DNA from: Rhizodiscina lignyota
Taxonomy: Eukaryota > Ascomycota > Dothideomycetes > Aulographales > Rhizodiscinaceae
NCBI GenBank assembly: GCA_010015805.1
Contig: ML978121.1
Location: 3,348,001-3,412,000, forward strand
Reading direction: 5' to 3'
Length of the DNA: 64,000 bases
Positions 1 through 64,000 of the stretch are shown one piece after another. Position 1 is the first letter of the stretch. The number at the start of each line of letters is the position of its first letter. Under the pieces are notes generated by a model. That model had not been told where the DNA came from and did not search any database. It saw nothing but the letters and a program-made list of their open reading frames with translations. The position numbers and the translations under genes are program-made.

Positions 1-2708
1 TGGTGACAATCGCCACCGCGCCCTTCACAACGCGCTCCAGAGACGGAAGGTGGGGTGCGAGTCATTCAGAGACAAAGATTAGGATTTGGACGATATAGTA
101 TGTGCTAGTTTGGAAAAGAATCCGCAAAACATCTGATCGGAAGGACGTTCTTGAGGCTCGAAGACGACGAGTCGCACAACCACGATGATTGAGAATGACA
201 GATTCGCGACGGAGCAGAAATTCGAATATGGTTAGAGAGCGCACCGTTCTCTAGCCCTTCTTGGCCGGGAATACACTGCCGTGATGCGTAAAGATTGGTA
301 GTCTGTGCCTTATTGCGGGCACTAAAATCTGACTTAGCAGCGTACAGAAAGCAGGCTTCTCGACGGCCATCAACGTCGAATTGATCGTGGCACGAGACAT
401 GCAGCATCACCACGGTAACATCCCCCTTCTTTTGGGGGCTGACGAGCGCTTTCGGGAAATATCGTCTGCATCACAAGCGTTTCGAGTGGGCGAGAGGCAT
501 GAATCTCGCTCAAGCGACGCTCCTGCAGCAGATCAGCCGTCGATACAGCAGCGATGGACACGGCGAACTCCAGAAGCCCATGCTGCAGAGGCGAAAAGGC
601 AGTGGGCGAGCGTGTGAGCGTCTTGTGAAATCGCGCCCTGGTCTTTTGGCCCCACGATGGGGGCGACAGCAGTGCTGTGTTATTGGCACGCCGAGAGCTC
701 GACGCCGGGCCGTTAGAACAACGACATGAACCCGACCCCCTCCATCACCACCTACCCTGCTATCCAGGTAACCGCTTTTGTGGCGCCGTCCAGAGAGCTT
801 CCACTCTCGTGGAGCCTCTCCATTCTCCAATGGCGCACGACCATCCACCGCCTTTTTGATGCCCGCTGTGCTGCCGCCCCATTCGTCTCTACCCGAACTG
901 CCGCTCGTATCTGATGCACATCTGGAGTTGGACGACCGTCTTGCACTCTTCGGCGCGCCCTCCGCCCGCGCCTCTGTGCAATTGGCGGATGCTAATCCGA
1001 CACAATGCGCTGTGCCCTCTCCCGAACCCGATGTAGCGACGAAGGGCACGCGTGCTGGCCGATTGTGGCCGTTTGCAAGTTGCGCCCCGAAAAGCACTTC
1101 GCAATCGCATGTACTCACGCACCCTGCTGCTCTTCTGGGACTGGCCGCTCTTTGTCACAGCCAGCGACAAGCGAGGCGTGCAAGGTCGTGCTCCTGCGAG
1201 ATGCGCCGTCAACTCAATTCCTGCTCGACGCGGCACAAGGCTGATAGGGGTGCTGCCACTCTGGTCTGCCTGCGAAATGTACGGCGGCTCGAAAGACTTC
1301 AGCCGAGACCTGTGTCCTGGGATGTCGTGGATGTACGTACCAGGGAGCGAGGGGAGTGCCATGGTCGGGGGACCAGACAGCAGCCATGGACATCAGAGGA
1401 GGCCGAAACGCAGCCGGGTGCGCACGAGGCAGTTTGAGCGCGTGCGAGCATGGGAGCGCGCGCGACGAGTGCTGTTGCCGTATGTACTGTGCTCCCTGAG
1501 GGGAGGTATCCGGGCGGGCATTGCGTGTGCATGATGGCGAACGGGCGGCGCATGGAGGGCATGGAGCACCAAAGGCCCTCATACGACGGAGGGCGAGTAC
1601 ATGTCGACCGCAAATCTCCTGTACCGCGCACGTTACGGAGTAGCGCGAGCAGCAGCCTCCCCGTATTCGCCATTACTTACACGCTCCACTGCGCTGTGGC
1701 CGGGCATCCCCAGCATGGCAGCCCTGCGCATCACCATCTGCTCTCCCGCGTGCCTCGTAGGGTTGAGCTGGCATCTCGAAAGTCTCTAACGCTGCCACTA
1801 AAGGTACATCACAGCATCTGCTTCGTGCGGCACGTCTGCGAAGCAGAGCAATGCCGCTTCATTCCCATTTTGCCCCTTCGTCTCGCCTTAACCTTCATGT
1901 GCATCTCGTGCCCTTGCTCGCTCAGTCAGTCACCGTCCTGGTTGTCGCTGCAACTGCCTACTCCCGCCTTGTCCGCTCGCCTATGAAGCCTTTCCTGGGG
2001 CGTGTCCATCTCCATTTTCCGGGTTGGACGCTGCTGGCACAGGAGGGACCGTGCAACTATAAGTTTGAGCGTTGCGCATCATCATCACTTCGCCTCGGCT
2101 CACAAGCTTGACCACCGCACCCTCTCATCCACACATCACGCCCAAGGTCACGGAAGTACCATAGCGAGTCAGGATCTCGACGACACGCCCGTATTCCTGG
2201 CAAGCCTCGAAAGCGCCATCGTGCACATCATTACGCTCACATCGGACTCCTCATCAGGGTACCGTAGCATTCGGTGGCATACAACAATTACCGGCGCCAC
2301 GAAGTCGCTCAACGGTGCCTAGGCGATCTCGCGAGCCGTTGGCACCACTGCACCAGTCGTTTTGGCTGACAGGACCCTGACGACCCAGCGCTGAGGTTTC
2401 TAGGATTCTCGACTGCTCGCTCCCGTCCATTGTAGCCCCAGGCCCCACGTCTCACCGTCCGTGGGAACCTCTAATAAGCACTCTGTTCAGCCCAACCAAC
2501 CTTCAATCAGAGCTCCAAACCCTCAGCCCTAAACGCCCTACCACTGAAGCTTTGCCTGGAGCCATTATCTTCACGCTGCGCAGCAACTTAAGCTTGATAG
2601 CTGCAGCGTTGCTACACTCGAGCATCTGGCTGAGCTAGGCCCCTACTTACTGCGTCACTCGTTGTGTGCACTCCACCCCTCTCACCACTCCCGAAATCAC
2701 ACGAGACA
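1..2708. other. Gene-poor region upstream of the bZIP gene
   Basis: No protein gene is recognised here. Open frames on both strands (for example 510-1118 minus and 778-1437 plus) overlap each other and show no known motif, so they are best read as chance frames in fairly GC-rich DNA. From about 1600 to 2700 the plus strand is pyrimidine-rich, which is common in leaders and promoters of fungal genes, so part of it may belong to the bZIP gene. Confidence 0.5.
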
Positions 2709-3986
2709 ATGGACTACACCTCATATTTCGCGGCCACGCCGCAAGCATTATCTTTTTTCGGCCTGCCACCGACACCTTCGTACGTGGATGATGGCAAGCT
2801 TCCAGATTCAGCAGTGGTAAGTCCTCCACCCCTCCATCCAAACAAGCTGACTCCGAAATGTCTTGCCTGGCCTCTGCAAAACCTGCTTCGCACTGTATGC
2901 TAATTCGCCTTTCACAGGACTCGGTCGACTCTGCGTTCTTCCCCCCATACGATACTTTCCGCTTCTCGTCAATACCCGCGCAAGCGCAAAACCACACACC
3001 CCACACTCAGACGTCACCCTTAATCACCACCTCCGCGGGCACGACCGGCGCGCCAGATGCCTCACCTACGTCTCTCGGGCCGTCTGTTATGCCTCCTGTC
3101 GGCAGTGTCGACAGTGGACTGGGGATGGACAGTCTGGGCGGTATGGGCACAGATCCCGATAATCAAGGTCGCACGAGAAGTAGTAGCGAAGAGAAGGAGA
3201 CCCTGACCCCCGCACAAAGCAGACGCAAGGCACAGAACAGAGCAGCGTAAGTCTTCTCCTAGCTATATCGACATGGCTTTTCCTGATATACACCTCAGGC
3301 AACGGGCTTTCCGAGAGCGAAAAGAACGTCATGTACGGGACCTGGAAGCAAAACTTTCTGCCCTCGAATCCTCTGCAACTTCTCTGGCTACCGACAACGA
3401 GCGTCTCAAACTTGCACTTCAACGTGCGACCACTGAAAACGAAATCCTACGAGCTACTACGTCAAACGCGCATCGTCTATCACTGGGCAGCATGGACGGC
3501 TCAGAGAGCAACATGCGAACTCTTGGCGGCGTTGTCGGTGCTGGCATGGGACTACAGTCTGAGACTAGCGCAGGCAATGCGGTAGCGGCCGCACAAGCAT
3601 TACTTGCGCGCAGCGAGTCCACTTCTGGGCCCAACTCTGGCGACGCAAACCACGATACGTCATCATCACTCGAGAATGGTTCCATCGACCCATCCAACCT
3701 CGGAACAGGGGCAATTCCGACCAACCCACTTCTCAACGGTAACCCTGTCAACCACTACTCACCCACCGCGGCTCAAAGAAGCTCCGCACTTTTACACGCT
3801 GCTCAGACATGGGACCTCATCCAAGCGCACCCACTAGTGAAGCAAGGGGTCGTCGACATTGCTGATGTCTGCGAAGCTCTTCGAGGAACTGCGCGGTGCG
3901 ATGGTCACGGCCCTGTCTTCAGAGAAGAGAGCGTATGGAGAGCGGTTGAAGGCGCACGGCGAGGGGGAGGCGACGAGCTCATTTAG
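2709..3986 (+). CDS. Yap/AP-1-like bZIP transcription factor
   Basis: Three exons are inferred: 2709-2816, 2918-3246 and 3299-3986, giving 374 residues. The second splice joins the basic region, reading RKAQNRAAQRAFRERKERH followed by a leucine zipper (LEAKLSALE onward, about residues 135-185). This is the signature of fungal AP-1/Yap proteins, whose RAAQRAFRER core binds TTACTAA-like sites. The N-terminus begins MDYTSYF with FFGLPPTPSY, a short conserved motif in a subgroup of fungal bZIP proteins. The C-terminus (HPLVKQGVVDIADVCEALRG to RRGGGDELI) is also conserved in that subgroup. The middle is Ser/Thr/Asn-rich and probably disordered. No paired cysteine-rich domain like the Yap1 redox sensor is visible, so a role in oxidative stress is not shown. 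Family members act in stress or secondary-metabolism control. The family call is firm; the regulon is unknown. Confidence 0.93.
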
Positions 3987-6900
3987 TCCCTTTTGGGATT
4001 AGACTACGAAGTTCCAACATCTATTGGTTCGCGAAGGGTGAATCAGAGAACATATTGTCAATTGCATGTATAGCCACGGAGTTGGAGGATCAATCTTTTT
4101 CGCGCATTGGGCTCAGAATGGGGACCAATTACCGCTGGCAGATGCACCGAGCGGTCTTCGCACGCATATCTTCTGATTCTCACGAAGGATGACAGAGCTG
4201 TTGTCCAGACAGGCACAGCCGTTTGAGATGTACGATTTATGGTAGTCATGTGTCTTACCTGCTTCTACCAATACGACAGGGCGCACTCTGCTGCTGCCCC
4301 GTTCAGTGGAAATCCGCCCCCCATCTTCGCTCCTAATTCTCGCAGACTCGTGCTTCGCTATAACCAGCGGACACTGTACGTCCGTCGTCCACTCCACTGC
4401 AGTCTCAAGTGCTCCAAGACAAGACCCGCTCTCACGCCCCTTTATTCCGCCTCTAATGATGACGTAGCAACTAGCCTCTCACTAGATCGTGGCATTTTGG
4501 AATCAGATTGATTAATTGTCGTTCGACAGCAACGCAGCTCCACCTGGAGTTGGCAGTTGAGAGTTGAGCCGGCTTACCCTCGCGATGGCAACTTCCGTAT
4601 AACGACGAATCTAATGCAAAAAGCATCCCCACTCCCAAAGCGCCGAACCGTTTCTTCTGCTTCCAGCGCCATGTTTCTCATGGAATCCTTCGCGCACGTT
4701 GTCTTGCTCGTCCGCACACACAACCTGTAATCCTGCAATTATGGTCGTCAATCAGCATTTGGCATGCTGCAGACCCGGAAACTCCATTTGCTGGCGCTTC
4801 AAATATGCTTCTTCTAGCCTCAGACCCGCTGAACGATTAGACGTCGAATTCTCCGTACGTGCCTTCCCGGACCGCGAGTCGTACCGGTATCGGCACGCCT
4901 TCCGAACGGTGTGGTAAAATTGCTCGCCCACAGCCGACCCAAACTCGTGCCGATTCTTCTTCTGCTCCTCCTCACCTCATCTTGTCCCCTCATTTTCTTC
5001 TCTCAATCTTCATCATGCACACTCCCAAAATCAGATCCAGATAAGATCTCCACTTCCCCTCTCAGAGAGGAAGGACGCTATAGCCGTACACCGCAAATCT
5101 TCGTCAACCTGGGCTTACACATATGCCATCCCATGCACCGTCTCACTAGCGCGCTCCAAGGAACTTTCTAAAGTCCTTCTACGCGCTTCGCTCCGCGCTG
5201 GCATAGATACATCTGCCCTGTACCTAGTCCGGGGCCCTTGTGTTTATCAAATTTCTCGACATGACTTGTCAACGCCCGCCAGAGCGGCTATGTCCGCTTT
5301 GCGTCGCGCAATCCCATATCCATATTGTGATATGGTGATGCTTCGTACCTCGAGCAGACTTGGCGACGCGGCCGAAAGAAGTAATCACCAAACTCGGTTT
5401 TTGAAACTTGGAGCATTAGTAGCTCGCAGTCCCATATGACCGCTGTACGAAGGATGCCCCTCCTTGCCCCGGGCCCGTACAGAGATGTAGAAGAAAGCCA
5501 CTTTATTCCCGCGAAGTACCAGATCGACGATACACATACTGCATACGTCGCCGTGCAGAAGCTGCATCTGCTCTGCTCGACGCGCCGTGCCCCTCCCCCT
5601 CCATCCACCACCACCCTGCTGAACCCTTTCCCGCCTCTATCCAATCTCCAATCCCCAAGGCCCTATCCGACCGGTACAAAACCAACCCCAGCGCCAACCG
5701 GCGCCCGATGACGCCTCAAAGGATTGGCTCGTCCGGCCCTGGCCCAGACCACGGTCCGTCCAAGTAGTCGTGCCGGCGCGACCACTGACAGCCGGGGAAA
5801 GGGACCTGTGACATCCGCCACCGAGGACAGCGCTGTATCTTCGTTCAGGAAAGCGCAAATGGCTGCTAATGCAACACCTTTGCACGCGCTGGCCAACGAA
5901 GATCGCGGGCCGCTAATCTGTCTAAAGTCCGACTTTTAGGACGCAAGACGATTGCGGGCATGGATAAGAGCGAGCTATTTTCCATTGGCGAGGAACTACG
6001 AATTTGATATTTCGTCATGACTTGGACACTCATTGAACGAGAATGAGTTCGTACGTGATATACTACATAACGGTCCCAGCGGCGTAAGCTTTGAACCACG
6101 TCGAGACCATTTTGAACAGCGGGGGGCGGGTGAAAGTGGGTCTATTCTAGCCTCGTAGGGCAGAGGCGAGGTGACAGCTTTAACATGAGAAAAAGGCAAA
6201 TCCGATCTGCGGGTAAAAGAGAGCAAATTCAATCGGGAACTTAAAACAATGATCCATACTCGCGGTTCACCTGAAGCAGCACGGCCATCGAGACAATTCA
6301 TCCAAAGGAGTCCAAACCCGGCAACAACCTTTGTTGGTTCTAGCGGTGACAAGAAGAGCACCACCGCTAGGTAAAAGGAATCCGGCAATTGTGATAACAA
6401 TATTGTGGCTTGTTTCACCTTCAACCGGCGGATAGATCATAAATCGATGAATTCCATGAGCCTGGAACGAAGAGAATCCGTTCGAGCAGATACGACAATA
6501 TGAGAGTTCGTAAAGGCCTCAACGGAAGACAAACTGGTAACGTTGGCCGGACAAAGCTCCACTCGAATGCTACCTCAGAGGCGATGCGGATGCGGATCGG
6601 AGATTTACTGAAGCCCAAAGTCCGCTACGGCTGTAACTCACTTTAGAGTCGGTTGGTCTTATGTAGAATGACGCCGTATACTCAGTTGAAGCTTTGAGCC
6701 ATCGATGAAGCCATCTGAGACCATTCTAACGCCGAATGTATCGATATGTGCTATCCATGTGCATCCCAAAAGCTGTGCTGGTTATCGGTGCCTAGCGTCT
6801 GGTGATTAGCTTCCAGCGCCTAAGGAGGATTGCGCAAGATTGGTCGCAATCAAAAGAGGAGAATGCAGTAGTGATGATCCAGGGTACATGCAGCTAAAGG

Positions 6901-8060
6901 CGTGACGTTGCTGACATGGGCGGCGGCCTTTGGCTGGGCAGACGGGGTAGCCAAGTGTCAGCACTGCGAAAAAGTGTATGAGGGGATTAGATAACTGGCA
7001 AAATGCCTTGAGTAAGCGGCCTCTGCCCGCCATCTGCAGAAAATGTGGGGCAAAGCAAGCTTTTGCCGGTGAGCAGGGTGCAGGGGTATTAACTGGCGAA
7101 AAATCGGAGATACTCCGGCTGATTGGTGGAGCTTTGGAAGGAGGGGTAATGTAGGCTTTTGGGCATTTGAGATGTGGACGACGAATGGGCGCGAGGAAGA
7201 GGAAAGAGGTTGAAAACAGTAAAGAGAACGAGCTGAACTGCAAAGTCGCCGTATCCCGGTGCCGTTTCCACAGAGCAATTAATATAGGAAAAAGAGCCGG
7301 TGCTACGGCTGCGAAGTCTGTGACAGCGTGCTTACTGATGGCATTGGCATGTGTCTGTGGAGATATCGTATAGCCTGTCCCACGATGAACCTTATTCTGG
7401 AAAAGACACATTGAGACTTAATGGGCTGATTTCCTAGACGCTGCAATTGACACGACTCATCCCGTTCCAACTCGACGAGGGAACAGGCTCGGGATAAGTA
7501 TGGAATCCCTGCCCATCTCGCTTTAATGTTCAACGAGGCTTGCCCCACATGCAAGTGGGAGCCGTTCAGGGTCCGATGCTCCCGAATTCGGGGCCGCCAC
7601 ACCAGGCGTCCAAGAAAGGGTCCTGAAGGCGGCTGTGGAGGCGGCCAGAGCCGGGCAGCTGGAATCGTGGCGCTTACTTTCCGTGGTAGATATACACAAG
7701 TCGATGCTGCACGTCAGATCTCGACGAGATTTCGGTGGCGAAACCGAATGCCCATGTCAAGGACGTTGTGAGTTTCCAGGGCACTTGCGGCTCTTTTCGC
7801 TGGGCGACATCTGTTCTCCTGAATATGCGCCCGAGTCCCTACCCATATGTCCGCGTGGATATTCGTGTAACGTCGGCAATAAAGATACGACACATGCAGG
7901 AGTGGAGCACGGTCCGTTGCATTGCGTTGCAAATCAGGGCGAGGCAAGGCGAGGCAGGGCTCGATTGCGAGATGCTGTAGATTATTGCCCAAAGCCCATG
8001 TCGGCTCGCCTGTCCAGAGTTGAGTTGTCTTTCTTGCAATTGACGCCCGAATGAGGCGCT
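3987..8060. other. 4 kb intergenic stretch
   Basis: No gene is recognised. The longest frames (5996-6424 minus, 6806-7411 minus, 7635-8054 plus) lack domain motifs and initiation context and have no plausible splice partners. No tRNA and no clear repeat were seen. It separates the bZIP gene from the 3' end of PLP2. Confidence 0.5.
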
Positions 8061-9042
8061 TCAATCCCAATCGCTGTCTTCGTCGTCCCCAGAGACGGCC
8101 CGCCCGACGGTTCCTTCTCGTATGGAGCGGTTCGGCCTTATATCATCATGGCCTGATGGACGCGAGAGACGAGAATCGGTACTCTGAATGGCTCCGACTT
8201 CGACTAGAATTTTTGAGAAATCTGCAACCAGTTAGACTCAGGCGTGAATGCAGCTTGGCGAAGCGAAGGGGGGTGCAACGAGGTGATAAACGGAAAGATT
8301 ATCAGATGTGTGGCTTGTCTCGGCCGATACAATACGAAAGTGCGACGTAAGCAAAAGTCATGAGGCGACCTACCCTCTACTTTGGTTCCGACACCATTGA
8401 GCTCCTTCAGAGTGACAATTTGCTTCTTGATGTCTCCGTCTTTATAGACGAGTATTGTCGGACAGTTTCGCTCCGGATAGCCTTCAATGCACAGGTCGGC
8501 CCTCATCTGACAGAATTTGACATCTCCAAATTTTGCCGCAAGCTGACGCCAGGCCTCGATCGCCACATGCGATTCAGTGTTCCCATCCGACGGAGCCGTG
8601 AGCAGCACGAAGATAAACGCCTTCTGTGAAGCCTCGGTCACGTCGCGCGAATAGTCTGGCTTCTGCAGGTGGTAGACCTGATTGAAGACGCTCGCCTGTG
8701 AGATGTGCGATAGTTCAGCGAAGCGCTTCTTTTTGTACTCGTTCAAAAACTCCTCATCCTCTTCATCTTCGAGCTCTGCAAGTTCGTCGAGGTCTTTCCC
8801 CTCAAGTCTGTTCTCATGCGCAAGTCTTCGAGCTTCAGTGAGAGCTTCCTCGATAATGGGTGTTGGCGAGGGGGGTTTCTCTGGAATAATTTTGTGCTTG
8901 CGAAGGATATCGTTCCTGAAATCCGAGACTCAGTTTTCTAATTCTTGCCTGGCGTCATGCTGGGGAAGAGAGGGAACTACCATTCAGTGTCTGCGTTGGG
9001 GTCATCGACTGGAACGTTGATAGGGATATCTGGAGGGTTCAT
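8061..9042 (-). CDS. PLP2: Phosducin-like protein, Plp2 class
   Basis: Exons on the minus strand are 9042-8981, 8915-8374 and 8221-8061, giving 254 residues. The N-terminus reads NVPVDDPNADTEWNDILRKH and continues with a block close to yeast Plp2 (HENRLEGKDLDELAELEDEE, then DEEFLNEYKKKR). A thioredoxin-like fold follows (about residues 90-205) with NCPTILVYKDGDIKKQIVTL. The protein ends in an acidic tail, SGDDEDSDWD. Group II phosducin-like proteins are cytosolic partners of the CCT chaperonin that help fold actin and tubulin, and yeast PLP2 is essential. The thioredoxin fold lacks a CXXC redox pair, as is normal for the family. Both introns are short and carry good splice sites, and the reading frame is continuous only when they are removed. 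It diverges from CAB2 across about 600 bp. Confidence 0.95.
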
Positions 9043-9639
9043 TGCTGCGGTTTTCTCTTGTATTCCAGGTTAGATTCGCTGGAGGTCTATTCAAGAGTGT
9101 TGTCGGGAATATGGGAGAGTAAGACTTGGGGCGTCGAAGGATTTAAATACAGCTTGTTGCCTCAGAAAATTCCCTGTGAGCTTGACGCGTTGCCGGCAAG
9201 TTCCGAAGGCATTCGCGCGACTACTTCAAGGCTTCCCCCTTCTTCAGACTACACGCGGAAGAATCGAGCTATTCTGGAATATAGGCTGCAAATTGCGCCG
9301 TATGGCCTTTGTTACATCTTACTTGGCTGCGTAGCACAGCCAATGTATGACGATTTGCCTCCCTTTGCGAGCCGAGCACATGATACTCACAACCATCTTG
9401 CCGTTCTCATAAGTACTTGAGTAGCTGTGGTCCCTGAAGATCAATCATGCACCCCACGTCAACTTCTCATAAAAAATGCCTGTGACGCCGTTTGCCCGAG
9501 GCATGCCTCGGATCGAGTTCAGCTCATATATAAACAATCAATTGCCTTCTGGCTAGTTTCCTCATATCGTCTAAGTCTTTATCTGCCTTGCTGGTCAAGC
9601 CACTACTCCACTGCCCCGCTCTAATATAGCTTCCCCGCC
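9043..9639. promoter_or_regulatory. Divergent promoter region between PLP2 and CAB2
   Basis: 597 bp lie between the two start codons, which point away from each other. On the plus strand there is a TATA-like TATATAAA at 9527-9534, about 106 nt before the CAB2 start. No coding frame of interest occurs here. Shared regulation is possible but not shown. Confidence 0.5.
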
Positions 9640-10872
9640 ATGTCCGTCATGAACGGCTCTTCTACAACGTCCAACGGCGTATCACGTCCAACATCAGATA
9701 ACACTGTATCAGAGATGCAAGAAGCAGAGAACGAGTATTTCACCGGCAACCCTCCACCCTCCGGGCTAGCCTCACACCTCACCCTTACTCGTGCCTTCAT
9801 CTCCGCCCATGTCTCCAACCCTTCGACGCGCCTCGTCCTCGTCACCTCCGGCGGCACCACGGTCCCTCTGGAGAACCAAACGGTCCGCTACATCGACAAC
9901 TTCTCCGCCGGTACGCGTGGTGCCTGTTCGGCAGAGTATTTCCTCGAAGCCGGATATGCGGTGATCTTCTTGCATCGGCAGTTCAGCTTGCTTCCGTACT
10001 CGCGACATTATTCCCATAACACGCGGAGCTTTCTGGATTACATGCGAGAAGACGATAATGGGGAGGTGGTCGTGGAGCCGGAACACCAGGAGCTGATGCG
10101 CGAGCGGCTGAGGCAGTACAACAAAGCGAAGCGGGAGAACAAACTCTTGATTCTCAGCTTCGTGACCATCACAGAGTATCTGTGGGAGCTCCGAGAAGTA
10201 GCAAAGCTTATGCGTCCACTGGGTAGTCGAGCACTGTTCTACCTCGCGGCGGCAGTGAGCGACTTCTTTGTGCCCGCAGATCGTATGGTAGAGCACAAGA
10301 TCCAGAGCGGCGAGGAGTTTCAGGAGAAGGCCGACGCAGACGGCAATGGAGCAGTGAAGAAGCCTGCGGCAAGAACCGAGGGCAAGAGCTTGGTCATTGA
10401 TCTCGAGCCTGTGCCGAAATTCCTGAAGCAATTGGTTGATGGATGGGCGCCGGAAGGCATGATTGTGAGCTTTAAGCTTGAAACAGACCCTTCGCTACTG
10501 GTCAGGAAGGCAAAGCACGCGCTCAAGAAATATGCACACCACTTGGTTATCGGGAATCTCCTCACTACAAGAAAGTGGGAGGTTGTGTTCGTGAGCGCGG
10601 ACGAGGACAAGTGGATTCGCGTGCCCAAGGCGAGACGGACCAAGAGTATTAGTGGAAAACTCAATCTTGTTGGATGGGCCGAGGGGCACAAGAAGGAGGC
10701 TGAGACAGCAGTGGAAGATGAGGAGAGCCATGAGCAGGACGAGGGAGACCATGATCATGACTTTCACGGAGAACCAGCGATCGAGATCGAGAGCTTGATC
10801 ATCCCGCAGATCGCAGAAATGCACCGGAACCTCATGGAGAGCGGGCGCGCAACTATGAGCAAGCGCACATGA
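9640..10872 (+). CDS. CAB2: Phosphopantothenate--cysteine ligase
   Basis: A single exon encodes 410 residues. The signature LVTSGGTTVPLE followed by TVRYIDNFSAGTRGA (about residues 65-95) is the nucleotide-binding region of eukaryotic phosphopantothenoylcysteine synthetases. Further conserved blocks are FLHRQFSLLPYSRHY, the ALFYLAAAVSDFFVP segment (about 203-217), VPKFLKQLVDGWAP and SFKLETDP. The enzyme joins cysteine to 4'-phosphopantothenate in coenzyme A synthesis, in the cytosol. The length fits fungal Cab2. The stretch near residues 340-375 is an acidic His/Asp/Glu-rich insertion that is probably a loop. A second in-frame Met lies three codons downstream, so the exact start may be either one. 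Confidence 0.96.
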   Translation: MSVMNGSSTTSNGVSRPTSDNTVSEMQEAENEYFTGNPPPSGLASHLTLTRAFISAHVSNPSTRLVLVTSGGTTVPLENQTVRYIDNFSAGTRGACSAEYFLEAGYAVIFLHRQFSLLPYSRHYSHNTRSFLDYMREDDNGEVVVEPEHQELMRERLRQYNKAKRENKLLILSFVTITEYLWELREVAKLMRPLGSRALFYLAAAVSDFFVPADRMVEHKIQSGEEFQEKADADGNGAVKKPAARTEGKSLVIDLEPVPKFLKQLVDGWAPEGMIVSFKLETDPSLLVRKAKHALKKYAHHLVIGNLLTTRKWEVVFVSADEDKWIRVPKARRTKSISGKLNLVGWAEGHKKEAETAVEDEESHEQDEGDHDHDFHGEPAIEIESLIIPQIAEMHRNLMESGRATMSKRT

Positions 10873-10941
10873 TCGAATACACCGGCGTGAATGGAGTTAT
10901 GAGTATCCGACTATATACATTACGATTACTTTGTTAACCTG

Positions 10942-11108
10942 TCGATACCCCCAGTAACATCGGCGAAGCAACTGTTCCGGCAATTACAATATGATACGCC
11001 ATTGAGCACTGGTATGCCGTATCTTCTCGATACCCCTAACATCAGCGAAGCAACCGTTCCGGAAATTACAATATGATACGCCATTGGGCACTAGTATGCC
11101 TTATCTTC
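10942..11108. repeat. Tandem direct repeat of about 84 bp at the 3' end of the MFS gene
   Basis: Two adjacent copies, 10942-11026 and 11027-11108, differ by six substitutions and one 3 nt indel. The proximal copy holds the last codons and the TAA stop (11066-11068) of the MFS transporter gene. The distal copy preserves the same reading frame and stop. See the separate finding for what the differences suggest. Confidence 0.9.
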
Positions 11109-12716
11109 TCACCGAAGATACTCAGCGGAATGGCCAGCGCCATGATGAAGAGGAAGATTGCCGCCTGCGTCCAGAAGCTGGCTACATAGCCGACCTCTGT
11201 CACCCACGGCACTACTCCCCACAAGAATCCGAAAGCGACGATGTTCTTCAAGCCGTTTACCAAGAGGAGCGCGTCGGGAGCGACAGGGAAGTAAGAGTCG
11301 CTCACATACGTCATGCCTATGACTGGGACCTGGATTGTATATAAGCTTAGATCTAGAGCATTTAGAGTCGGAGTTGGAAATGACATACCGCTGTAAGACC
11401 AACCGACACCATCCCATAGCCGAAGAACAGTGACGTCCAGTGCAATGTCCTCTCAACACCATAGCCGAACAGTATGCATCCTGCAGGCACTATGATCGTC
11501 GGGATGATCAACATGAATAGGCGGGTCTCAGGTTGAAAGACACCATTGTTCTTCTTTGCGCGCCAGTCGGAGTAGCGATCGACAACCCAGCCGCTGGTGA
11601 AGGCGCCAAACAGGTTTCCAAGCAATCCCGGGATGTTGATCAGCCCATTAATGCTCGGTTTCCAGTTGTACGGCGGCGCTTGGAGGATGAAAGAGTTGAG
11701 GATGTTGATAGCCGCTACCCAAGCAAGGCTCACAGCATAACCCAAGAACGCAAACATGACTGCTGGGTACGCAAGCATTGGCAAAGGTCGCACAAACATC
11801 TCGAACAGGTTTGTGTCCTTTGCAGTGCCAGACCACAGGCTGAGCTCTTGTAGCCAGGTCTTCTTGGGCAGTTGGTCAACCTGAGTTTCGAAATTAGCTT
11901 TGTGGTAGTGGTGGTGGTGGTCTTCTCTTTATATACCTCTTTGTCTAAAGCGCTAGGAAGTGCTAGATCGGATTCCGTGGTCGCCAAGGGCATGCTGCTT
12001 CGATCATAACGCGTCTCGGGCACGAAGAGGACCACAGCAACGAAATTTATTGCCGTCAGAATCACAGAAATCCACTTGTGCCATCTCCAGGTCGCGCCGG
12101 TAATGACGAAACCACAGATGAGGGGGCCAATGGTGTTTCCGCCGCTGATGAAGTTCATGTAGATTCCCATCTTGGAAGATCTCTCGTGGAGGAAGTATAA
12201 GTCGTTGACCATTGCAGCACCGAGCGCCTCAGTGGAGCTGCCCGCAAATGCGGCGATGATGGTCGACCATAGCAGGGAGCGGAAAGACGTAGCTACGGCA
12301 CCCCAAATGTCGCATAGGCAAAGTAGCAAGCTCGCGAAGCAGAAGATTGGTCGCTTCCCGAAATAGTTGGCCATTGGCACCCAGAAGAAGTTGAACACAC
12401 CGAGGACGAGAATGGGCCAGAGAAGTAGATCAGATGTTTCGGTCAGGGACTTGTTGAACTGGATACTCAGGATGTAGAATGCCGGTGCGAGTCCTCCGAT
12501 GGCGAAGTTGGTAAGGAAAGTGAAGGCACAGATGCTCATGAAGCAGACATGCTTTTTCCATCGTGGCCAGCGGAGGGGGTCATTAGGATCGTTTTCAGAC
12601 GGATGAGGAACCAGGATAAGTTCTCCAATGCCATGGGGGTCGTTTGTCTTGCGGAGCTGGACCGTTCCTTCGGTAGCGTCGAGCTCGTGGAGATTCTTTA
12701 GGCGGAGGAGTGGCAT
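11066..12716 (-). CDS. MFS transporter, DHA1-like
   Basis: Exons on the minus strand are 12716-11937, 11880-11389 and 11329-11066, all joining in phase 0, giving 511 residues. The N-terminal tail carries NDPLRWPRWKKH, typical of a fungal drug:H+ antiporter subgroup that includes Hol1-like proteins. About twelve hydrophobic segments follow. The loop after segment 2 has FGKRP (motif A-like). ETRYD ends the N-terminal half, then comes a central cytosolic loop and the C-terminal half, from VRPLPMLAYPAVMFAFLGY to EKIRHTSAQW. Members move small organic solutes, drugs or polyamines across the plasma membrane; the substrate cannot be told from sequence. The leader carries a short upstream ORF, and the 3' end lies in a tandem duplication. 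The first intron includes a run of ACC/ACT triplets. Confidence 0.92.
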
Positions 12717-12742
12717 CGTGAGGCAGAGAGATTATTTAGACA

Positions 12743-12847
12743 TTAAGATCGCAGAGAACAGTTCACCGTCGTGGAGTTGACAACCCAGGTCCAAAACCAA
12801 TCTGGTGACGAGCTTCCACTGCCCTTCTTGCCGTCGTCTTGAGGCAT
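12743..12847 (-). CDS. Candidate upstream ORF (34 codons) in the MFS leader
   Basis: A 34-residue frame starts at 12847 in a good context (AAAATGCC) and stops at 12743, 26 nt before the MFS start codon. The peptide has a Trp-rich centre (PDWFWTWVV) and ends LRS. Because it lies just before the main start on the same strand, it could be a translated upstream ORF that dampens MFS expression. It could also be a chance frame; there is no homology evidence. Confidence 0.35.
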   Translation of the reverse strand: MPQDDGKKGSGSSSPDWFWTWVVNSTTVNCSLRS

Positions 12848-14569
12848 TTTAAATGGCGAGGATGGTGGAGGACAGGAAGGCAAGAAGTCGGGTAGAATCA
12901 CCCGAAAGCAACAAAGTATGTAGACGCAACGGAAGGAAGTATGTAGTATGTAGACACAACGGAAGGAAGGACCAGACGCTAGAACGCGAGAACGAATTTC
13001 AACCGAACAAAAAGGCCGACAAGAGTACGAAGCTAGCGAAAAGATCACACAGAAGCTGCGGCATACATAATACATACTACTCGAGCGTTCTGATATGTGC
13101 AGCGCGGTTGGCATACCACGAGGAGCCGGTGGACGGTGGTGCACTTTTCGGGTCGGGTCTCCTCCCCGTTCGCCGGTCTCGTGAACCGGTGGAGGAAATG
13201 GAAGCTGCTATCACAAATATGGCCTGATGAGGCTCTTATTTTAGGTTTCAGGGCCGGTGAGGCTTGTCCGGTGGCTCTCTCTCCTTCGGAGAATCCGGGG
13301 TAAGTTCGATGTGAGTGCTGAGAAATTCGGACGGGTGTCAGCTTTGAGGCAACGCGAAACTTCTACGCTCCCGGAGCACGCGACACCAACACTCGACATT
13401 TTCGTCAAGCAACCTCGTATGAGATATCTTATCCCTTGAAATTAGGTTAAGATATAATTCATTCTTAACAATCATATTTTTTACTGCGAAGGAAGGTCTT
13501 TGATGTAAGAGCCTTCCGTTGACCTTCGACGCAAGTCTAACACCCCGTGCAGGATTCAATTCATGCAAATCATGGAAACACGCTTTGCGCAGTGATTTGT
13601 GATTTGATCCCATGGCTTAAGTCATCGAACAGAGGACCTATGAGCTACATGGTCTACTCGCGCAAGGTGGAGAAATTGGACTGGACCGTACGGAGAAGTA
13701 CTCCTGGTCCTTCCCTTGTACTCCACGGCCCCCGCTGCTTGTACGACTAACAGTCCAAATGAGTTCTTCACCTGAACACCTTTTCAGCTACTTCCTCTCA
13801 TAAAAGAAAACTGTCCATCACTCGTGGCTATTTAAAGCGGACTGGTGTTGCTGTTGATTATCGGTTGTCGTACGCCTCCATTCGAGAATTTGAATTTACT
13901 TGTTTACACTCTGCAAGATTTTCCATTCTTTACGTCCTTTCCGACATGCGTCGCCAGTTTCGGAAGTCATGCATCGCCGATGGAGACACGGCTTCACCTA
14001 GGTTGCAGATATTCATGCAAAGTAACATCACCTACGTAGCCATTGCGTACAGTTCGTACTTTGTTGTGTCCTGAACGAGCACACTGTCAACCCTCACATC
14101 CTTGGGTTTGAGAACGAATAGGACGGTCCGAACTCGCTCGAGCTGCATCTGGCGAGTGCCCCAGCCTCCGCAACGTTTCTGCATCGACATTCCCCCTTGC
14201 AGAAGACATCTGGGACACATGTGTTACCCACCCCTTCACTGCCACTTGCCATTCCAGCCGCATGCTTGAAAATAACTGGCCACTCACCTAAGCTAAGTCA
14301 CGTCTCCACCAAAGGAATCTGGTCTTCGACTTTGCCAGGTTAATTTACGCGATTGTTGACGGCCCCTTCCCCACAAACAAACGCAACTCAAGCCCCCTTG
14401 ATTCACAAGCCTGCCGCCACCTCCGCATATATCATAGCACTGACCTTCTCAGCCGTTATCAAGCTTATCTAGGTTATCGATTGCCTGCGTAGGCTGTGCT
14501 CTGCGCCACTGAAAGTGATTGTCTTAGACCTAAAGGTCAGACGACTCTCCTGTCGTTCGCAAACACAAT
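12848..14569. other. Intergenic region, MFS to disordered-protein gene
   Basis: No gene is recognised. At about 12914-12966 a stretch of roughly 22 bp (GTATGTAGACGCAACGGAAG type) occurs twice with one difference. The rest contains only short frames without motifs. Confidence 0.5.
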
Positions 14570-15679
14570 ATGGAGGTTCCAATATACCCAGCTAGAAATA
14601 CGCAGCATGCGAACCTTCCTGCGCGCTACGTAAGGCCAGGTAGACGGCAACAACCTGGGCCTCCTGTTCGAATTAACTTCAACGCGAGTAGAGGACCTCG
14701 CTACGTAACTCCACGGAGACGGGATATGGAAACCGAGCAGTCGCAGGAGCGCATCGATGCTGCCGAAGCCCAGGCACTCCCGTCATCACAGCAGATGGCC
14801 GACGTTGTACTGGATCATAGACTGCTTCGAATTCCAATCAAGGAAAACAATTCGACTCCATCCTACACAAACGAGACAGAGTCTATGCCGCAAGATCAGA
14901 TATTGGACTTACTATCCGACTCTCCTCTCGGCCACTTACCTAGGCCACGGCGTTGCTCGCCTCCACTCTATCCAACTCCACCCAGATCCAGATACGTTAC
15001 GCCGGTGCAGAGTCCGGATGCGCTAAGAACGGATGTGACGCCTTGCAAGCCGAAGGTGTTACAACATTCTCCATTACGACATCCATTGGAACCAGCAATA
15101 CCGATCGCCGACCATCTTGCAAACGATAAACCCACCGGCAAACGACGTCGCATACCCAGTGCATGGGTAGAAGCATCATTGACTCCCCCTTCGCATCCGC
15201 TGCCACCCCTCCCGACGATCGCGTCCATATCTCAAGATGTTCCACCAGCGCCAATAGCGATGCATCGGGCTCCGACACCACCGCTCCAGGACTTCCGTAT
15301 TCCCCGCAAACCACCACCGATTCCCAAAACGAGACCAGGTTCAAAGCCGGCAGCACTTTCACTCTTTCCGTCGTCCCTTCCCTCGTCTACTGTTAGCGGA
15401 AATGGAACTCTGTCCAATGATTCACCTCCAAGCTCGCTGCGCTCTGGCTCAACTCTGGTAGGCACGACCGAAGGCGACGTATGTGACCCGCCAGCAACAC
15501 CGACGACCGTCATTTCAGCCCAGAAGATGATCGAGATACAGCAAGCGAGCTGCTCTCCTGGTCAAACGAGCGGGTGGTATGACGATGAGGACGGCATTGA
15601 ACGAGCGGGTCTGATGGGACGATGGAGGGGTAGAAAAGGCGGCGGGTGGAAGAAAGTGTTGTGTTGTTTCGCTGGTTGA
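14570..15679 (+). CDS. Uncharacterised proline-rich disordered protein with Cys-Cys tail
   Basis: A single open frame of 369 residues that I do not recognise as a known family. It is rich in Pro, Ser, Thr and Arg with few hydrophobic blocks, so it is probably mostly disordered. It has a basic cluster GKRRRIP (about residue 190) that could be a nuclear signal, and several S/T-P sites that could be phosphorylated. The C-terminus is distinctive: a Gly/Arg/Lys stretch followed by WKKVLCCFAG. Basic residues next to a Cys-Cys pair can be palmitoylated and tether a protein to membranes; this is inference. The frame is long and uninterrupted and has no credible competing frame, which favours a real gene. 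Confidence 0.6.
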   Translation: MEVPIYPARNTQHANLPARYVRPGRRQQPGPPVRINFNASRGPRYVTPRRRDMETEQSQERIDAAEAQALPSSQQMADVVLDHRLLRIPIKENNSTPSYTNETESMPQDQILDLLSDSPLGHLPRPRRCSPPLYPTPPRSRYVTPVQSPDALRTDVTPCKPKVLQHSPLRHPLEPAIPIADHLANDKPTGKRRRIPSAWVEASLTPPSHPLPPLPTIASISQDVPPAPIAMHRAPTPPLQDFRIPRKPPPIPKTRPGSKPAALSLFPSSLPSSTVSGNGTLSNDSPPSSLRSGSTLVGTTEGDVCDPPATPTTVISAQKMIEIQQASCSPGQTSGWYDDEDGIERAGLMGRWRGRKGGGWKKVLCCFAG

Positions 15680-17019
15680 GCGGGGCTCTCTTGAGCTGTA
15701 CACAACCGCTTTTGACCACATTCTTTCTCTTATGTTCGTCTGCCTTATGACTTGTTCTGCTGATGCCGGTACTATGTGCTCTCATGGGTTCATGCATGAT
15801 TTACGAACGATGTTTTGCTGCATTTATCGGGTGCTCACTCCTTTGTTGCATGTTGGGCTTTTGATTTTCTCTGCATGAAACTCTGGGAATCATTGGCTGA
15901 ATTTAGCAAACTTTGAATATCATCAGGTTAAGGGAGGAACTGGAGTCGGCGATGCGACGAGCACACTTCGCAACGCCGTTTCGGTTACTTCAAACGAAAA
16001 CAAGGAATGAATAAGTTCTCGTTCTCGTAATCGGGTGCCAAAAGCTCTCCGGTTTCAGGGTATAATCATCCTATTTCAGATTCTTGGTTGAAAGTTCTCT
16101 CGGAGTCGCTTGGCTAGCTCACCACGGATGACAGGAATGCCTTTTCTAGAGTTTACAGGGGGTGAGGCTGATATCACGAATTGATAATCGCCTTCCGTGT
16201 TATTGGTATCGTTCTAAATCAGACTCCAAGTTCTCGAACAAGAATTGTGCGTGTTGATCTCGGTAGGACAAACTTGATTCTTGGGAGGGCGTCCGTCCGC
16301 ATGGTGACAGTATCGTATCGCTAATGTCAAAATTGAAGGCGAACCAGGCGTAACTTGGGTCTGTACAGTGCCTGGTTCCATGCTCGACCTGAATCCGATA
16401 TTTTATGCCATTAGAACGTAGGTTTAGACTGTGCTCTTGGGCCTGCCGGCGATCAGAAAACGTTGAAACCACAGCCCAATCGGATTCGTTCCACTTCGTC
16501 CAAGCGGCGCTTGCCCAAAGTGTAGGGGAGATCTCCGCTTCCGTCTGAACTTCGCTCGATCTTACTCACTCGTGATAGTATTGCTGGAGCAACTTAGCAT
16601 GCTCAATTCATCAGTTGATCCCATACCTTACTGCTCCGTGGCCCATATAAGCCAGCTACGGCCATCTGTAACCACCACGCCAGGGCCTGCGCTTGTGAAG
16701 GCGGGGGGACGACGACCATGCGGGTACATCCAGCAGCAGGAACAAGTCGCTGTTGAAATGCCGACTCTTCTTCTTCTTCCACTACTCCCATAGTCCCAAA
16801 AGGCCACGCGGAGATGCTTCTGTTGTCACTGAAACATGGTGGTCCCCATTAATCTCTCGCAAAGAGCGGTCATGGTCATCGCAACCATCTCGTCGTCTCA
16901 TCGTCCCAAGTCCTCTTGATGATGTTCATGCAGCTCAATATTTCCTGTCTGTCCTATCTTTTCGACAACACTTTCTTCTCTTTTCCTGGTTCTGGTCGAA
17001 GTACACAGCCAAGTTCGCC

Positions 17020-17910
17020 TATATTTTCTTCTCTATGGCGGTGATCTGCCAAAGAGGAGGAACTGTCTGGGGAGACAAAGGTTTTCTGAATCTTGAGGTC
17101 GGATCGGCTATCAGCTTGGCTGCCAGAGGTGAGTTCGCTGTATCTTGCCTTTAGGTCCTGCCCCCCTTTACTGCCAGAGATGTTGTTCCCCTTCGTTCCC
17201 TGTCACTACAGCTCTTTCTCTAGATATTTAGCGGGTATCTGATCACTCCTAGAAACAGAGGGTTTGTTGTATGTTCCAGACCATTGTATGGGCCTTCCAG
17301 TCTGCTGCTGGTTCATAGCAAAGCGCCCATTCAGACTGATCTCCCGTCGCAGGCCTCTCGAGCCGCTCAGTTGTACCACAATGCCCTCTTCGCGAGATCG
17401 ATTCGACCTTTGGGAGCTCAACGGGGTAGATGCTCACCAAGACTACTGAGAGCTTTTCGTCCAGGTTGTCAAAGAGAGGAATCTGGCGTCTTGGATAGTC
17501 TTGGATAGCCAAAGCTTGTAGAGGTTGGCAATGGCATCCCTTTGGATCTGGAGATGAAAGCAGCTGTTAGCAGATTGCTACAAGTAAGTTTGCTGTCTTT
17601 CACCTTTGACTTCTCGCTTCTACCGTATTGCCAGAGATGCGGCTTCCCTTTGCTGTTGTTACCAGTTCCAATTTTTCAGGCCTTCGACTGAAAACTGATC
17701 ATTGCTGATAGAGGCTCTGTTATATTTCCGAAACCGCCGTATATACTGCCTGAGCTGCCGTTGGATGACATCGAACAACCTATCCAGGCGCGATTTGCCA
17801 CCAAAGACCTTTCCAGCCTCCCATTCGTGCCACAATCCTACTTAGATGAGTTGGTTCCGATGGGTCTGGAGGTAAAGGGGGTATATGCTCGCCATAGCCG
17901 AGGACGAAAG
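17020..17910 (+). repeat. Two diverged direct copies, period 457 bp, of a gene-like segment
   Basis: Copy A (about 17080-17450) and copy B (about 17540-17910) align along their length with many substitutions and small indels. A landmark CCAGAGATG occurs at 17174 and 17631, exactly 457 bp apart. In both copies a short coding-like stretch (GFLNLEVGSAISLAAR in A, GIPLDLEMKAAVSRLLQ in B) is followed by a GT...AG intron-like segment of about 50-65 nt, then by a second coding-like stretch. The family is not recognised. It looks like a decayed tandemly duplicated gene piece. Confidence 0.55.
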
Positions 17911-18728
17911 GTCTCCTCTCGCTCCGTAGTGTCTGGTAGGGGCGTTTCGCAACGGTATGTGTACATTTGGCGTCTTGCATTTCCATGGCCTCCTTTGTTA
18001 AGACTGACACTCTTGGCCTTTCCCCTGACCCTTTCATTCCCTCTTTATAATAGCAAGACGTTGTATGTCTCCAAGTTCCTCGTGGATTGGTAATAGGCTG
18101 CGCTGGGTGGCTCTGGCAGACCTTTCTGCTATTTTTCTCAGTTGTTATGTCTGGACTGGCTGATGACTGAGGTTTCTCCTAGGAACTTATTATTTATCGC
18201 AGCTAAACTGTCCCTTTCTGCACCAACCGAGGCAATAGTTATCCAGAGTATGGGAAATAAATGTATGGAGTGGAGACGATGGAGAGGCTGAGAATTTGGA
18301 TGGTTGTGTTCAAGATGGATTGGGCTACAACTGCGGTAAACTATAGATTCCCACTGGTGACGCCGCGCCGACGACAGCTTCAACGAGAGCCACCGGACTT
18401 GGTTCAAGAGAGCGAATTCCTCTGGCTAAAGAGTTATATTTGCTACCCCTGAACTCCTCGTCATCTCGCCTCTCCCATCTCGTGGTTCTCGCCCTCAAAA
18501 CCGCCATTTGCGCCTAACTTCTTGTCGTCTCTCCGCCAACCTCGTAGCGTCTTGCACTTGCTAAGAGCTGAATATATTGCGCTGTCGAATTCATTGCCGC
18601 TTCCTCCCCAAGATCTTGGTTCCCTGGACGTAGAAACAAGCGATAACCCAGTTGAATCATCTGGTTGCCGTGGAGGGCGATGCACTAGGTACCGGCGCAC
18701 ATCTTTCCCACCATCCAAGCCTTGGAAG

Positions 18729-18735
18729 TATAAAT
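18729..18735 (+). promoter_or_regulatory. TATA box of the copper radical oxidase gene
   Basis: TATAAAT lies 151 nt before the start codon at 18886, followed by a run of CCA triplets and a pyrimidine-rich leader. Confidence 0.5.
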
Positions 18736-18885
18736 CCCACCACCACCACCACCACCTTTCTCTCCTCTCTTTCGCAACATCCCACCACAGACTTCCCTGA
18801 GTCCCTCCCACCTTTCGCAATCAAAACCAACTTACCAAGGCTTGTTCATTAAGGGACTATAACAATCATCGACACGTTCACTGCC

Positions 18886-21244
18886 ATGGTGTTCGCGACC
18901 ATCAGGCGCTACGCTGCTCGGGCGTACGCATGCGTGGAAGAATTGTTAGACTCCTTTTATGGCAAGGTTATATACTTCCTCTGGGGAGTAACCTTCATCC
19001 TGATCGCCATCTGGTCTATCATCGAACTAGCCAAATTCTATAAGACCAAGCATGTCCACTCTTCTGGCCTGGTATACTCCAACACCCATCCGGCTGAGAG
19101 CTCTGGCCTCTCCGCTACTCGTTTTGCATCGACATTTGGCATACCCGGGGAGCCGCTCCGCGCGTTGGTCAGCTCAAGGACAGACGATATCTTCGCGGCC
19201 TCGTACACCTTCGATACCGTCCAAGCTCTTGTGTCTCGCGCAACAGCCACAACTACTGGAGAACCTACAATTGGTGCAGCTGGTGTTGCTGCCTCGCAGC
19301 CCACCACCACTGATGGAACTTGCGGATCGCAGTTTGGCGAGAGCGTTTGTGGAGACTGGCCGAATGGAGCTTGTTGTTCCGAATACGGCTGGTGTGGAAA
19401 TAGGTAAGTCTTGCTTGTTCCCTCAAACGTCGTCACGCAAACTTGAGTGAGGCACAGCTGCACTACCGTCATCACATGGCTTCTATACTCCCGGGCTCTT
19501 TCTTAAATTGTTGGCACAATTAAGTCTCCGACCCTTATTCAAACTGTCTCCCTCAACTTATCCAAGTCAACCTCTATGCAGAACTTCTTCGTTAACGAGT
19601 TCTAGTACTGCTCATTGCGGTGACGGTTGCCAGTCTGGACCTTGCCTGAATCCTCCGAGCAAACCAGCCCCCAGCGCGAAGAGCGCACCGGCGAATCCCA
19701 ACCCTGGCTATTTCAACCAGACTGGCCAGTCGGGCGTTCCTGTCATGCACGCTGCTCTTGAGGCCAACGATCTCTGCGTCTTCCTTGACAAGGTCGAGAA
19801 TTACACGCAAGTACACTTGCCCGACGGTCAACTCGCTTATTCGACCGAGTATAATCCCACGACTGGCACATACGTCCCACTTGGATACAAGACAAATGCC
19901 TTCTGTGCGGGCGGGGCCTTCCTACCAAACGGTGCTCTCATCAGCGTTGGCGGCAATGCCCCTCTCACATGGCTGGATCCTACTGTCGGTGATGGCTTCA
20001 ACGCCATCCGCTACTTAACTCGTACTCCGAACGGCTCCATGGACGGCCAGTTCTGGGTAGAGAACACCAACAAGCTCAACAGTGACCGTTGGTACCCCAG
20101 TGCACAAGTCCTTCCTGACGGTCGGGTGTTTGTGTGCTCCGGAAGTCTCAACGGGCTTGATCCTGCTGTCAACACGAACAACAATCCCACGTACGAGCTG
20201 CTCGATGCTCAAGGCCGTTCAATCAGCAGCAGTATTTCCATGGAGCTCCTCGTCAAGAACCAGCCTTACTACATGTACCCCTTCCTCGCACTGCTTCCCA
20301 ACGGCAACCTCTTCGTCTTCGTTGCCAAGTCTTCTCAGGTCTTTGATCTCTCGGCCAACAAGGTTGTTCGCGAGCTGCCTGATCTTCCCGGCCTCTATCG
20401 CACGTATCCGAACACTGGCGCTGGCCAACTGCTACCCTTGTCGTCAAAGAACAACTACCAGCCATCATTCATCGTGTGCGGTGGCGGCGCTTATCAGGAT
20501 ATTACATCTCCGACAGACCCATCCTGTGGCAGGATCAATCCGCTGGCAAGCAACCCACAGTGGGAAATGGACTCGATGCCATATGGCCGTGTGATGGGTG
20601 AATTTCAACTGCTGCCGAATGGCATGATGTTGTTGTTGAATGGAGCTGGTCAAGGCGCACAAGGTTTTGGGTTGGCCACAAACCCAACGACACAAGCGCT
20701 ACTGTACGACCCAGACGCCCCACTTGGCAAACGATGGCACACACTCGGGACATCTCCGATTCATAGGCTATACCACTCTGTCTGCCTGCTCCTGTCTGAC
20801 GGTCGCGTCCTCATCGCCGGCTCGAACCCGAACGAGATGCCCGTCCTCACGCCCAACGCCGAGTACCCCTTCCCAACAGAATTCCGTGTCGAGATATACA
20901 CGCCGCCGTATGGAGATCTGTCTAAGCGCCCGACGGACGTGACTGTGAGCGCGGGAACCCTGAGAGCGAACGGCATGTCGTTCACGGTAACGTTCAACTT
21001 AGTCCAGGAGCCAAAGACACTGCTGGTGGCATTGATGACGCCCGGCTTCGTTACACACTCCCTCCACATGGGGGAGCGGGCCATCTTCTTGGACTGGACG
21101 CGCGCTCCGGGCACACTGCCAGCCGTCTCGTTGAATGTTCGGATGCCCCCGAACAGCAGCATCGTCCCTCCGGGCCCGGCCCGTGTCTACGTCTCTGCGG
21201 ACGGCGTGCCTGGGGACGCCGCCGCGTACGTATTGGTCGCTTAA
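18886..21244 (+). CDS. Membrane-anchored glyoxal/galactose oxidase-like copper radical oxidase with chitin-binding domain
   Basis: Exons 18886-19403 and 19606-21244 give 718 residues. A type II membrane anchor lies near the N-terminus (VIYFLWGVTFILIAIWSII, about 28-46), followed by a Ser/Thr-rich stalk. Next is a hevein-type CBM18 module (about 145-190) with CGSQFGESVCGDWPNGACC, YGWCGN and CGDGCQSGPC, completed only by the splice. The remainder is an AA5 beta-propeller. It has FCAGGAFLPNG, whose Cys should form the Cys-Tyr cofactor, RWYPSAQVLPDG, the copper-ligand pair in LYHSVCLLLSDG, and the late His in HSLHMGERA. The enzyme oxidises aldehydes or primary alcohols and makes H2O2. Chitin binding and the anchor suggest that it acts at the cell wall. 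The 202 nt intron is the longest in the window. Substrate is not predictable. Confidence 0.92.
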
Positions 21245-22435
21245 CGGCCACAGCATGTTTCTTTGAGATTTTTCACATAAGGTACCTCTGGTACGCCTAG
21301 CTGTCTACATGTAAATAGCTCGGTACCAAATGATAGTACACTTCAAGTCCAATATCGTCTCACCTTTACACCAGTGAAACTCCTGAATCAAGTCACGTGT
21401 GTTCGATCAGGCCCAACTGATAGTCTAACCAGGGGTAAACACGCAGTTGAGGGTGGTAACGGGCTTTACCAAGCAAGGGACTTGGTGAGTTGTGTCGACT
21501 TCGATCTACAAGTATATGAGGAGATCCTTCTAATAATCTAATCGCCCGTTAATATATGGTGTGGCTGTAAGCTGCAGGCTGTCCTTGGAATTCCGCGAGC
21601 GACTCGGTGAAAAGTTGGTGTTTTCGGCTTTGAGAGAACTAAACTAAACAAAATGTACAGTTATTGGTTTGCAGACATTTCACATCTAGTACCGACTATA
21701 CGCCTAACAAATGGTGTGTAACTAGCTCAGTAAAACCAATAAGAACTTTACGTTCGAGAAAGCCCTCGTAAATATTAAATTGAAATTCCTGGGTTAATCC
21801 ACTCGTACTTGAGCAGATTTCACGAATAATCTAATTCCGCCTTAACGTGTAGTAGCGGACTCCACTGGATAGTCTAGTCGCCTGGCGAGAGACGGCTATT
21901 AGATCAGATGTAGAATTTCCGGCTCGTACAGTGCTTTCTATATATAAACCTAGCTAACTCTCCTTGTCAACCTGTCGTGGGCGATAGACGCAGAAGTACC
22001 AGACGAAGCCGCGACAGCAGCAACACTGCCGCTCTCAAATGAGCTGCTCTATAACCCGTTTGCAGAGCAGCAGTAAGTGTGAGCACGGGATTCGAGGGCC
22101 TGTGTCTAGCGTTGACTTGAAGAAAGTAGAAACGAATGAACTATACTAGTACACTTTGCGTTAAAGGAAGCCGCTTTAGGACCGGAGTGAAGATACTCAT
22201 ACAGGATACCGGAATACGCCTAACAAACCGTGCTTAACTAGTTTGATACAAAATGCCAGTAAATCTAGAGTCTAACAAAGCCTCGCTCATGCAACAGTAA
22301 ATCTCCTAAGTCAATCCACTCATGCCGGAGCGGATGCCTCCCGTAATCCAATCACGCCTCAGCACACAAGCTGGCACCGGAATCCGCTAGCCAATTTAGC
22401 GAGGGACTTGGAGGTTTTGAGGCCTCAAGTCGCGT
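21245..22435. other. AT-rich intergenic DNA filled with worn repeats
   Basis: No coding frame of interest. Several diverged copies of one repeat family fill most of the interval (see the repeat entry). Many stretches are rich in TA dinucleotides, as expected after cytosine deamination or repeat-induced mutation, but this was judged by eye only. Confidence 0.5.
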
Positions 22436-22795
22436 CTATTCCCCCGGACAGTTGAAGCCATTGACACCAGGGAAGTGGAACTCGAGGATCTTGTTGATCT
22501 TCTTCGCCTGCGTCAGCGCGGTCGTGAACGTGACGAGCGTGAAGCGGTTGGGCATCAGCGAGCATTGGACGTCGTCGGCGAAGAGCTGGCCTCTGATGTC
22601 GGTCTTCACGTCGTCGCAGGTTCCGGAGTTGAACGGTACGCCCACTTTGACGGTGTAGTGGCCCTCGCTGATGGGCACTTGCTCGACGTGGCAGTGCTGG
22701 TGGCCTTGTAGACTTCGTCGGCTTGGAGTCGTTGTGTCGGCGAAGGTGGAAGATGCCGCGAGGAGGGTTGTGAGGACGATGGTTGAGAATTGCAT
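22436..22795 (-). CDS. Small secreted cysteine-containing protein, effector candidate
   Basis: A single exon encodes 119 residues. Residues 1-19 form a clear signal peptide ending STFA. An RR pair at 26-27 could be a Kex2 site. The mature part has four cysteines (35, 60, 78, 116), enough for two disulfides, and ends VNGFNCPGE. I do not recognise the family. Size, secretion signal, even cysteine number and location inside a repeat-rich, gene-poor tract fit the usual profile of fungal effector candidates, but the same profile also covers many unrelated secreted proteins. A TATA box lies about 160 nt upstream of the start codon. Confidence 0.72.
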   Translation of the reverse strand: MQFSTIVLTTLLAASSTFADTTTPSRRSLQGHQHCHVEQVPISEGHYTVKVGVPFNSGTCDDVKTDIRGQLFADDVQCSLMPNRFTLVTFTTALTQAKKINKILEFHFPGVNGFNCPGE

Positions 22796-23830
22796 TTTGT
22801 TTAAGTTAGACGGACGATCCGAAGAGTTTGTTTGAGAATTGATTGTGAAGAGGATGAGACAGGGGAAATCTTTGGATTGGAATGATCAGGAAACAGATAC
22901 AAGCGGAGTCTTTGTCGCTGAGTGTAATGAATCAACATACTGAGCATTGCGCCGTTGCTTTATACATAAGTCGGTCTCTAGTCGACTGTCTGCTTACTAT
23001 GGTCTGTACTCCGCAGTAGTCAACATATCATCGCTGTTGAGACATATTTAGAGCATCAGTGCCAAGACTATCCGCGTCATATGCTAATTGAGTTGATAGA
23101 ATCGCTCTTCAGAGAAGAGTTTTGGCCAACTCGTTGGAGCCAATTAGCAAGACAGTACAAGTACTACCCCCTACTCCACGTTGCATAGTGAACTTAGTGG
23201 CCGCCATAGGAGGAAATGAGGGGTTAGGAGCTGAACTCATGTTTCCGAATTTAGAGGTGCCAGCAACGGTGGAATGCGCTGTGTCGCGTCCCTTGTTTGC
23301 CAGCGGAAGCCTTGGCTCTTGTACGGAGTAGGTCGGGATTATCTCAATTGGACCGATTGTCGCCACTTTGCTATGATGAACGTCAGTAGATCGTCCGCAG
23401 ATTATCTGTGGCTGATTAGATGGCTTTGTCCCATAGCCTCAAGGCCAAGAAGTAGTTGTGGAGCAACGTAACAAACTGCCAGGTTGCTCTGGGGCTGTAC
23501 ACAGAGGTCCCGTTGATAATCTAACCGCGCGTCTACACATAGGGGTTGCTTTATCATATTTAGCGCGTCACTTTATCTGATGGAGCTTTGAAATGTCGAA
23601 GTCAAGCGTTAGAATCTTTTAACACGCACACTGTCTACGAGCACTCAATTTGATCACGAGCCGAATCTCATCAAATAGATACCGCTTGACTTTAGAACTT
23701 CAATTGGAGTATCAGCAGAGTCTCACCAAGTACACAGGACTGGACTTAGCAGATTCAATTGCATTATTTCCCGTATGACACTGAGCAGAACTTTCGTCTA
23801 TTTATACACATGCTATGCTTTCCTCTTAAT
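22796..23830. other. Intergenic region between the small secreted protein gene and MAS2
   Basis: This holds the promoter of the small secreted protein gene (TATA near 22960) and at least one partial copy of the repeat family near 23516. No gene was recognised. Confidence 0.5.
22958..22964 (-). promoter_or_regulatory. TATA box of the small secreted protein gene
   Basis: TATAAAG on the minus strand, about 163 nt upstream of the start codon at 22795, in otherwise mixed-composition DNA. Confidence 0.45.
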
Positions 23831-25651
23831 TTACAGAGTCCTGCCCAATTTCCAGCCCGCAATCCGTCTCTGAATCTCCTGCCATCCGAACTCCTTCCTG
23901 CTCTTCCCAAAGCTCAACCCACCACTCTGTCCGCGACTGATCTCCTCCATGCCTTCCGTCTCTTGCACCACCAACGTAGGCGCCCCGCTTCCTTCACCAT
24001 TATTCTTCACACACCCTTGTAACACATCTCTCGCTACTCTCCTCAACTCCTCAACCGTCAAGGCCTCAATATTCGCGCACATCTCCTTCACCCCGACCTT
24101 TCTGCCATGTACCTGCACCTGCCGTCCCAGATCCTCAAGCTCAACCATCCGACTCTCCAAGTTCATCAACAAGCTGCTCTTAAGCTGATTCTTCGCCCTT
24201 CTGACCTCTCCTTCTTGTAACCTCCCAAGCCCGGTATCCAGCGTCAACGCATTCAGCTCCCTGCACATAACATCCAGCATCCTCTCCGCGCTATGCGGCG
24301 CGCACGACGCGCTGATGCCGAACAGCCCGCTGTCGGTGTACGCGTGGTTGAAACTGATGCAGCTCTCCACCCAGCCGTGCTGGTTCAGTACGTTGGTGTA
24401 CAGACGGGAGTACATGCCTTTGCCGGGGCCGCCGGCGCTGAAGCTTCCTCCACCGCCCAGTAGAGTTTGTAATGTTGCGAGTGCGTAGATGTCTGGGTGT
24501 GAGATTGGAAGTGATTCGAAGGCGAGATGCATGTGGGTGAGACGTGGGAGAGCGGCGTTCAGTGGTGGAGGCGCAGCGGCTGGGTGGACGAAGCCGCCAG
24601 TATAGTAGGATGCTTGAGTATAGAGTGCAGGATCGAATTCGGGTATCGTAGTAACGGAGGCGTTGGAGGATGCGGATGTAGAGAGATTCGCGAGGTGAGG
24701 GATTTGTTTAAAGAGTCGAGATTGTTGCTGAGCAGGGGAGACTTTTGCGGTCGATGGAGAGGGAGAGGATGATGGGTCAGTAGTCAAAGTGGTCGTGCTA
24801 CCGTAGCCGTATAATGAGGGTCCTTCATTTGCTCGCATGTCACCGAAGTACTGCTCTGTGAGTTTGACGGCGTCTGCATGGTTGACTCCGGCAAATGCCA
24901 CGACCATGCGCTCTGGTTTGTAAAGCGCTTGTCGGTAGGCCTCGACTGTTGTCCTGTCGATTTCTTCCAATCGCTCCTTTGGACACAGGAGAGGATTTCC
25001 CAGAGTGTTGTCCTTATATGCAGCTAGGTGTACAAGCTCTGGCAGTATCAGCTCCGGCTTGCTCCATATCTCCTTGATCTCGTAGTCAGCTGTTTCGAGC
25101 TGTGCTGCGACTTCCTCGTCCGTTATTAGTGGGTCTCTGATTGTCTCCGCCAGTAAACCGAGAACGTCTGGAACGGCGGAGTTGAAAGTAGCAGCTTGGT
25201 ACATGAGCGACTCGCGCGACGAAGCGCATTGTACGTTGCCGCCTAATGACTCGATGGCCTCGAGCATTTGATCCGCATCGCGGGACGAGGTCGACTTGAA
25301 GGCCAGCCTGTCTATAATATGCGATACACCTCGAAGGTAGTCATTTTCGTATCTAGAGCCGGCATCGACGAAGACACCTACGCCTGAGAAATGGCCAGGT
25401 AGAGCCTCGGTGGCAACGCGAATGCCATTCGAGAGAGTAGTTATCTGGTCCAGCTCGACTGGATCCTGTTAAACAGTGTCTCAGTACTCGCTCGTGACAG
25501 GTCTTGATGGGCACGCGCATACCTTCTCCTCCGGCTGCACAGTCGCATATTGCCTGACTGGGCGCGACAATGCCTTTGGAGGGCCTCTGGCTAGCCTTGA
25601 GACATTTCTCAGAGACCGAGTGAGCGCCCTGGCTGGCACTCCTTGCGACAT
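23831..25651 (-). CDS. MAS2: Mitochondrial processing peptidase alpha subunit
   Basis: Exons 25651-25523 and 25465-23831 on the minus strand give 587 residues. The N-terminus is Arg/Ser-rich with no acidic residues (RALTRSLRNVSRLARG), as in a mitochondrial presequence. The M16 fold follows (ITTLSNGIRVATEALPGHFS, then GSRYENDYLRGVSHIIDRLAF). At the position of the zinc motif HXXEH this subunit reads HIIDR, so it is the non-catalytic alpha subunit. The glycine-rich loop GGGGSFSAGGPGKGMYSRLY (about residues 375) is the substrate-binding element of alpha subunits. With the beta subunit it removes presequences in the mitochondrial matrix. An acidic/Ser-Thr insertion around residues 245-275 is probably a loop. 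The start codon lies 752 bp from the divergent Dma-like gene. Confidence 0.95.
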
Positions 25652-26403
25652 GTTCGAGGGATGGCAGATGCAAGGCGGGAGCTTGCGGCGATGAAAGATC
25701 AGACTGAGGATGCTGCAGGGCTCGGCCGCAGTCCCTCCGCAGTTCTTCCGAGCCCCCGAGACTCGTCTGTGCCCAAGTGCATGTTGCCCTGATCGATGGG
25801 ATGCAGCTCCACCTGCGGCCTCCCCCAAATCCGCCCCCGGCCAGGCGAACCAGTGATCGAGACAAGTCCTCCCTTCGAACCTGCGTGGAGGGGTTATCGT
25901 CTGCTGACGACTGGATACCTTGCTCGATCGCGTCACTGTCCCTCTCTTCCATTCGTGATCCCCTTCGATCACCACCATTCACTCACCGGAGGCCGAATTC
26001 ACGCAGACACCTGATTCACGACGAGGCATCGGCGCTGACCAGCCAAGCCGACGTTGGCAGCCTTCCCGACCGCTCTGACGCCGTTTACCTTCGATCCGCT
26101 AGCAAGCAGGGACGGCCTCACCACTCCTCAGGAACCCATCGTCGGACACGGGGCCGGCGAGGCACAAGGAGCAGTATTGAAAAGGGCTTGAAACGCTCTC
26201 GACTGCAGAGCGTCCATCCCTGCATACTGCCAACAGCACCGCCAACGCCGCACACCCTCAGACGCCGCACTATGTCCATGTCGCACTGCTCGACATAGAC
26301 GAGAACAAGACTCCTCAAGCTTCACCACTGGCTCGACTTGGCCATCACCGCTCGCTGGGCATTTGCTTGTGCCAGCGACGAGAGGTGAGGCCGTCGTCCG
26401 GTC
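25652..26403. promoter_or_regulatory. Divergent promoter region between MAS2 and the Dma-like gene
   Basis: 752 bp between two start codons pointing away from each other. The open frames inside (for example 25777-26298 plus and the minus-strand extension of the MAS2 first exon) have no motifs and probably lie in leaders. No specific binding sites are claimed. Confidence 0.45.
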
Positions 26404-28821
26404 ATGTTCACGACGCCTGCCCCAGCAGCACCAACGCTTTCCACAAATACGTCCGCCGCGTCTCCAAGCTCTCCTACTCGAGCGAGCAGGCTCCGCGGTC
26501 TACAGTACCTCCGGAGTTATACGCACAACCACCTTCACTCCCACTCTACTAGCTCTACCCCTCTGAACGGGAGCCTCCCTCCAGTCACACGATCACGAAG
26601 TACGCCAAGTGAAGCGAACCTAACACAGCGAAGCAACTCGGTGAGGAGTGTAGTGCGTGACCAATCACCAGCTACACATTTGCCAACACCAGAAGCTTCC
26701 TCTATCCAACGAAGCGCGAGCCCCGGTTCAACAGGCGGTTGGCTTCCCGCAGTTAGCCTCCGCAACGGCCTCTCCCGCCTCTCGACGGAGCTTGAATCTA
26801 CATCTTCTCGCGAAAGCAGTAGACGTGAACAAGCACCACCTGCGACTTCCAACGACACCTCGATGCGCAAAATGACGCGCAACCGCGCCGAAACCGCAGC
26901 ACCAGTGCTGCCACTGGTTGCTCGAGCTTCCTCAGCTGCACAACCTCCGGCGACTCGAACTATATCTGCACCTACACCCGATGTTCATGTGCAAGAACCT
27001 CCCCCTGCCTCATCCACACCGAACTCGCAGCTCCCCACCATACGCCTCATTCCGCACCAAGACACGCGCGCGAACCGGCCTTCTCTCGTCTTTCCTTCCA
27101 TTTCACGCACACTGCCTTCGCCTGCCTCGGTGATCCGCGTCGGTCGATATTCTGAGCGTGACTCGACTTCTGGCTATCAGAATGAGCCGAACCCTGGCAC
27201 ACCGTCGTCTGCACCAGTGGGATTCAAGAGCAAGGTGGTGAGCAGAAGACACTGCGAGTTCTGGTGCACTGCTTCCCAGTGGTACATTAAAGATGTTGGA
27301 AGTAGCAGTGGAACATTTCTCAACCATATCCGTCTCAGCCAGCCAGGTGTAGAGAGCAAGCCATATGCCGTGAACGATGGCGACGTCGTACAGCTGGGTA
27401 TCGATTTCAGGGGAGGTGAAGAGATGATATTCCGATGCGTCAAGATCCGCGTCGAGTGCAATAGAGGCTGGCAGAAAGGCCTAAATACATTCAAGTATGT
27501 CATGGTCATTTTCTTTTCATATCTGTTACCCTTTTAACCCTAGTTACTACTCCGTTTCTGGATGCAAGAGATTCTTTTTCGCTCATGACCTCTCTTCACA
27601 CAGCAAATCCACGCATAAACGCCTGCGCAACCTGGCAAAGTCGCAGCCCAAAAAGGACAGTGACGCTGCTTCGACCCACACTTCAGAGTGCTCAATTTGC
27701 CTCATGTCAATAGCTGTAAGTGGATATGTGGAAATTCAATTATGCAACGCTAATGATATCAACAGCCCTGCCAGTCTCTCTTCGTAGCTCCGTGCTCGCA
27801 CGTTTGGCACTATAAGTGCATCCGCCCAATCCTCAACGGCTCGACTTGGCCCAACTTCCTCTGTCCCAACTGCCGCGCTGTTGCCGATCTCGAAGCCGAT
27901 GTGGAAGAAGAGGACATAGACTGGAGTGAAGACGAAGATGTGGACAAAGATCCAGATATGAAGCGTGCGATAGAAGAGAGCCTCATCGATAACGGAAAGA
28001 CTAATGGTGCTGCAAGGACAGACGGAGAAGGCGAACCGATCAGAAGTCTCGATGTTACCGACGCAAGAGATACACAATCTGGAACCGTTGGACTCGCTCC
28101 TCCCCCTGAGCTGGACAAAATGTCAGCTGCTGCAACCAACGGCAGCGGCAGCAGGAGCAGAGACCACTCTGCGCATAGCTATGGCCAAGGTGCAAGCGAC
28201 AACATCCGAACGCCTCGACCACAACGCTCCTTCCGTAATGTCTCATCGACCTCCCAAAGCTCGGCGCGCCATGAGCGCGAGAACACTGCCATATTTGACG
28301 GAGACGCCGAGCTTGCAGCCTTGGTCGCAGGCATGAACTTTGCTGCGCCAGCGCGCACGCCGCCTCCACCACCTTCCTCGACGGGAGCAGGCCCAAGCCT
28401 TCCCATTCCGATCTCGGGGGCGGGAGCAGGCAGAGCCAGCAGCGAAGTGAGTCGAAAGAGCAGCAGGCAAGTTCCCCCAGTGGAAGAGCCGCGACGCAGT
28501 GGCAGCGTGCCTCCCATGTCTAGTCCAGTCTCACTGCGCGGCGTCAGTAGCAACAATCCAAACGAGACCAGCAGACTGGCCGATTCTCCAGATCCGGACG
28601 AGGGAGAGGCCACGATTCTGGCCTCTGCGATTCCAGTGAGTATCAGGAATGGGATTAATCGAGCCAATACTCCAAATGTGCTTAGCCCAACGACAGTTCA
28701 TAATTCGCATGAGGATGGAAGGCGAGGCTCTGCTGCGGAGATTGGTGGACCAGATTGCCCGATGACGCCGAGGAATGATGCAGGTCCGTTCATTTTGGAT
28801 GGGAGTGCAGGGAGGGGATAG
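26404..28821 (+). CDS. dma1: FHA-RING E3 ubiquitin ligase, Dma1-like
   Basis: Exons 26404-27494, 27604-27715 and 27766-28821 give 752 residues. After a disordered Ser/Thr-rich N-terminus comes an FHA domain (about 240-350: VIRVGRYSERD, SRRHCEFW, YIKDVGSSSGTFLN), which binds phosphothreonine. A RING finger follows (about 393-430: CSICLMSIA, then APCSHVWHYKC and CPNC). FHA followed by RING is the hallmark of fungal Dma1/Dma2, which act in the mitotic checkpoint, septin ring and spindle position control. Right after the RING is an acidic stretch, then MKRAIEESLID, which resembles a ubiquitin-interacting motif, and a long Ser/Pro-rich tail absent from yeast Dma proteins. The acceptor of intron 1 (CACAG at 27603) was chosen because it keeps the frame and the family's H-K-R-L-R segment. 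Confidence 0.9.
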
Positions 28822-29530
28822 TGTGATGAGAGGGGTGTGGGAAATCGGATCGGGGAAATAAGATCGTACAGTCTGGGATTGGACGCTTCGCAGATGACAC
28901 AGTGTTTTGTTGCACTGCTAGTCATCAAGGGAACTTGGGAATACGTGGTCTGGTTTCCTGAATTTGCTGAGCGATCGAAGAATTTTGGTGCTGCGGCACA
29001 CCACTGGTCGTCAGAAGAGCGTGGGCATTTGTGCTCGGTTTGTTTGGGACGTACCGAGTGATGCGAGATCTCTTCGCAGAGCATGGTCGGGGGCGTTGTG
29101 CGGCGTTTTCCTCTCAGCATTCGTTTCGTGCCTTTATTTCCCCCTCTTCCCTTCTCATGTCGTCAAAATTTCCTTTTTCGGGTCTGCCAAAGGAGCGTTG
29201 CGGACCACACACACGACGAAGTGTGTTCACGGGTCCGAATCTGGCAGATGGATTCAACAGCGTGTTTATACCTTTGAAGCGGTCGGCGGAGTACCGTTCT
29301 TGAAGGCTTGCTCTTTTTGCAGATACACACCCTAATCTCGAATCAAACATGTCTGAGTTATGTACGATTGGTTCGCTTTTTTATCTGCGCAAATCTGTAC
29401 AGAATGGGTCCACTTTTGGGGACAATATTCTTTCAAACCTTCAGGGAGTCTCGCAGGAGAAGCATTCGCTGTTTAAGTGGAAGCTGGTCTCTGCCAAGCG
29501 GCTCTAAGCAACGCATGGGAGCTTAATCTT
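28822..29530. other. Intergenic region between convergent genes
   Basis: About 0.7 kb holding the 3' ends of the Dma-like gene and the PhzF-like gene, which face each other. No further gene was recognised. Confidence 0.5.
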
Positions 29531-30675
29531 TCACAGCTTTGCCTGGAAGCCACTGCCAGCATTAGGTGGACGAAGTGGAACCCAGAATTCGCCCTGGCCA
29601 ACTTTGACTCCTTTCGCCACGACGCTAACAGTCTTCTTCTCCGCATCCCAGTGCATCTCGGCTCCTCCGCCTCGCAACGAGATCTGCTCTGCCACCAAAT
29701 TGCTCTTCCCCAGCTTCGCTCCCCAGTACGGCGCAAGGGAGGCATACGTCGAGCCAGTTGCTTGATCTGTATCGCAGATCGAGTATCAGAAAGATGCCCC
29801 GCCAGAACACAACAAACTCAAGAGACACACTCACCTTCACCGCCGAACGCGAATACCCTCTTGAAGAAGTCGGCGCCGCGCGTCCCTCGTCCTGCGCTGG
29901 TTATCACCTGGCTTCTCGTGCCAGGCGGACTGGCCTTCAGCATGGCTTTCGGATCGATTGCCATTGCACGCGCGGAAAAGTCTCGATGCGGAGGCAACTC
30001 GACGATGATATCCTTGATTTCGTTCTCGGCAATCGCCACGATGTCATTCACGCTGATGCCCAACGCTTCCGCGAAAGCGCGCTTGGTGCTGTCTGTCACG
30101 CTGCCGGGGGTGACAGCGTCCTCGGGGAACTGCATCGTGACATGTGCAGGAGTGAAGGGACCGCCTTTGTTCGAGGGCGGCGCTACCTCGATCGAGATGG
30201 TGATCCCAATCTTTGTCTTGATAGTGAAGGATGTGGACCGCGTGTGCTCTGCCAGGGCCAAGGCTATTCCCACGGTACCATGGCCACAAAAGCGTTCTTC
30301 AGCGATGGGAGTAAACCATCGCGCTGTGTAGGTATTTCCTGAATCGCGGCGGACGAAGCTGTGCTCTGCTTGGTTCATCTCGCTGTTGAGCGTGTTAGTA
30401 CGAGAAACATTAACTGGCGTCGTGTTGATGCGAAATGCAATAGAGATGGACGCACGAAGAGACCGTCTGGAGGATGGAGTCTTCGGGCCATGGTTTAGAG
30501 TCATCGAGAATGAAAATTGGCGTGGAATTGCCGGAGTAAGGCCTATCGGTCATCGTGTCGTAGATCACCTTTGTAGACCTGGTCAGTCTGAGGGACTGAA
30601 ATGAGCAGAGGTTTAAGACCATACATAGCGGAAGACGTGGGCAACACCAGTGCTACTGTCCCTTTGGTGAGCCAT
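29531..30675 (-). CDS. PhzF-family isomerase/epimerase
   Basis: Exons on the minus strand are 30675-30625, 30568-30456, 30382-29835 and 29766-29531, giving 315 residues. It is built from the two-lobed diaminopimelate-epimerase-like fold. Family landmarks are HVFRYVIYDTMTDRPYSGNS at the start, SSEMNQAEHSFV with the catalytic Glu, RWFTPIAEERFCGHGTVGIA, and GDQATGSTYASLAPYWG near the end. Bacterial PhzF isomerises an intermediate of phenazine synthesis; fungal relatives are common and mostly of unknown substrate, so no phenazine role is implied. Each splice restores a conserved motif, in particular the Glu motif across exons 2 and 3 and the ATGS motif across exons 3 and 4. The protein is probably cytosolic. 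Confidence 0.92.
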
Positions 30676-31239
30676 TGTTTTCTGATTATATTTTGACGTT
30701 TGATAGAGGCGATTCTAGTTTGGCATTGAACTACAAGTGAGGCAGGAAGAGTCCGAGGACATTGAATTGATAGAGAGATGGATTATAAACCAAATGTATA
30801 GCGAATCCAGGCATAGAGACTCCGTCAATATCAGAAGATAAACAATTATACGTCACCAAAGCTTGCCGATGAACCGACTTGATATCGCCTATTTGGGAAA
30901 ATAGTTCCTTGCTGCAAAGAATAGGGTTTATGATGAACAACAGTCTCCCCTCCTAACATTACAAATGAAGGAAGGAATGCCATGGAGACATACACTGTGC
31001 CATGGTAATAAGATTTAAAAAAAAAAGCGTGGCAATAGAATGTTCTTCCATTCGCCGGTATGTGGGCGATGGTGTATGGAAAGGAGAGGGATCGGGGCAA
31101 AGGCAGCTTCTAAGAGCCCATACGGCTCATATCCTCTCTATCTGGTGGAAGGCCATTATGATTATCTTTTGCCCTTGTTCTAGTCAATGTTTTGATAAAC
31201 TGGGGTGCCATTTATGGATTCATTGCAAAGAAATTGAAG
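30676..31239. other. Short AT-rich intergenic region
   Basis: Between the PhzF-like gene start and the tRNA terminator. It contains only short A/T-rich frames and no recognised gene. Confidence 0.5.
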
Positions 31240-31249
31240 AAAAAAAAAA
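31240..31249 (-). terminator. RNA polymerase III oligo-T terminator
   Basis: Ten consecutive T on the minus strand begin 8 nt after the tRNA discriminator base. This is a strong Pol III stop and supports the gene being transcribed from the minus strand. Confidence 0.8.
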
Positions 31250-31256
31250 TTGAGTG

Positions 31257-31390
31257 CATCGGACGCGGGACTCGACTGAGGTACCAAGTCAGCAACTTGG
31301 CAAATAATAATGACTGTCCAATGAACTTACACCCGCAGCCTCCAGATTCCGGCTTAGAAGTCTGGCGCGCTACCATTGCGCCAGCCCGAC
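31257..31390 (-). tRNA. tRNA-Arg(UCU) with two introns, one spliceosomal-like in the T loop
   Basis: Read on the minus strand. Acceptor GTCGGGC (31390-31384) pairs with GTCCGAT (31264-31258) using two G-U pairs; the discriminator is G31257. The D stem GCGC/GCGC is perfect, with G18G19 in the loop and a good A box. Anticodon stem CCAGA/TCTGG is perfect; the loop is CTTCTAA with anticodon TCT. A 7 nt intron (31354-31348) sits at the canonical 37/38 site. The T stem GCGGG/CCCGC is perfect, but its loop is interrupted after T54 by 55 nt (31330-31276). This insert starts GTAAGT, has a CTGAC branch motif 13 nt from its end, and ends CAG. Removing it gives T loop TTCGAGT and a perfect B box. The mature tRNA would be 73 nt before CCA. 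A T-run terminator and an upstream TATA-like element support expression. It could also be a silenced copy. Confidence 0.85.
31276..31330 (-). other. 55 nt GT-AG intron-like insertion in the tRNA T loop
   Basis: Donor GTAAGT, branch-like CTGAC with A at 31289, acceptor CTCAG. An inner hairpin pairs CCAAGT (31300-31295) with ACTTGG (31289-31284) around a 5 nt loop. Length and signals match the protein-gene introns in this window. Only cutting at GT and AG restores a canonical T loop; a shift by one base would leave it one nucleotide off. Confidence 0.75.
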
Positions 31391-32124
31391 TGAAAATTTC
31401 ACTCGAAAAATCCCGAAGAAATCTATATACTAAAATAGCAAAAACGAAAAAGCGCTCTCACATACCCTGGATTCCAAGACATTCATTAGTCAATTGCACA
31501 ATTGCCTTTACGTGTTAAACGTTGTGTTGAGTGTTCTCGCTTTTACAATTTTTCCCCCCACTGTTAAAATTGTCGAACTGGTTTCACGAAGGATCAGGAG
31601 TTTCTATTTCCTGCTTGCTGTGCTCAAATTGAGCACAAAGCCCGATAACTCCAATCGCGATATTTGCATTTTCCCACTTTGGCAACATCTAACCTGCATG
31701 CCTAGCGCAGCAATTCAGCAATCGCTCGACTGTCTCCAAACTACAGGAACATTCCGAAAACTTTCTGTCTGACGTGCTGCTGACGATGGAACATTAATAT
31801 AAAGCTCCTCCGCACCCGCAGCTGAACTTGCGGCTCCTTCGGCCCCAATGTTAAAATTGACATTCACAGAAAAACATGATTCCAGTTTGGTGCACAGTCT
31901 TATTTCGAGAAATTTGGGTTTTATATTCTCATCGTTATCATCTCTCATGTCTCAGATAGATAAATCCCCATAAGAAAAGTTTTTGATGCATCGCCCGGGA
32001 TAATGTGAGTATTGCTCATTACAAAAAATAGTCGCAACCCATTCAAATGCCGTAGTGGTGTCCAATTTTCCCGCTCATGAATAGCCCCCGAACCAACACC
32101 TCGACTTGAGATCGAGTCAGTGCT
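31391..32124. other. AT-rich intergenic region upstream of the tRNA
   Basis: No protein gene recognised. It includes the TATA-like element just upstream of the tRNA and then the 3' flank of the KT-rich secreted protein gene. Confidence 0.5.
31424..31429 (-). promoter_or_regulatory. TATA-like element upstream of the tRNA gene
   Basis: TATATA on the minus strand, about 34-39 nt before the first tRNA base. Upstream TATA elements help Pol III start in some fungi, notably fission yeast. Here one could compensate for the B box being split in the DNA. Confidence 0.4.
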
Positions 32125-32827
32125 TTACCAGCCGTAGCTGCCGGCAGTCTTGGTCGTGCAGTAGGTGGAGGTCTCATAGCACTTCTCCTTCTCGGTCTTG
32201 TACTCAGTCTCCGTGCAGACAGACTAGGAAAAGAGTTAGACAATGCTCCACTAGTATAGCACTGGGTCAGATCTGCTCACCTTAGATTCGGTTTTGGTAA
32301 CGTAGGATGATTCGGTCTTGGTGGGGATCTTCTTGACTTCGGTCTCAGTGCTGTAGAAGGTGTAGGGAACCTCGTAGTACTGGGTCGAGGTGTAGTAGAA
32401 GACCTTGGTGTATGGCTTCTTGACGATCTTGGACTTCTTCTCTTCCTTGACCTTGGTCTTGGTCTCGTAGCAGGTCGAGAGGAAGTAAGTTGGGACCTCC
32501 TTGGTCTTGGTCACGGGAACCCCTGCTGGATGTTAGCTTCGATCGTACTGATTCGCATCGAAGGGTGATCCGTACAAACTGTCTTGGTCTCTAGGATTGT
32601 CTTGGGGATCGTGGTGTAGCTGTAGGTCTCGATGGTTTTCGTCGAGCACTCGGTCTTGTACGACTTGGATGGCTTGGTAGAGGTAGATTTGCCATAGCCA
32701 GGGGCGCCACCAGGAGAGGCAACGGCGAAGCTGGAATGTTGTTAGCATGTTGTACATTGAGGCATACGATCCACGTGGGCACATACGTCGAGGCCAGAAG
32801 GGCCACAAATGCAGTAGCGAAGTACAT
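32125..32827 (-). CDS. Small secreted Lys/Thr/Tyr-rich protein
   Basis: Exons on the minus strand are 32827-32787, 32730-32576, 32522-32281 and 32223-32125, giving 178 residues. A signal peptide (MYFATAFVALLASTFAVASP) begins the protein. The rest is dominated by Thr, Lys, Tyr and Glu in short patterns such as ETKT, TKTE and YKTE, with five cysteines mostly in CxET or CYET contexts. It ends GSYGW. I do not recognise the family; such low-complexity secreted proteins are often wall-associated. For intron 2 the donor GTACGG at 32575 is needed, because the nearby GTTTGT would break the frame into exon 3. A TATA box lies about 150 nt upstream of the start. Confidence 0.75.
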
Positions 32828-32974
32828 TTTGGTGATTAGGGATTAAGATGAAGATGATATAGAGTAACGATTAGTCTTGAAGCGAGAGAATTATGGCAAT
32901 AGCCTTTTGATCTTTGATTGAACTGCTGAAGTGCTTGCAGGATGAATCCAGAATTGTTCGAGCAGAAGGCCCGT

Positions 32975-32981
32975 CTTTATA
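32975..32981 (-). promoter_or_regulatory. TATA box of the KT-rich secreted protein gene
   Basis: TATAAAG on the minus strand, about 148 nt upstream of the start codon at 32827. Confidence 0.45.
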
Positions 32982-35900
32982 CCCATTGTGCCAATTGTCC
33001 CTCTCGTATGATTCCGCACCCACGCTAACTATTCAGCAACTCTCGCCCCGTCATGCCCCTCCACTGTCTAGACTTCGTTGTTTGCCGAGCTCCATGCCAG
33101 CGCTCGACCGCTCGTGCTCGATGATCTATCAATACTACATGCAGGCGGCTGCGGTTCAGCGCCCGCGAGAGCGGAGAGCAAGGGCTTCAACAAGAGGAAT
33201 TACCTTACAGATTCTCCAAATCGGGACAAGGCAAAACAGCGAATACGGTCAAGTCGTTTAACTTGGTGGGCACTATGGGCACTATGCACAAGGTACGTGC
33301 CAAGACCTATCAGATCAGACCTGATCCGCAGGAGGCGCGCGGGCTGAGTGGATGGTAAGCAAGTTCAGCCTCGTGCATTGGCAAACTAGCGTAGGAACGG
33401 TCCCAGGTTCCTGTTGAGTGTCAGTGATTTTTGCCATCGAACCACGTGCGCGAGGGAGTACGAGAGACTAGGCTCGGGTTAGCGTGAGCAATCCTCTGGA
33501 TCCTAGTGCTCGGCAGCTTGCATGCAAAAGACCCATGATGTAAATCTGACCGAACCAATGGTAGTGCTCTAAGTATAACCGGATGCAGATGGGGAAAAGG
33601 GAAAACCTATTGAAAGGTCCACAATAGCGTGGTTTACTTTGCTGACTTAGTGGCCTGAGCTTGTCACGAAGTAGTGGGTGATGTCAAAAGAAACGCTGAG
33701 AGGTGTACAAGATCATGATCCAGCGAATGGTTACCAGGCTACCCCTCGTATGGCAGATCGACCACGAGCGGAAGAGGCGGAAGGGGTCTGGGTTGTAAAA
33801 ATAGCCCTGGTTCTCCTTCCTTTGCAGGATTTTTGTTGAACGTGATACTACAAAGTAGAGGCATCCTCCACTCTGCCAAGCGGAATATATTGGAATATCG
33901 GCGGGTGAGAACCTTACCTACTCGCGCAAAGGACTTTTCATCCCACACAACCTCGTGAAAGTGTCATCGAGGGTCTGAAAGAGAGTTCTGAGTAAAGCGC
34001 AGCACCCGGTCCTCGGCGTGCATCTAGTCATGGAAACTTTGACCGGCACGCAGGACCGAACCAAATCATTGACATGCTGCAATTATGACGTGTGAAGCCG
34101 CATGCAGTTGCAGAGGTGCTTCTAGGCGCGAGAGGTGCTGCTGGCGGTTGAATGTGAAGTCGAGGACGGAGCCTTTCCTCAGCTGTCAAAAAACTCTTTC
34201 TGCCCCACAGACTAATTTTAGGAAAGCCACCCGCTTGACAGCGCTCCTGGCGCGCGGGGAATCCCAGCAGAGAAGGCCGCCTCTTTTCGGCAACGTTTTC
34301 TAGAAAGGGCGGGTGTGCCCAATGCACAAACTATTGATATTACTAGGATGTGCCATTTCACCTAGAGACAAGATCGATTTTCACAGGCTGACTGGACAAG
34401 GCCTGCGCGTGATCAGTACGTACTATGCACGTTGAGCCTCTTCCATCCTTTGCCTTCCTACCGTAATCGCCACTGCTGCAGGCTGTGCACAGAGCAGTAC
34501 GAGAAGTGAAAGCCTTCACTGGCCCACGCAGTTCCCTCCGTTTGTGCAAGGACCAATGGCAACGGTGAGCACCGAAAAACAAGCATCCACGCAGCGGCAC
34601 AGGTGAGGAGAGGCAGGCAACAAAAATCGGATCGTATTTCGATTCGAACAATGTTTGCTGTTCCTTGATATTCCCTGCCTCAACCTAGAGCGCGCGTCGA
34701 TCAACCTCTTCAGGCCGTAAACGACTGCAAGCGGTAATAAGCCCATGGCTTGTGGAGCGCTTGCCGGGGCTGCCGAGTTCGGCCACTTCAGTGGATTTTC
34801 TCATCGTGATTGACCACTGTGAGGAAGTGCCGCTTTGCACCGCTCGTTTTCCTCGATGGATCGCGTCGTCCCTGCTTTAATGCTGCTCAGAAAAGAAACT
34901 CGTGCAGTTCTCCTCAGCACGAAGGATGTCTCCGGCCGCCCCTGGTCTGTTGAAGATGAGCAGGACGAGAGTTTCTCCAAGGTTGCTCTTTGTAGCCTAT
35001 TCTAAGTTAGGCTTTCACGTGACGGTGACCCCGGAACGGATTAAACGATTTCCGTCCGGTCAACCTCTGCCGTCCCAGCCTCTCCAGTCTGGCCGCCAAC
35101 CGAGTGGAGACTGCGCCTCCTCGATTGGAAAACGGCCTCAATTTCTGTCTATGCCATCCTTGCCATCGTTGTTCGACGAGTTAATTTTTCTAGCCGCCGG
35201 TCAGAGACGCTCCGGAGGGATGGACATCATTCCACGGTTGACGTTGCTACAGTATGCATTGTTCCGCGGCCCACCGATGAGAATAATTTCGCCCACAAGA
35301 GTCTCCAAACATCGTGGATGCCTAGGTAGGCGATTAGCGATAATTGGATCTGACATCCGGGCCTATACGCGCCCTTGCTCGGTACCGATTTAACAGATGG
35401 ACCATTGTCTGACGTGTGAGACTCAGATTTGCTGATAAGGATCTCGTACCTACAGATAGAACGAGGTTGCACTGATACCAAGGCAATCACAAGAGAGCAT
35501 TTGCTCGATTTTGGGCAATTGCGAAGAGAGACACTAGCGAGGCAGTTGGCGTTTGCATCCCAGTCATGAATGTACACATCACCGGGGAAGTGCCCCCCAT
35601 GTCAGTGAAGTGGCCGAATGCAGTGTGGAGTAATGAGTTTCCTCGCCTAATTCGCGAGTCATCGCCTATTTGCCTGTCGCTGCAGTTCTCCACGCTGCGA
35701 GAGAGCTGGTCCTTGGCCTGCATAACTGTGGACTTTTACTTGCATGTCAACAACGTGACTTGATGACTCTCACGCCAGGACATGAGAGCCAACTTGGCTT
35801 CAACTTGGATTTCGGAAACAAATCTGGCAAAATTCTCGTATGACAGCTATTCACGGAAACCGTACCCGCTTTTTGTTTCATTGGTCTTAATAATTGAGTT

Positions 35901-36781
35901 CTGTCCAAGCATTTCAACCACGTTTGGAACGAGGCGACAGAGTTCGTATGCTCGCCGGTGCAGCAAAGCAGCTTGCAGCTTGCCACTTATTCACAATAAT
36001 AATGCGTAGCATTCATCCAAGGTTCTGTGTGGGAGCATTCAGGAACCAACTCAGCCATGGGTTGCAGTTGATACCCTTGCCGTGGTGCTGAATGTCGTCC
36101 CATTTGCATCCTCAAGGCCATGGCTGAATGCAGAATCCAGTGTTCGAGGACGCGAAAGCAAGTTTGTCACACCGAATCCAGCCTCTCAGAGTAAATCTTC
36201 AGCGCCATTCGGTTTACCGACGTACTGATTCAACTAAGCGATGTTGGCAGGAGGAGAATCCGTGGGCCTTGGCGTCGATGCGATCGTTATGGCTGAGCAG
36301 AGAGGCTGGGTGGCCACCTCCTTTTCAGACCACAACTGCATACGGAACGGTGGACAAATTCGTGTCAAATCAACCGACACGTGCAAACCCTTCTGGTTCT
36401 CTTCATACTAATTCTTTCTAAGCGAGAACCCTTTACATTTCGCCTCCGCAGCCTTCAAATCTGCTTGGTCCTGAACGTTGAACAAGCTGGAAGACTCGGC
36501 CAACATTACGCCGCTGCGATCGTGGCCACGGCATATTGCCTCAGTGATCGTGTCACATTATAGTGGACACTTCATCAGATCGGCGCTCAGAAATCGATGC
36601 CCGTGCTATGGCTGCACTCTGGCCTGCGAAACGCCCTCGCTTTGTGTCAAGCTCCGCACCGGCATAAGTCGTTACGGATCGTCGCCCTCACACGGAATCG
36701 TGTAGAGATCAAGAAGTTGGTCTCTTGAGACGATCATCTGGGTTGTGCTAGTTGCCAGCTTTCGTTTGCTCTCCCTGTGCC

Positions 36782-37626
36782 ATGGAGCCCTTTTCTACTT
36801 CCCTATGCTCATACAATCCTTTGGTCTACAATCTCAATGTCTCTCAGGAGCTTAATGGCACCACAAAGCTTTTGCAGGCCTTCCAGCTGCTCTACAGCCA
36901 GGAATTCTAGAGGCAACAATACCTAGAGTTCCGAACCGTGTATTATGATTACGACCAAGCGACAATGTCGGTGCGAAGTAGGTCTGATAAAGCACCGTCT
37001 TCGTCCCTTAGTGTTGGTAGAGTAAGTACGAGAAGAGTTGGACAGACCGATCGAATATTGAAATCAAGCAGAGAGCTACATCACAAACTTTCCGTAATAT
37101 TGATTTCCTCACTTTCCTTGTTTGGGTCTCATACACTTCTTCTTCCCTTCCTTTGCTGATAACATTCATATTTAGATCGCCTGCTTCTTGCTCCTATTCC
37201 AGATACTCAGGCAAACACCCATCTTTTTGCTTCTACTGAGAAACGCTCTACTGCGCCCCTCTTCTTCCTCTTTCTCCTAATCAGGCCATCTTCTCCGACC
37301 CAGCAAGAGCCTGAGTATGGTACAAACTCTCAGACGACAGTCTTATTTTGCAACTAGCAATACTGAGTCTGTATGAAGGCCTATCCTGCTTCGAGGCTGC
37401 GCACCGGAGCAGCCTCCCCCAGCAAACATGTGCTCCGAAATCGCCCACTTCCTCTACTTCTCTTTCTATCCAGATCGCTGGGCATCGAGACCCGATCCTC
37501 GGAGCTATCCTGAAGGCCAACCGCGCGCAGACTCGAGATGTGGTACAGCAGGCTGGCTAACAAATGGTCGACCGAAAGGCAGCTGTGCTTTGCGGGCTAT
37601 CCGATAATATCAATTCGACGCCATGA
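36782..37626 (+). pseudogene. Decayed gene-like segment of unknown family
   Basis: A start-like frame encodes about 40 residues of protein-like sequence (MEPFSTSLCSYNPLVYNLNV and onward), then continues in the same frame past an interruption through RQQYLEFRTVYYDYDQATMS. A good intron-like segment (GTAAGT near 37022, TTTAG near 37174) and further coding-like pieces follow, ending near 37626 with a segment containing ILGAILKANRAQTRDVVQ. No continuous product can be made. I do not recognise the family. It may be a broken host gene; chance is also possible for parts of it. Confidence 0.35.
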
Positions 37627-38803
37627 ACGAATGTAAGCTTCGTCTAGCAGTGGAATCTAGACGTGGCTGAAATCAGATGTGGTTGTACCTTTGGAGCAAT
37701 TACGTATCCTTCGGTTAGATGAGTATAGAGATCGGTACGCTAAAGACCTCTGGTCCCGCACAACTTCCTACGGCTCGGGGAAGATGCAAATAGCGTGCAC
37801 TTACCACATTTTCTACTTATGCTGACAAAAAACTTTTAGATCAATACTTTTTGGCGATAGATTTTAGCAAAAGCTAATAATCGTTCTCACACATGCGGCT
37901 GACGGGATGTTTGGCCAGCCTATGACAGAGGCATAGCTTTCGGCCCTAATTTCAGCTTCCCCTCTTCACAGCAAACGGATGGGGAGTAGCCGTAAAAGCG
38001 ATCACTGACTCTCGCAGCAACTCTGCCATCTCTCGTCTCGCATCGCAATCCGAGGGCTACTGTGACAGAATTTTCTCGGAATCTCTACGCGTAGAGTAAC
38101 AGCGCCACCATTCTACCTGCGAACACCATCTGCCAGAGCCTACCTTCATAGAGTGTGAGCTACACCTTGTTGTGTCTCAGTGACGCGGTTTGCGCAGCCA
38201 TTGACGACTGTGGACGATATTCGTTTCGTCACGGCTCTGGATGTCGGCAAAGGACTAAGTCCCAGCAGACGGCTACACAAGACAGGCAGGAAAACTCCTC
38301 AAGAGCATGAATGTCACTGGAAATGTTTTTCCTCGGTATCGGTTTGCGGTGGTGGCTCAAACGAGATTGGAACGCAGACGGGGCATAATCCATTTACGGT
38401 TCTGGCCCCTGGGGACTACTGAACGAAAGGAATCGAATAGCTTCCGGTGCTCCTGGAGGTTTACTACAGGGCATCAGAGCTGAGCAGCGGAGCAATTTGA
38501 GTTGTGGCGTCTGTGTATTGATGTCTCCAATCTTGCAATTTCCTAGAAGTGATATGCTGGTCTATATGGACGAGTCAATAACTACTTAAACAGGAAATAC
38601 CGGCTTATGCCATTAATTAGCCTCAAATGGAGCTTACGGTATTGGGTATCAATATGCAATCTTCGTCTGACAGCTCTATCTCAACGAAACACAGACCAAT
38701 TGCTTACCGAACTTAAAATACACCACTGGGTATCATGCAATGCGGGCCAGACTCCGTATGTACCAAGGCTCTCCAATCTGTCCAATGCAAAACATGCTCG
38801 AAA

Positions 38804-40228
38804 TCACCAAGGCTGCGCAAACATCTCCCCTCCTCTTCTCCATTCTCCTAACAGCACCATCCCTTCCACCCTTGCGTCCTCCACGATTCCATCCAACTTG
38901 ATATCATTCCTGTCGTATCCAAACGGGTCCTCCAACTGTCTCCCAATGCCCTCAATCCCGTAGAGTGTAAATGCGACAAGAGCGACAATCGGGATGGCCC
39001 ACCAACTCATGTCAGCAACCATCGTGAAGGGAAGAACGATGAGGTACAGAGTAAGGACTTGTTTCGTGTGGATGAGATGCGCAACGGGCAGAGGGGTGGT
39101 GCGAATCGTCTCCATGCGCGCGAATGCATCGACAAGAGTATTCAGTTGCGGGCCTAGTTGCGACGCCGCTTGTGGTGGTGTGAGCCTCCCTCGGCGCACC
39201 TGCCGGTGTATGTACGACTCGACGAGTACGGAGAGCTGTATTGGGAGTGACAGGCCGCGATCTTCGAAGTCGCCGAGTCCTTCAGGAAGAAGACCGCCGT
39301 AGCGATATGGTCGCTGTGCTTGTGGGATTGAAGTATTTATATTGAAGAGTGTAGAGGCGCTAGAAGACATGTTTCCGAGACCGCTATCAGCATGATGCAG
39401 AAGAGCGCTACGACGCAGGTCATCGCCTGGGGAGCGAGGCGTCTGGTCGCCTCGTCGAAAGGGGTTGAAGTTGGTTAGCTTTGGGGAAGAGGTGTTCTCT
39501 TCGTCCGTGTAGAAGCTCTGAGGCAGTCCGGCGCCATGAAATATACTCATTCCACTTTCGTTTCTGAACAACTTTGGCCTCTTGACCCCGCCGCTTGGGT
39601 TTCGCGAGTGATGTCGCGGTGTCCCGCCTCCTGGATTGGAAGTTATTGTTGAAGCGCGAGAAGGTGGTGGGGGGCTGTGAGACCGCCATTCCGCCCGCAA
39701 GTTGTGCTTTACGGCGTAAAGTATCGCGATGAGGATCCGCACGGTGGTTTCTGTATCTTGCCGCTCGACTTCGTGCTCATGCTCGTCTTCATCTTCGCCA
39801 CAAGCGAAAGGAGCAGAGCAGACTAGGAAGGTGCGTGAGAGGTTGCGAACGGAGGTCACGATTGTGGTGAGGTGGTTTCGTCCGGCCCTAAAAATTAGGA
39901 TAAGAGATTGTTCCTTCTGATGGATGATATAAGGATATGGGGCCTACCAGAATCTGTCATAGCTTGTGCCATTTCTGAAAACTAGCATGAGACCAACGAC
40001 AATGCTAAGACTTGGTACGATGGTTCCTGGAAGACTTAAATGTGCATTGCGGTGTTCTTCGAGCCATACAATCAGCGTGGTGAATGCAGCGTGCAGGAGA
40101 ACAGCAGGAAGGATTTCCCAGTGAATCGAGCCTTTCCATACTCGCAGCACGAGAGGCCACCGTCGAGGCTTCTTGCGCGTGGAATGTGAAAGGGGGAAGG
40201 TGGGACGCTGGAGAGGAGGCTCTTCCAT
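38804..40228 (-). CDS. Bestrophin-like (UPF0187) membrane channel protein
   Basis: Exons 40228-39948 and 39887-38804 on the minus strand give 454 residues. Landmarks are HWEILPAVLLHAAFTTLIVW (first membrane segment), VVGLMLVFRNGTSYDRFWAG across the splice, and later MVADMSWWAIPIVALVAFTL with GIEGIGRQLEDPFGYDRND. These are typical of the fungal branch of the bestrophin/RFP-TM family, whose members form anion channels. The RFRN-like motif and the final EDPFG motif match family hallmarks. The middle part (about 145-260) is a Ser/Pro-rich cytosolic insertion common in fungal members. Membrane location is likely; ion selectivity is not predictable from sequence. Confidence 0.9.
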
Positions 40229-40681
40229 TTGAACGAAACGGCAGACAAGGGCGATAGGTACACAATAAGAGACAATATGTCCGCAATTGATGCTAGCAGC
40301 AGTGCTAGCGTAATTCACCCAAGATGTGGAACGTAAATCGGAGGCTGTTGTTGCATTGCCGCAACGTGGGGAATGTTGGAAGAGATGGGACGAGGCACGA
40401 GGCGGAGCTCCTACGAGTCGCGTCAACGTCACAGGCACCGTGCGCTGTGTGGCTGACGGAATCTTGCAGGGGTATTTCCACCTAAATCTGTCTTGAAAAG
40501 AAGGGATGGGGGATAGTCTGTTCGAATGCTTCTCTATCTTGTTGTCTATGTACCGAAATCGGTCTATCTGAGAGTATGGTCACAGCGTGATGGTCGTGGG
40601 AATGAAACCAGCCAACTACGATAAGGCACACCCTTCAGGATAACTATGAGCGAACCCGAAAAGTTCGTCAAGATATTAACA
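40229..40681. other. Intergenic region, bestrophin-like gene to S28 peptidase gene
   Basis: Upstream of the bestrophin-like start and downstream of the peptidase stop on the same strand. The bestrophin frame is open further upstream (to about 40438), but the Met at 40228 fits better because it follows the family's expected N-terminus. No other gene was seen. Confidence 0.45.
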
Positions 40682-42389
40682 TCAATCGCCCTGCGCTAAT
40701 CCTGCCCAGTCCATTACAGTACCTTTCATTACAATGTGAGCCTGTTTTACGTTAGCTACAACATTCTGCTGGAGAACCAATATACGCACCAGTTTCAACG
40801 CTTCTGAGTGTCCGCCGCCCACCGTGCCCGGTCCGCGCAACCCGGAGTTGAGCTCTTCTGTGTGTGCAAGTCCATGGAAGAGAACTGTGCGAGTTGCATC
40901 ACGATCGTTTGAGACTGGAAATACTGGCGGACCAACCGCCGTCGTGGGGTCGTATGAACCTTGTGTGAAAAGGATTCTCTTCGCCTTGACCAAGTCTGGT
41001 ACCGTGAAGCGATAGATTTTGATGATTTCTGCGTTCGTCTTGTTCGCAAACGTTGGGCTCTGGCCCAAATTCACGCAGTTCCTCGCGCTATTGCCGTAGC
41101 CATCTCTTGGGGGAAAGATGCCACCAGGAGCGATGTCAATCGTGTTTGCCGGGAGGTATTTGCAAGTTATAACACTAAATACCTCCTGATCTAGGACGGT
41201 ATCGCTGCCGAAGCGATCGCTGGTCCAATTGAGACACAGATCTTGGGAACGCATGTCGTATAATTGCGGCGCAATCCGAATAACTTCGCCAGTGTTATTG
41301 GCTGCGGAGAGCGTTTGATTGACGATTATGTCAAGCGGGCGAGACACATTGAATGTGGCTGGATTGTCGTAATGGTAGTTAAATTGAGCAGCGTACCAGT
41401 ATGACATAATGACTGCACTGGTGTAAAACGTGGTCCATTCCGTCACATTCGTTGGATACGGCTTGCAAAGGCGAGCGTCGTCGGCAATCTTGCTTAATTT
41501 GCTCGCTGGATACTACGTTAGGCACTCAACTAAGTTAATGAGCGAGTAGGTCGAGACTTACGTGATGATAGGGACTGGCTAAAATCGAGCATTGCCTCTT
41601 TGATCTTGGCTGCAGCCTCTGCAGACTCATCACGGTAGACCTGAGATACCTAATTCTTATGTCAATCCAGTCCTTCGTAGATATTCAGGAGGATAGACCA
41701 TACCCATTTGAACCACTCAAAACGATCTGGGTCTTGGGCGTCCAAACCAAAAGACTTGATAAGTGGTGCCGATGGGATAGCGCCGTAAAACGTGTCCGGA
41801 TGGAAGAGCCGTAAGAGAGTGGTCAGGGTACCGCCGTATGATCCTATGGTATCCAAAGGTCAGTCCACGGACGACCTGCGTAGCTCCCTCGTAACATACC
41901 TCCCAATACAAAGACCCTGCTGTCTTTTGCGTGAGGTACAGTTCTCTTAATTCACTCAATAAAATTGACTGAGTCGAGAAGAGTATTGTTTAGCGTCAAA
42001 GGGTCGTATTGCTCCGGTGCGGCTGCGGTTTGATTGAAGCCTGCTGGCAGAGAGTCGCCAAAGAATCTATGCTCAAGGCCTGCCAACATAGCTCCCATTT
42101 CTTCAGCCCAATCTTGGAGAACGGTATTTTCAATGCAATTGATCGAGGATGTCTCGGCGCCTTGATAGAATAAGATGGGACCGCCGGGTTTGAAATGTGT
42201 AGTGTTCAGCTGGTACTTCTGTTTGAATGCCCCATTCCCCGCTGAGGCGGATCCGCTGTTCGCGTCATGATTAAGAGTTTGGTCGAAAAAGGACGTCGGA
42301 TTGATTGTACAGGGCAGAGGAGGTAGTGTCTGACCAATTGATAAGGAGAAGAACGTGAAAACATATGTGAGAAACAGTGTACGATACAT
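40682..42389 (-). pseudogene. Secreted S28-family serine peptidase with one in-frame stop
   Basis: Exons on the minus strand are 42389-41900, 41843-41704, 41649-41562, 41505-40790 and 40741-40682, spanning 497 codons before the final stop. A signal peptide (MYRTLFLTYVFTFFSLSIG) is followed by FFDQTLNHD, PILFYQGAE and LEHRFFGDSLP. The nucleophile motif GGSYGG is formed across exons 1 and 2; SYDPTT and HGLAHTEEL carry the likely Asp and His. This is MEROPS S28 (Pro-X carboxypeptidase/prolyl peptidase-like), normally secreted or vacuolar. Codon 146 is TGA (41954-41952) within NFIE-stop-IKRTVPHAKDS, where relatives often have Trp. No intron can skip it sensibly. All other exons, splice sites and catalytic motifs look intact, so this is either a young pseudogene, a strain allele or a base error. 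Confidence 0.8.
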
Positions 42390-43457
42390 GTTGAGTGACT
42401 GGTGAAAGATCGATGGTGCAGGTGTGAATTGAGGAAGTACCTGGTGACGTTCGAGAACATTTATAAACTGAAGACTGTAAAAACCGAAGCCCAAAAATCG
42501 CCGCGATTATGCTCGCCGGAGAGATGAGCATGCCGAACATCTCTATCAGATACCTACAAGTCTATTGTTGTCAACTCCATAGCCACAGTTCCTGTTGACA
42601 TTTCTTGTCTTCGAAACGCAAACCTTCCATGAGGAGGAAGATGGGAAATAGTTAGATACGTCATGAGGCTTGTTGCAGTGACCATTTGGACAGAAAGAGA
42701 TTGGATAAAGACGCAGCAGTGTCCTCCATGGCATGGTATGGGGAACACGAGCTGGCGGGCCTTTCTCCAGATCTTTCTCCTTCGCCCGTTGCTTCCAAAG
42801 AGGGTATTTATGACAGAATGCCGGGGAGAACGAAGACTGCACCGTTCTGTGGCTGAAGATGTGACGACAGTCGGAAGGATGAAATGCTGGTAGTAGAGAA
42901 GCTTAGTGTCTCCACGCTAGTCCATTTTAGGGCATTTTGCGAGGCGCATATCTAGCGTGCAGAGCAGGAGCATCGTCACCGTCACACCTCTCCCACTTTC
43001 AACTGTTCAAAACTTCCGCCTGTTTGGCTCGCGTTCCTTGTAGAACCTGAACAGCCCTAACGGATGGAGCATTGAGTTGTTGGCATTATGGCACAGGCTC
43101 TCAATTTAGCCTTGAGGCTCTCCATAGCCTCATGCCGATCGCCAACCAGGCGTCTAACGCTGTAGGGCTTTGCCCGATGCACAACTGCCAAACGATGCCC
43201 CTTGAACCAGTAAAGTTCCTCTTGACTACCTCGTATCATGATGAAATGGGCAGAAAAGCCATGCACTAGCAAGACGCTCCAGCAAGGCCACTGGGTAAGC
43301 AACTCAAGTCAATTGTGCCATTTCGACTGCTGCGGTCCGCATGCGTACTCATTCACCGAACGGCCCCCTTTGAGCTTGGGAGATATAACTGCCACAGCGC
43401 TGTTTCATGCCAGTGCTCCACTCTATGTCTCTGTAGCTTTCTCCGTTCATCTCAATC
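42390..43457. promoter_or_regulatory. Divergent region between the S28 peptidase and the Zn2Cys6 regulator
   Basis: 1.07 kb between two start codons that point away from each other. It contains the TATA box of the peptidase. Regulators are often encoded beside a gene they control, but there is no direct evidence of that here. Confidence 0.4.
42459..42465 (-). promoter_or_regulatory. TATA box of the S28 peptidase gene
   Basis: TATAAAT on the minus strand, about 70 nt upstream of the start codon at 42389. Confidence 0.45.
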
Positions 43458-44980
43458 ATGGTAGGCGCCAAAAGCTTGGGTTGTGCGACTTGCAAAAAGC
43501 GCAAAATCAAGGTTCGTGACAATGTACATATATTTATATTGGAGCCGATGACTAATGTTACCCAGTGTGATGAACGCTTCCCGATATGTCTGAATTGCGA
43601 ACGAGGTAATCGCGATTGCCCAGGCCCCAAGTCCCGTTTTGTGCAATTTGTCAAACCCGGCGCAGAAATGCACATGGTGCAGACGCAGTTCGTGGAGTTT
43701 CCCTCCTCCTCGTCCTCTGAGCTTCTTCAATTGGAACTGGTCGAACGCATGAGGAATGTCACACAAGAGGGATACAAGTTGACACAATTTGGCGCATTAT
43801 TTACGTACCTTCCTGCTCGCATTGGGATCAATGCCGCCCTTGACGCTGCCGTTCGTGCGCTTTTGGAATCGCACCGTCTCATGCTTCTTCATAAGACCGC
43901 ATATCAGACAAAAGACGTGCGTCACTACGCACAAGCTCTTACGTACATTCGAAACGATCTTGATGAACTCCGAAGCAAGACGCCCTCCGAGACTGTGTGT
44001 GCTGCTTTAATATTGGCACTCTACGAGGTATGTGAGCATTGCTCAACGTCTAACGCGAAACGGACAACGGAGACTAAGTGCTTTACAGCTATTCAACGAA
44101 GACGTCAGGAAGAAAGCGTGGGTGGCGCACGCTGGGGGAGTATCTGCGCTTATCAAATCATGGGGCCCGGATCACATTGCCACTGAATTCGATCTGTCGA
44201 TATTCGCTTCTCATTATGGCTCTATTGTAAGTGATCTCTTAGACTAGTGTAATCGAAGCTGATACCTAAAAGATTATTACTTCAATTCTCCGGGAAGAGG
44301 ATTGCTTTCTACTGTCCCCGGAATGGGAACCGCTGCGCGACAAATGCCTCCGCTATACCACAAATATTGAACCTTACAGTTTTCGTCTCCTGACAGCACT
44401 GGCATCTTTGCCTTCACTAGTTCGAGATGTCCGCGTTCTTAGCACCGAGGGTCACGGTTTCACTTCAGATCAAAGGCGAATACTATCGCTCAAAGCACGA
44501 CTGTTCAAAGCAGAGATCGCGCAACAATGCCACGAGCTTCTGGTAGACGCCAACGCACTTCTGACTCTAAACAAACTCATGAACGCTGGAGAGTCGCCTA
44601 CAGATATTGCTGCTGCAACACACAAAGACCAAAAGTATGCCTTCCGATTCCACCTTAGCTGGGCAGCGATAATCATAGCCAACACGCTCCTCACTCGGCT
44701 TGGCGCAGGAGATTCTGCGGTATCGAACGAGACCCAGGAAGCGGCGAGGAACATATCAAATTCGACGCGCTATTTACGGGCTTTCAAGCCTTTCGGGGTT
44801 CTCTGGACCACCTTGACGGTTGCTGTCGCCTATGGAGTCTCCCCACCGGAACAGCAATCGTGGCTCGTTGGTGAGATACAAGGATTGTTTGACCAATTGC
44901 CGATCCGACTCGGTGCGATGAGCATGAAGTATGCATTCGAGTCGGTCACAGGAGGACCGGTGAAATTGTATCCGAGCTGA
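43458..44980 (+). CDS. Zn2Cys6 transcription factor
   Basis: Exons 43458-43511, 43566-44027, 44089-44226 and 44273-44980 give 453 residues. The zinc cluster at the N-terminus reads GCATCKKRKIKCDERFPICL followed by NCERGNRDCPG, a complete C-x2-C-x6-C-x6-C-x2-C-x6-C set, assembled across intron 1. The rest is a helical fungal-specific regulatory region of the short type (about residues 85-450) with no further named motif. Such proteins are nuclear regulators that bind CGG half-sites. Intron 1 is 54 nt long and has no in-frame stop, so retention would insert 18 residues between the second and third cysteines without shifting the frame. Target genes are unknown; the divergent S28 peptidase gene is the closest neighbour. 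Confidence 0.92.
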
Positions 44981-45977
44981 CTCCTGGTGCAGAGGAACAA
45001 TAGCTATTCTCGATGGCACGGTGCTTAGGAGAACCCATTGGCTGATATTTGTACATATGTTCCTCTGCAAGTTGTGTTACGCGTCCCTCGTAAAGAATAT
45101 ACCCTCAGTCGGAAGACGATAGCTCGGAGGAAATGGTCTCTTCATCGAAGCAGGCGGTCTTGAGTTCGCTTGATGTGGAATACACAACTTACAAGTCATG
45201 AGAGGAGGTCGATAGCCGGAAATCCATTCGCCGACCGCTCTACGTCTCGGTCCGGCGCAGCGAAGTTTCAGATTGAACAAGTACTTGTGAGAGCCTTTGA
45301 CTACCAAGATTGACCCTGTCTGCTCGGCTGGAAACATCCTCAAGCGCCCTCAAATATCATATCACTTTTCGAAAGAAGCGAACTGGTTACGAAGAGAGAA
45401 ATACATAGATTTTGTAGGGTTTTCTACAGAAAAACAATAAAGTATAAACGTTATCAGAACTGTTTTACCCAGAGCACCCTATTGCTGATGCAGGAAACCC
45501 ACGTCTTTTAGTTAAAGGAGTGGCCGGTATACCAATCATGATGTAGAAACCATACCATGCAAGACCCTCAGAGCCATTAAATAAGCAAATCCAGACAGTA
45601 CTACGTCCCCACGCACGACTATCGGAGGATCGGAGCAGCAGTCACGATCGACCCAGCGCTTGGTAATAGCCTGGCGGAGGTTCAGGAAGTGCAATTTTGA
45701 ATCTGGGGATGTACAGGAACGTGGGAAAGGCAACTTTGGACTCGAAGAGATTGCGTGATTTGAGTTCGACCTCTTCCGACGCGAGGTATTCATGATACTT
45801 TGGCGGAGGGCATTGGGTCGCCTTCATGGATATACACAAACTGCTTCAGCAGCATAAAACCCAGTGCTCCCTCTAACGCCGAACCGTGCCTATGCCCCGT
45901 GCCCATACCCCTAGGGACTTGAAGTTCATCATTCCATGCTTGTTGACAGTAGTCTCAATAGTGTCCTGGACGTCCTC
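44981..45977. other. Intergenic region with a weak ORF
   Basis: Between convergent genes (Zn2Cys6 regulator and NHP2). It contains one protein-like but unsupported frame at 45642-45839 (entered separately) and another at 45077-45343, neither recognised. Confidence 0.45.
45642..45839 (-). CDS. Possible small hypothetical ORF
   Basis: A 65-residue frame with a plausible protein-like stretch (PPPKYHEYLAS, FLYIPRFKIALPEPPPGYYQ). No signal peptide, domain or splice partner was found. A different overlapping frame on the same strand (45536-45793) is also open and equally unsupported. It may be a fragment of a decayed gene or chance. Confidence 0.22.
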   Translation of the reverse strand: MCISMKATQCPPPKYHEYLASEEVELKSRNLFESKVAFPTFLYIPRFKIALPEPPPGYYQALGRS

Positions 45978-46816
45978 TCAGAACTTCACACTCTCTCCTG
46001 CCTTCTGGGCGACCTTGACCAGGCCCGCAAACACCTCTTCCCAGTCCTCGACGACCTCTTCTTCTTTTTTTGCATCTTCTCCTTTTTTCTTGGGCGGCTC
46101 CTTCATCACCATCACCACACTCGTCGGCCTCTTCGTGTTGCCAGCCGTGCCCAACTCGACTCTCGACCTGACATAGATGTACGGGACGTTCACATCCTCA
46201 CACATGACGGGTATGTGTGATATGACGTCCATTGGCCAGACGTCTGCTGCGATAATGACAACGGCAATGGGAGACGCTGGGGAGGATGATGCAGGACCGG
46301 TGTTGGGAGTCTTGCGGAGTGACTTGACAACTTCTTTCACACCACGCTTGAGAGTCTTGTTTTTGGAACCTGAGAAACGAGACTGTCAGCGCGTCAAAGT
46401 CGCTCGACGGTGGGAGTTGGGAGTACCTTTCTTCACACTCCTCAGGACCTTCTTCGTCTGCTTCTCATCTGCCAATGGATTGGCAAATGGCAGCAGCGCA
46501 CCCTTCAGCGCGAACGCCAACTCCTTATCCTCCGACTTCTTCTCCGCCGCTTTCTCCTCCTCCAATTCTTCGTCGTCTTCTACCTTCGCCACCGTTCCAT
46601 TCAAAGCCGAAACTGGTTGACCTAAGAGTTAATTGTGCTCAGTAGCATTGGCTCGGCTCACTCACGATCCATATCTTCTGGCACGTCGGCAGGGACATCG
46701 GTTGCGCGGTGTTTGTCCTTCTTGGACTTCTTGTGGACTCCATCGGTTTCAGATCGCTTTGACTTCTTATCCTTCTTCTCCTTCTTCTCTTTCTTCTCCG
46801 AATGCTCCTTGGCCAT
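45978..46816 (-). CDS. NHP2: H/ACA ribonucleoprotein subunit Nhp2
   Basis: Exons on the minus strand are 46816-46666, 46621-46427 and 46369-45978, giving 245 residues. The N-terminus is a Lys/Glu-rich tail (KEKKEKKDKKSKRSE) with a second acidic part, longer than in yeast Nhp2. The L7Ae/Nhp2 fold begins in exon 2 and includes KKGSKNKTLKRGVKEVVKS, VVIIAADVWPMDVISHIPVM, and CEDVNVPYIYVRSRVELGTA. The KRGVKEVVKSLRK segment is the RNA-contacting motif of the family. Nhp2 is a core protein of H/ACA snoRNPs that guide pseudouridylation of rRNA in the nucleolus. The C-terminus has an extra Lys/Glu stretch. Exon joins are fixed by frame and by the conserved GSKNKTLKRG motif. Confidence 0.95.
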
Positions 46817-49800
46817 CTTGAACGAATTGTGCGCACAAACACGTCGGGCAGACAATTCAATGTTGATTCGAAAAAGTGTTGTGCGGCGGAGCTTAAGCTC
46901 TTGTACTCCAAAATTTCGTAGCCTGGGGACGGGGGCGCTATGCCTAAAAAGGTATAGGCCGCTTGGCAATATCAGAGCCAGTTTTCACGACAGAACGAAC
47001 GGAGAACGCAGATAGGTTGAGGTAATGTTCACTGGTCTATTAAAATGGGAAATCATTCATTGTTAGAGAAAGGCTAAGTAATTTATCGCTCTCAAGCTAT
47101 CAGCCACTCGTTCGTTTCCTCCATCTCTTTGCGAAATAACCTCTCATGTTACGCTTTCAATGTGCGCGAAGGACCTACCCTCTGGAATGGCTTCGCAATT
47201 ACCTCGTGAATAGCTGACCCCCGTTTCCTCTGAGCATCTTCAATGCCGAACCAGATACGACCATCTCAGCAGCCCATTAGTCGACATCGCTTCTACTTTC
47301 TTCTAATCCTCATCCTTCATTCCTCCGTATCTGTCTCTTGGTCCTAAGCATATCTCCTGACGGGGGCTAGAGGAGCGTTTAATGATCGCACGAAAGCGAA
47401 TTAATTCTATAAATTAATAACGTCTCATAAGGCGCTATAATATTGGGGGTCCATACTATTTTCTATCAGGCCGGTAGAGTTTGTTGCAACTACATATACC
47501 AGACTTTGTGGAAAACCACATGAGAAATTAAAGAACGGTATTACATAATGTATCTGATTAGTAGCAACTCAGATTTGGATCAATATTATGGATATAGGTG
47601 GAAAGAGGACATTGCAGCGTCGACCCAGAGACCCTCGACTGGCTCAACATCCTGCCACCCGAGTAGATCGGCATCTTCGGCGGACAGTACACTCCCAGGA
47701 CGGGCAACTTCGCAGCGTGGAATCCTGGCATAGGTGTATCCCAGTCGGGGTCCACATCGTGCTCGCCCATGGACCACCGGCGATGCATCTGGATGCCGGG
47801 ACTGGCTGCAGGCCCCTGCTGCGGAAGGTACGGCGGTTGTACCCGCACCTGGTAGTGTGCTGGCTGGTGCACGAGTGCCGTGGAAGGAAGCTGACGAGGA
47901 TGGACAAGCTGGAGGGAGCCATGGGAGGAGGTGGCCCTTGTGGAGAGCCAGCGTAAAGGGCTGAAGTTGCTGCAATTGGCAACAATGAGTGTGAAGGCCA
48001 AGCCGAGCAAGGAGGCAGCCGCTATGCTTGTTAGCCAAGTCCTAAGTTCTTTTAGAAATCCCGCTTCTGATTCGACCGATTCTTAAGGTATGCTCGCGAA
48101 TAACAAGATCTGTATTAACCATGACTGTGATGGCGCCTGAAGAGTTGAGTTAGAGAGCGACGAGTGGATATCTTTCCCGAAAGGTGATGACGGTAAACGT
48201 CTATGTGAACGATGTACAGCTCACTGGGAAAGACTGTATAAAGAGTAGCTAGGTCTTCTACTGTTACTTCAACATGCCGGAACACATCAGAGATGAAAGA
48301 GAGCCCGATAACCGAAAAGGAAAATCACGCCGATTAGCGAGCTACGGCAGTATCATCTGGCATGCCCTCGGCCTTGGACACAAGATTTCGATGTTAATTC
48401 AATTGGCGCTTGGCGACTACTCGCACATTCATTGAATACACAGGAACTCGATCGAAGTCGCTGGCTTTCCGCACGGCTCGCCTCGTTCGACTGGACTTGA
48501 CGGAGGTCGAAACACGCCCTATGCATATAGTGCTGAGGCGATGCCGGAGATTCCGTACATATTCAAACTGGATTTGAATCTATAAGCCCCAGCTCAGCTA
48601 CAGAACCGACGATATTCCAAGTTACTTAGCACCTTGTGCCGGAGGTGGTAGAAGGGAGCTTTTCGAGGTTGCACCAACATCGGAACGCGCGCACAGAGAG
48701 GCTATCTACTCTCTTCACCCCCTGCAAACTCATATCGCTCCCCTAAGAGGGCTCTCGGGCCTCTTCACCTCCTCCAAACTCATTTCGCTCCTCCAAGAGG
48801 GCTTTCGGTCCACTTCACCTCCTCCATACTCGCCTTGCTCTCTCAAAGAGGGCCTTCGGTCCTCTCCCCTCCCTCTGAACTCATTTCGCTCCATGCCGAC
48901 CGTTGTGAAACCGCGACGGCGGAGAAGGGGCACTCTGAGGTTTCGTTCAAGCTCGTCCTAAGTGGTCAGAACTCGAGGGCAAAACCTCTCTGTGCATGCT
49001 TCTCCGGGTAGTTACTGTCGTCCCGCTCCGGTGGGTAGAATTTTCGCGGTTTCACCGCTGGATTGCTGATTCGTTCCAGCTGCCTACCTGCGGTTCCCTC
49101 CAGACGGCGTGTCTTATTATGTCTCCAAGAGCCGCTGCGCTGTCAATTGCTACGTCCACGGTTTCCATATATGAGCAGCCTTCGCCAGAATTAGTTATGC
49201 TAGTGCGTGAATAGGGCTGAAAGCAGAAATCCTTTTGCCTCCACGAACGATGTGACTGCGCAAGAAGACCACTCCAAGCCTCAATCTCTTCATCCTCCTA
49301 CTTTGTTCGACGGCAGCAGCTCTTTGGCCTGGGGCAGTCGAAGTGCATTTTGACGGCAATTCGAGGATGACATTTCGTGAGACTTGTGGCGTCCCAAAAT
49401 CCATTCCATGTCAATTCGAGCGCAGAATTTTCTCTGGTTGTGTGTGCTTGAAGTGTGTAACTGGTCTACGTTCACCGCTGGGAAAGGACCGTCCAAGTAT
49501 GGTATAACTGTGTTCCCGACTCTGGTTCGATGGGCGAGATTGTCGGTAAACGGGCGCTCGAACTGTATTTCTGAGCCCAGGTTGACAGTCGTGATTGTCC
49601 GCGAGAGGGTAACCAAGTTGTCGCTGTGTCTCTCTTTTGATAGTTCTCGTCTTATGCTACAGAGCAACTGAACAGTATTTTCGAAGACTGTTTGGAAATA
49701 ACAATTCTGTGTTTCATGTCAATCGAACCGCATCTTCGAAGCCAGTTCAACGGAAAGGATTTTCTGCTGTAGAGATGTGAAATTGGAATTTCCGCATTGG

Positions 49801-51268
49801 TTCAGTGGTCATCACTCCGCTATTTAATAATCGAACTGATTGCTGTAGGCACGTTCGAGGCTTACAGAGCAGTCAATATAGGGGAGATAGCTTCCTAATA
49901 TGTGGAAGCGTCTGCAAGAGCGGAGTCGCGGAGGTGGTGGGAAGGGGAAGCTATCCATATCCCAAAGTGGAATGGGCGAGTTCGGCCCTAACGGCGGCCG
50001 TTTTCCTCTTCGGCCTCGGAGCCGCACGAAGGCCGCGCCACGAGAGTGAAGCATCCACCAGAATTCCGACGCGAATGAGGCGTTTCCGGTATCTACTGTG
50101 TCTCAATTCTCTGGAACATTCCGAGAATCTTCAAAGCTTTAAGGAATATGTGAATTCAGTAATTCCGACAGTAGCGCGCAACAGTGCTGGATGAGTGAGG
50201 TTGGTTTGCAGCAGTCTGAATCAGCAATAGCGTCAGCGCCACATGCACGCCAGGCGCTCTTCCTTGGCCTCACACGAGCCCTTACCGCTTGCAGCCGGCA
50301 GCCTAACCTGGTCGTGTGAGCAAGCAAATCCCACGTCCGCTGCAGAACTGTGAGGAATTGAATGACCAGAACGACATGACTCCTCCCTGCCCGACAGTTC
50401 ACGAACGCCCAAGCCAGTAAGCTCACCAATTCGCCGGGGACAGGCCACGGCATGCTTCCGATGTTGGGGGAGGAAGCCAGCGGATGCTGTCGGACATTGC
50501 GTGTAGGTTTTTGAGGATGGTGCTACGGACAAATTGCTCGCAAATGACGTCGCGCAGCCGCCTTGACCGCAAGCCTATCGCCTACATGCCTTGTAATCAC
50601 AGTAATACAGTATCTCGGCCGGCGACCGAAGCCGACTGGTGGGAGCGTCAAGGCACATGTACAGCAAACTAACGTGCTTCGTGCATGCGTTGTGCTACAG
50701 GTGCGCATTCCTCACTTTACTCGTCTTCATACCTCACTTCTCCGTCATCTGCTGCTTCCATCGTCTCTTCTTCTCCTCTTTCTATCGTGCTCGCGTGCTC
50801 CTCAAGCGACCCTGGCACTACGAAACAAGGATCAGCCACCTTTGCATGTAAACACTAGGGCGGAAGCCATATAGGCCCTCGCGCCTGCTCCGATCGAGAG
50901 ATCAAGACTTTCTTATTTCTCTCCGCAGGCTCTCCGACGCTTGGGATCGGGTTTTAATCCCTTCCAGAGCGTTCAGCGACTATCAGTCTCGTCAGTACTC
51001 TTTAAATGCTCCCTCCACGACCATTACTGACACTTCCAGAGCTTCCGCTGTTTTTACTGTGCTCTTTCGTCGCCTCCCACTGTTTCCGCAAAGTTCCACC
51101 TTACGTTGGCATAATTATTAGGAGATCCCGCCTAATATCGTAAAACTTCTTGCCGTCTCTCTCCACGCGATATCTCCGCGTTAGCCCCGCGCCTTATCTC
51201 TCTTCTTTTTTCTCAGCCTCCCGCCACAACCCAGCGGCTTTATACCACTGCGCACGACAACAATCATC
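46817..51268. other. 4.4 kb gene-poor region
   Basis: This holds a GC-richer block with overlapping open frames on both strands (47588-48038), a 50 bp minisatellite (48721-48893) and otherwise unremarkable DNA. The minus frame at 47558-48010 contains Pro/Gln-rich protein-like text but no recognised domain, and competing frames are equally open. The last few hundred bases are pyrimidine-rich and probably lead into the PAP2-like gene. Confidence 0.5.
48721..48893. repeat. Minisatellite, about 3.5 units of 50 bp
   Basis: The sequence type AACTCATTTCGCTCCTCCAA, then GAGGGCTTTCGGTCC, recurs with landmarks at 48726, 48776, 48826 and 48877, that is every 50-51 bp. A 50 bp unit is not a multiple of three, so the minus frame through it (48730-48933) is unlikely to encode a conserved protein repeat. 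Confidence 0.8.
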
Positions 51269-52776
51269 ATGGGGGTAGGCGGACTCGTTGAACCGGCCGT
51301 GGTCATCGGCCTCCTCTTCGGCGGCACATGGATCAATCGCAATACGTCGTATAGCATGTACAATTCCAGCCGCTCCTCTCGATGGCGCAAAGATCCTCTG
51401 GACCGCATGGAAGACGACATTGGCTCTCCTCCACCACCAGTCCATGGCCTCGGCGAAAATAGCGGTAGTGGCCCGAGCTCACCGTCTTTACTTCCAGCGC
51501 AAGAACCCACATGGCGGAAGCGCGAGGTGAATCTTTGGGGTTGGCGGAGAGAACTGACCAGCCCCAATACTCGCGTCTTCAAAGGCTGTCTGCTGTCCCG
51601 ATTGTTACGAAAGTTCCCGTTCTTGGTCGAGGCATGGTACTGGGCGCTTATCTACTGGGTGTACCAGTTGGGACGGGCCTTCACCGCCGTCACGCTGGTC
51701 GAGAGCACCGTCGACGTCGCGAGACAGCATGCGCTGCAGCTGATTCACATCGAACAGAAGCTGCACATCTTTTGGGAAGTGCCAATTCAGAAAGCTTTTA
51801 TGGCGCATCCGCTATTGATGACCTGGACGAATCGGATATATAGCTTCATCCATATCCCCGGTACCATTGCGTTCCTAGTGTGGCTGTATTACCACACGAC
51901 CACCCGCAACCGGCTGCTAGAGAGACAGAGTGGCAAACCGAGAGGAGAGGTCGATGGTAGTCCCGCTGGTCCGGCGCTTTATGAGGCAAGAAGACGTACC
52001 ATGGCGGTGTGCAATCTGATTGCATTTGTCGTCTTTACTCTTTGGCCATGCATGCCTCCCAGGCTTCTGAGCGACAAGGATGTGCCGGGTGATATTGGAG
52101 AAGAGTCGCGTAGTTATGGCTTCGTCGATACAGTGCATGGAGAGGGTGGAGAAAGCAGTGTGTGGACGCAGAACAAATTCTGCAACCAGTACGGTAAGTC
52201 TTATATTCTTGCTTCCTTTTATTCCATATATTATATATTCCTCCCTGCCACACGCATCTCGCGCATTGCATTTGCAAATACCCTTGCGCCCCGACTTCAA
52301 GCTTTCCAAATATGTATAGCGACGAATGCTGACACCCCAACGCAGCGGCAATGCCCTCCCTGCACTTCGGCTACTCCCTCCTCATTGGCCTCACCATTCT
52401 CACCATTCCCTTGCCACAACGCCAAAATCGCCGCCTCACCATCTCGCTACCGTTCCGCCTTTCCATCCGCCTGCCGTCACCAAAACGTCTTGCACTCCTC
52501 AGTATCGGCATCGCATATCCGCTGACCATCCTACTCGCCATCATCGCCACTGCCAACCACTTCACCCTCGATGCCGTTGCCGGCGCATGCGTGTGCGGCG
52601 TCGCGTGGATGGGAAACAAGGTTCTGCTGAACCTGCTATTTGTGGAGGACTACTTCTTGTGGTGTGTGCGGATACACAAGCCTGAAAAGTACAGCGTCGA
52701 CTGGGAGCAGAAAGAAGATGATGAGGAAGATGACATTAGAGAAGAGAAATGGGGTAAGGGTGTTATTGATGCATGA
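51269..52776 (+). CDS. PAP2-family membrane protein, Aur1/Ipt1-like
   Basis: Exons 51269-52193 and 52346-52776 give 451 residues. Several membrane segments surround the phosphatase/transferase motifs: CMPPRLL, AMPSLHFGYSLLIG (formed across the splice, with the active-site His) and ANHFTLDAVAGA (His...Asp). These are the conserved motifs of the PAP2_3 group that includes inositol phosphorylceramide synthase Aur1. Aur1 itself has somewhat different spacing, so this is more safely a relative than Aur1. It should act on a lipid phosphate or phosphoinositol head group in an internal membrane. The N-terminus (residues 20-85) is Ser/Pro/Arg-rich and cytosolic, and the tail is acidic. The intron is 152 nt, longer than most here. 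Confidence 0.88.
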
Positions 52777-53576
52777 TCTGTGGAAGCACTCATCGCACTC
52801 CTCTACTTCGTTGTATTTGCTCTTATATGGGCTATTGACTTACCACTTTCTCAAGGTAGACGCAGCGTCCGATTCAGCTGAGTCAAGGTGCGATGTTGAT
52901 GAGCGAAGCCGTTTGGTGTGAGGGGGACGTATAATATGGAAGATTTGTTTATAGGGCGTTTGCGTATCGCATTGCGGGGAGAAGTTTCGGGCATGGGCGA
53001 TTTGCGTTTCGCTTCCTTTCAGATCTCGAAGCTGTTTTGAGATACCCCCTGACGAGGAATAACGGTCGATCACTATTGCGAGAGAGAAACGAATGAAATA
53101 TAATTTGAGTTGAAGATGATGAAAGTATTGTCAATTCTCATATTGAGAATGCTGAGAGAAGAACGCGTTCCTCCCGCGCCGAGCAGATGCTATATTGATA
53201 TGGAGTACGTTTAAAGAACTAAAGTCATCTACCTAACGCGTCCGACTAGAGCTGGAGCATCCTCACTCTTGCGACTTCCAACTTGCAGCAACATTGATAT
53301 ATATGAGATGGGAGAAAAGGGGACTTCTAACAGTTGGTACCTGAAGCCGCCGATCGCAGAGCGCCATCTGCTCGGTACCGCTTGCTTTTCCCGGAGTCGA
53401 CACTCCGTCATCCCGTCTGCCCCTGCCTACTTTGTCACCCTCGCGGGGGTCTGTGCACATCTTTACTTTTTTCCATCCCAAAAAACTTCCTAAGACGTGG
53501 CCTCACAAGTGCACCTTCTCGCCATCTTCATCAAACGAGCTCAGTTCCGCCGTGTAGACCCTCCAGCCTCACCACA
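52777..53576. other. Intergenic region, PAP2-like gene to PHS1
   Basis: 0.8 kb between two plus-strand genes. Short frames only. The last part, before the PHS1 start, is C/T-rich. Confidence 0.5.
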
Positions 53577-54391
53577 ATGGCCGAACCCGCGCGCAAGCCG
53601 AAGATGGAGATGCCCGTCAAGGGCCCGCCGCTGGAGGAGAAGCACTACGAGGACTTCAACACCGTCGTCAAGCGCATGTACCTGGCCTTCTACAACCTGA
53701 TCAGCGCGCTCATGTGGGGCCTCATGCTCGGGCGCGTCGTTTCCGTCGCGCCGTTCTACGGCAATTACGACCTGAACCGGACGACGGGCGGGTGGGTGCA
53801 GTGGGTACAGACGATGGCTGTTGCGGAGATATTTCACTCGCTGTTCGGTAGGGGTTCTCGTCTCTTTCTCGGATGGGATGAGATGGGGTGAGAGGAGAGG
53901 ATGGCAGTCGGGCTGACAATGCAACAGGTCTTGTCCGCGCGCCGCTCTTCACAACGTTAATACAAGTCGCGTCGCGCATCATCATCGTCTGGGGCATCTA
54001 CCCCAACTTCCCATCCGTCCCCGCGCAGCACTGGCAGAACAGCACCATGCTCTTCGCCTGGTCGACGACCGAGGTCATCCGCTACACCTACTTCTTCAGC
54101 ATCCTCGGCGGGCTGGACGAGATGCCCGCGCTGCTGCCGTATCTCAAGTGGGCGCGGTACAACACCTTCTTCGCGCTGTACCCCATTGGGATCGCGAGCG
54201 AGTGCTACCTGATTTACAAGACCATTCCGTTGGCGAGCAAGGTGGATGAGAACTACGGGCTGGCGCTGAAAGCGGTTTTGGCCGCGTATGTGCCGGGGAC
54301 GATTGTCCTGTACACGCACATGATTCGGCAGCGGAATAAGGTCATGAAGAAGGACAGGGAGGGGAAGAAGGACGAGAAGAAGACGCAGTAG
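53577..54391 (+). CDS. PHS1: Very-long-chain 3-hydroxyacyl-CoA dehydratase
   Basis: Exons 53577-53847 and 53928-54391 give 244 residues. The protein has about six membrane segments and the PTPLA-family blocks YLAFYNLISALMWGLMLGR, MAVAEIFHSLFGLVRAPLFT (across the splice), STTEVIRYTYFF with the catalytic region, and WARYNTFFALYPIGIASECY. It catalyses the third step of very-long-chain fatty acid elongation in the endoplasmic reticulum. The C-terminus is Lys-rich (KKDEKKTQ), consistent with ER retention of membrane proteins. The exon 1 base composition is GC-rich, more so than in its neighbours. Longer upstream frames exist but do not match the family N-terminus; the start ACAATGGCC fits. Confidence 0.95.
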
Positions 54392-54712
54392 TTTTCGGTA
54401 CTTATACCAGACGGTAGTTGTAATGGAAAACGGACTTCGAGAGCCGCTACACCGTGCCTAGACTTGTGGACTTTCAGCGCCTTCGTCGAGTAACCAAGGA
54501 AGTTGCCGTACAGTTCCGTAAAGTTCGAAGAGGCTCTTGTTTGGCGCGAACTTGGCTGTATCAATGCGCTGACCGGCAGCAGAAGCCTCGTCAATTCCAG
54601 CGTCCGTAGTCAATGACTTTCAATAGCATTGGAAGCTAAGTGTCTTGACGGAGAGTTATCCCAGTGTTCAAACTTACTTCGTTACATTACGTCGCAATAT
54701 CTACCTGGCTCC
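54392..54712. other. Short intergenic region
   Basis: 321 bp between the PHS1 stop and the stop of the small hypothetical gene on the other strand. Nothing further recognised. Confidence 0.5.
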
Positions 54713-55063
54713 TCAGTGGTCTTCCACCTCCACAGCTGGCTCCAGCGAGGATGACGAAACACTGTTTGGCGTGGGAGAGCGGTAAAGTATCATGGTAAGA
54801 CAGTCCTCCTCTTCCATGTGTGCTTCCAATGACGCGTTGGCATCAAGCAGGTCTTGGAACTGATTGATATGCAAGCTATAGTTCTGCGGTGAAAAGGACC
54901 TGGGGATTCGGACAAAGCGGAAGATGAAGTCGGAACCAGGAGGCTCCCGCTGGAACCACCGATGAGGCAGAAGGAGCTCTCGAAACGTTCTCATCATCCA
55001 GTCACACAAGTACGTTAGTATGACAGTGTATGCTGGACCTAGAGGTGGACAGCGTGATTTCAT
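54713..55063 (-). CDS. Small hypothetical protein
   Basis: A single frame of 116 residues beginning MKSRCPPLGP, with a hydrophobic stretch near residues 12-25 (YTVILTYLCDW), an FIFRFVRIPRSF segment and an acidic Ser-rich tail (SSSSLEPAVEVEDH). The composition is protein-like and the frame has few competitors, but no family is recognised. It could be a conserved small protein or the last exon of a longer gene. Confidence 0.4.
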   Translation of the reverse strand: MKSRCPPLGPAYTVILTYLCDWMMRTFRELLLPHRWFQREPPGSDFIFRFVRIPRSFSPQNYSLHINQFQDLLDANASLEAHMEEEDCLTMILYRSPTPNSVSSSSLEPAVEVEDH

Positions 55064-55398
55064 TTTCGATATTGGCTGAGGATGATTTCAAGTCACGCTT
55101 AGACAGCAAGATGGAAGAAAAGATGGAGCAAAGAGTAGTTATTTAACTAGAAATTACAATCCTAAACAAACAGTCAACCCCGGATCACAATACCCGAAAC
55201 ACCTTGGAAGCTCCCAGTCCCTCTAGGGCAACGCTGCGCTAATGCCAAATGCTTTTCAAGCCTGTTGAAACAACCAGAAAGGCAAACTCTGGGTATACCG
55301 TGATAAGAACCACCCAAATGCAGGGCCCAGCCACCAAGCAAAAACCAGTAAGAATGTTTCGTTCAGTCGTCATCGTGCTCATTTCGAACCATCCAGTC
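55064..55398. other. Short intergenic region
   Basis: 335 bp between the start of the small hypothetical gene and the stop of the arrestin gene, both on the minus strand. Nothing recognised. Confidence 0.5.
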
Positions 55399-57009
55399 TC
55401 ATGTCGAAGTACCTGCCTCGACATCCGGAGGCGCTTCCACCCCGTCCGTTTGATCCTCCCCGTTTCTCGTTGAACTCGAGGCTTCCGCGGTCTCGAGGTC
55501 GTCCGCACTGAACCTTGCCCTCTCCTCGAGAAATGCGGGAGGCGGCACGAGCGGCCTCTCGAGGTCCAGATCGCCAAGCTCCTCGTCCAGCTCGCGCAGG
55601 CTGGCAGCATCCAGATCGCCAACGGTGCCGGTGTTGTAGGTCGGCGGGCTGGGCGGCACGTCCTCGTACATCGGCGGCATCTCCTGGTCCCACGCGATGC
55701 CCATGCCCATGCGCTCCGTCAGCGTCAGCGCGAACTGCGTGCGCAGGATCCTCGCCGCGCCGGTGGGCGTGTGCGACTTGGGGTGGTTCTTCGGCGCCCA
55801 CTCTTCCGCGACGACGAGCTCCAAGACCAGCGCGTGCGTGACGCTCAGCCCGTTCGGCGCGTCGACGTCACACGTGGGCTTGAGGTTCGGGTTGACGGCC
55901 GCTTTGAACTCGAGCTCGATGCGGCCTTGGTCAAAGTCGCTCTTCCAGCCGTCCTTGAGCTCTGCTTGTCCGACGGTTCGGATATCCTCGTGGTGGACGC
56001 CCTTTCCGGGTCCGCCGACTTTGCCAGCGTGCTTGGCGCACGGCGGAGAGACCATCTTGTGTGTCTCCTCGATCTTCCAATTGAGCTTGCGCAGGCGCCA
56101 GCGCAGGAAGGCGTCCTTCTTGGTGAAATCCGTGACACCGTCTATGCGCATGCTCACGGGGATTTCGCCGATGGGGTGCACGATGGGTTGGAGAGTGACG
56201 TTGACGGTTAGATTGGTTGGAGGGAAGATGCGCACCGAGTGCTTGTCCGATCCGGGCGGGATGGCGCGCCTGATGTCGATTTCAGAGTCGTGCTTGATTT
56301 CCTCGCCAGTGGACGTCTTTGCGATGGAGATGAGGCGGTATTCAACTGTCGCGAGAGCGGCACCCCCGTGGACTGTTGCAGGGAGATGGCCTGGGAAGAG
56401 GTACTGGAGTGGCAGGGAGTGCTCGCCGCGCTTGTAGGTTCGCGGCTCGGAGAGGTGCGTCCATTTCTTGAGCTCGGTGGTCTTGGAGAGGCAGTCCGGG
56501 CAGTTCTTTTCGACGGGATGGATGTGCTTGACAATGCAGATGAGACGCGTCTCGTAGGACATGAGATTGACGTTGGGGACCAGGACGTTCAATTGCAATT
56601 GGGATGAGAAAAGTGCGCCGGTCGAGTCTTCTCCATTGGGATCTGACGGTGGTCCAATGAAAAGTAGAGGTGGAGATTCGACTTTCAAATCGATTGTTGC
56701 GGCGCTCTGTGGTTCTGATTTTGCGCCTGGTCGTGGGCTTTGTTTGCGCTTGTGCTCGCCAGACCCCCTGCGCGATGCTGGGGTAAGGCTGTGCTTGAGC
56801 GCGTCCATTTTGTTCAGGCTGTTGCGGCGCGAATCGCCGTCCTTCTCTTTCTTGTCTTTCTTTTCCTTCACCTTGATCCTGGGGCCCTTGTCCCGCTCAA
56901 TGGAGAGGGAGGTGGTGCTTTTTGCCGACGCAACATCGGGGGCGAATGAGCTCTTGAATGTGGCGGCAGGCGCAGGCTTGTCGAGGAAAGCGAGCAGGCG
57001 GGCGGGCAT
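55399..57009 (-). CDS. LDB19: Arrestin-related trafficking adaptor, Ldb19/Art1-like
   Basis: A single exon of 536 residues. After a Lys/Ser-rich N-terminal part (residues 1-105) comes the arrestin fold, with IKHD-like EEIKHDSEIDIRRAIPPG, NLTVNVTLQPIVHPIGEIPV and MRIDGVTDFTKKDAF, matching the LDB19 family. Near residues 444-457 are two PPxY motifs, PPMY and PPTY, which recruit the HECT ligase Rsp5. Art1 links Rsp5 to plasma membrane amino-acid permeases so that they are ubiquitinated and endocytosed under stress or excess substrate. The CPDC segment (ACPDC-like at about 165) and spaced Cys/His may bind zinc as in other fungal members, but this is inference. The tail is acidic and disordered. 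Confidence 0.92.
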   Translation of the reverse strand: MPARLLAFLDKPAPAATFKSSFAPDVASAKSTTSLSIERDKGPRIKVKEKKDKKEKDGDSRRNSLNKMDALKHSLTPASRRGSGEHKRKQSPRPGAKSEPQSAATIDLKVESPPLLFIGPPSDPNGEDSTGALFSSQLQLNVLVPNVNLMSYETRLICIVKHIHPVEKNCPDCLSKTTELKKWTHLSEPRTYKRGEHSLPLQYLFPGHLPATVHGGAALATVEYRLISIAKTSTGEEIKHDSEIDIRRAIPPGSDKHSVRIFPPTNLTVNVTLQPIVHPIGEIPVSMRIDGVTDFTKKDAFLRWRLRKLNWKIEETHKMVSPPCAKHAGKVGGPGKGVHHEDIRTVGQAELKDGWKSDFDQGRIELEFKAAVNPNLKPTCDVDAPNGLSVTHALVLELVVAEEWAPKNHPKSHTPTGAARILRTQFALTLTERMGMGIAWDQEMPPMYEDVPPSPPTYNTGTVGDLDAASLRELDEELGDLDLERPLVPPPAFLEERARFSADDLETAEASSSTRNGEDQTDGVEAPPDVEAGTST

Positions 57010-60000
57010 CTCGTCACTGCGTCACAGCACACCAGATCGTGGGGTGGCAGCTGGCGTGCAGAAAGCAGATGCTGCTATGCCGCTTGTGGAAGGGGCAAGC
57101 CGCGTGATTCGTCTGTGTGCCGCGATGCTTCACGCAATTCAGGACGAGAGCAACTGAGCGTGCAGAGGCAGATAACAGCGATAGCAGAGGGCAGAAGGAA
57201 TTGGGAGAGGGAATGACACAAATAAAAGACGCCGTCCAGGCTCGTGGCCAGGGAAAAGAATTTAAAGCAAATGACACCGGGCACCGGCATGGCGTGCCTC
57301 TATTGGGCAGGCCTTGACTAACAGAAACCTCAGATTCGGTGTGCTCTCTCTTCAACAAAGCACACGCTCGTCACGTCAAATCGCGCGTCCATTACCGCAC
57401 CGCCTGTCCCCGCAGCTGCTCGGCCCTGCTGCCCTGCGTTGCCTGTATTCATGCGTCGTTGACTCTGTGGCGTGTTGACTGCGTGCGAAGCGACGAGCTC
57501 GTCCATACAGCCGCTCCCAGCCGTACAGCTTTGTCGTCGTCTTCTCCGCAATACGTCGACGCCCCATGATCAGCTGCCACAGCTCGCTCTTGCCTGACGA
57601 ACTACAGCATCCATCGCTCCTGGCTGAGCCTGTTTACCCGTTTGCTGTCATTGCTGACCATCAGCCAGGAGTAACTAAAAGAGGTTTTCCATCTTTCACC
57701 GCCTAAATGCATTACGGCTGCCGACAGGGCGATGCAACTCCGAACTCGAACCTACGTCGCGCTGACGTCTGGCGCGATGGAACCTCATTCGCCCAACATG
57801 GCGAAATGCCCTCCGCCAATGACTCTTGCAGTCCTCGCGCCATACTTACTCATCTTGCTCAGGTACCGTCGTAGCGTTGTCGGCGCTTCGAATGCCTATT
57901 ACAACTCCGGCGTCTTCCCAACTCCTTTTTTCACGTCCTATGACTTCCTCCAAACGCACCTCATCGTGCCGCCTTCCCGGCCGGCGGGCATGAAAAAATT
58001 AGCTACTTTGAATCGCCAATGTGCCAGTTTCGACGTGTGTCCTACAGCCATTGTTCCCCGCAATTTTCACGAGCAAGATTTCAATAGAGGTGCAGTCCAC
58101 GTACGTCCTGACGTGTGACCTCAGCCGTGAACCTGGACGGGTGTGCCGCAGGGAGCGGCATCCGCCCTGACCTCACACCCAAACCAAGCATTCGTTACAC
58201 CGGGAGATCAGCGCAAGTCCAGAGATCCGCTGCTTTCTCCGCGCCCCGCGGATTCGCCACGGTTCAACGTCCTGAAGAAAGGCTATCTGTGCGGTACAAA
58301 GGTACAGAATGCTCTGCGCACGTCGCACAGCATGTTTGCGACGCGTCTCGCCCACAGGGGCGCCATGGTACACGATTAATGTTAGGTAAAACTCACGCGC
58401 CAAGACATCACCAACAATTTTTTCCTAGCCCTCTTTCCCGAAGAAGGCCGAGCCCAGTTTTCCCATAACGATTTTGGAGAAAATTCCCATGGCCATCATG
58501 GTCTCGCCGATTCATGTGAAGGCACAGTCACACAGCGGAGCCACACCAGCGCCGCACGTGGCTGCGGCCATGTCGGCGAATGGGGGTGCAGGAAAATTTT
58601 CCATGTGCTTGTACTTATTCCCGTATTTTCTCCCGAAGCACCACATTTTCTGCTCTCTATATGCCTTGAACCGGCAATTTATCGAGTAATTGTTACTCGA
58701 TCTCACATGAGGGTACGGTCCCAACATACTATAGGCGAAACGGAGGCTATGCTTCTAGAAGAATCAATCGGAGCGCGCCAGGCTTATGCAGGCGATTCCC
58801 TTGTTTGCTTTTCGGCGGCCTCCGGTGCGGCTCTTCGCTGCATTCCAGGCACGAACCGGTCGACACTATTTTGGATCGGCGTGGAACACTACATCCGCTT
58901 GCATGCTACCGTTCTGTTCAATTTCGTCACGGTCGACGTTGGTTTGGAGTCGTAGATGCTCCTTTCGATTTCAACTTCGCGCATGCCCGAAGGCTCGTTC
59001 TCGATATCAGAAATGCTTCTTCCGCGTAGAGAGGACTGTTGCTGGAGGCTCGTATATTTGTGCTAACATCCGTACTCGAAGGGAGTGTACAGCTCCAGTC
59101 AAGCTCGTCATCTGTTTCGGGATCGGCTGCTCTGATGGAAAGGCCGCATGCCCGAAAGTTCCCAAGCTATATCAGAAACCTTTCTTCCAAACAAAAGGCA
59201 CTGTTACTGGAGGCTCGATTATTTATGCTGCCGTCCGTAGTCATGGAAATGTGTACAGCTTCAGCATCTGCGCTGCGACCCGCGGCTTCTGCTGTGAATC
59301 TGGACCAGCAGTGCTAACAGGTCGAGCTGTTGCATCCTGCCCTTCGCCGTGGTCTTGGTCTTCGTGCTTTTCGTGAGGTGACCTGGAGGGAGAATAGAGC
59401 CGTTTATATACATTTGGTGGAGCAAGTGTAAGCCTCTGCGCTGTCAGGGCTTCTGTCTACTACCAGATGTCACAAGCCCAGAAATCATCCTTCTCATACT
59501 TTATGGTTAGTGCGAACTGACAGTACTATGTCCTCATGCGGGTCACGGGCAGAGTCGTCCAACGCTTCGGATATCCTTCTCTTGCAGCGAGCTCGATCGT
59601 CTGTATCTCTATCCCCGTAATCATTCTCCTCGTAGAAGACGGCATGCACGAAAGCTCATCATTTCTCTCAGAAACCTTTCTTCCAAACAGAAGAGAGCGC
59701 TGCTGGAGGCTCCATTATCTACGCCATAGCCCGTAATCAGCCACAAGGGCTGAATGCTCGCAGCTTGTATATCTATCTCTCTATCCGCCCTTCTCACGAA
59801 GTGCCGCATGCCCGAAACCCCGTATCTATCTCGGCGTCCGTTCTTCTCTACAAAGGATGGCACGCTCGAAACCCGCGGCTTAAGTCAGAAAACCTTCTTC
59901 CAACTAAAAGGGACGGCCGCCGGAGGTTCGATTATCTATCCTGTCGCCTGTGATCGAGCAGAATACGCAGTTCCCATAAGGTAGATGGCCTATTTCAGCA

Positions 60001-60616
60001 CTCGCTATTCTAGCGGAGAGGCGGCATGCTCGAAAGCCAGTATATCTCTCTTAGTGTTCGTTCTTCTCACAAAGGATGGCATGCCCGAAAGTCTGCAATC
60101 CCAGTCAGGAACCTTTCTTCCAAATAAAAGCCACTGTCTCTGAAGGTTCGATGACCTATACTATCGCTTGTGATCAAGCAGAATACACAGTTCCAATAAG
60201 GTAGTTGATCTGTTTCAGAGCCCACTATTCTAACAGAAATGCCGCATCTCCCAAAGCCTGTATACCTAAATTAGCGCTCGCTCTTCTCACAATGGACGGC
60301 GTGCCCGATACCCTGCCATCTAACTCAAATACCCTTCTTCTGCACGAGGTGTATTGTTACTGAAGGCTCGCATATTTGCGTCGTGGCCTGTAGTCAAGTA
60401 GAGGTATACCAACTTCAACGGCAGGCTGCGATCGGCGGCTTCAGGACAAGGGGGCATAGTCACATTCAAGTTGAGATGGGAAAGTCAATGTTTTCTGACA
60501 TGGAGTTTGGTATCTTCTATAACCCCTATTTATGGCTGGGTGCCATGCACCCAGCAATCAACTCGCTCATATCAATTCCCTAATCAGGACTGATAGTCCC
60601 ATGTTGGTATCCCAAC
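57010..60616. other. 3.6 kb gene-poor region with a worn tandem array
   Basis: 57010-58900 is without recognised genes; the frames at 57732-58118 and 58115-58468 have no motifs. From about 58980 to 60430 there is a diverged tandem array (entered separately). Confidence 0.5.
58980..60430 (+). repeat. Diverged tandem array, period about 219 bp
   Basis: A landmark CTTCTTCC/CTTTCTTCCAAA followed by AAAAGG-like and GGAGGCTCGATTATCTATGC-like text recurs near 59017, 59182, 59676, 59894, 60113 and 60333. The last four are spaced 218, 219 and 220 bp. Each unit also has GCATGCCCGAAA-like text before the landmark. One plus-strand frame repeatedly gives peptide text of the form QKxFFQxKGTxxGGSIIY (in 58786-59376 and 59754-59984). 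Units differ widely, so the array is old. Whether it derives from a repeat protein gene or a satellite is not clear. Confidence 0.7.
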
Positions 60617-62668
60617 TCAAAGGTACAACTGTACCATCGTGCCTTTGGCGGTGGTCTTGATCTCACATCCAGCCACGCAACATTTCTTGAATGGCCGTGG
60701 TCCGACCGTAGGCTCCTCCTTGTCGTAGGTTGCGCGGTCCCGCTTGCGCGACGTCGACATGATGGAGCGGCTCTTCGTACACTCTCCGCAGTAGACATGG
60801 CCACACTTCTTCACCACCCAGACCTGTCTCTTCTCATCCGTGTTGCCCACGCCCAGCTCATCGTCGCAGTTCGGGCACACCATCACCTCCTCCTCCTTGG
60901 GCGTCCGAGTGAAGCCCTGCGGCGCTGGGGACGGCGGCACGATCGCGATCGGATAGGCGGGTTCCCGCTCTTGCTCCTGCTCCATGCCCATGTCGAAGCC
61001 GACCGTGGCAAAGTCCATCTCAATACCGAAGCGGGTAATGAGGGGTGAGAGGGGTGCGAAGTGACTTGCTCGGAGGAGCTCGTTGATCAACGGGGTGATC
61101 TGTTGCCGGGCCGGCGGAATGTTGGCTACGTCCGCTTGAGCCGCTTGATGGCGATTGTTGGGACCCATGGGCTCGCGGCGCGCGGGGAAGAGTCCGGCGA
61201 AGTCGTCTCGGATGCGTCGTGGTGGGAGGGCCGGGGTTGGAAGAGTGCGCTCGAAGACGAACTCAATGTCTGGACGCTCCCCATCACCGAATGCGGTGGG
61301 AAGCAGCGGGTCTTCGTCCGAAAGGTCGATGATCTCGCGGTCGTACCGTGGAAGCCTGTGTGTGGAACGTTCTCGACTGCGCGCTGAGAGCTCTCGCCTC
61401 TCGCGCTCGTTCCTTGGGCCGTCAGAACGCCTCGCCGCTTCGCGTTCTCTTGACTCGCGGTCTTCTCTTGCTTGCCTCTCCTGTGAGCGGCCGATGATCT
61501 CGCGATGCCTCTGCTCTGTCTCCGAAAGGTCGATGATCTCTTGCTGGACTCTTGGAGGCTCCGGCTGCTCCTCCGAAAGATCGATGATTTCGCGCTCGTA
61601 TCTTGGGAGCCTCTGCGCTCCTCGACCGCTCACCAATGGTCTTCCTCGCTCTTCCTCGATGCCTCCTCCGACGTCCTCAATCTCAACCAAGTTGTGTGGA
61701 CCGTCGAGTTGCGCATCGTTCTGAGACGGTGCGGCCTCAGGAGATTCTCCAGTCAGATCGATAACCGGAGCCGGGCGTGGTTCCGGTGTTATTGCGTAAC
61801 GGCTTCGATAATGCCGGACAGGATTGTTGCGAGCGTAGTGAAGACTTGAAGCATTGCGATCGGCAGTACCCACAGTCCAACCGTTGGGCATACCCGAAGA
61901 CCAAGGAGTGGTCGGCTCATGATATGAGCTATCGCTGAACACGGGTGACAGGCGGAGCGGGCGTGGTGATTCGCTCATAGCGTTTTCTGCTCGAGTAGGC
62001 GAATATCGGGGCAAGGGGGTGGCCGAAGGAGCTCCTCCTGCGAACTCTAGAGGGTCGCGTGGAAGAAACTCCGCGAAGAAGTCCGAAGTCGATGGTGTTT
62101 GTGAAGAACCGGGTAGGGGCGAGGGAGCGTAGAGAGGCGAGGAAGGCGAATAGTGTGGTGAGAGTGATGCTGGGCGCTCGCGAGCTCCCTGGACAGCAAT
62201 GGGATTGCCTTCTACGAACTCTGGATTTCTGGCAGGTTGTTGCGGAGCGGTGATCGATAGTGCTCGTGGCACACTGCGGGAGGGCGAGGTGTTGGATTCT
62301 TGTGCACCGGAATCTTGTGAACCAGACTCTTGCGAACCAGACTCTTTTGAACCAGAATCTTGTGAACCGGAAGCTTGTGAGCCAAATCTCCTCTCCAAGA
62401 GTGTACGTCTTCCCGCGCGCTCGTTGGCTTCGTAGTCGAGATTGCGACCTGCGAGTCTGAATGCCCAGTGTTCACGAAGTGCTGGTGGGTCCCTGTGGTC
62501 CTCGCCGCCGGGCTCCATTTCCTCGTAAGACCTCTGTAAAGGAGTTAGAAAAGGCAGGCAACGCGCAGTGACGCTTGGAGTGGTGTTGCGGAGTGTGGAA
62601 GTTAGACGTGTGAATTGCCTTACCTTCGCAGACCGAACGTAACTATCGACCGTCTCGCTGAGAGACAT
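60617..62668 (-). CDS. RING protein with four SUMO-interacting motifs, candidate SUMO-targeted ubiquitin ligase
   Basis: Exons 62668-62624 and 62533-60617 on the minus strand give 653 residues. Most of the protein is disordered. Four SUMO-interacting motifs are visible: PVIDLTGES (about 272), EIIDLSEEQ (328), EIIDLSETE (347) and EIIDLSDED (414), each hydrophobic with an acidic flank. A RING-like domain ends the protein (about 567-640): CPNCDDELG, KKCGHVYCGEC and KKCCVAGCEIK. Repeated SIMs plus a C-terminal RING is the design of Slx8/Rfp/RNF4-type SUMO-targeted ubiquitin ligases, which ubiquitinate SUMOylated nuclear proteins. The 90 nt intron is a multiple of three without a stop, but has GTAAGG, CTAAC and CAG, so splicing is likely. 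An imperfect SG(S/A)Q(D/E) repeat lies at residues 66-95. Confidence 0.85.
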   Translation of the reverse strand: MSLSETVDSYVRSAKVRQFTRLTSTLRNTTPSVTARCLPFLTPLQRSYEEMEPGGEDHRDPPALREHWAFRLAGRNLDYEANERAGRRTLLERRFGSQASGSQDSGSKESGSQESGSQDSGAQESNTSPSRSVPRALSITAPQQPARNPEFVEGNPIAVQGARERPASLSPHYSPSSPLYAPSPLPGSSQTPSTSDFFAEFLPRDPLEFAGGAPSATPLPRYSPTRAENAMSESPRPLRLSPVFSDSSYHEPTTPWSSGMPNGWTVGTADRNASSLHYARNNPVRHYRSRYAITPEPRPAPVIDLTGESPEAAPSQNDAQLDGPHNLVEIEDVGGGIEEERGRPLVSGRGAQRLPRYEREIIDLSEEQPEPPRVQQEIIDLSETEQRHREIIGRSQERQAREDRESREREAARRSDGPRNERERRELSARSRERSTHRLPRYDREIIDLSDEDPLLPTAFGDGERPDIEFVFERTLPTPALPPRRIRDDFAGLFPARREPMGPNNRHQAAQADVANIPPARQQITPLINELLRASHFAPLSPLITRFGIEMDFATVGFDMGMEQEQEREPAYPIAIVPPSPAPQGFTRTPKEEEVMVCPNCDDELGVGNTDEKRQVWVVKKCGHVYCGECTKSRSIMSTSRKRDRATYDKEEPTVGPRPFKKCCVAGCEIKTTAKGTMVQLYL
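62295..62390 (-). repeat. 15 bp coding minisatellite in the RING/SIM gene
   Basis: Six or so imperfect 15 bp units (GAATCTTGTGAACCA type on the plus strand) encode five-residue repeats GSQDS, GSKES, GSQES, GSQDS, GAQES. The unit length keeps the frame, so copy number may vary between strains without breaking the protein. Confidence 0.7.
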
Positions 62669-63409
62669 GGGTGAGGAGTGCTTGCGATCAACGCAGAGGT
62701 GTAAGAGAGATGAGGTTGAAGAGAAGTGATGTGTAAGGAAGAAGGCGGAAGAAAGGCGTAGTGTAGAGAAGGAAAGAGAGAGAGTTGCGCCGACGAGAAG
62801 TGGGTTGTGCTGCGGTGGCGCGCACAGTCCAGGTTTTCCGTAAACGATATCGAGGTGGTCGGCCCGCAGCTACTTCATCAATAGGCCCGCCACCTACATT
62901 TACTTTTTCCTATTGTCCGCGGCTTTAAGAAAAGCGAATGGCTGGCCGCTCAATAAAAGGCGGCGCAGTGCTTGCCATTCTTCTGGGCGACAATGGCAGT
63001 TTGCTTTTCATTCTCAACCGGTTTGGGAAAACGCCACGCCCACCGATTGGGAAAACCTCACGGACACTTCACGATCTCACTCCCTATCCCCGCCACGTGA
63101 CCTGTGACTTTGTTGTCCATGTCTCAATTGTGCAGGGATAAAACAGCACATTGCGCATGAGATGCAGCCACAGAAAGTGTATTGCTACATGCCGAACGCT
63201 TCGCTTGTAACTAAGCTAACACGCGAAACGCAAAGATTCCATCGCCTGCCAGAACCAGCCAACATGGGCGCTTCGTCAGCAGATATGAAATCAAAGCTTA
63301 ACCAAGGCCGAAAAGAGGCATGTTACCGACTTGAGAAGACGCCATGCAACCTGCAGTATTTTACATCAGTGAATCGCCCCCAGAGAATCCCATACCATAT
63401 CCGACGCCC
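62669..63409. other. Intergenic region between the RING/SIM gene and PRP19
   Basis: About 0.74 kb: leader of the RING/SIM gene (A/G-rich on the plus strand, so C/T-rich in the sense direction) and the 3' flank of PRP19. No other gene was recognised. Confidence 0.5.
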
Positions 63410-64000
63410 TCATGATGTTGCTCCGAGAACGTTTAGGGCCCCCTCCTCGGTCAATGCCACTAAGGACTGGGCGTTTGCGCCCCAAGTAAGTGAGACCGCA
63501 GAGATGGCCTTTCGGAAAGGCTCTGACCATTTCTTCGACGACTTGGCGTATTGCTGCACTGCGACGCAGCCAGGTCCCGCAACTGCAAGGAATTGTCCGG
63601 TGTAATCCCACTTTGCGGAGATCACTTGACTTCCAATCTCGACCTGGTGAATGACTGCAGCTTTCCGGAGATCCCACACAGACACGCCAGTCTGGCCTCG
63701 GGAAGCGGATGCCAGCCAGATACCGTTTTCAGAGAAGGACAACGCCTGGATAGGACCCTCTCCCTCAAATGTAGCAGCCACTTCTCCAGAAGTGACGTCG
63801 TAGAGTCGAATCTGGCCGCCCTTAGATCCAGCTGCGAACAGGTGACCGTCTGGATGGAATTCGCCACACGAGAGTTCTGCCAACACAGAGTCAGCGCCGC
63901 ACAAGATTTCTGCAAACAGAGTATCGCATTTTCTGATAACGGAATGGTTGGTGACTTACCGGAATCCGTGAGGATTCGGGAAACGACCTTCATGGTCGTC
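63410..64000 (-). CDS. PRP19: Pre-mRNA-processing factor 19, C-terminal WD40 part (runs off the window)
   Basis: The visible exons are 64000-63960 (open at the window edge) and 63909-63410, joined across a 50 nt intron. The last 180 residues are WD40 blades: CGEFHPDGHLFAAGSKGGQI, RLYDVTSGEVAATFEG, IQALSFSENGIWLASASRG, VWDLRKAAVIHQVE and WDYTGQFLAVAGPG, and end VALTEEGALNVLGATS. These match the C-terminal blades of Prp19, an E3 ligase that is the core of the NineTeen complex and activates the spliceosome. The U-box and coiled coil lie outside the window. The join gives SEILCGADSVLAE between the exons, which fits the less conserved blade boundary. Confidence 0.92.

What the first reader, a model, noticed from the sequence alone, without database searches (positions are those of the whole stretch)
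31257..31390. tRNA-Arg(UCU) gene carrying a spliceosomal-type intron in its T loop as well as a canonical 37/38 intron
All four arms pair perfectly except for two G-U pairs in the acceptor. Beyond the expected 7 nt intron at 37/38, a 55 nt segment (31330-31276) splits the T loop between positions 54 and 55. It has GTAAGT, a CTGAC branch motif 13 nt from the end, and CTCAG. Excising exactly GT to AG restores GGTTCGAGTCC. Nuclear tRNA introns in fungi are normally a single one at 37/38 cut by the tRNA endonuclease; a GT-AG intron elsewhere in a tRNA gene is, as far as I know, not a described arrangement. If functional, the RNA would need two different splicing systems.
Basis: partly seen in the sequence, partly recalled or inferred. 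Interest (0 to 1): 0.92.

Follow-up and report, generated by a model that had tools for sequence, protein, structure and literature searches.

The report
Spliceosomal introns inside fungal tRNA genes
In the fungus Rhizodiscina lignyota several tRNA genes are interrupted by messenger-RNA-type introns at unusual places, so some of its tRNAs would need the spliceosome as well as the usual tRNA-cutting enzyme.

Summary
Window 31257-31390 (-) is tRNA-Arg(UCU) with a 7-nt 37/38 intron and a 55-nt GT-AG insert between T54 and T55. Of 5,325 possible excisions, that one alone scores best as a tRNA. The genome is Rhizodiscina lignyota, a dothideomycete. My incomplete census found 39 nuclear tRNA genes; 13 carry 18 inserts outside 37/38, four of them in tRNA-Ala(AGC). 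All 18 are 48-57 nt and read GT/GC...AG; 16 have G at +5; 17 have CTNAY with its A 10-14 nt before the end, a combination met at 1.3% of random places. An automated search rebuilt nine of nine genes tested at 25-26 points; controls reached 13.5. Bulge-helix-bulge pairing, the mark of endonuclease introns, is not complete in any. No second tRNA-Arg(UCU) was found. Best explanation: U2-type spliceosomal introns in working tRNA genes. No RNA data and no related genome were available. The open-access papers searched showed no such case.

The parts
31257..31390 (-). tRNA-Arg(UCU) gene, with both inserts
31276..31330 (-). 55-nt GT-AG insert (spliceosomal-type intron) between T54 and T55
   Evidence: single best of 5,325 excisions; motifs
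31325..31330 (-). 5' splice site GTAAGT
   Evidence: sequence
31288..31292 (-). putative branch site CTGAC, branch A at 31289, 13 nt before the intron end
31276..31278 (-). 3' splice site CAG
   Evidence: sequence
31284..31302 (-). intron hairpin region holding the branch motif
   Evidence: fold; occurs once in the window
31348..31354 (-). 7-nt canonical 37/38 intron (tRNA-endonuclease type), AGCCGGA
   Evidence: ARAGORN after excision
31356..31358 (-). anticodon TCT
31424..31429 (-). upstream TATATA, starting at -39 of the tRNA
31240..31249 (-). run of ten T, probable Pol III terminator
   Evidence: sequence

Best explanation
The insert is a genuine U2-type spliceosomal intron in a working, Pol III-transcribed tRNA gene, one of at least 18 such introns in at least 13 tRNA genes of Rhizodiscina lignyota. 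Proposed course: (1) the TATA box near -39 places TFIIIB, so an A or B box broken by an intron is tolerated; (2) Pol III transcribes to the T run; (3) the spliceosome recognises GTAAGT, the CTNAY branch site and YAG and removes the insert, which lets the T arm fold; (4) the tRNA endonuclease then removes the 37/38 intron and the ligase joins the halves. Shown here: anatomy, boundaries, motif statistics, recurrence in the genome, TATA and T run, failure to find a second tRNA-Arg(UCU). Inferred: the splicing reaction, its order, Pol III transcription and the role of TATA.
For: Top score of exactly the GT-AG excision. 18 inserts in 13 genes: 17 GT-AG and one GC-AG, 16 with G at +5, lengths 48-57; 17 of 18 with CTNAY, A 10-14 nt before the end, against 262 of 20,000 random places with 4 nt of play at each end (1.3%). 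ARAGORN finds a tRNA in 13 of 13 after excision, in 5 of 13 before, four of those with another anticodon. Automated rebuild of nine of nine tested genes. Window protein-gene introns are similar: 56, 57, 59, 60 nt. TATAWW at -65 to -25 in 11 of 13 and TTTT within 13 nt in 13 of 13. AGA codons, which this tRNA reads, occur 17 times in three window genes. Precedent: a spliced mRNA-type intron in fission yeast U6 RNA (PMC10484740, passages).
Against: No RNA evidence and no related genome. The branch-spacing rule (10-14 nt) was taken from these same introns. Structure alone does not fix D-loop and variable-loop boundaries; for 5 of 18 another excision scored 0.5-1 point higher and for 4 of 18 two GT/GC...AG choices remain. 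The first Ala intron lacks a CTNAY near its end. ARAGORN calls the spliced Arg(UCG) 'Glu(ttc)'. TATA is not significantly commoner than in uninterrupted genes (P 0.15). The U6 gene has no intron. The hairpin could hide the branch site.
Confidence: 0.9

Rival explanations
1. The gene is a dead, interrupted tRNA copy and the GT-AG look is coincidence; another gene supplies the tRNA.
For: A review says that insertions in D or T arms of eukaryotic tRNA genes mostly sit in one of many synonymous genes and are taken for pseudogenes (PMC4090602, passages). No expression data.
Against: Arms intact; no second tRNA-Arg(UCU) (one match); 12 other genes with the same kind of insert; 17 of 18 with the branch motif.
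Confidence: 0.04
2. Ectopic introns removed by the tRNA endonuclease through a bulge-helix-bulge fold, as in archaea and Cyanidioschyzon merolae; the GT-AG ends are incidental.
For: Multiple ectopic tRNA introns are known there and in a nucleomorph (PMC4090602, PMC3978253, passages); 37/38 introns, so presumably the endonuclease, exist here.
Against: Complete bulge-helix-bulge in none of 18; mean 5.06 of 8 pairs against 4.70 at slid positions, where none was complete either (two of the 18 with boundaries later revised; the motif geometry is recalled). It would not explain GT/GC...AG in 18 of 18, G at +5 or the branch motif.
Confidence: 0.03
3. The 18 introns are recent copies of a mobile introner-like element that inserted into tRNA genes. 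This concerns origin, not how they are removed.
For: Many introns in one gene family of one genome; the Arg(UCU) intron has a hairpin. Introner-like elements with stable folds in Dothideomycetes are recalled, not looked up.
Against: Best pair scores 25; 3 of 60 shuffled sets reached 26. No second copy of the hairpin in the window. Protein-gene introns of the rest of the genome were not compared.
Confidence: 0.05

Closest known systems
mRNA-type intron of the fission yeast U6 snRNA gene
   Same: A short spliceosomal-type intron in a small Pol III-transcribed RNA gene; thought there to come from reverse splicing (PMC10484740, passages).
   Different: One intron in an RNA of the spliceosome's own core; here 18 introns in 13 tRNA genes, while U6 of this fungus has none.
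Spliceosomal introns in nuclear rRNA genes of fungi
   Same: Messenger-type introns in a non-coding structural RNA gene of ascomycetes (named in PMC11782384, passages).
   Different: rRNA genes are transcribed by Pol I (recalled); not tRNA, and no second splicing system on the same transcript.
Ectopic and multiple tRNA introns of archaea, Cyanidioschyzon merolae and nucleomorphs
   Same: Several introns per tRNA, also in D arm, anticodon arm, variable region and T arm (PMC4090602, PMC3978253, passages).
   Different: Those of archaea and C. merolae are cut by the splicing endonuclease at bulge-helix-bulge motifs, not complete here, and nucleomorph ones are 3-24 nt; here GT/GC...AG, branch motif and 48-57 nt.
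Canonical eukaryotic 37/38 tRNA intron
   Same: Present in this gene (7 nt) and, by loop length, in 11 of the 13 interrupted genes.
   Different: Different place, length and ends; removed by the endonuclease and a ligase.

Membership tests
U2-type spliceosomal intron | GT-AG (rarely GC-AG) ends with exact restoration of the exon | tested here: met
   17 GT-AG and 1 GC-AG of 18; single best excision for Arg(UCU) and for Ala 27/28 and 54/55, among the best 1-39 of 4,425-7,050 for the rest
U2-type spliceosomal intron | 5' splice-site consensus | tested here: met
   G at +5 in 16 of 18; NNNNGT at +1 to +6 in 12 of 18
U2-type spliceosomal intron | Branch-site motif at a fixed short distance from the 3' end | tested here: met
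   CTNAY, A 10-14 nt before the end, in 17 of 18; GT/GC...AG plus this motif at 1.3% of 20,000 random places
U2-type spliceosomal intron | Length like protein-gene introns of the same genome | tested here: met
   48-57 nt against 56, 57, 59 and 60 nt; only four introns, a fifth of 455 nt from a doubtful first exon set aside
U2-type spliceosomal intron | Removed as a lariat by the spliceosome | not testable with these tools
   no RNA data
Nuclear tRNA gene transcribed by Pol III | Cloverleaf with conserved residues and anticodon after intron removal | tested here: met
   ARAGORN 13 of 13 after excision, one labelled with another anticodon
Nuclear tRNA gene transcribed by Pol III | T-run terminator close downstream | tested here: met
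   TTTT within 13 nt in 13 of 13
Nuclear tRNA gene transcribed by Pol III | Intact internal A and B boxes | tested here: not met
   B box broken by the insert here and in Ala; D arm (A box) broken in nine other or same genes; an upstream TATAWW in 11 of 13 may stand in
Endonuclease-type (bulge-helix-bulge) ectopic tRNA intron | Bulge-helix-bulge at the exon-intron borders | tested here: not met
   complete in 0 of 18, about as paired as slid controls
Introner-like element | Near-identical intron copies across the genome | tested here: inconclusive
   the 18 tRNA introns are not alike beyond shuffles; introns of protein genes genome-wide not examined

The most novel reading that the evidence does not exclude
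In Rhizodiscina lignyota about a third of the nuclear tRNA genes, including the only genes found for several anticodons, can be matured only if the spliceosome removes one to four introns from a Pol III precursor, mostly together with the tRNA endonuclease. Translation in this fungus then depends on the spliceosome twice, for mRNA and for tRNA, and spliceosomal introns have spread through the tRNA gene family.
Probability: 0.82. Interest if true: 0.96.

Novelty: new variant of a known kind. Interest (0 to 1): 0.94.

Why it matters
tRNA introns and spliceosomal introns are treated as two separate worlds; [quoted passage not shown] If spliced as inferred, this fungus breaks that rule in many of its tRNA genes. 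It makes testable whether Pol III transcripts that are not mRNA or U6 enter the spliceosome, whether spliceosome and endonuclease act in a fixed order, and how introns are gained in structured RNA genes. It also means that tRNA finders can miss such genes: by the passages seen, tRNAscan-SE 2.0 looks for noncanonical introns in candidates from its archaeal model (PMC8450103), so other fungi may hide the same thing.

Tried and rejected
Rejected: pseudogene, endonuclease-type ectopic intron, recent introner spread (see rivals). L095 (C4:1352535, CAGTCGATTCC) looked like a third T54/55 case but is not a tRNA. L064 (C3:1441936) looks like a tRNA 3' exon split in the T stem, but I could not find its 5' exons, so it is not counted. 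The argument 'isoacceptors missing from the Rfam list must be interrupted' was weakened by my own result: Val(UAC), Tyr and Leu(UAA) were missed by that search yet have no insert outside 37/38. Initiator tRNA-Met was sought twice: one search gave one match that I did not look at further, none. U6 was checked for introns: the one match is intact. Boundaries first chosen for Arg(ACG) and for the first His intron were changed after to GTTTGT (55 nt) and GTGGGT (51 nt); one search picked the same for Arg(ACG). Searches used the first choice, searches did not; branch distances are measured from the unchanged 3' end.

Paper searches in which I saw no spliceosomal intron in a tRNA gene: no paper; 15 of 22 listed; no paper; no paper; 12 of 320 listed; one search gave the U6 precedent. 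The library is open-access PMC only. Of PMC3978253, PMC4090602, PMC8450103, PMC10484740, PMC13149111 and PMC11782384 I saw search passages, not whole texts; all others as listings. Recalled, from no call: A-box and B-box rules, TATA-placed TFIIIB in fungi, the geometry of the bulge-helix-bulge, introner-like elements, Pol I for rRNA, the endonuclease's need of a folded tRNA body.

Full report
WHAT IS THERE. On the minus strand, 31390 to 31257, lies a tRNA gene with acceptor, D, anticodon and T stems fully paired (two G-U pairs in the acceptor), anticodon TCT and a 7-nt insert at 37/38. The T arm reads GCGGG-T-[55 nt]-TCGAGT-CCCGC. The 55 nt begin GTAAGT, hold CTGAC with 13 nt after the A, and end CTCAG. 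ARAGORN does not see the intact gene, nor does Rfam at its gathering score; with the 55 nt left out ARAGORN gives tRNA-Arg(tct). I scored 5,325 single excisions of 25-99 nt for tRNA pairs and conserved residues without asking for GT or AG. The one best is exactly GTAAGT...CTCAG, at 36.5; the neighbours shifted by one base score 35.5.

ORGANISM. The mitochondrial processing peptidase gene of the window matches a Rhizodiscina lignyota protein at 100%, on a contig of 4,063,048 bases, the length of the contig that holds the window; two more window proteins match the same species. It is a dothideomycete of the order Aulographales. The genome held has 33.4 Mb in 29 contigs.

NOT ALONE. The Rfam tRNA search scored 63 of 934 candidates and gave 27 matches at E up to 0.001: 23 nuclear tRNA genes with no insert outside 37/38, three that look organellar to my eye, and tRNA-Gln(CUG), with GTAAGC...CTAAC...CATCAG in its variable region. 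A looser cut-off and patterns for a split T loop or for a B box before a T run (in one search, 52 matches against 2 for the reversed pattern) led to 11 more interrupted genes and to three without ectopic insert, Val(UAC), Tyr(GUA) and Leu(UAA). With the window's gene that makes 39 nuclear tRNA genes, 13 of them interrupted outside 37/38. Anticodons of the uninterrupted genes are read by eye where ARAGORN's choice of intron is ambiguous. I did not look at every match, and one search's list was cut at 100 of 127.

THE 18 INSERTS, by tRNA position: Arg(UCU) 54/55; Gln(CUG) 48/49; Ala(AGC) 15/16, 27/28, 47/48 and 54/55; Asp(GUC) 13/14; Gly(GCC) 9/10 and 19/20; Arg(ACG) 14/15; His(GUG) 16/18 and 51/52; Glu(UUC) 32/33; Ser(GCU) 16/18; a Gly(CCC)-like tRNA 29/30; Thr(CGU) 13/14; Arg(UCG) 16/18; Pro(UGG) 15/16. 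Ten lie in the D arm or just before it, three in the anticodon arm, two in the variable region, three in the T arm. Eleven of the 13 genes, all but Ala and Asp, also have an ordinary 37/38 insert of 6-25 nt by loop length. Loci: the window, L034, L060, L067, L068, L069, L070, L085, L086, L092, L098, L105, L112.

ARE THEY SPLICEOSOMAL. All 18 end in AG, 17 begin GT and one GC (GCGAGT); 16 have G at +5; lengths are 48-57 nt, mean 52.8. Seventeen have CTNAY with 10-14 nt after its A; the exception is the first Ala intron. With looser spacing, CTNAY occurs in 17 of 18 against a shuffle mean of 6.2 (maximum 14), and CTRAY in 14 against 2.8 (maximum 9). At random places of the window, with 4 nt of play at each end, GT/GC...AG plus the branch rule is met in 1.3% of 20,000 draws; 17 of 18 then has P about 2e-31. 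The spacing rule was read off the same introns, so that P is flattering, but the contrast is large. Scored without motifs, a GT/GC...AG excision is among the best 1-39 of 4,425-7,050 for each of the 18, and the sole best for Arg(UCU) and for Ala 27/28 and 54/55; for five (Asp, the first His intron, Arg(ACG), Glu, Pro) another excision scored 0.5-1 point higher than the one first chosen. In the D loop structure fixes the border loosely; for the first His intron, Arg(ACG), Arg(UCG) and Pro two GT/GC...AG choices remain, and I took the one that leaves a D loop of usual length. A separate automated search that knew only the T-arm position and the intron rule rebuilt nine of nine genes tested at 25-26 points outside the T arm. 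Of 19 control loci with a B-box-like site and a T run, 4 could be scored (at most 12); of 400 random anchors, 62 (at most 13.5). Arg(UCU), Ala, Gly(GCC) and His were left out of that test because the insert lies in the T loop or there is more than one. Protein-gene introns of the window, taken along database proteins, are 56, 57, 59 and 60 nt, all GTA...AG, three of four with CTNAY and its A 12-13 nt before the end; a fifth of 455 nt at a doubtful first exon was set aside.

ARAGORN. After excision 13 of 13 are called tRNA. With the intron fixed at 37/38 all but one get the anticodon I read; Arg(UCG) is called Glu(ttc). Before excision 8 of 13 give nothing, four give another anticodon, and Asp is recognised from its 3' part.

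ALTERNATIVES. Bulge-helix-bulge pairing, used by the endonuclease in archaea and C. merolae, is complete in 0 of 18 and averages 5.06 of 8 pairs, against 4.70 and likewise none complete at slid positions. The introns are not copies of each other beyond chance: best pair 25, 3 of 60 shuffled sets reach 26. A dead-copy reading does not fit 13 genes with intact arms, nor the failure to find a second tRNA-Arg(UCU): a search with the gene found only itself, and no other Rfam match has that anticodon by my reading (ARAGORN's 'tct' for L027 comes from a misplaced intron, it reads Leu(UAG)). AGA, read by this tRNA, occurs 17 times in three window genes.

TRANSCRIPTION. In nine of the 13 genes an intron breaks the D arm (A box), in two the T loop (B box), Ala being in both groups. 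Eleven of 13 have TATAWW between -65 and -25, at -33 to -41 (shuffle mean 1.4, maximum 7), as do 15 of 26 uninterrupted ones (shuffle mean 3.0, maximum 10); the difference is not significant, P 0.15. All 13 have TTTT within 13 nt. A TATA-placed TFIIIB would explain how broken internal promoters are borne; that is inference. The one U6 match is intact, so the U6 precedent of fission yeast is not repeated in U6 here.

LIMITS. No RNA and no related genome were available. The census is incomplete: initiator and elongator Met, Leu(AAG), Leu(CAG), Pro(AGG), Pro(CGG), Ser(UGA) and Val(CAC) were not found. 'Only copy' means no other was found by these searches. Novelty rests on open-access papers and on recall.

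VERDICT. By each sequence feature I could test the insert is a spliceosomal intron, in a class of gene, tRNA, where I found none described. The kind of intron is known; its host is new, which is why I rate it a new variant of a known kind. Whether the spliceosome truly removes it awaits an RNA experiment.

Noticed in passing
G000 C1:2469624, C1:2026853, C2:2185282, C3:46680, C3:3001899, C7:1683673, C8:424376, C11:985515, C15:610596, C16:53534; L071, L072, L078: Ten dispersed copies of a unit with an upstream TATA-like stretch, a B-box-like end (GGTTCGANTCCCGCGGGG and variants) and a T run; the three I looked at also have an A-box-like start. L071 and L078 match no Rfam family at E up to 0.01. 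Perhaps a Pol III small-RNA or SINE family.
   Followed up: partly
L065, L066, L087, L089 (C4:1227480, C4:1503571, C15:398698, C17:195604): Four copies of a unit with TATA, a U6-like 5' hairpin (TGCCTTCGGGCA; U6 of this genome starts near ACGCCTTCGGGCAT) and a B-box-like 3' end before a T run: possibly a U6-tRNA chimeric repeat. L065 has no Rfam match.
   Followed up: partly
L100, L101, L114 (C4:714742, C8:971400-972150, C14:99450-100160): Another dispersed unit with a B-box-like end and T run and a long shared body (GGTGCGCCTATAGCCCCTTT); L100 has no Rfam match.
   Followed up: no
L063 (C3, minus strand, around 377295-377330): A near-perfect acceptor-plus-T-arm minihelix, TGGTGTC-CGG-TTCGATT-CCG-GTA-GACACCA, directly before a T run and with no D or anticodon arm. 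Origin unknown.
   Followed up: no
L064 (C3:1441936, minus strand): Likely tRNA 3' exon (GTTCAATTCCCAGCACGACCA plus T run) preceded by ...CCCAG, as if an intron split the T stem; 5' exons not found within about 1 kb. Could be the missing Val(CAC).
   Followed up: partly
L013 (C12:600025-600173) and L030 (C7:652300-652370): Three tRNA genes that look organellar by eye, two of them five bases apart, on long contigs: possible nuclear copies of mitochondrial DNA.
   Followed up: no
genome G000: Among the 39 nuclear tRNA genes found every anticodon occurs once except Gly(CCC), which occurs twice (L025, L086): an unusually lean tRNA set for a 33-Mb genome, if the census is near complete.
   Followed up: partly
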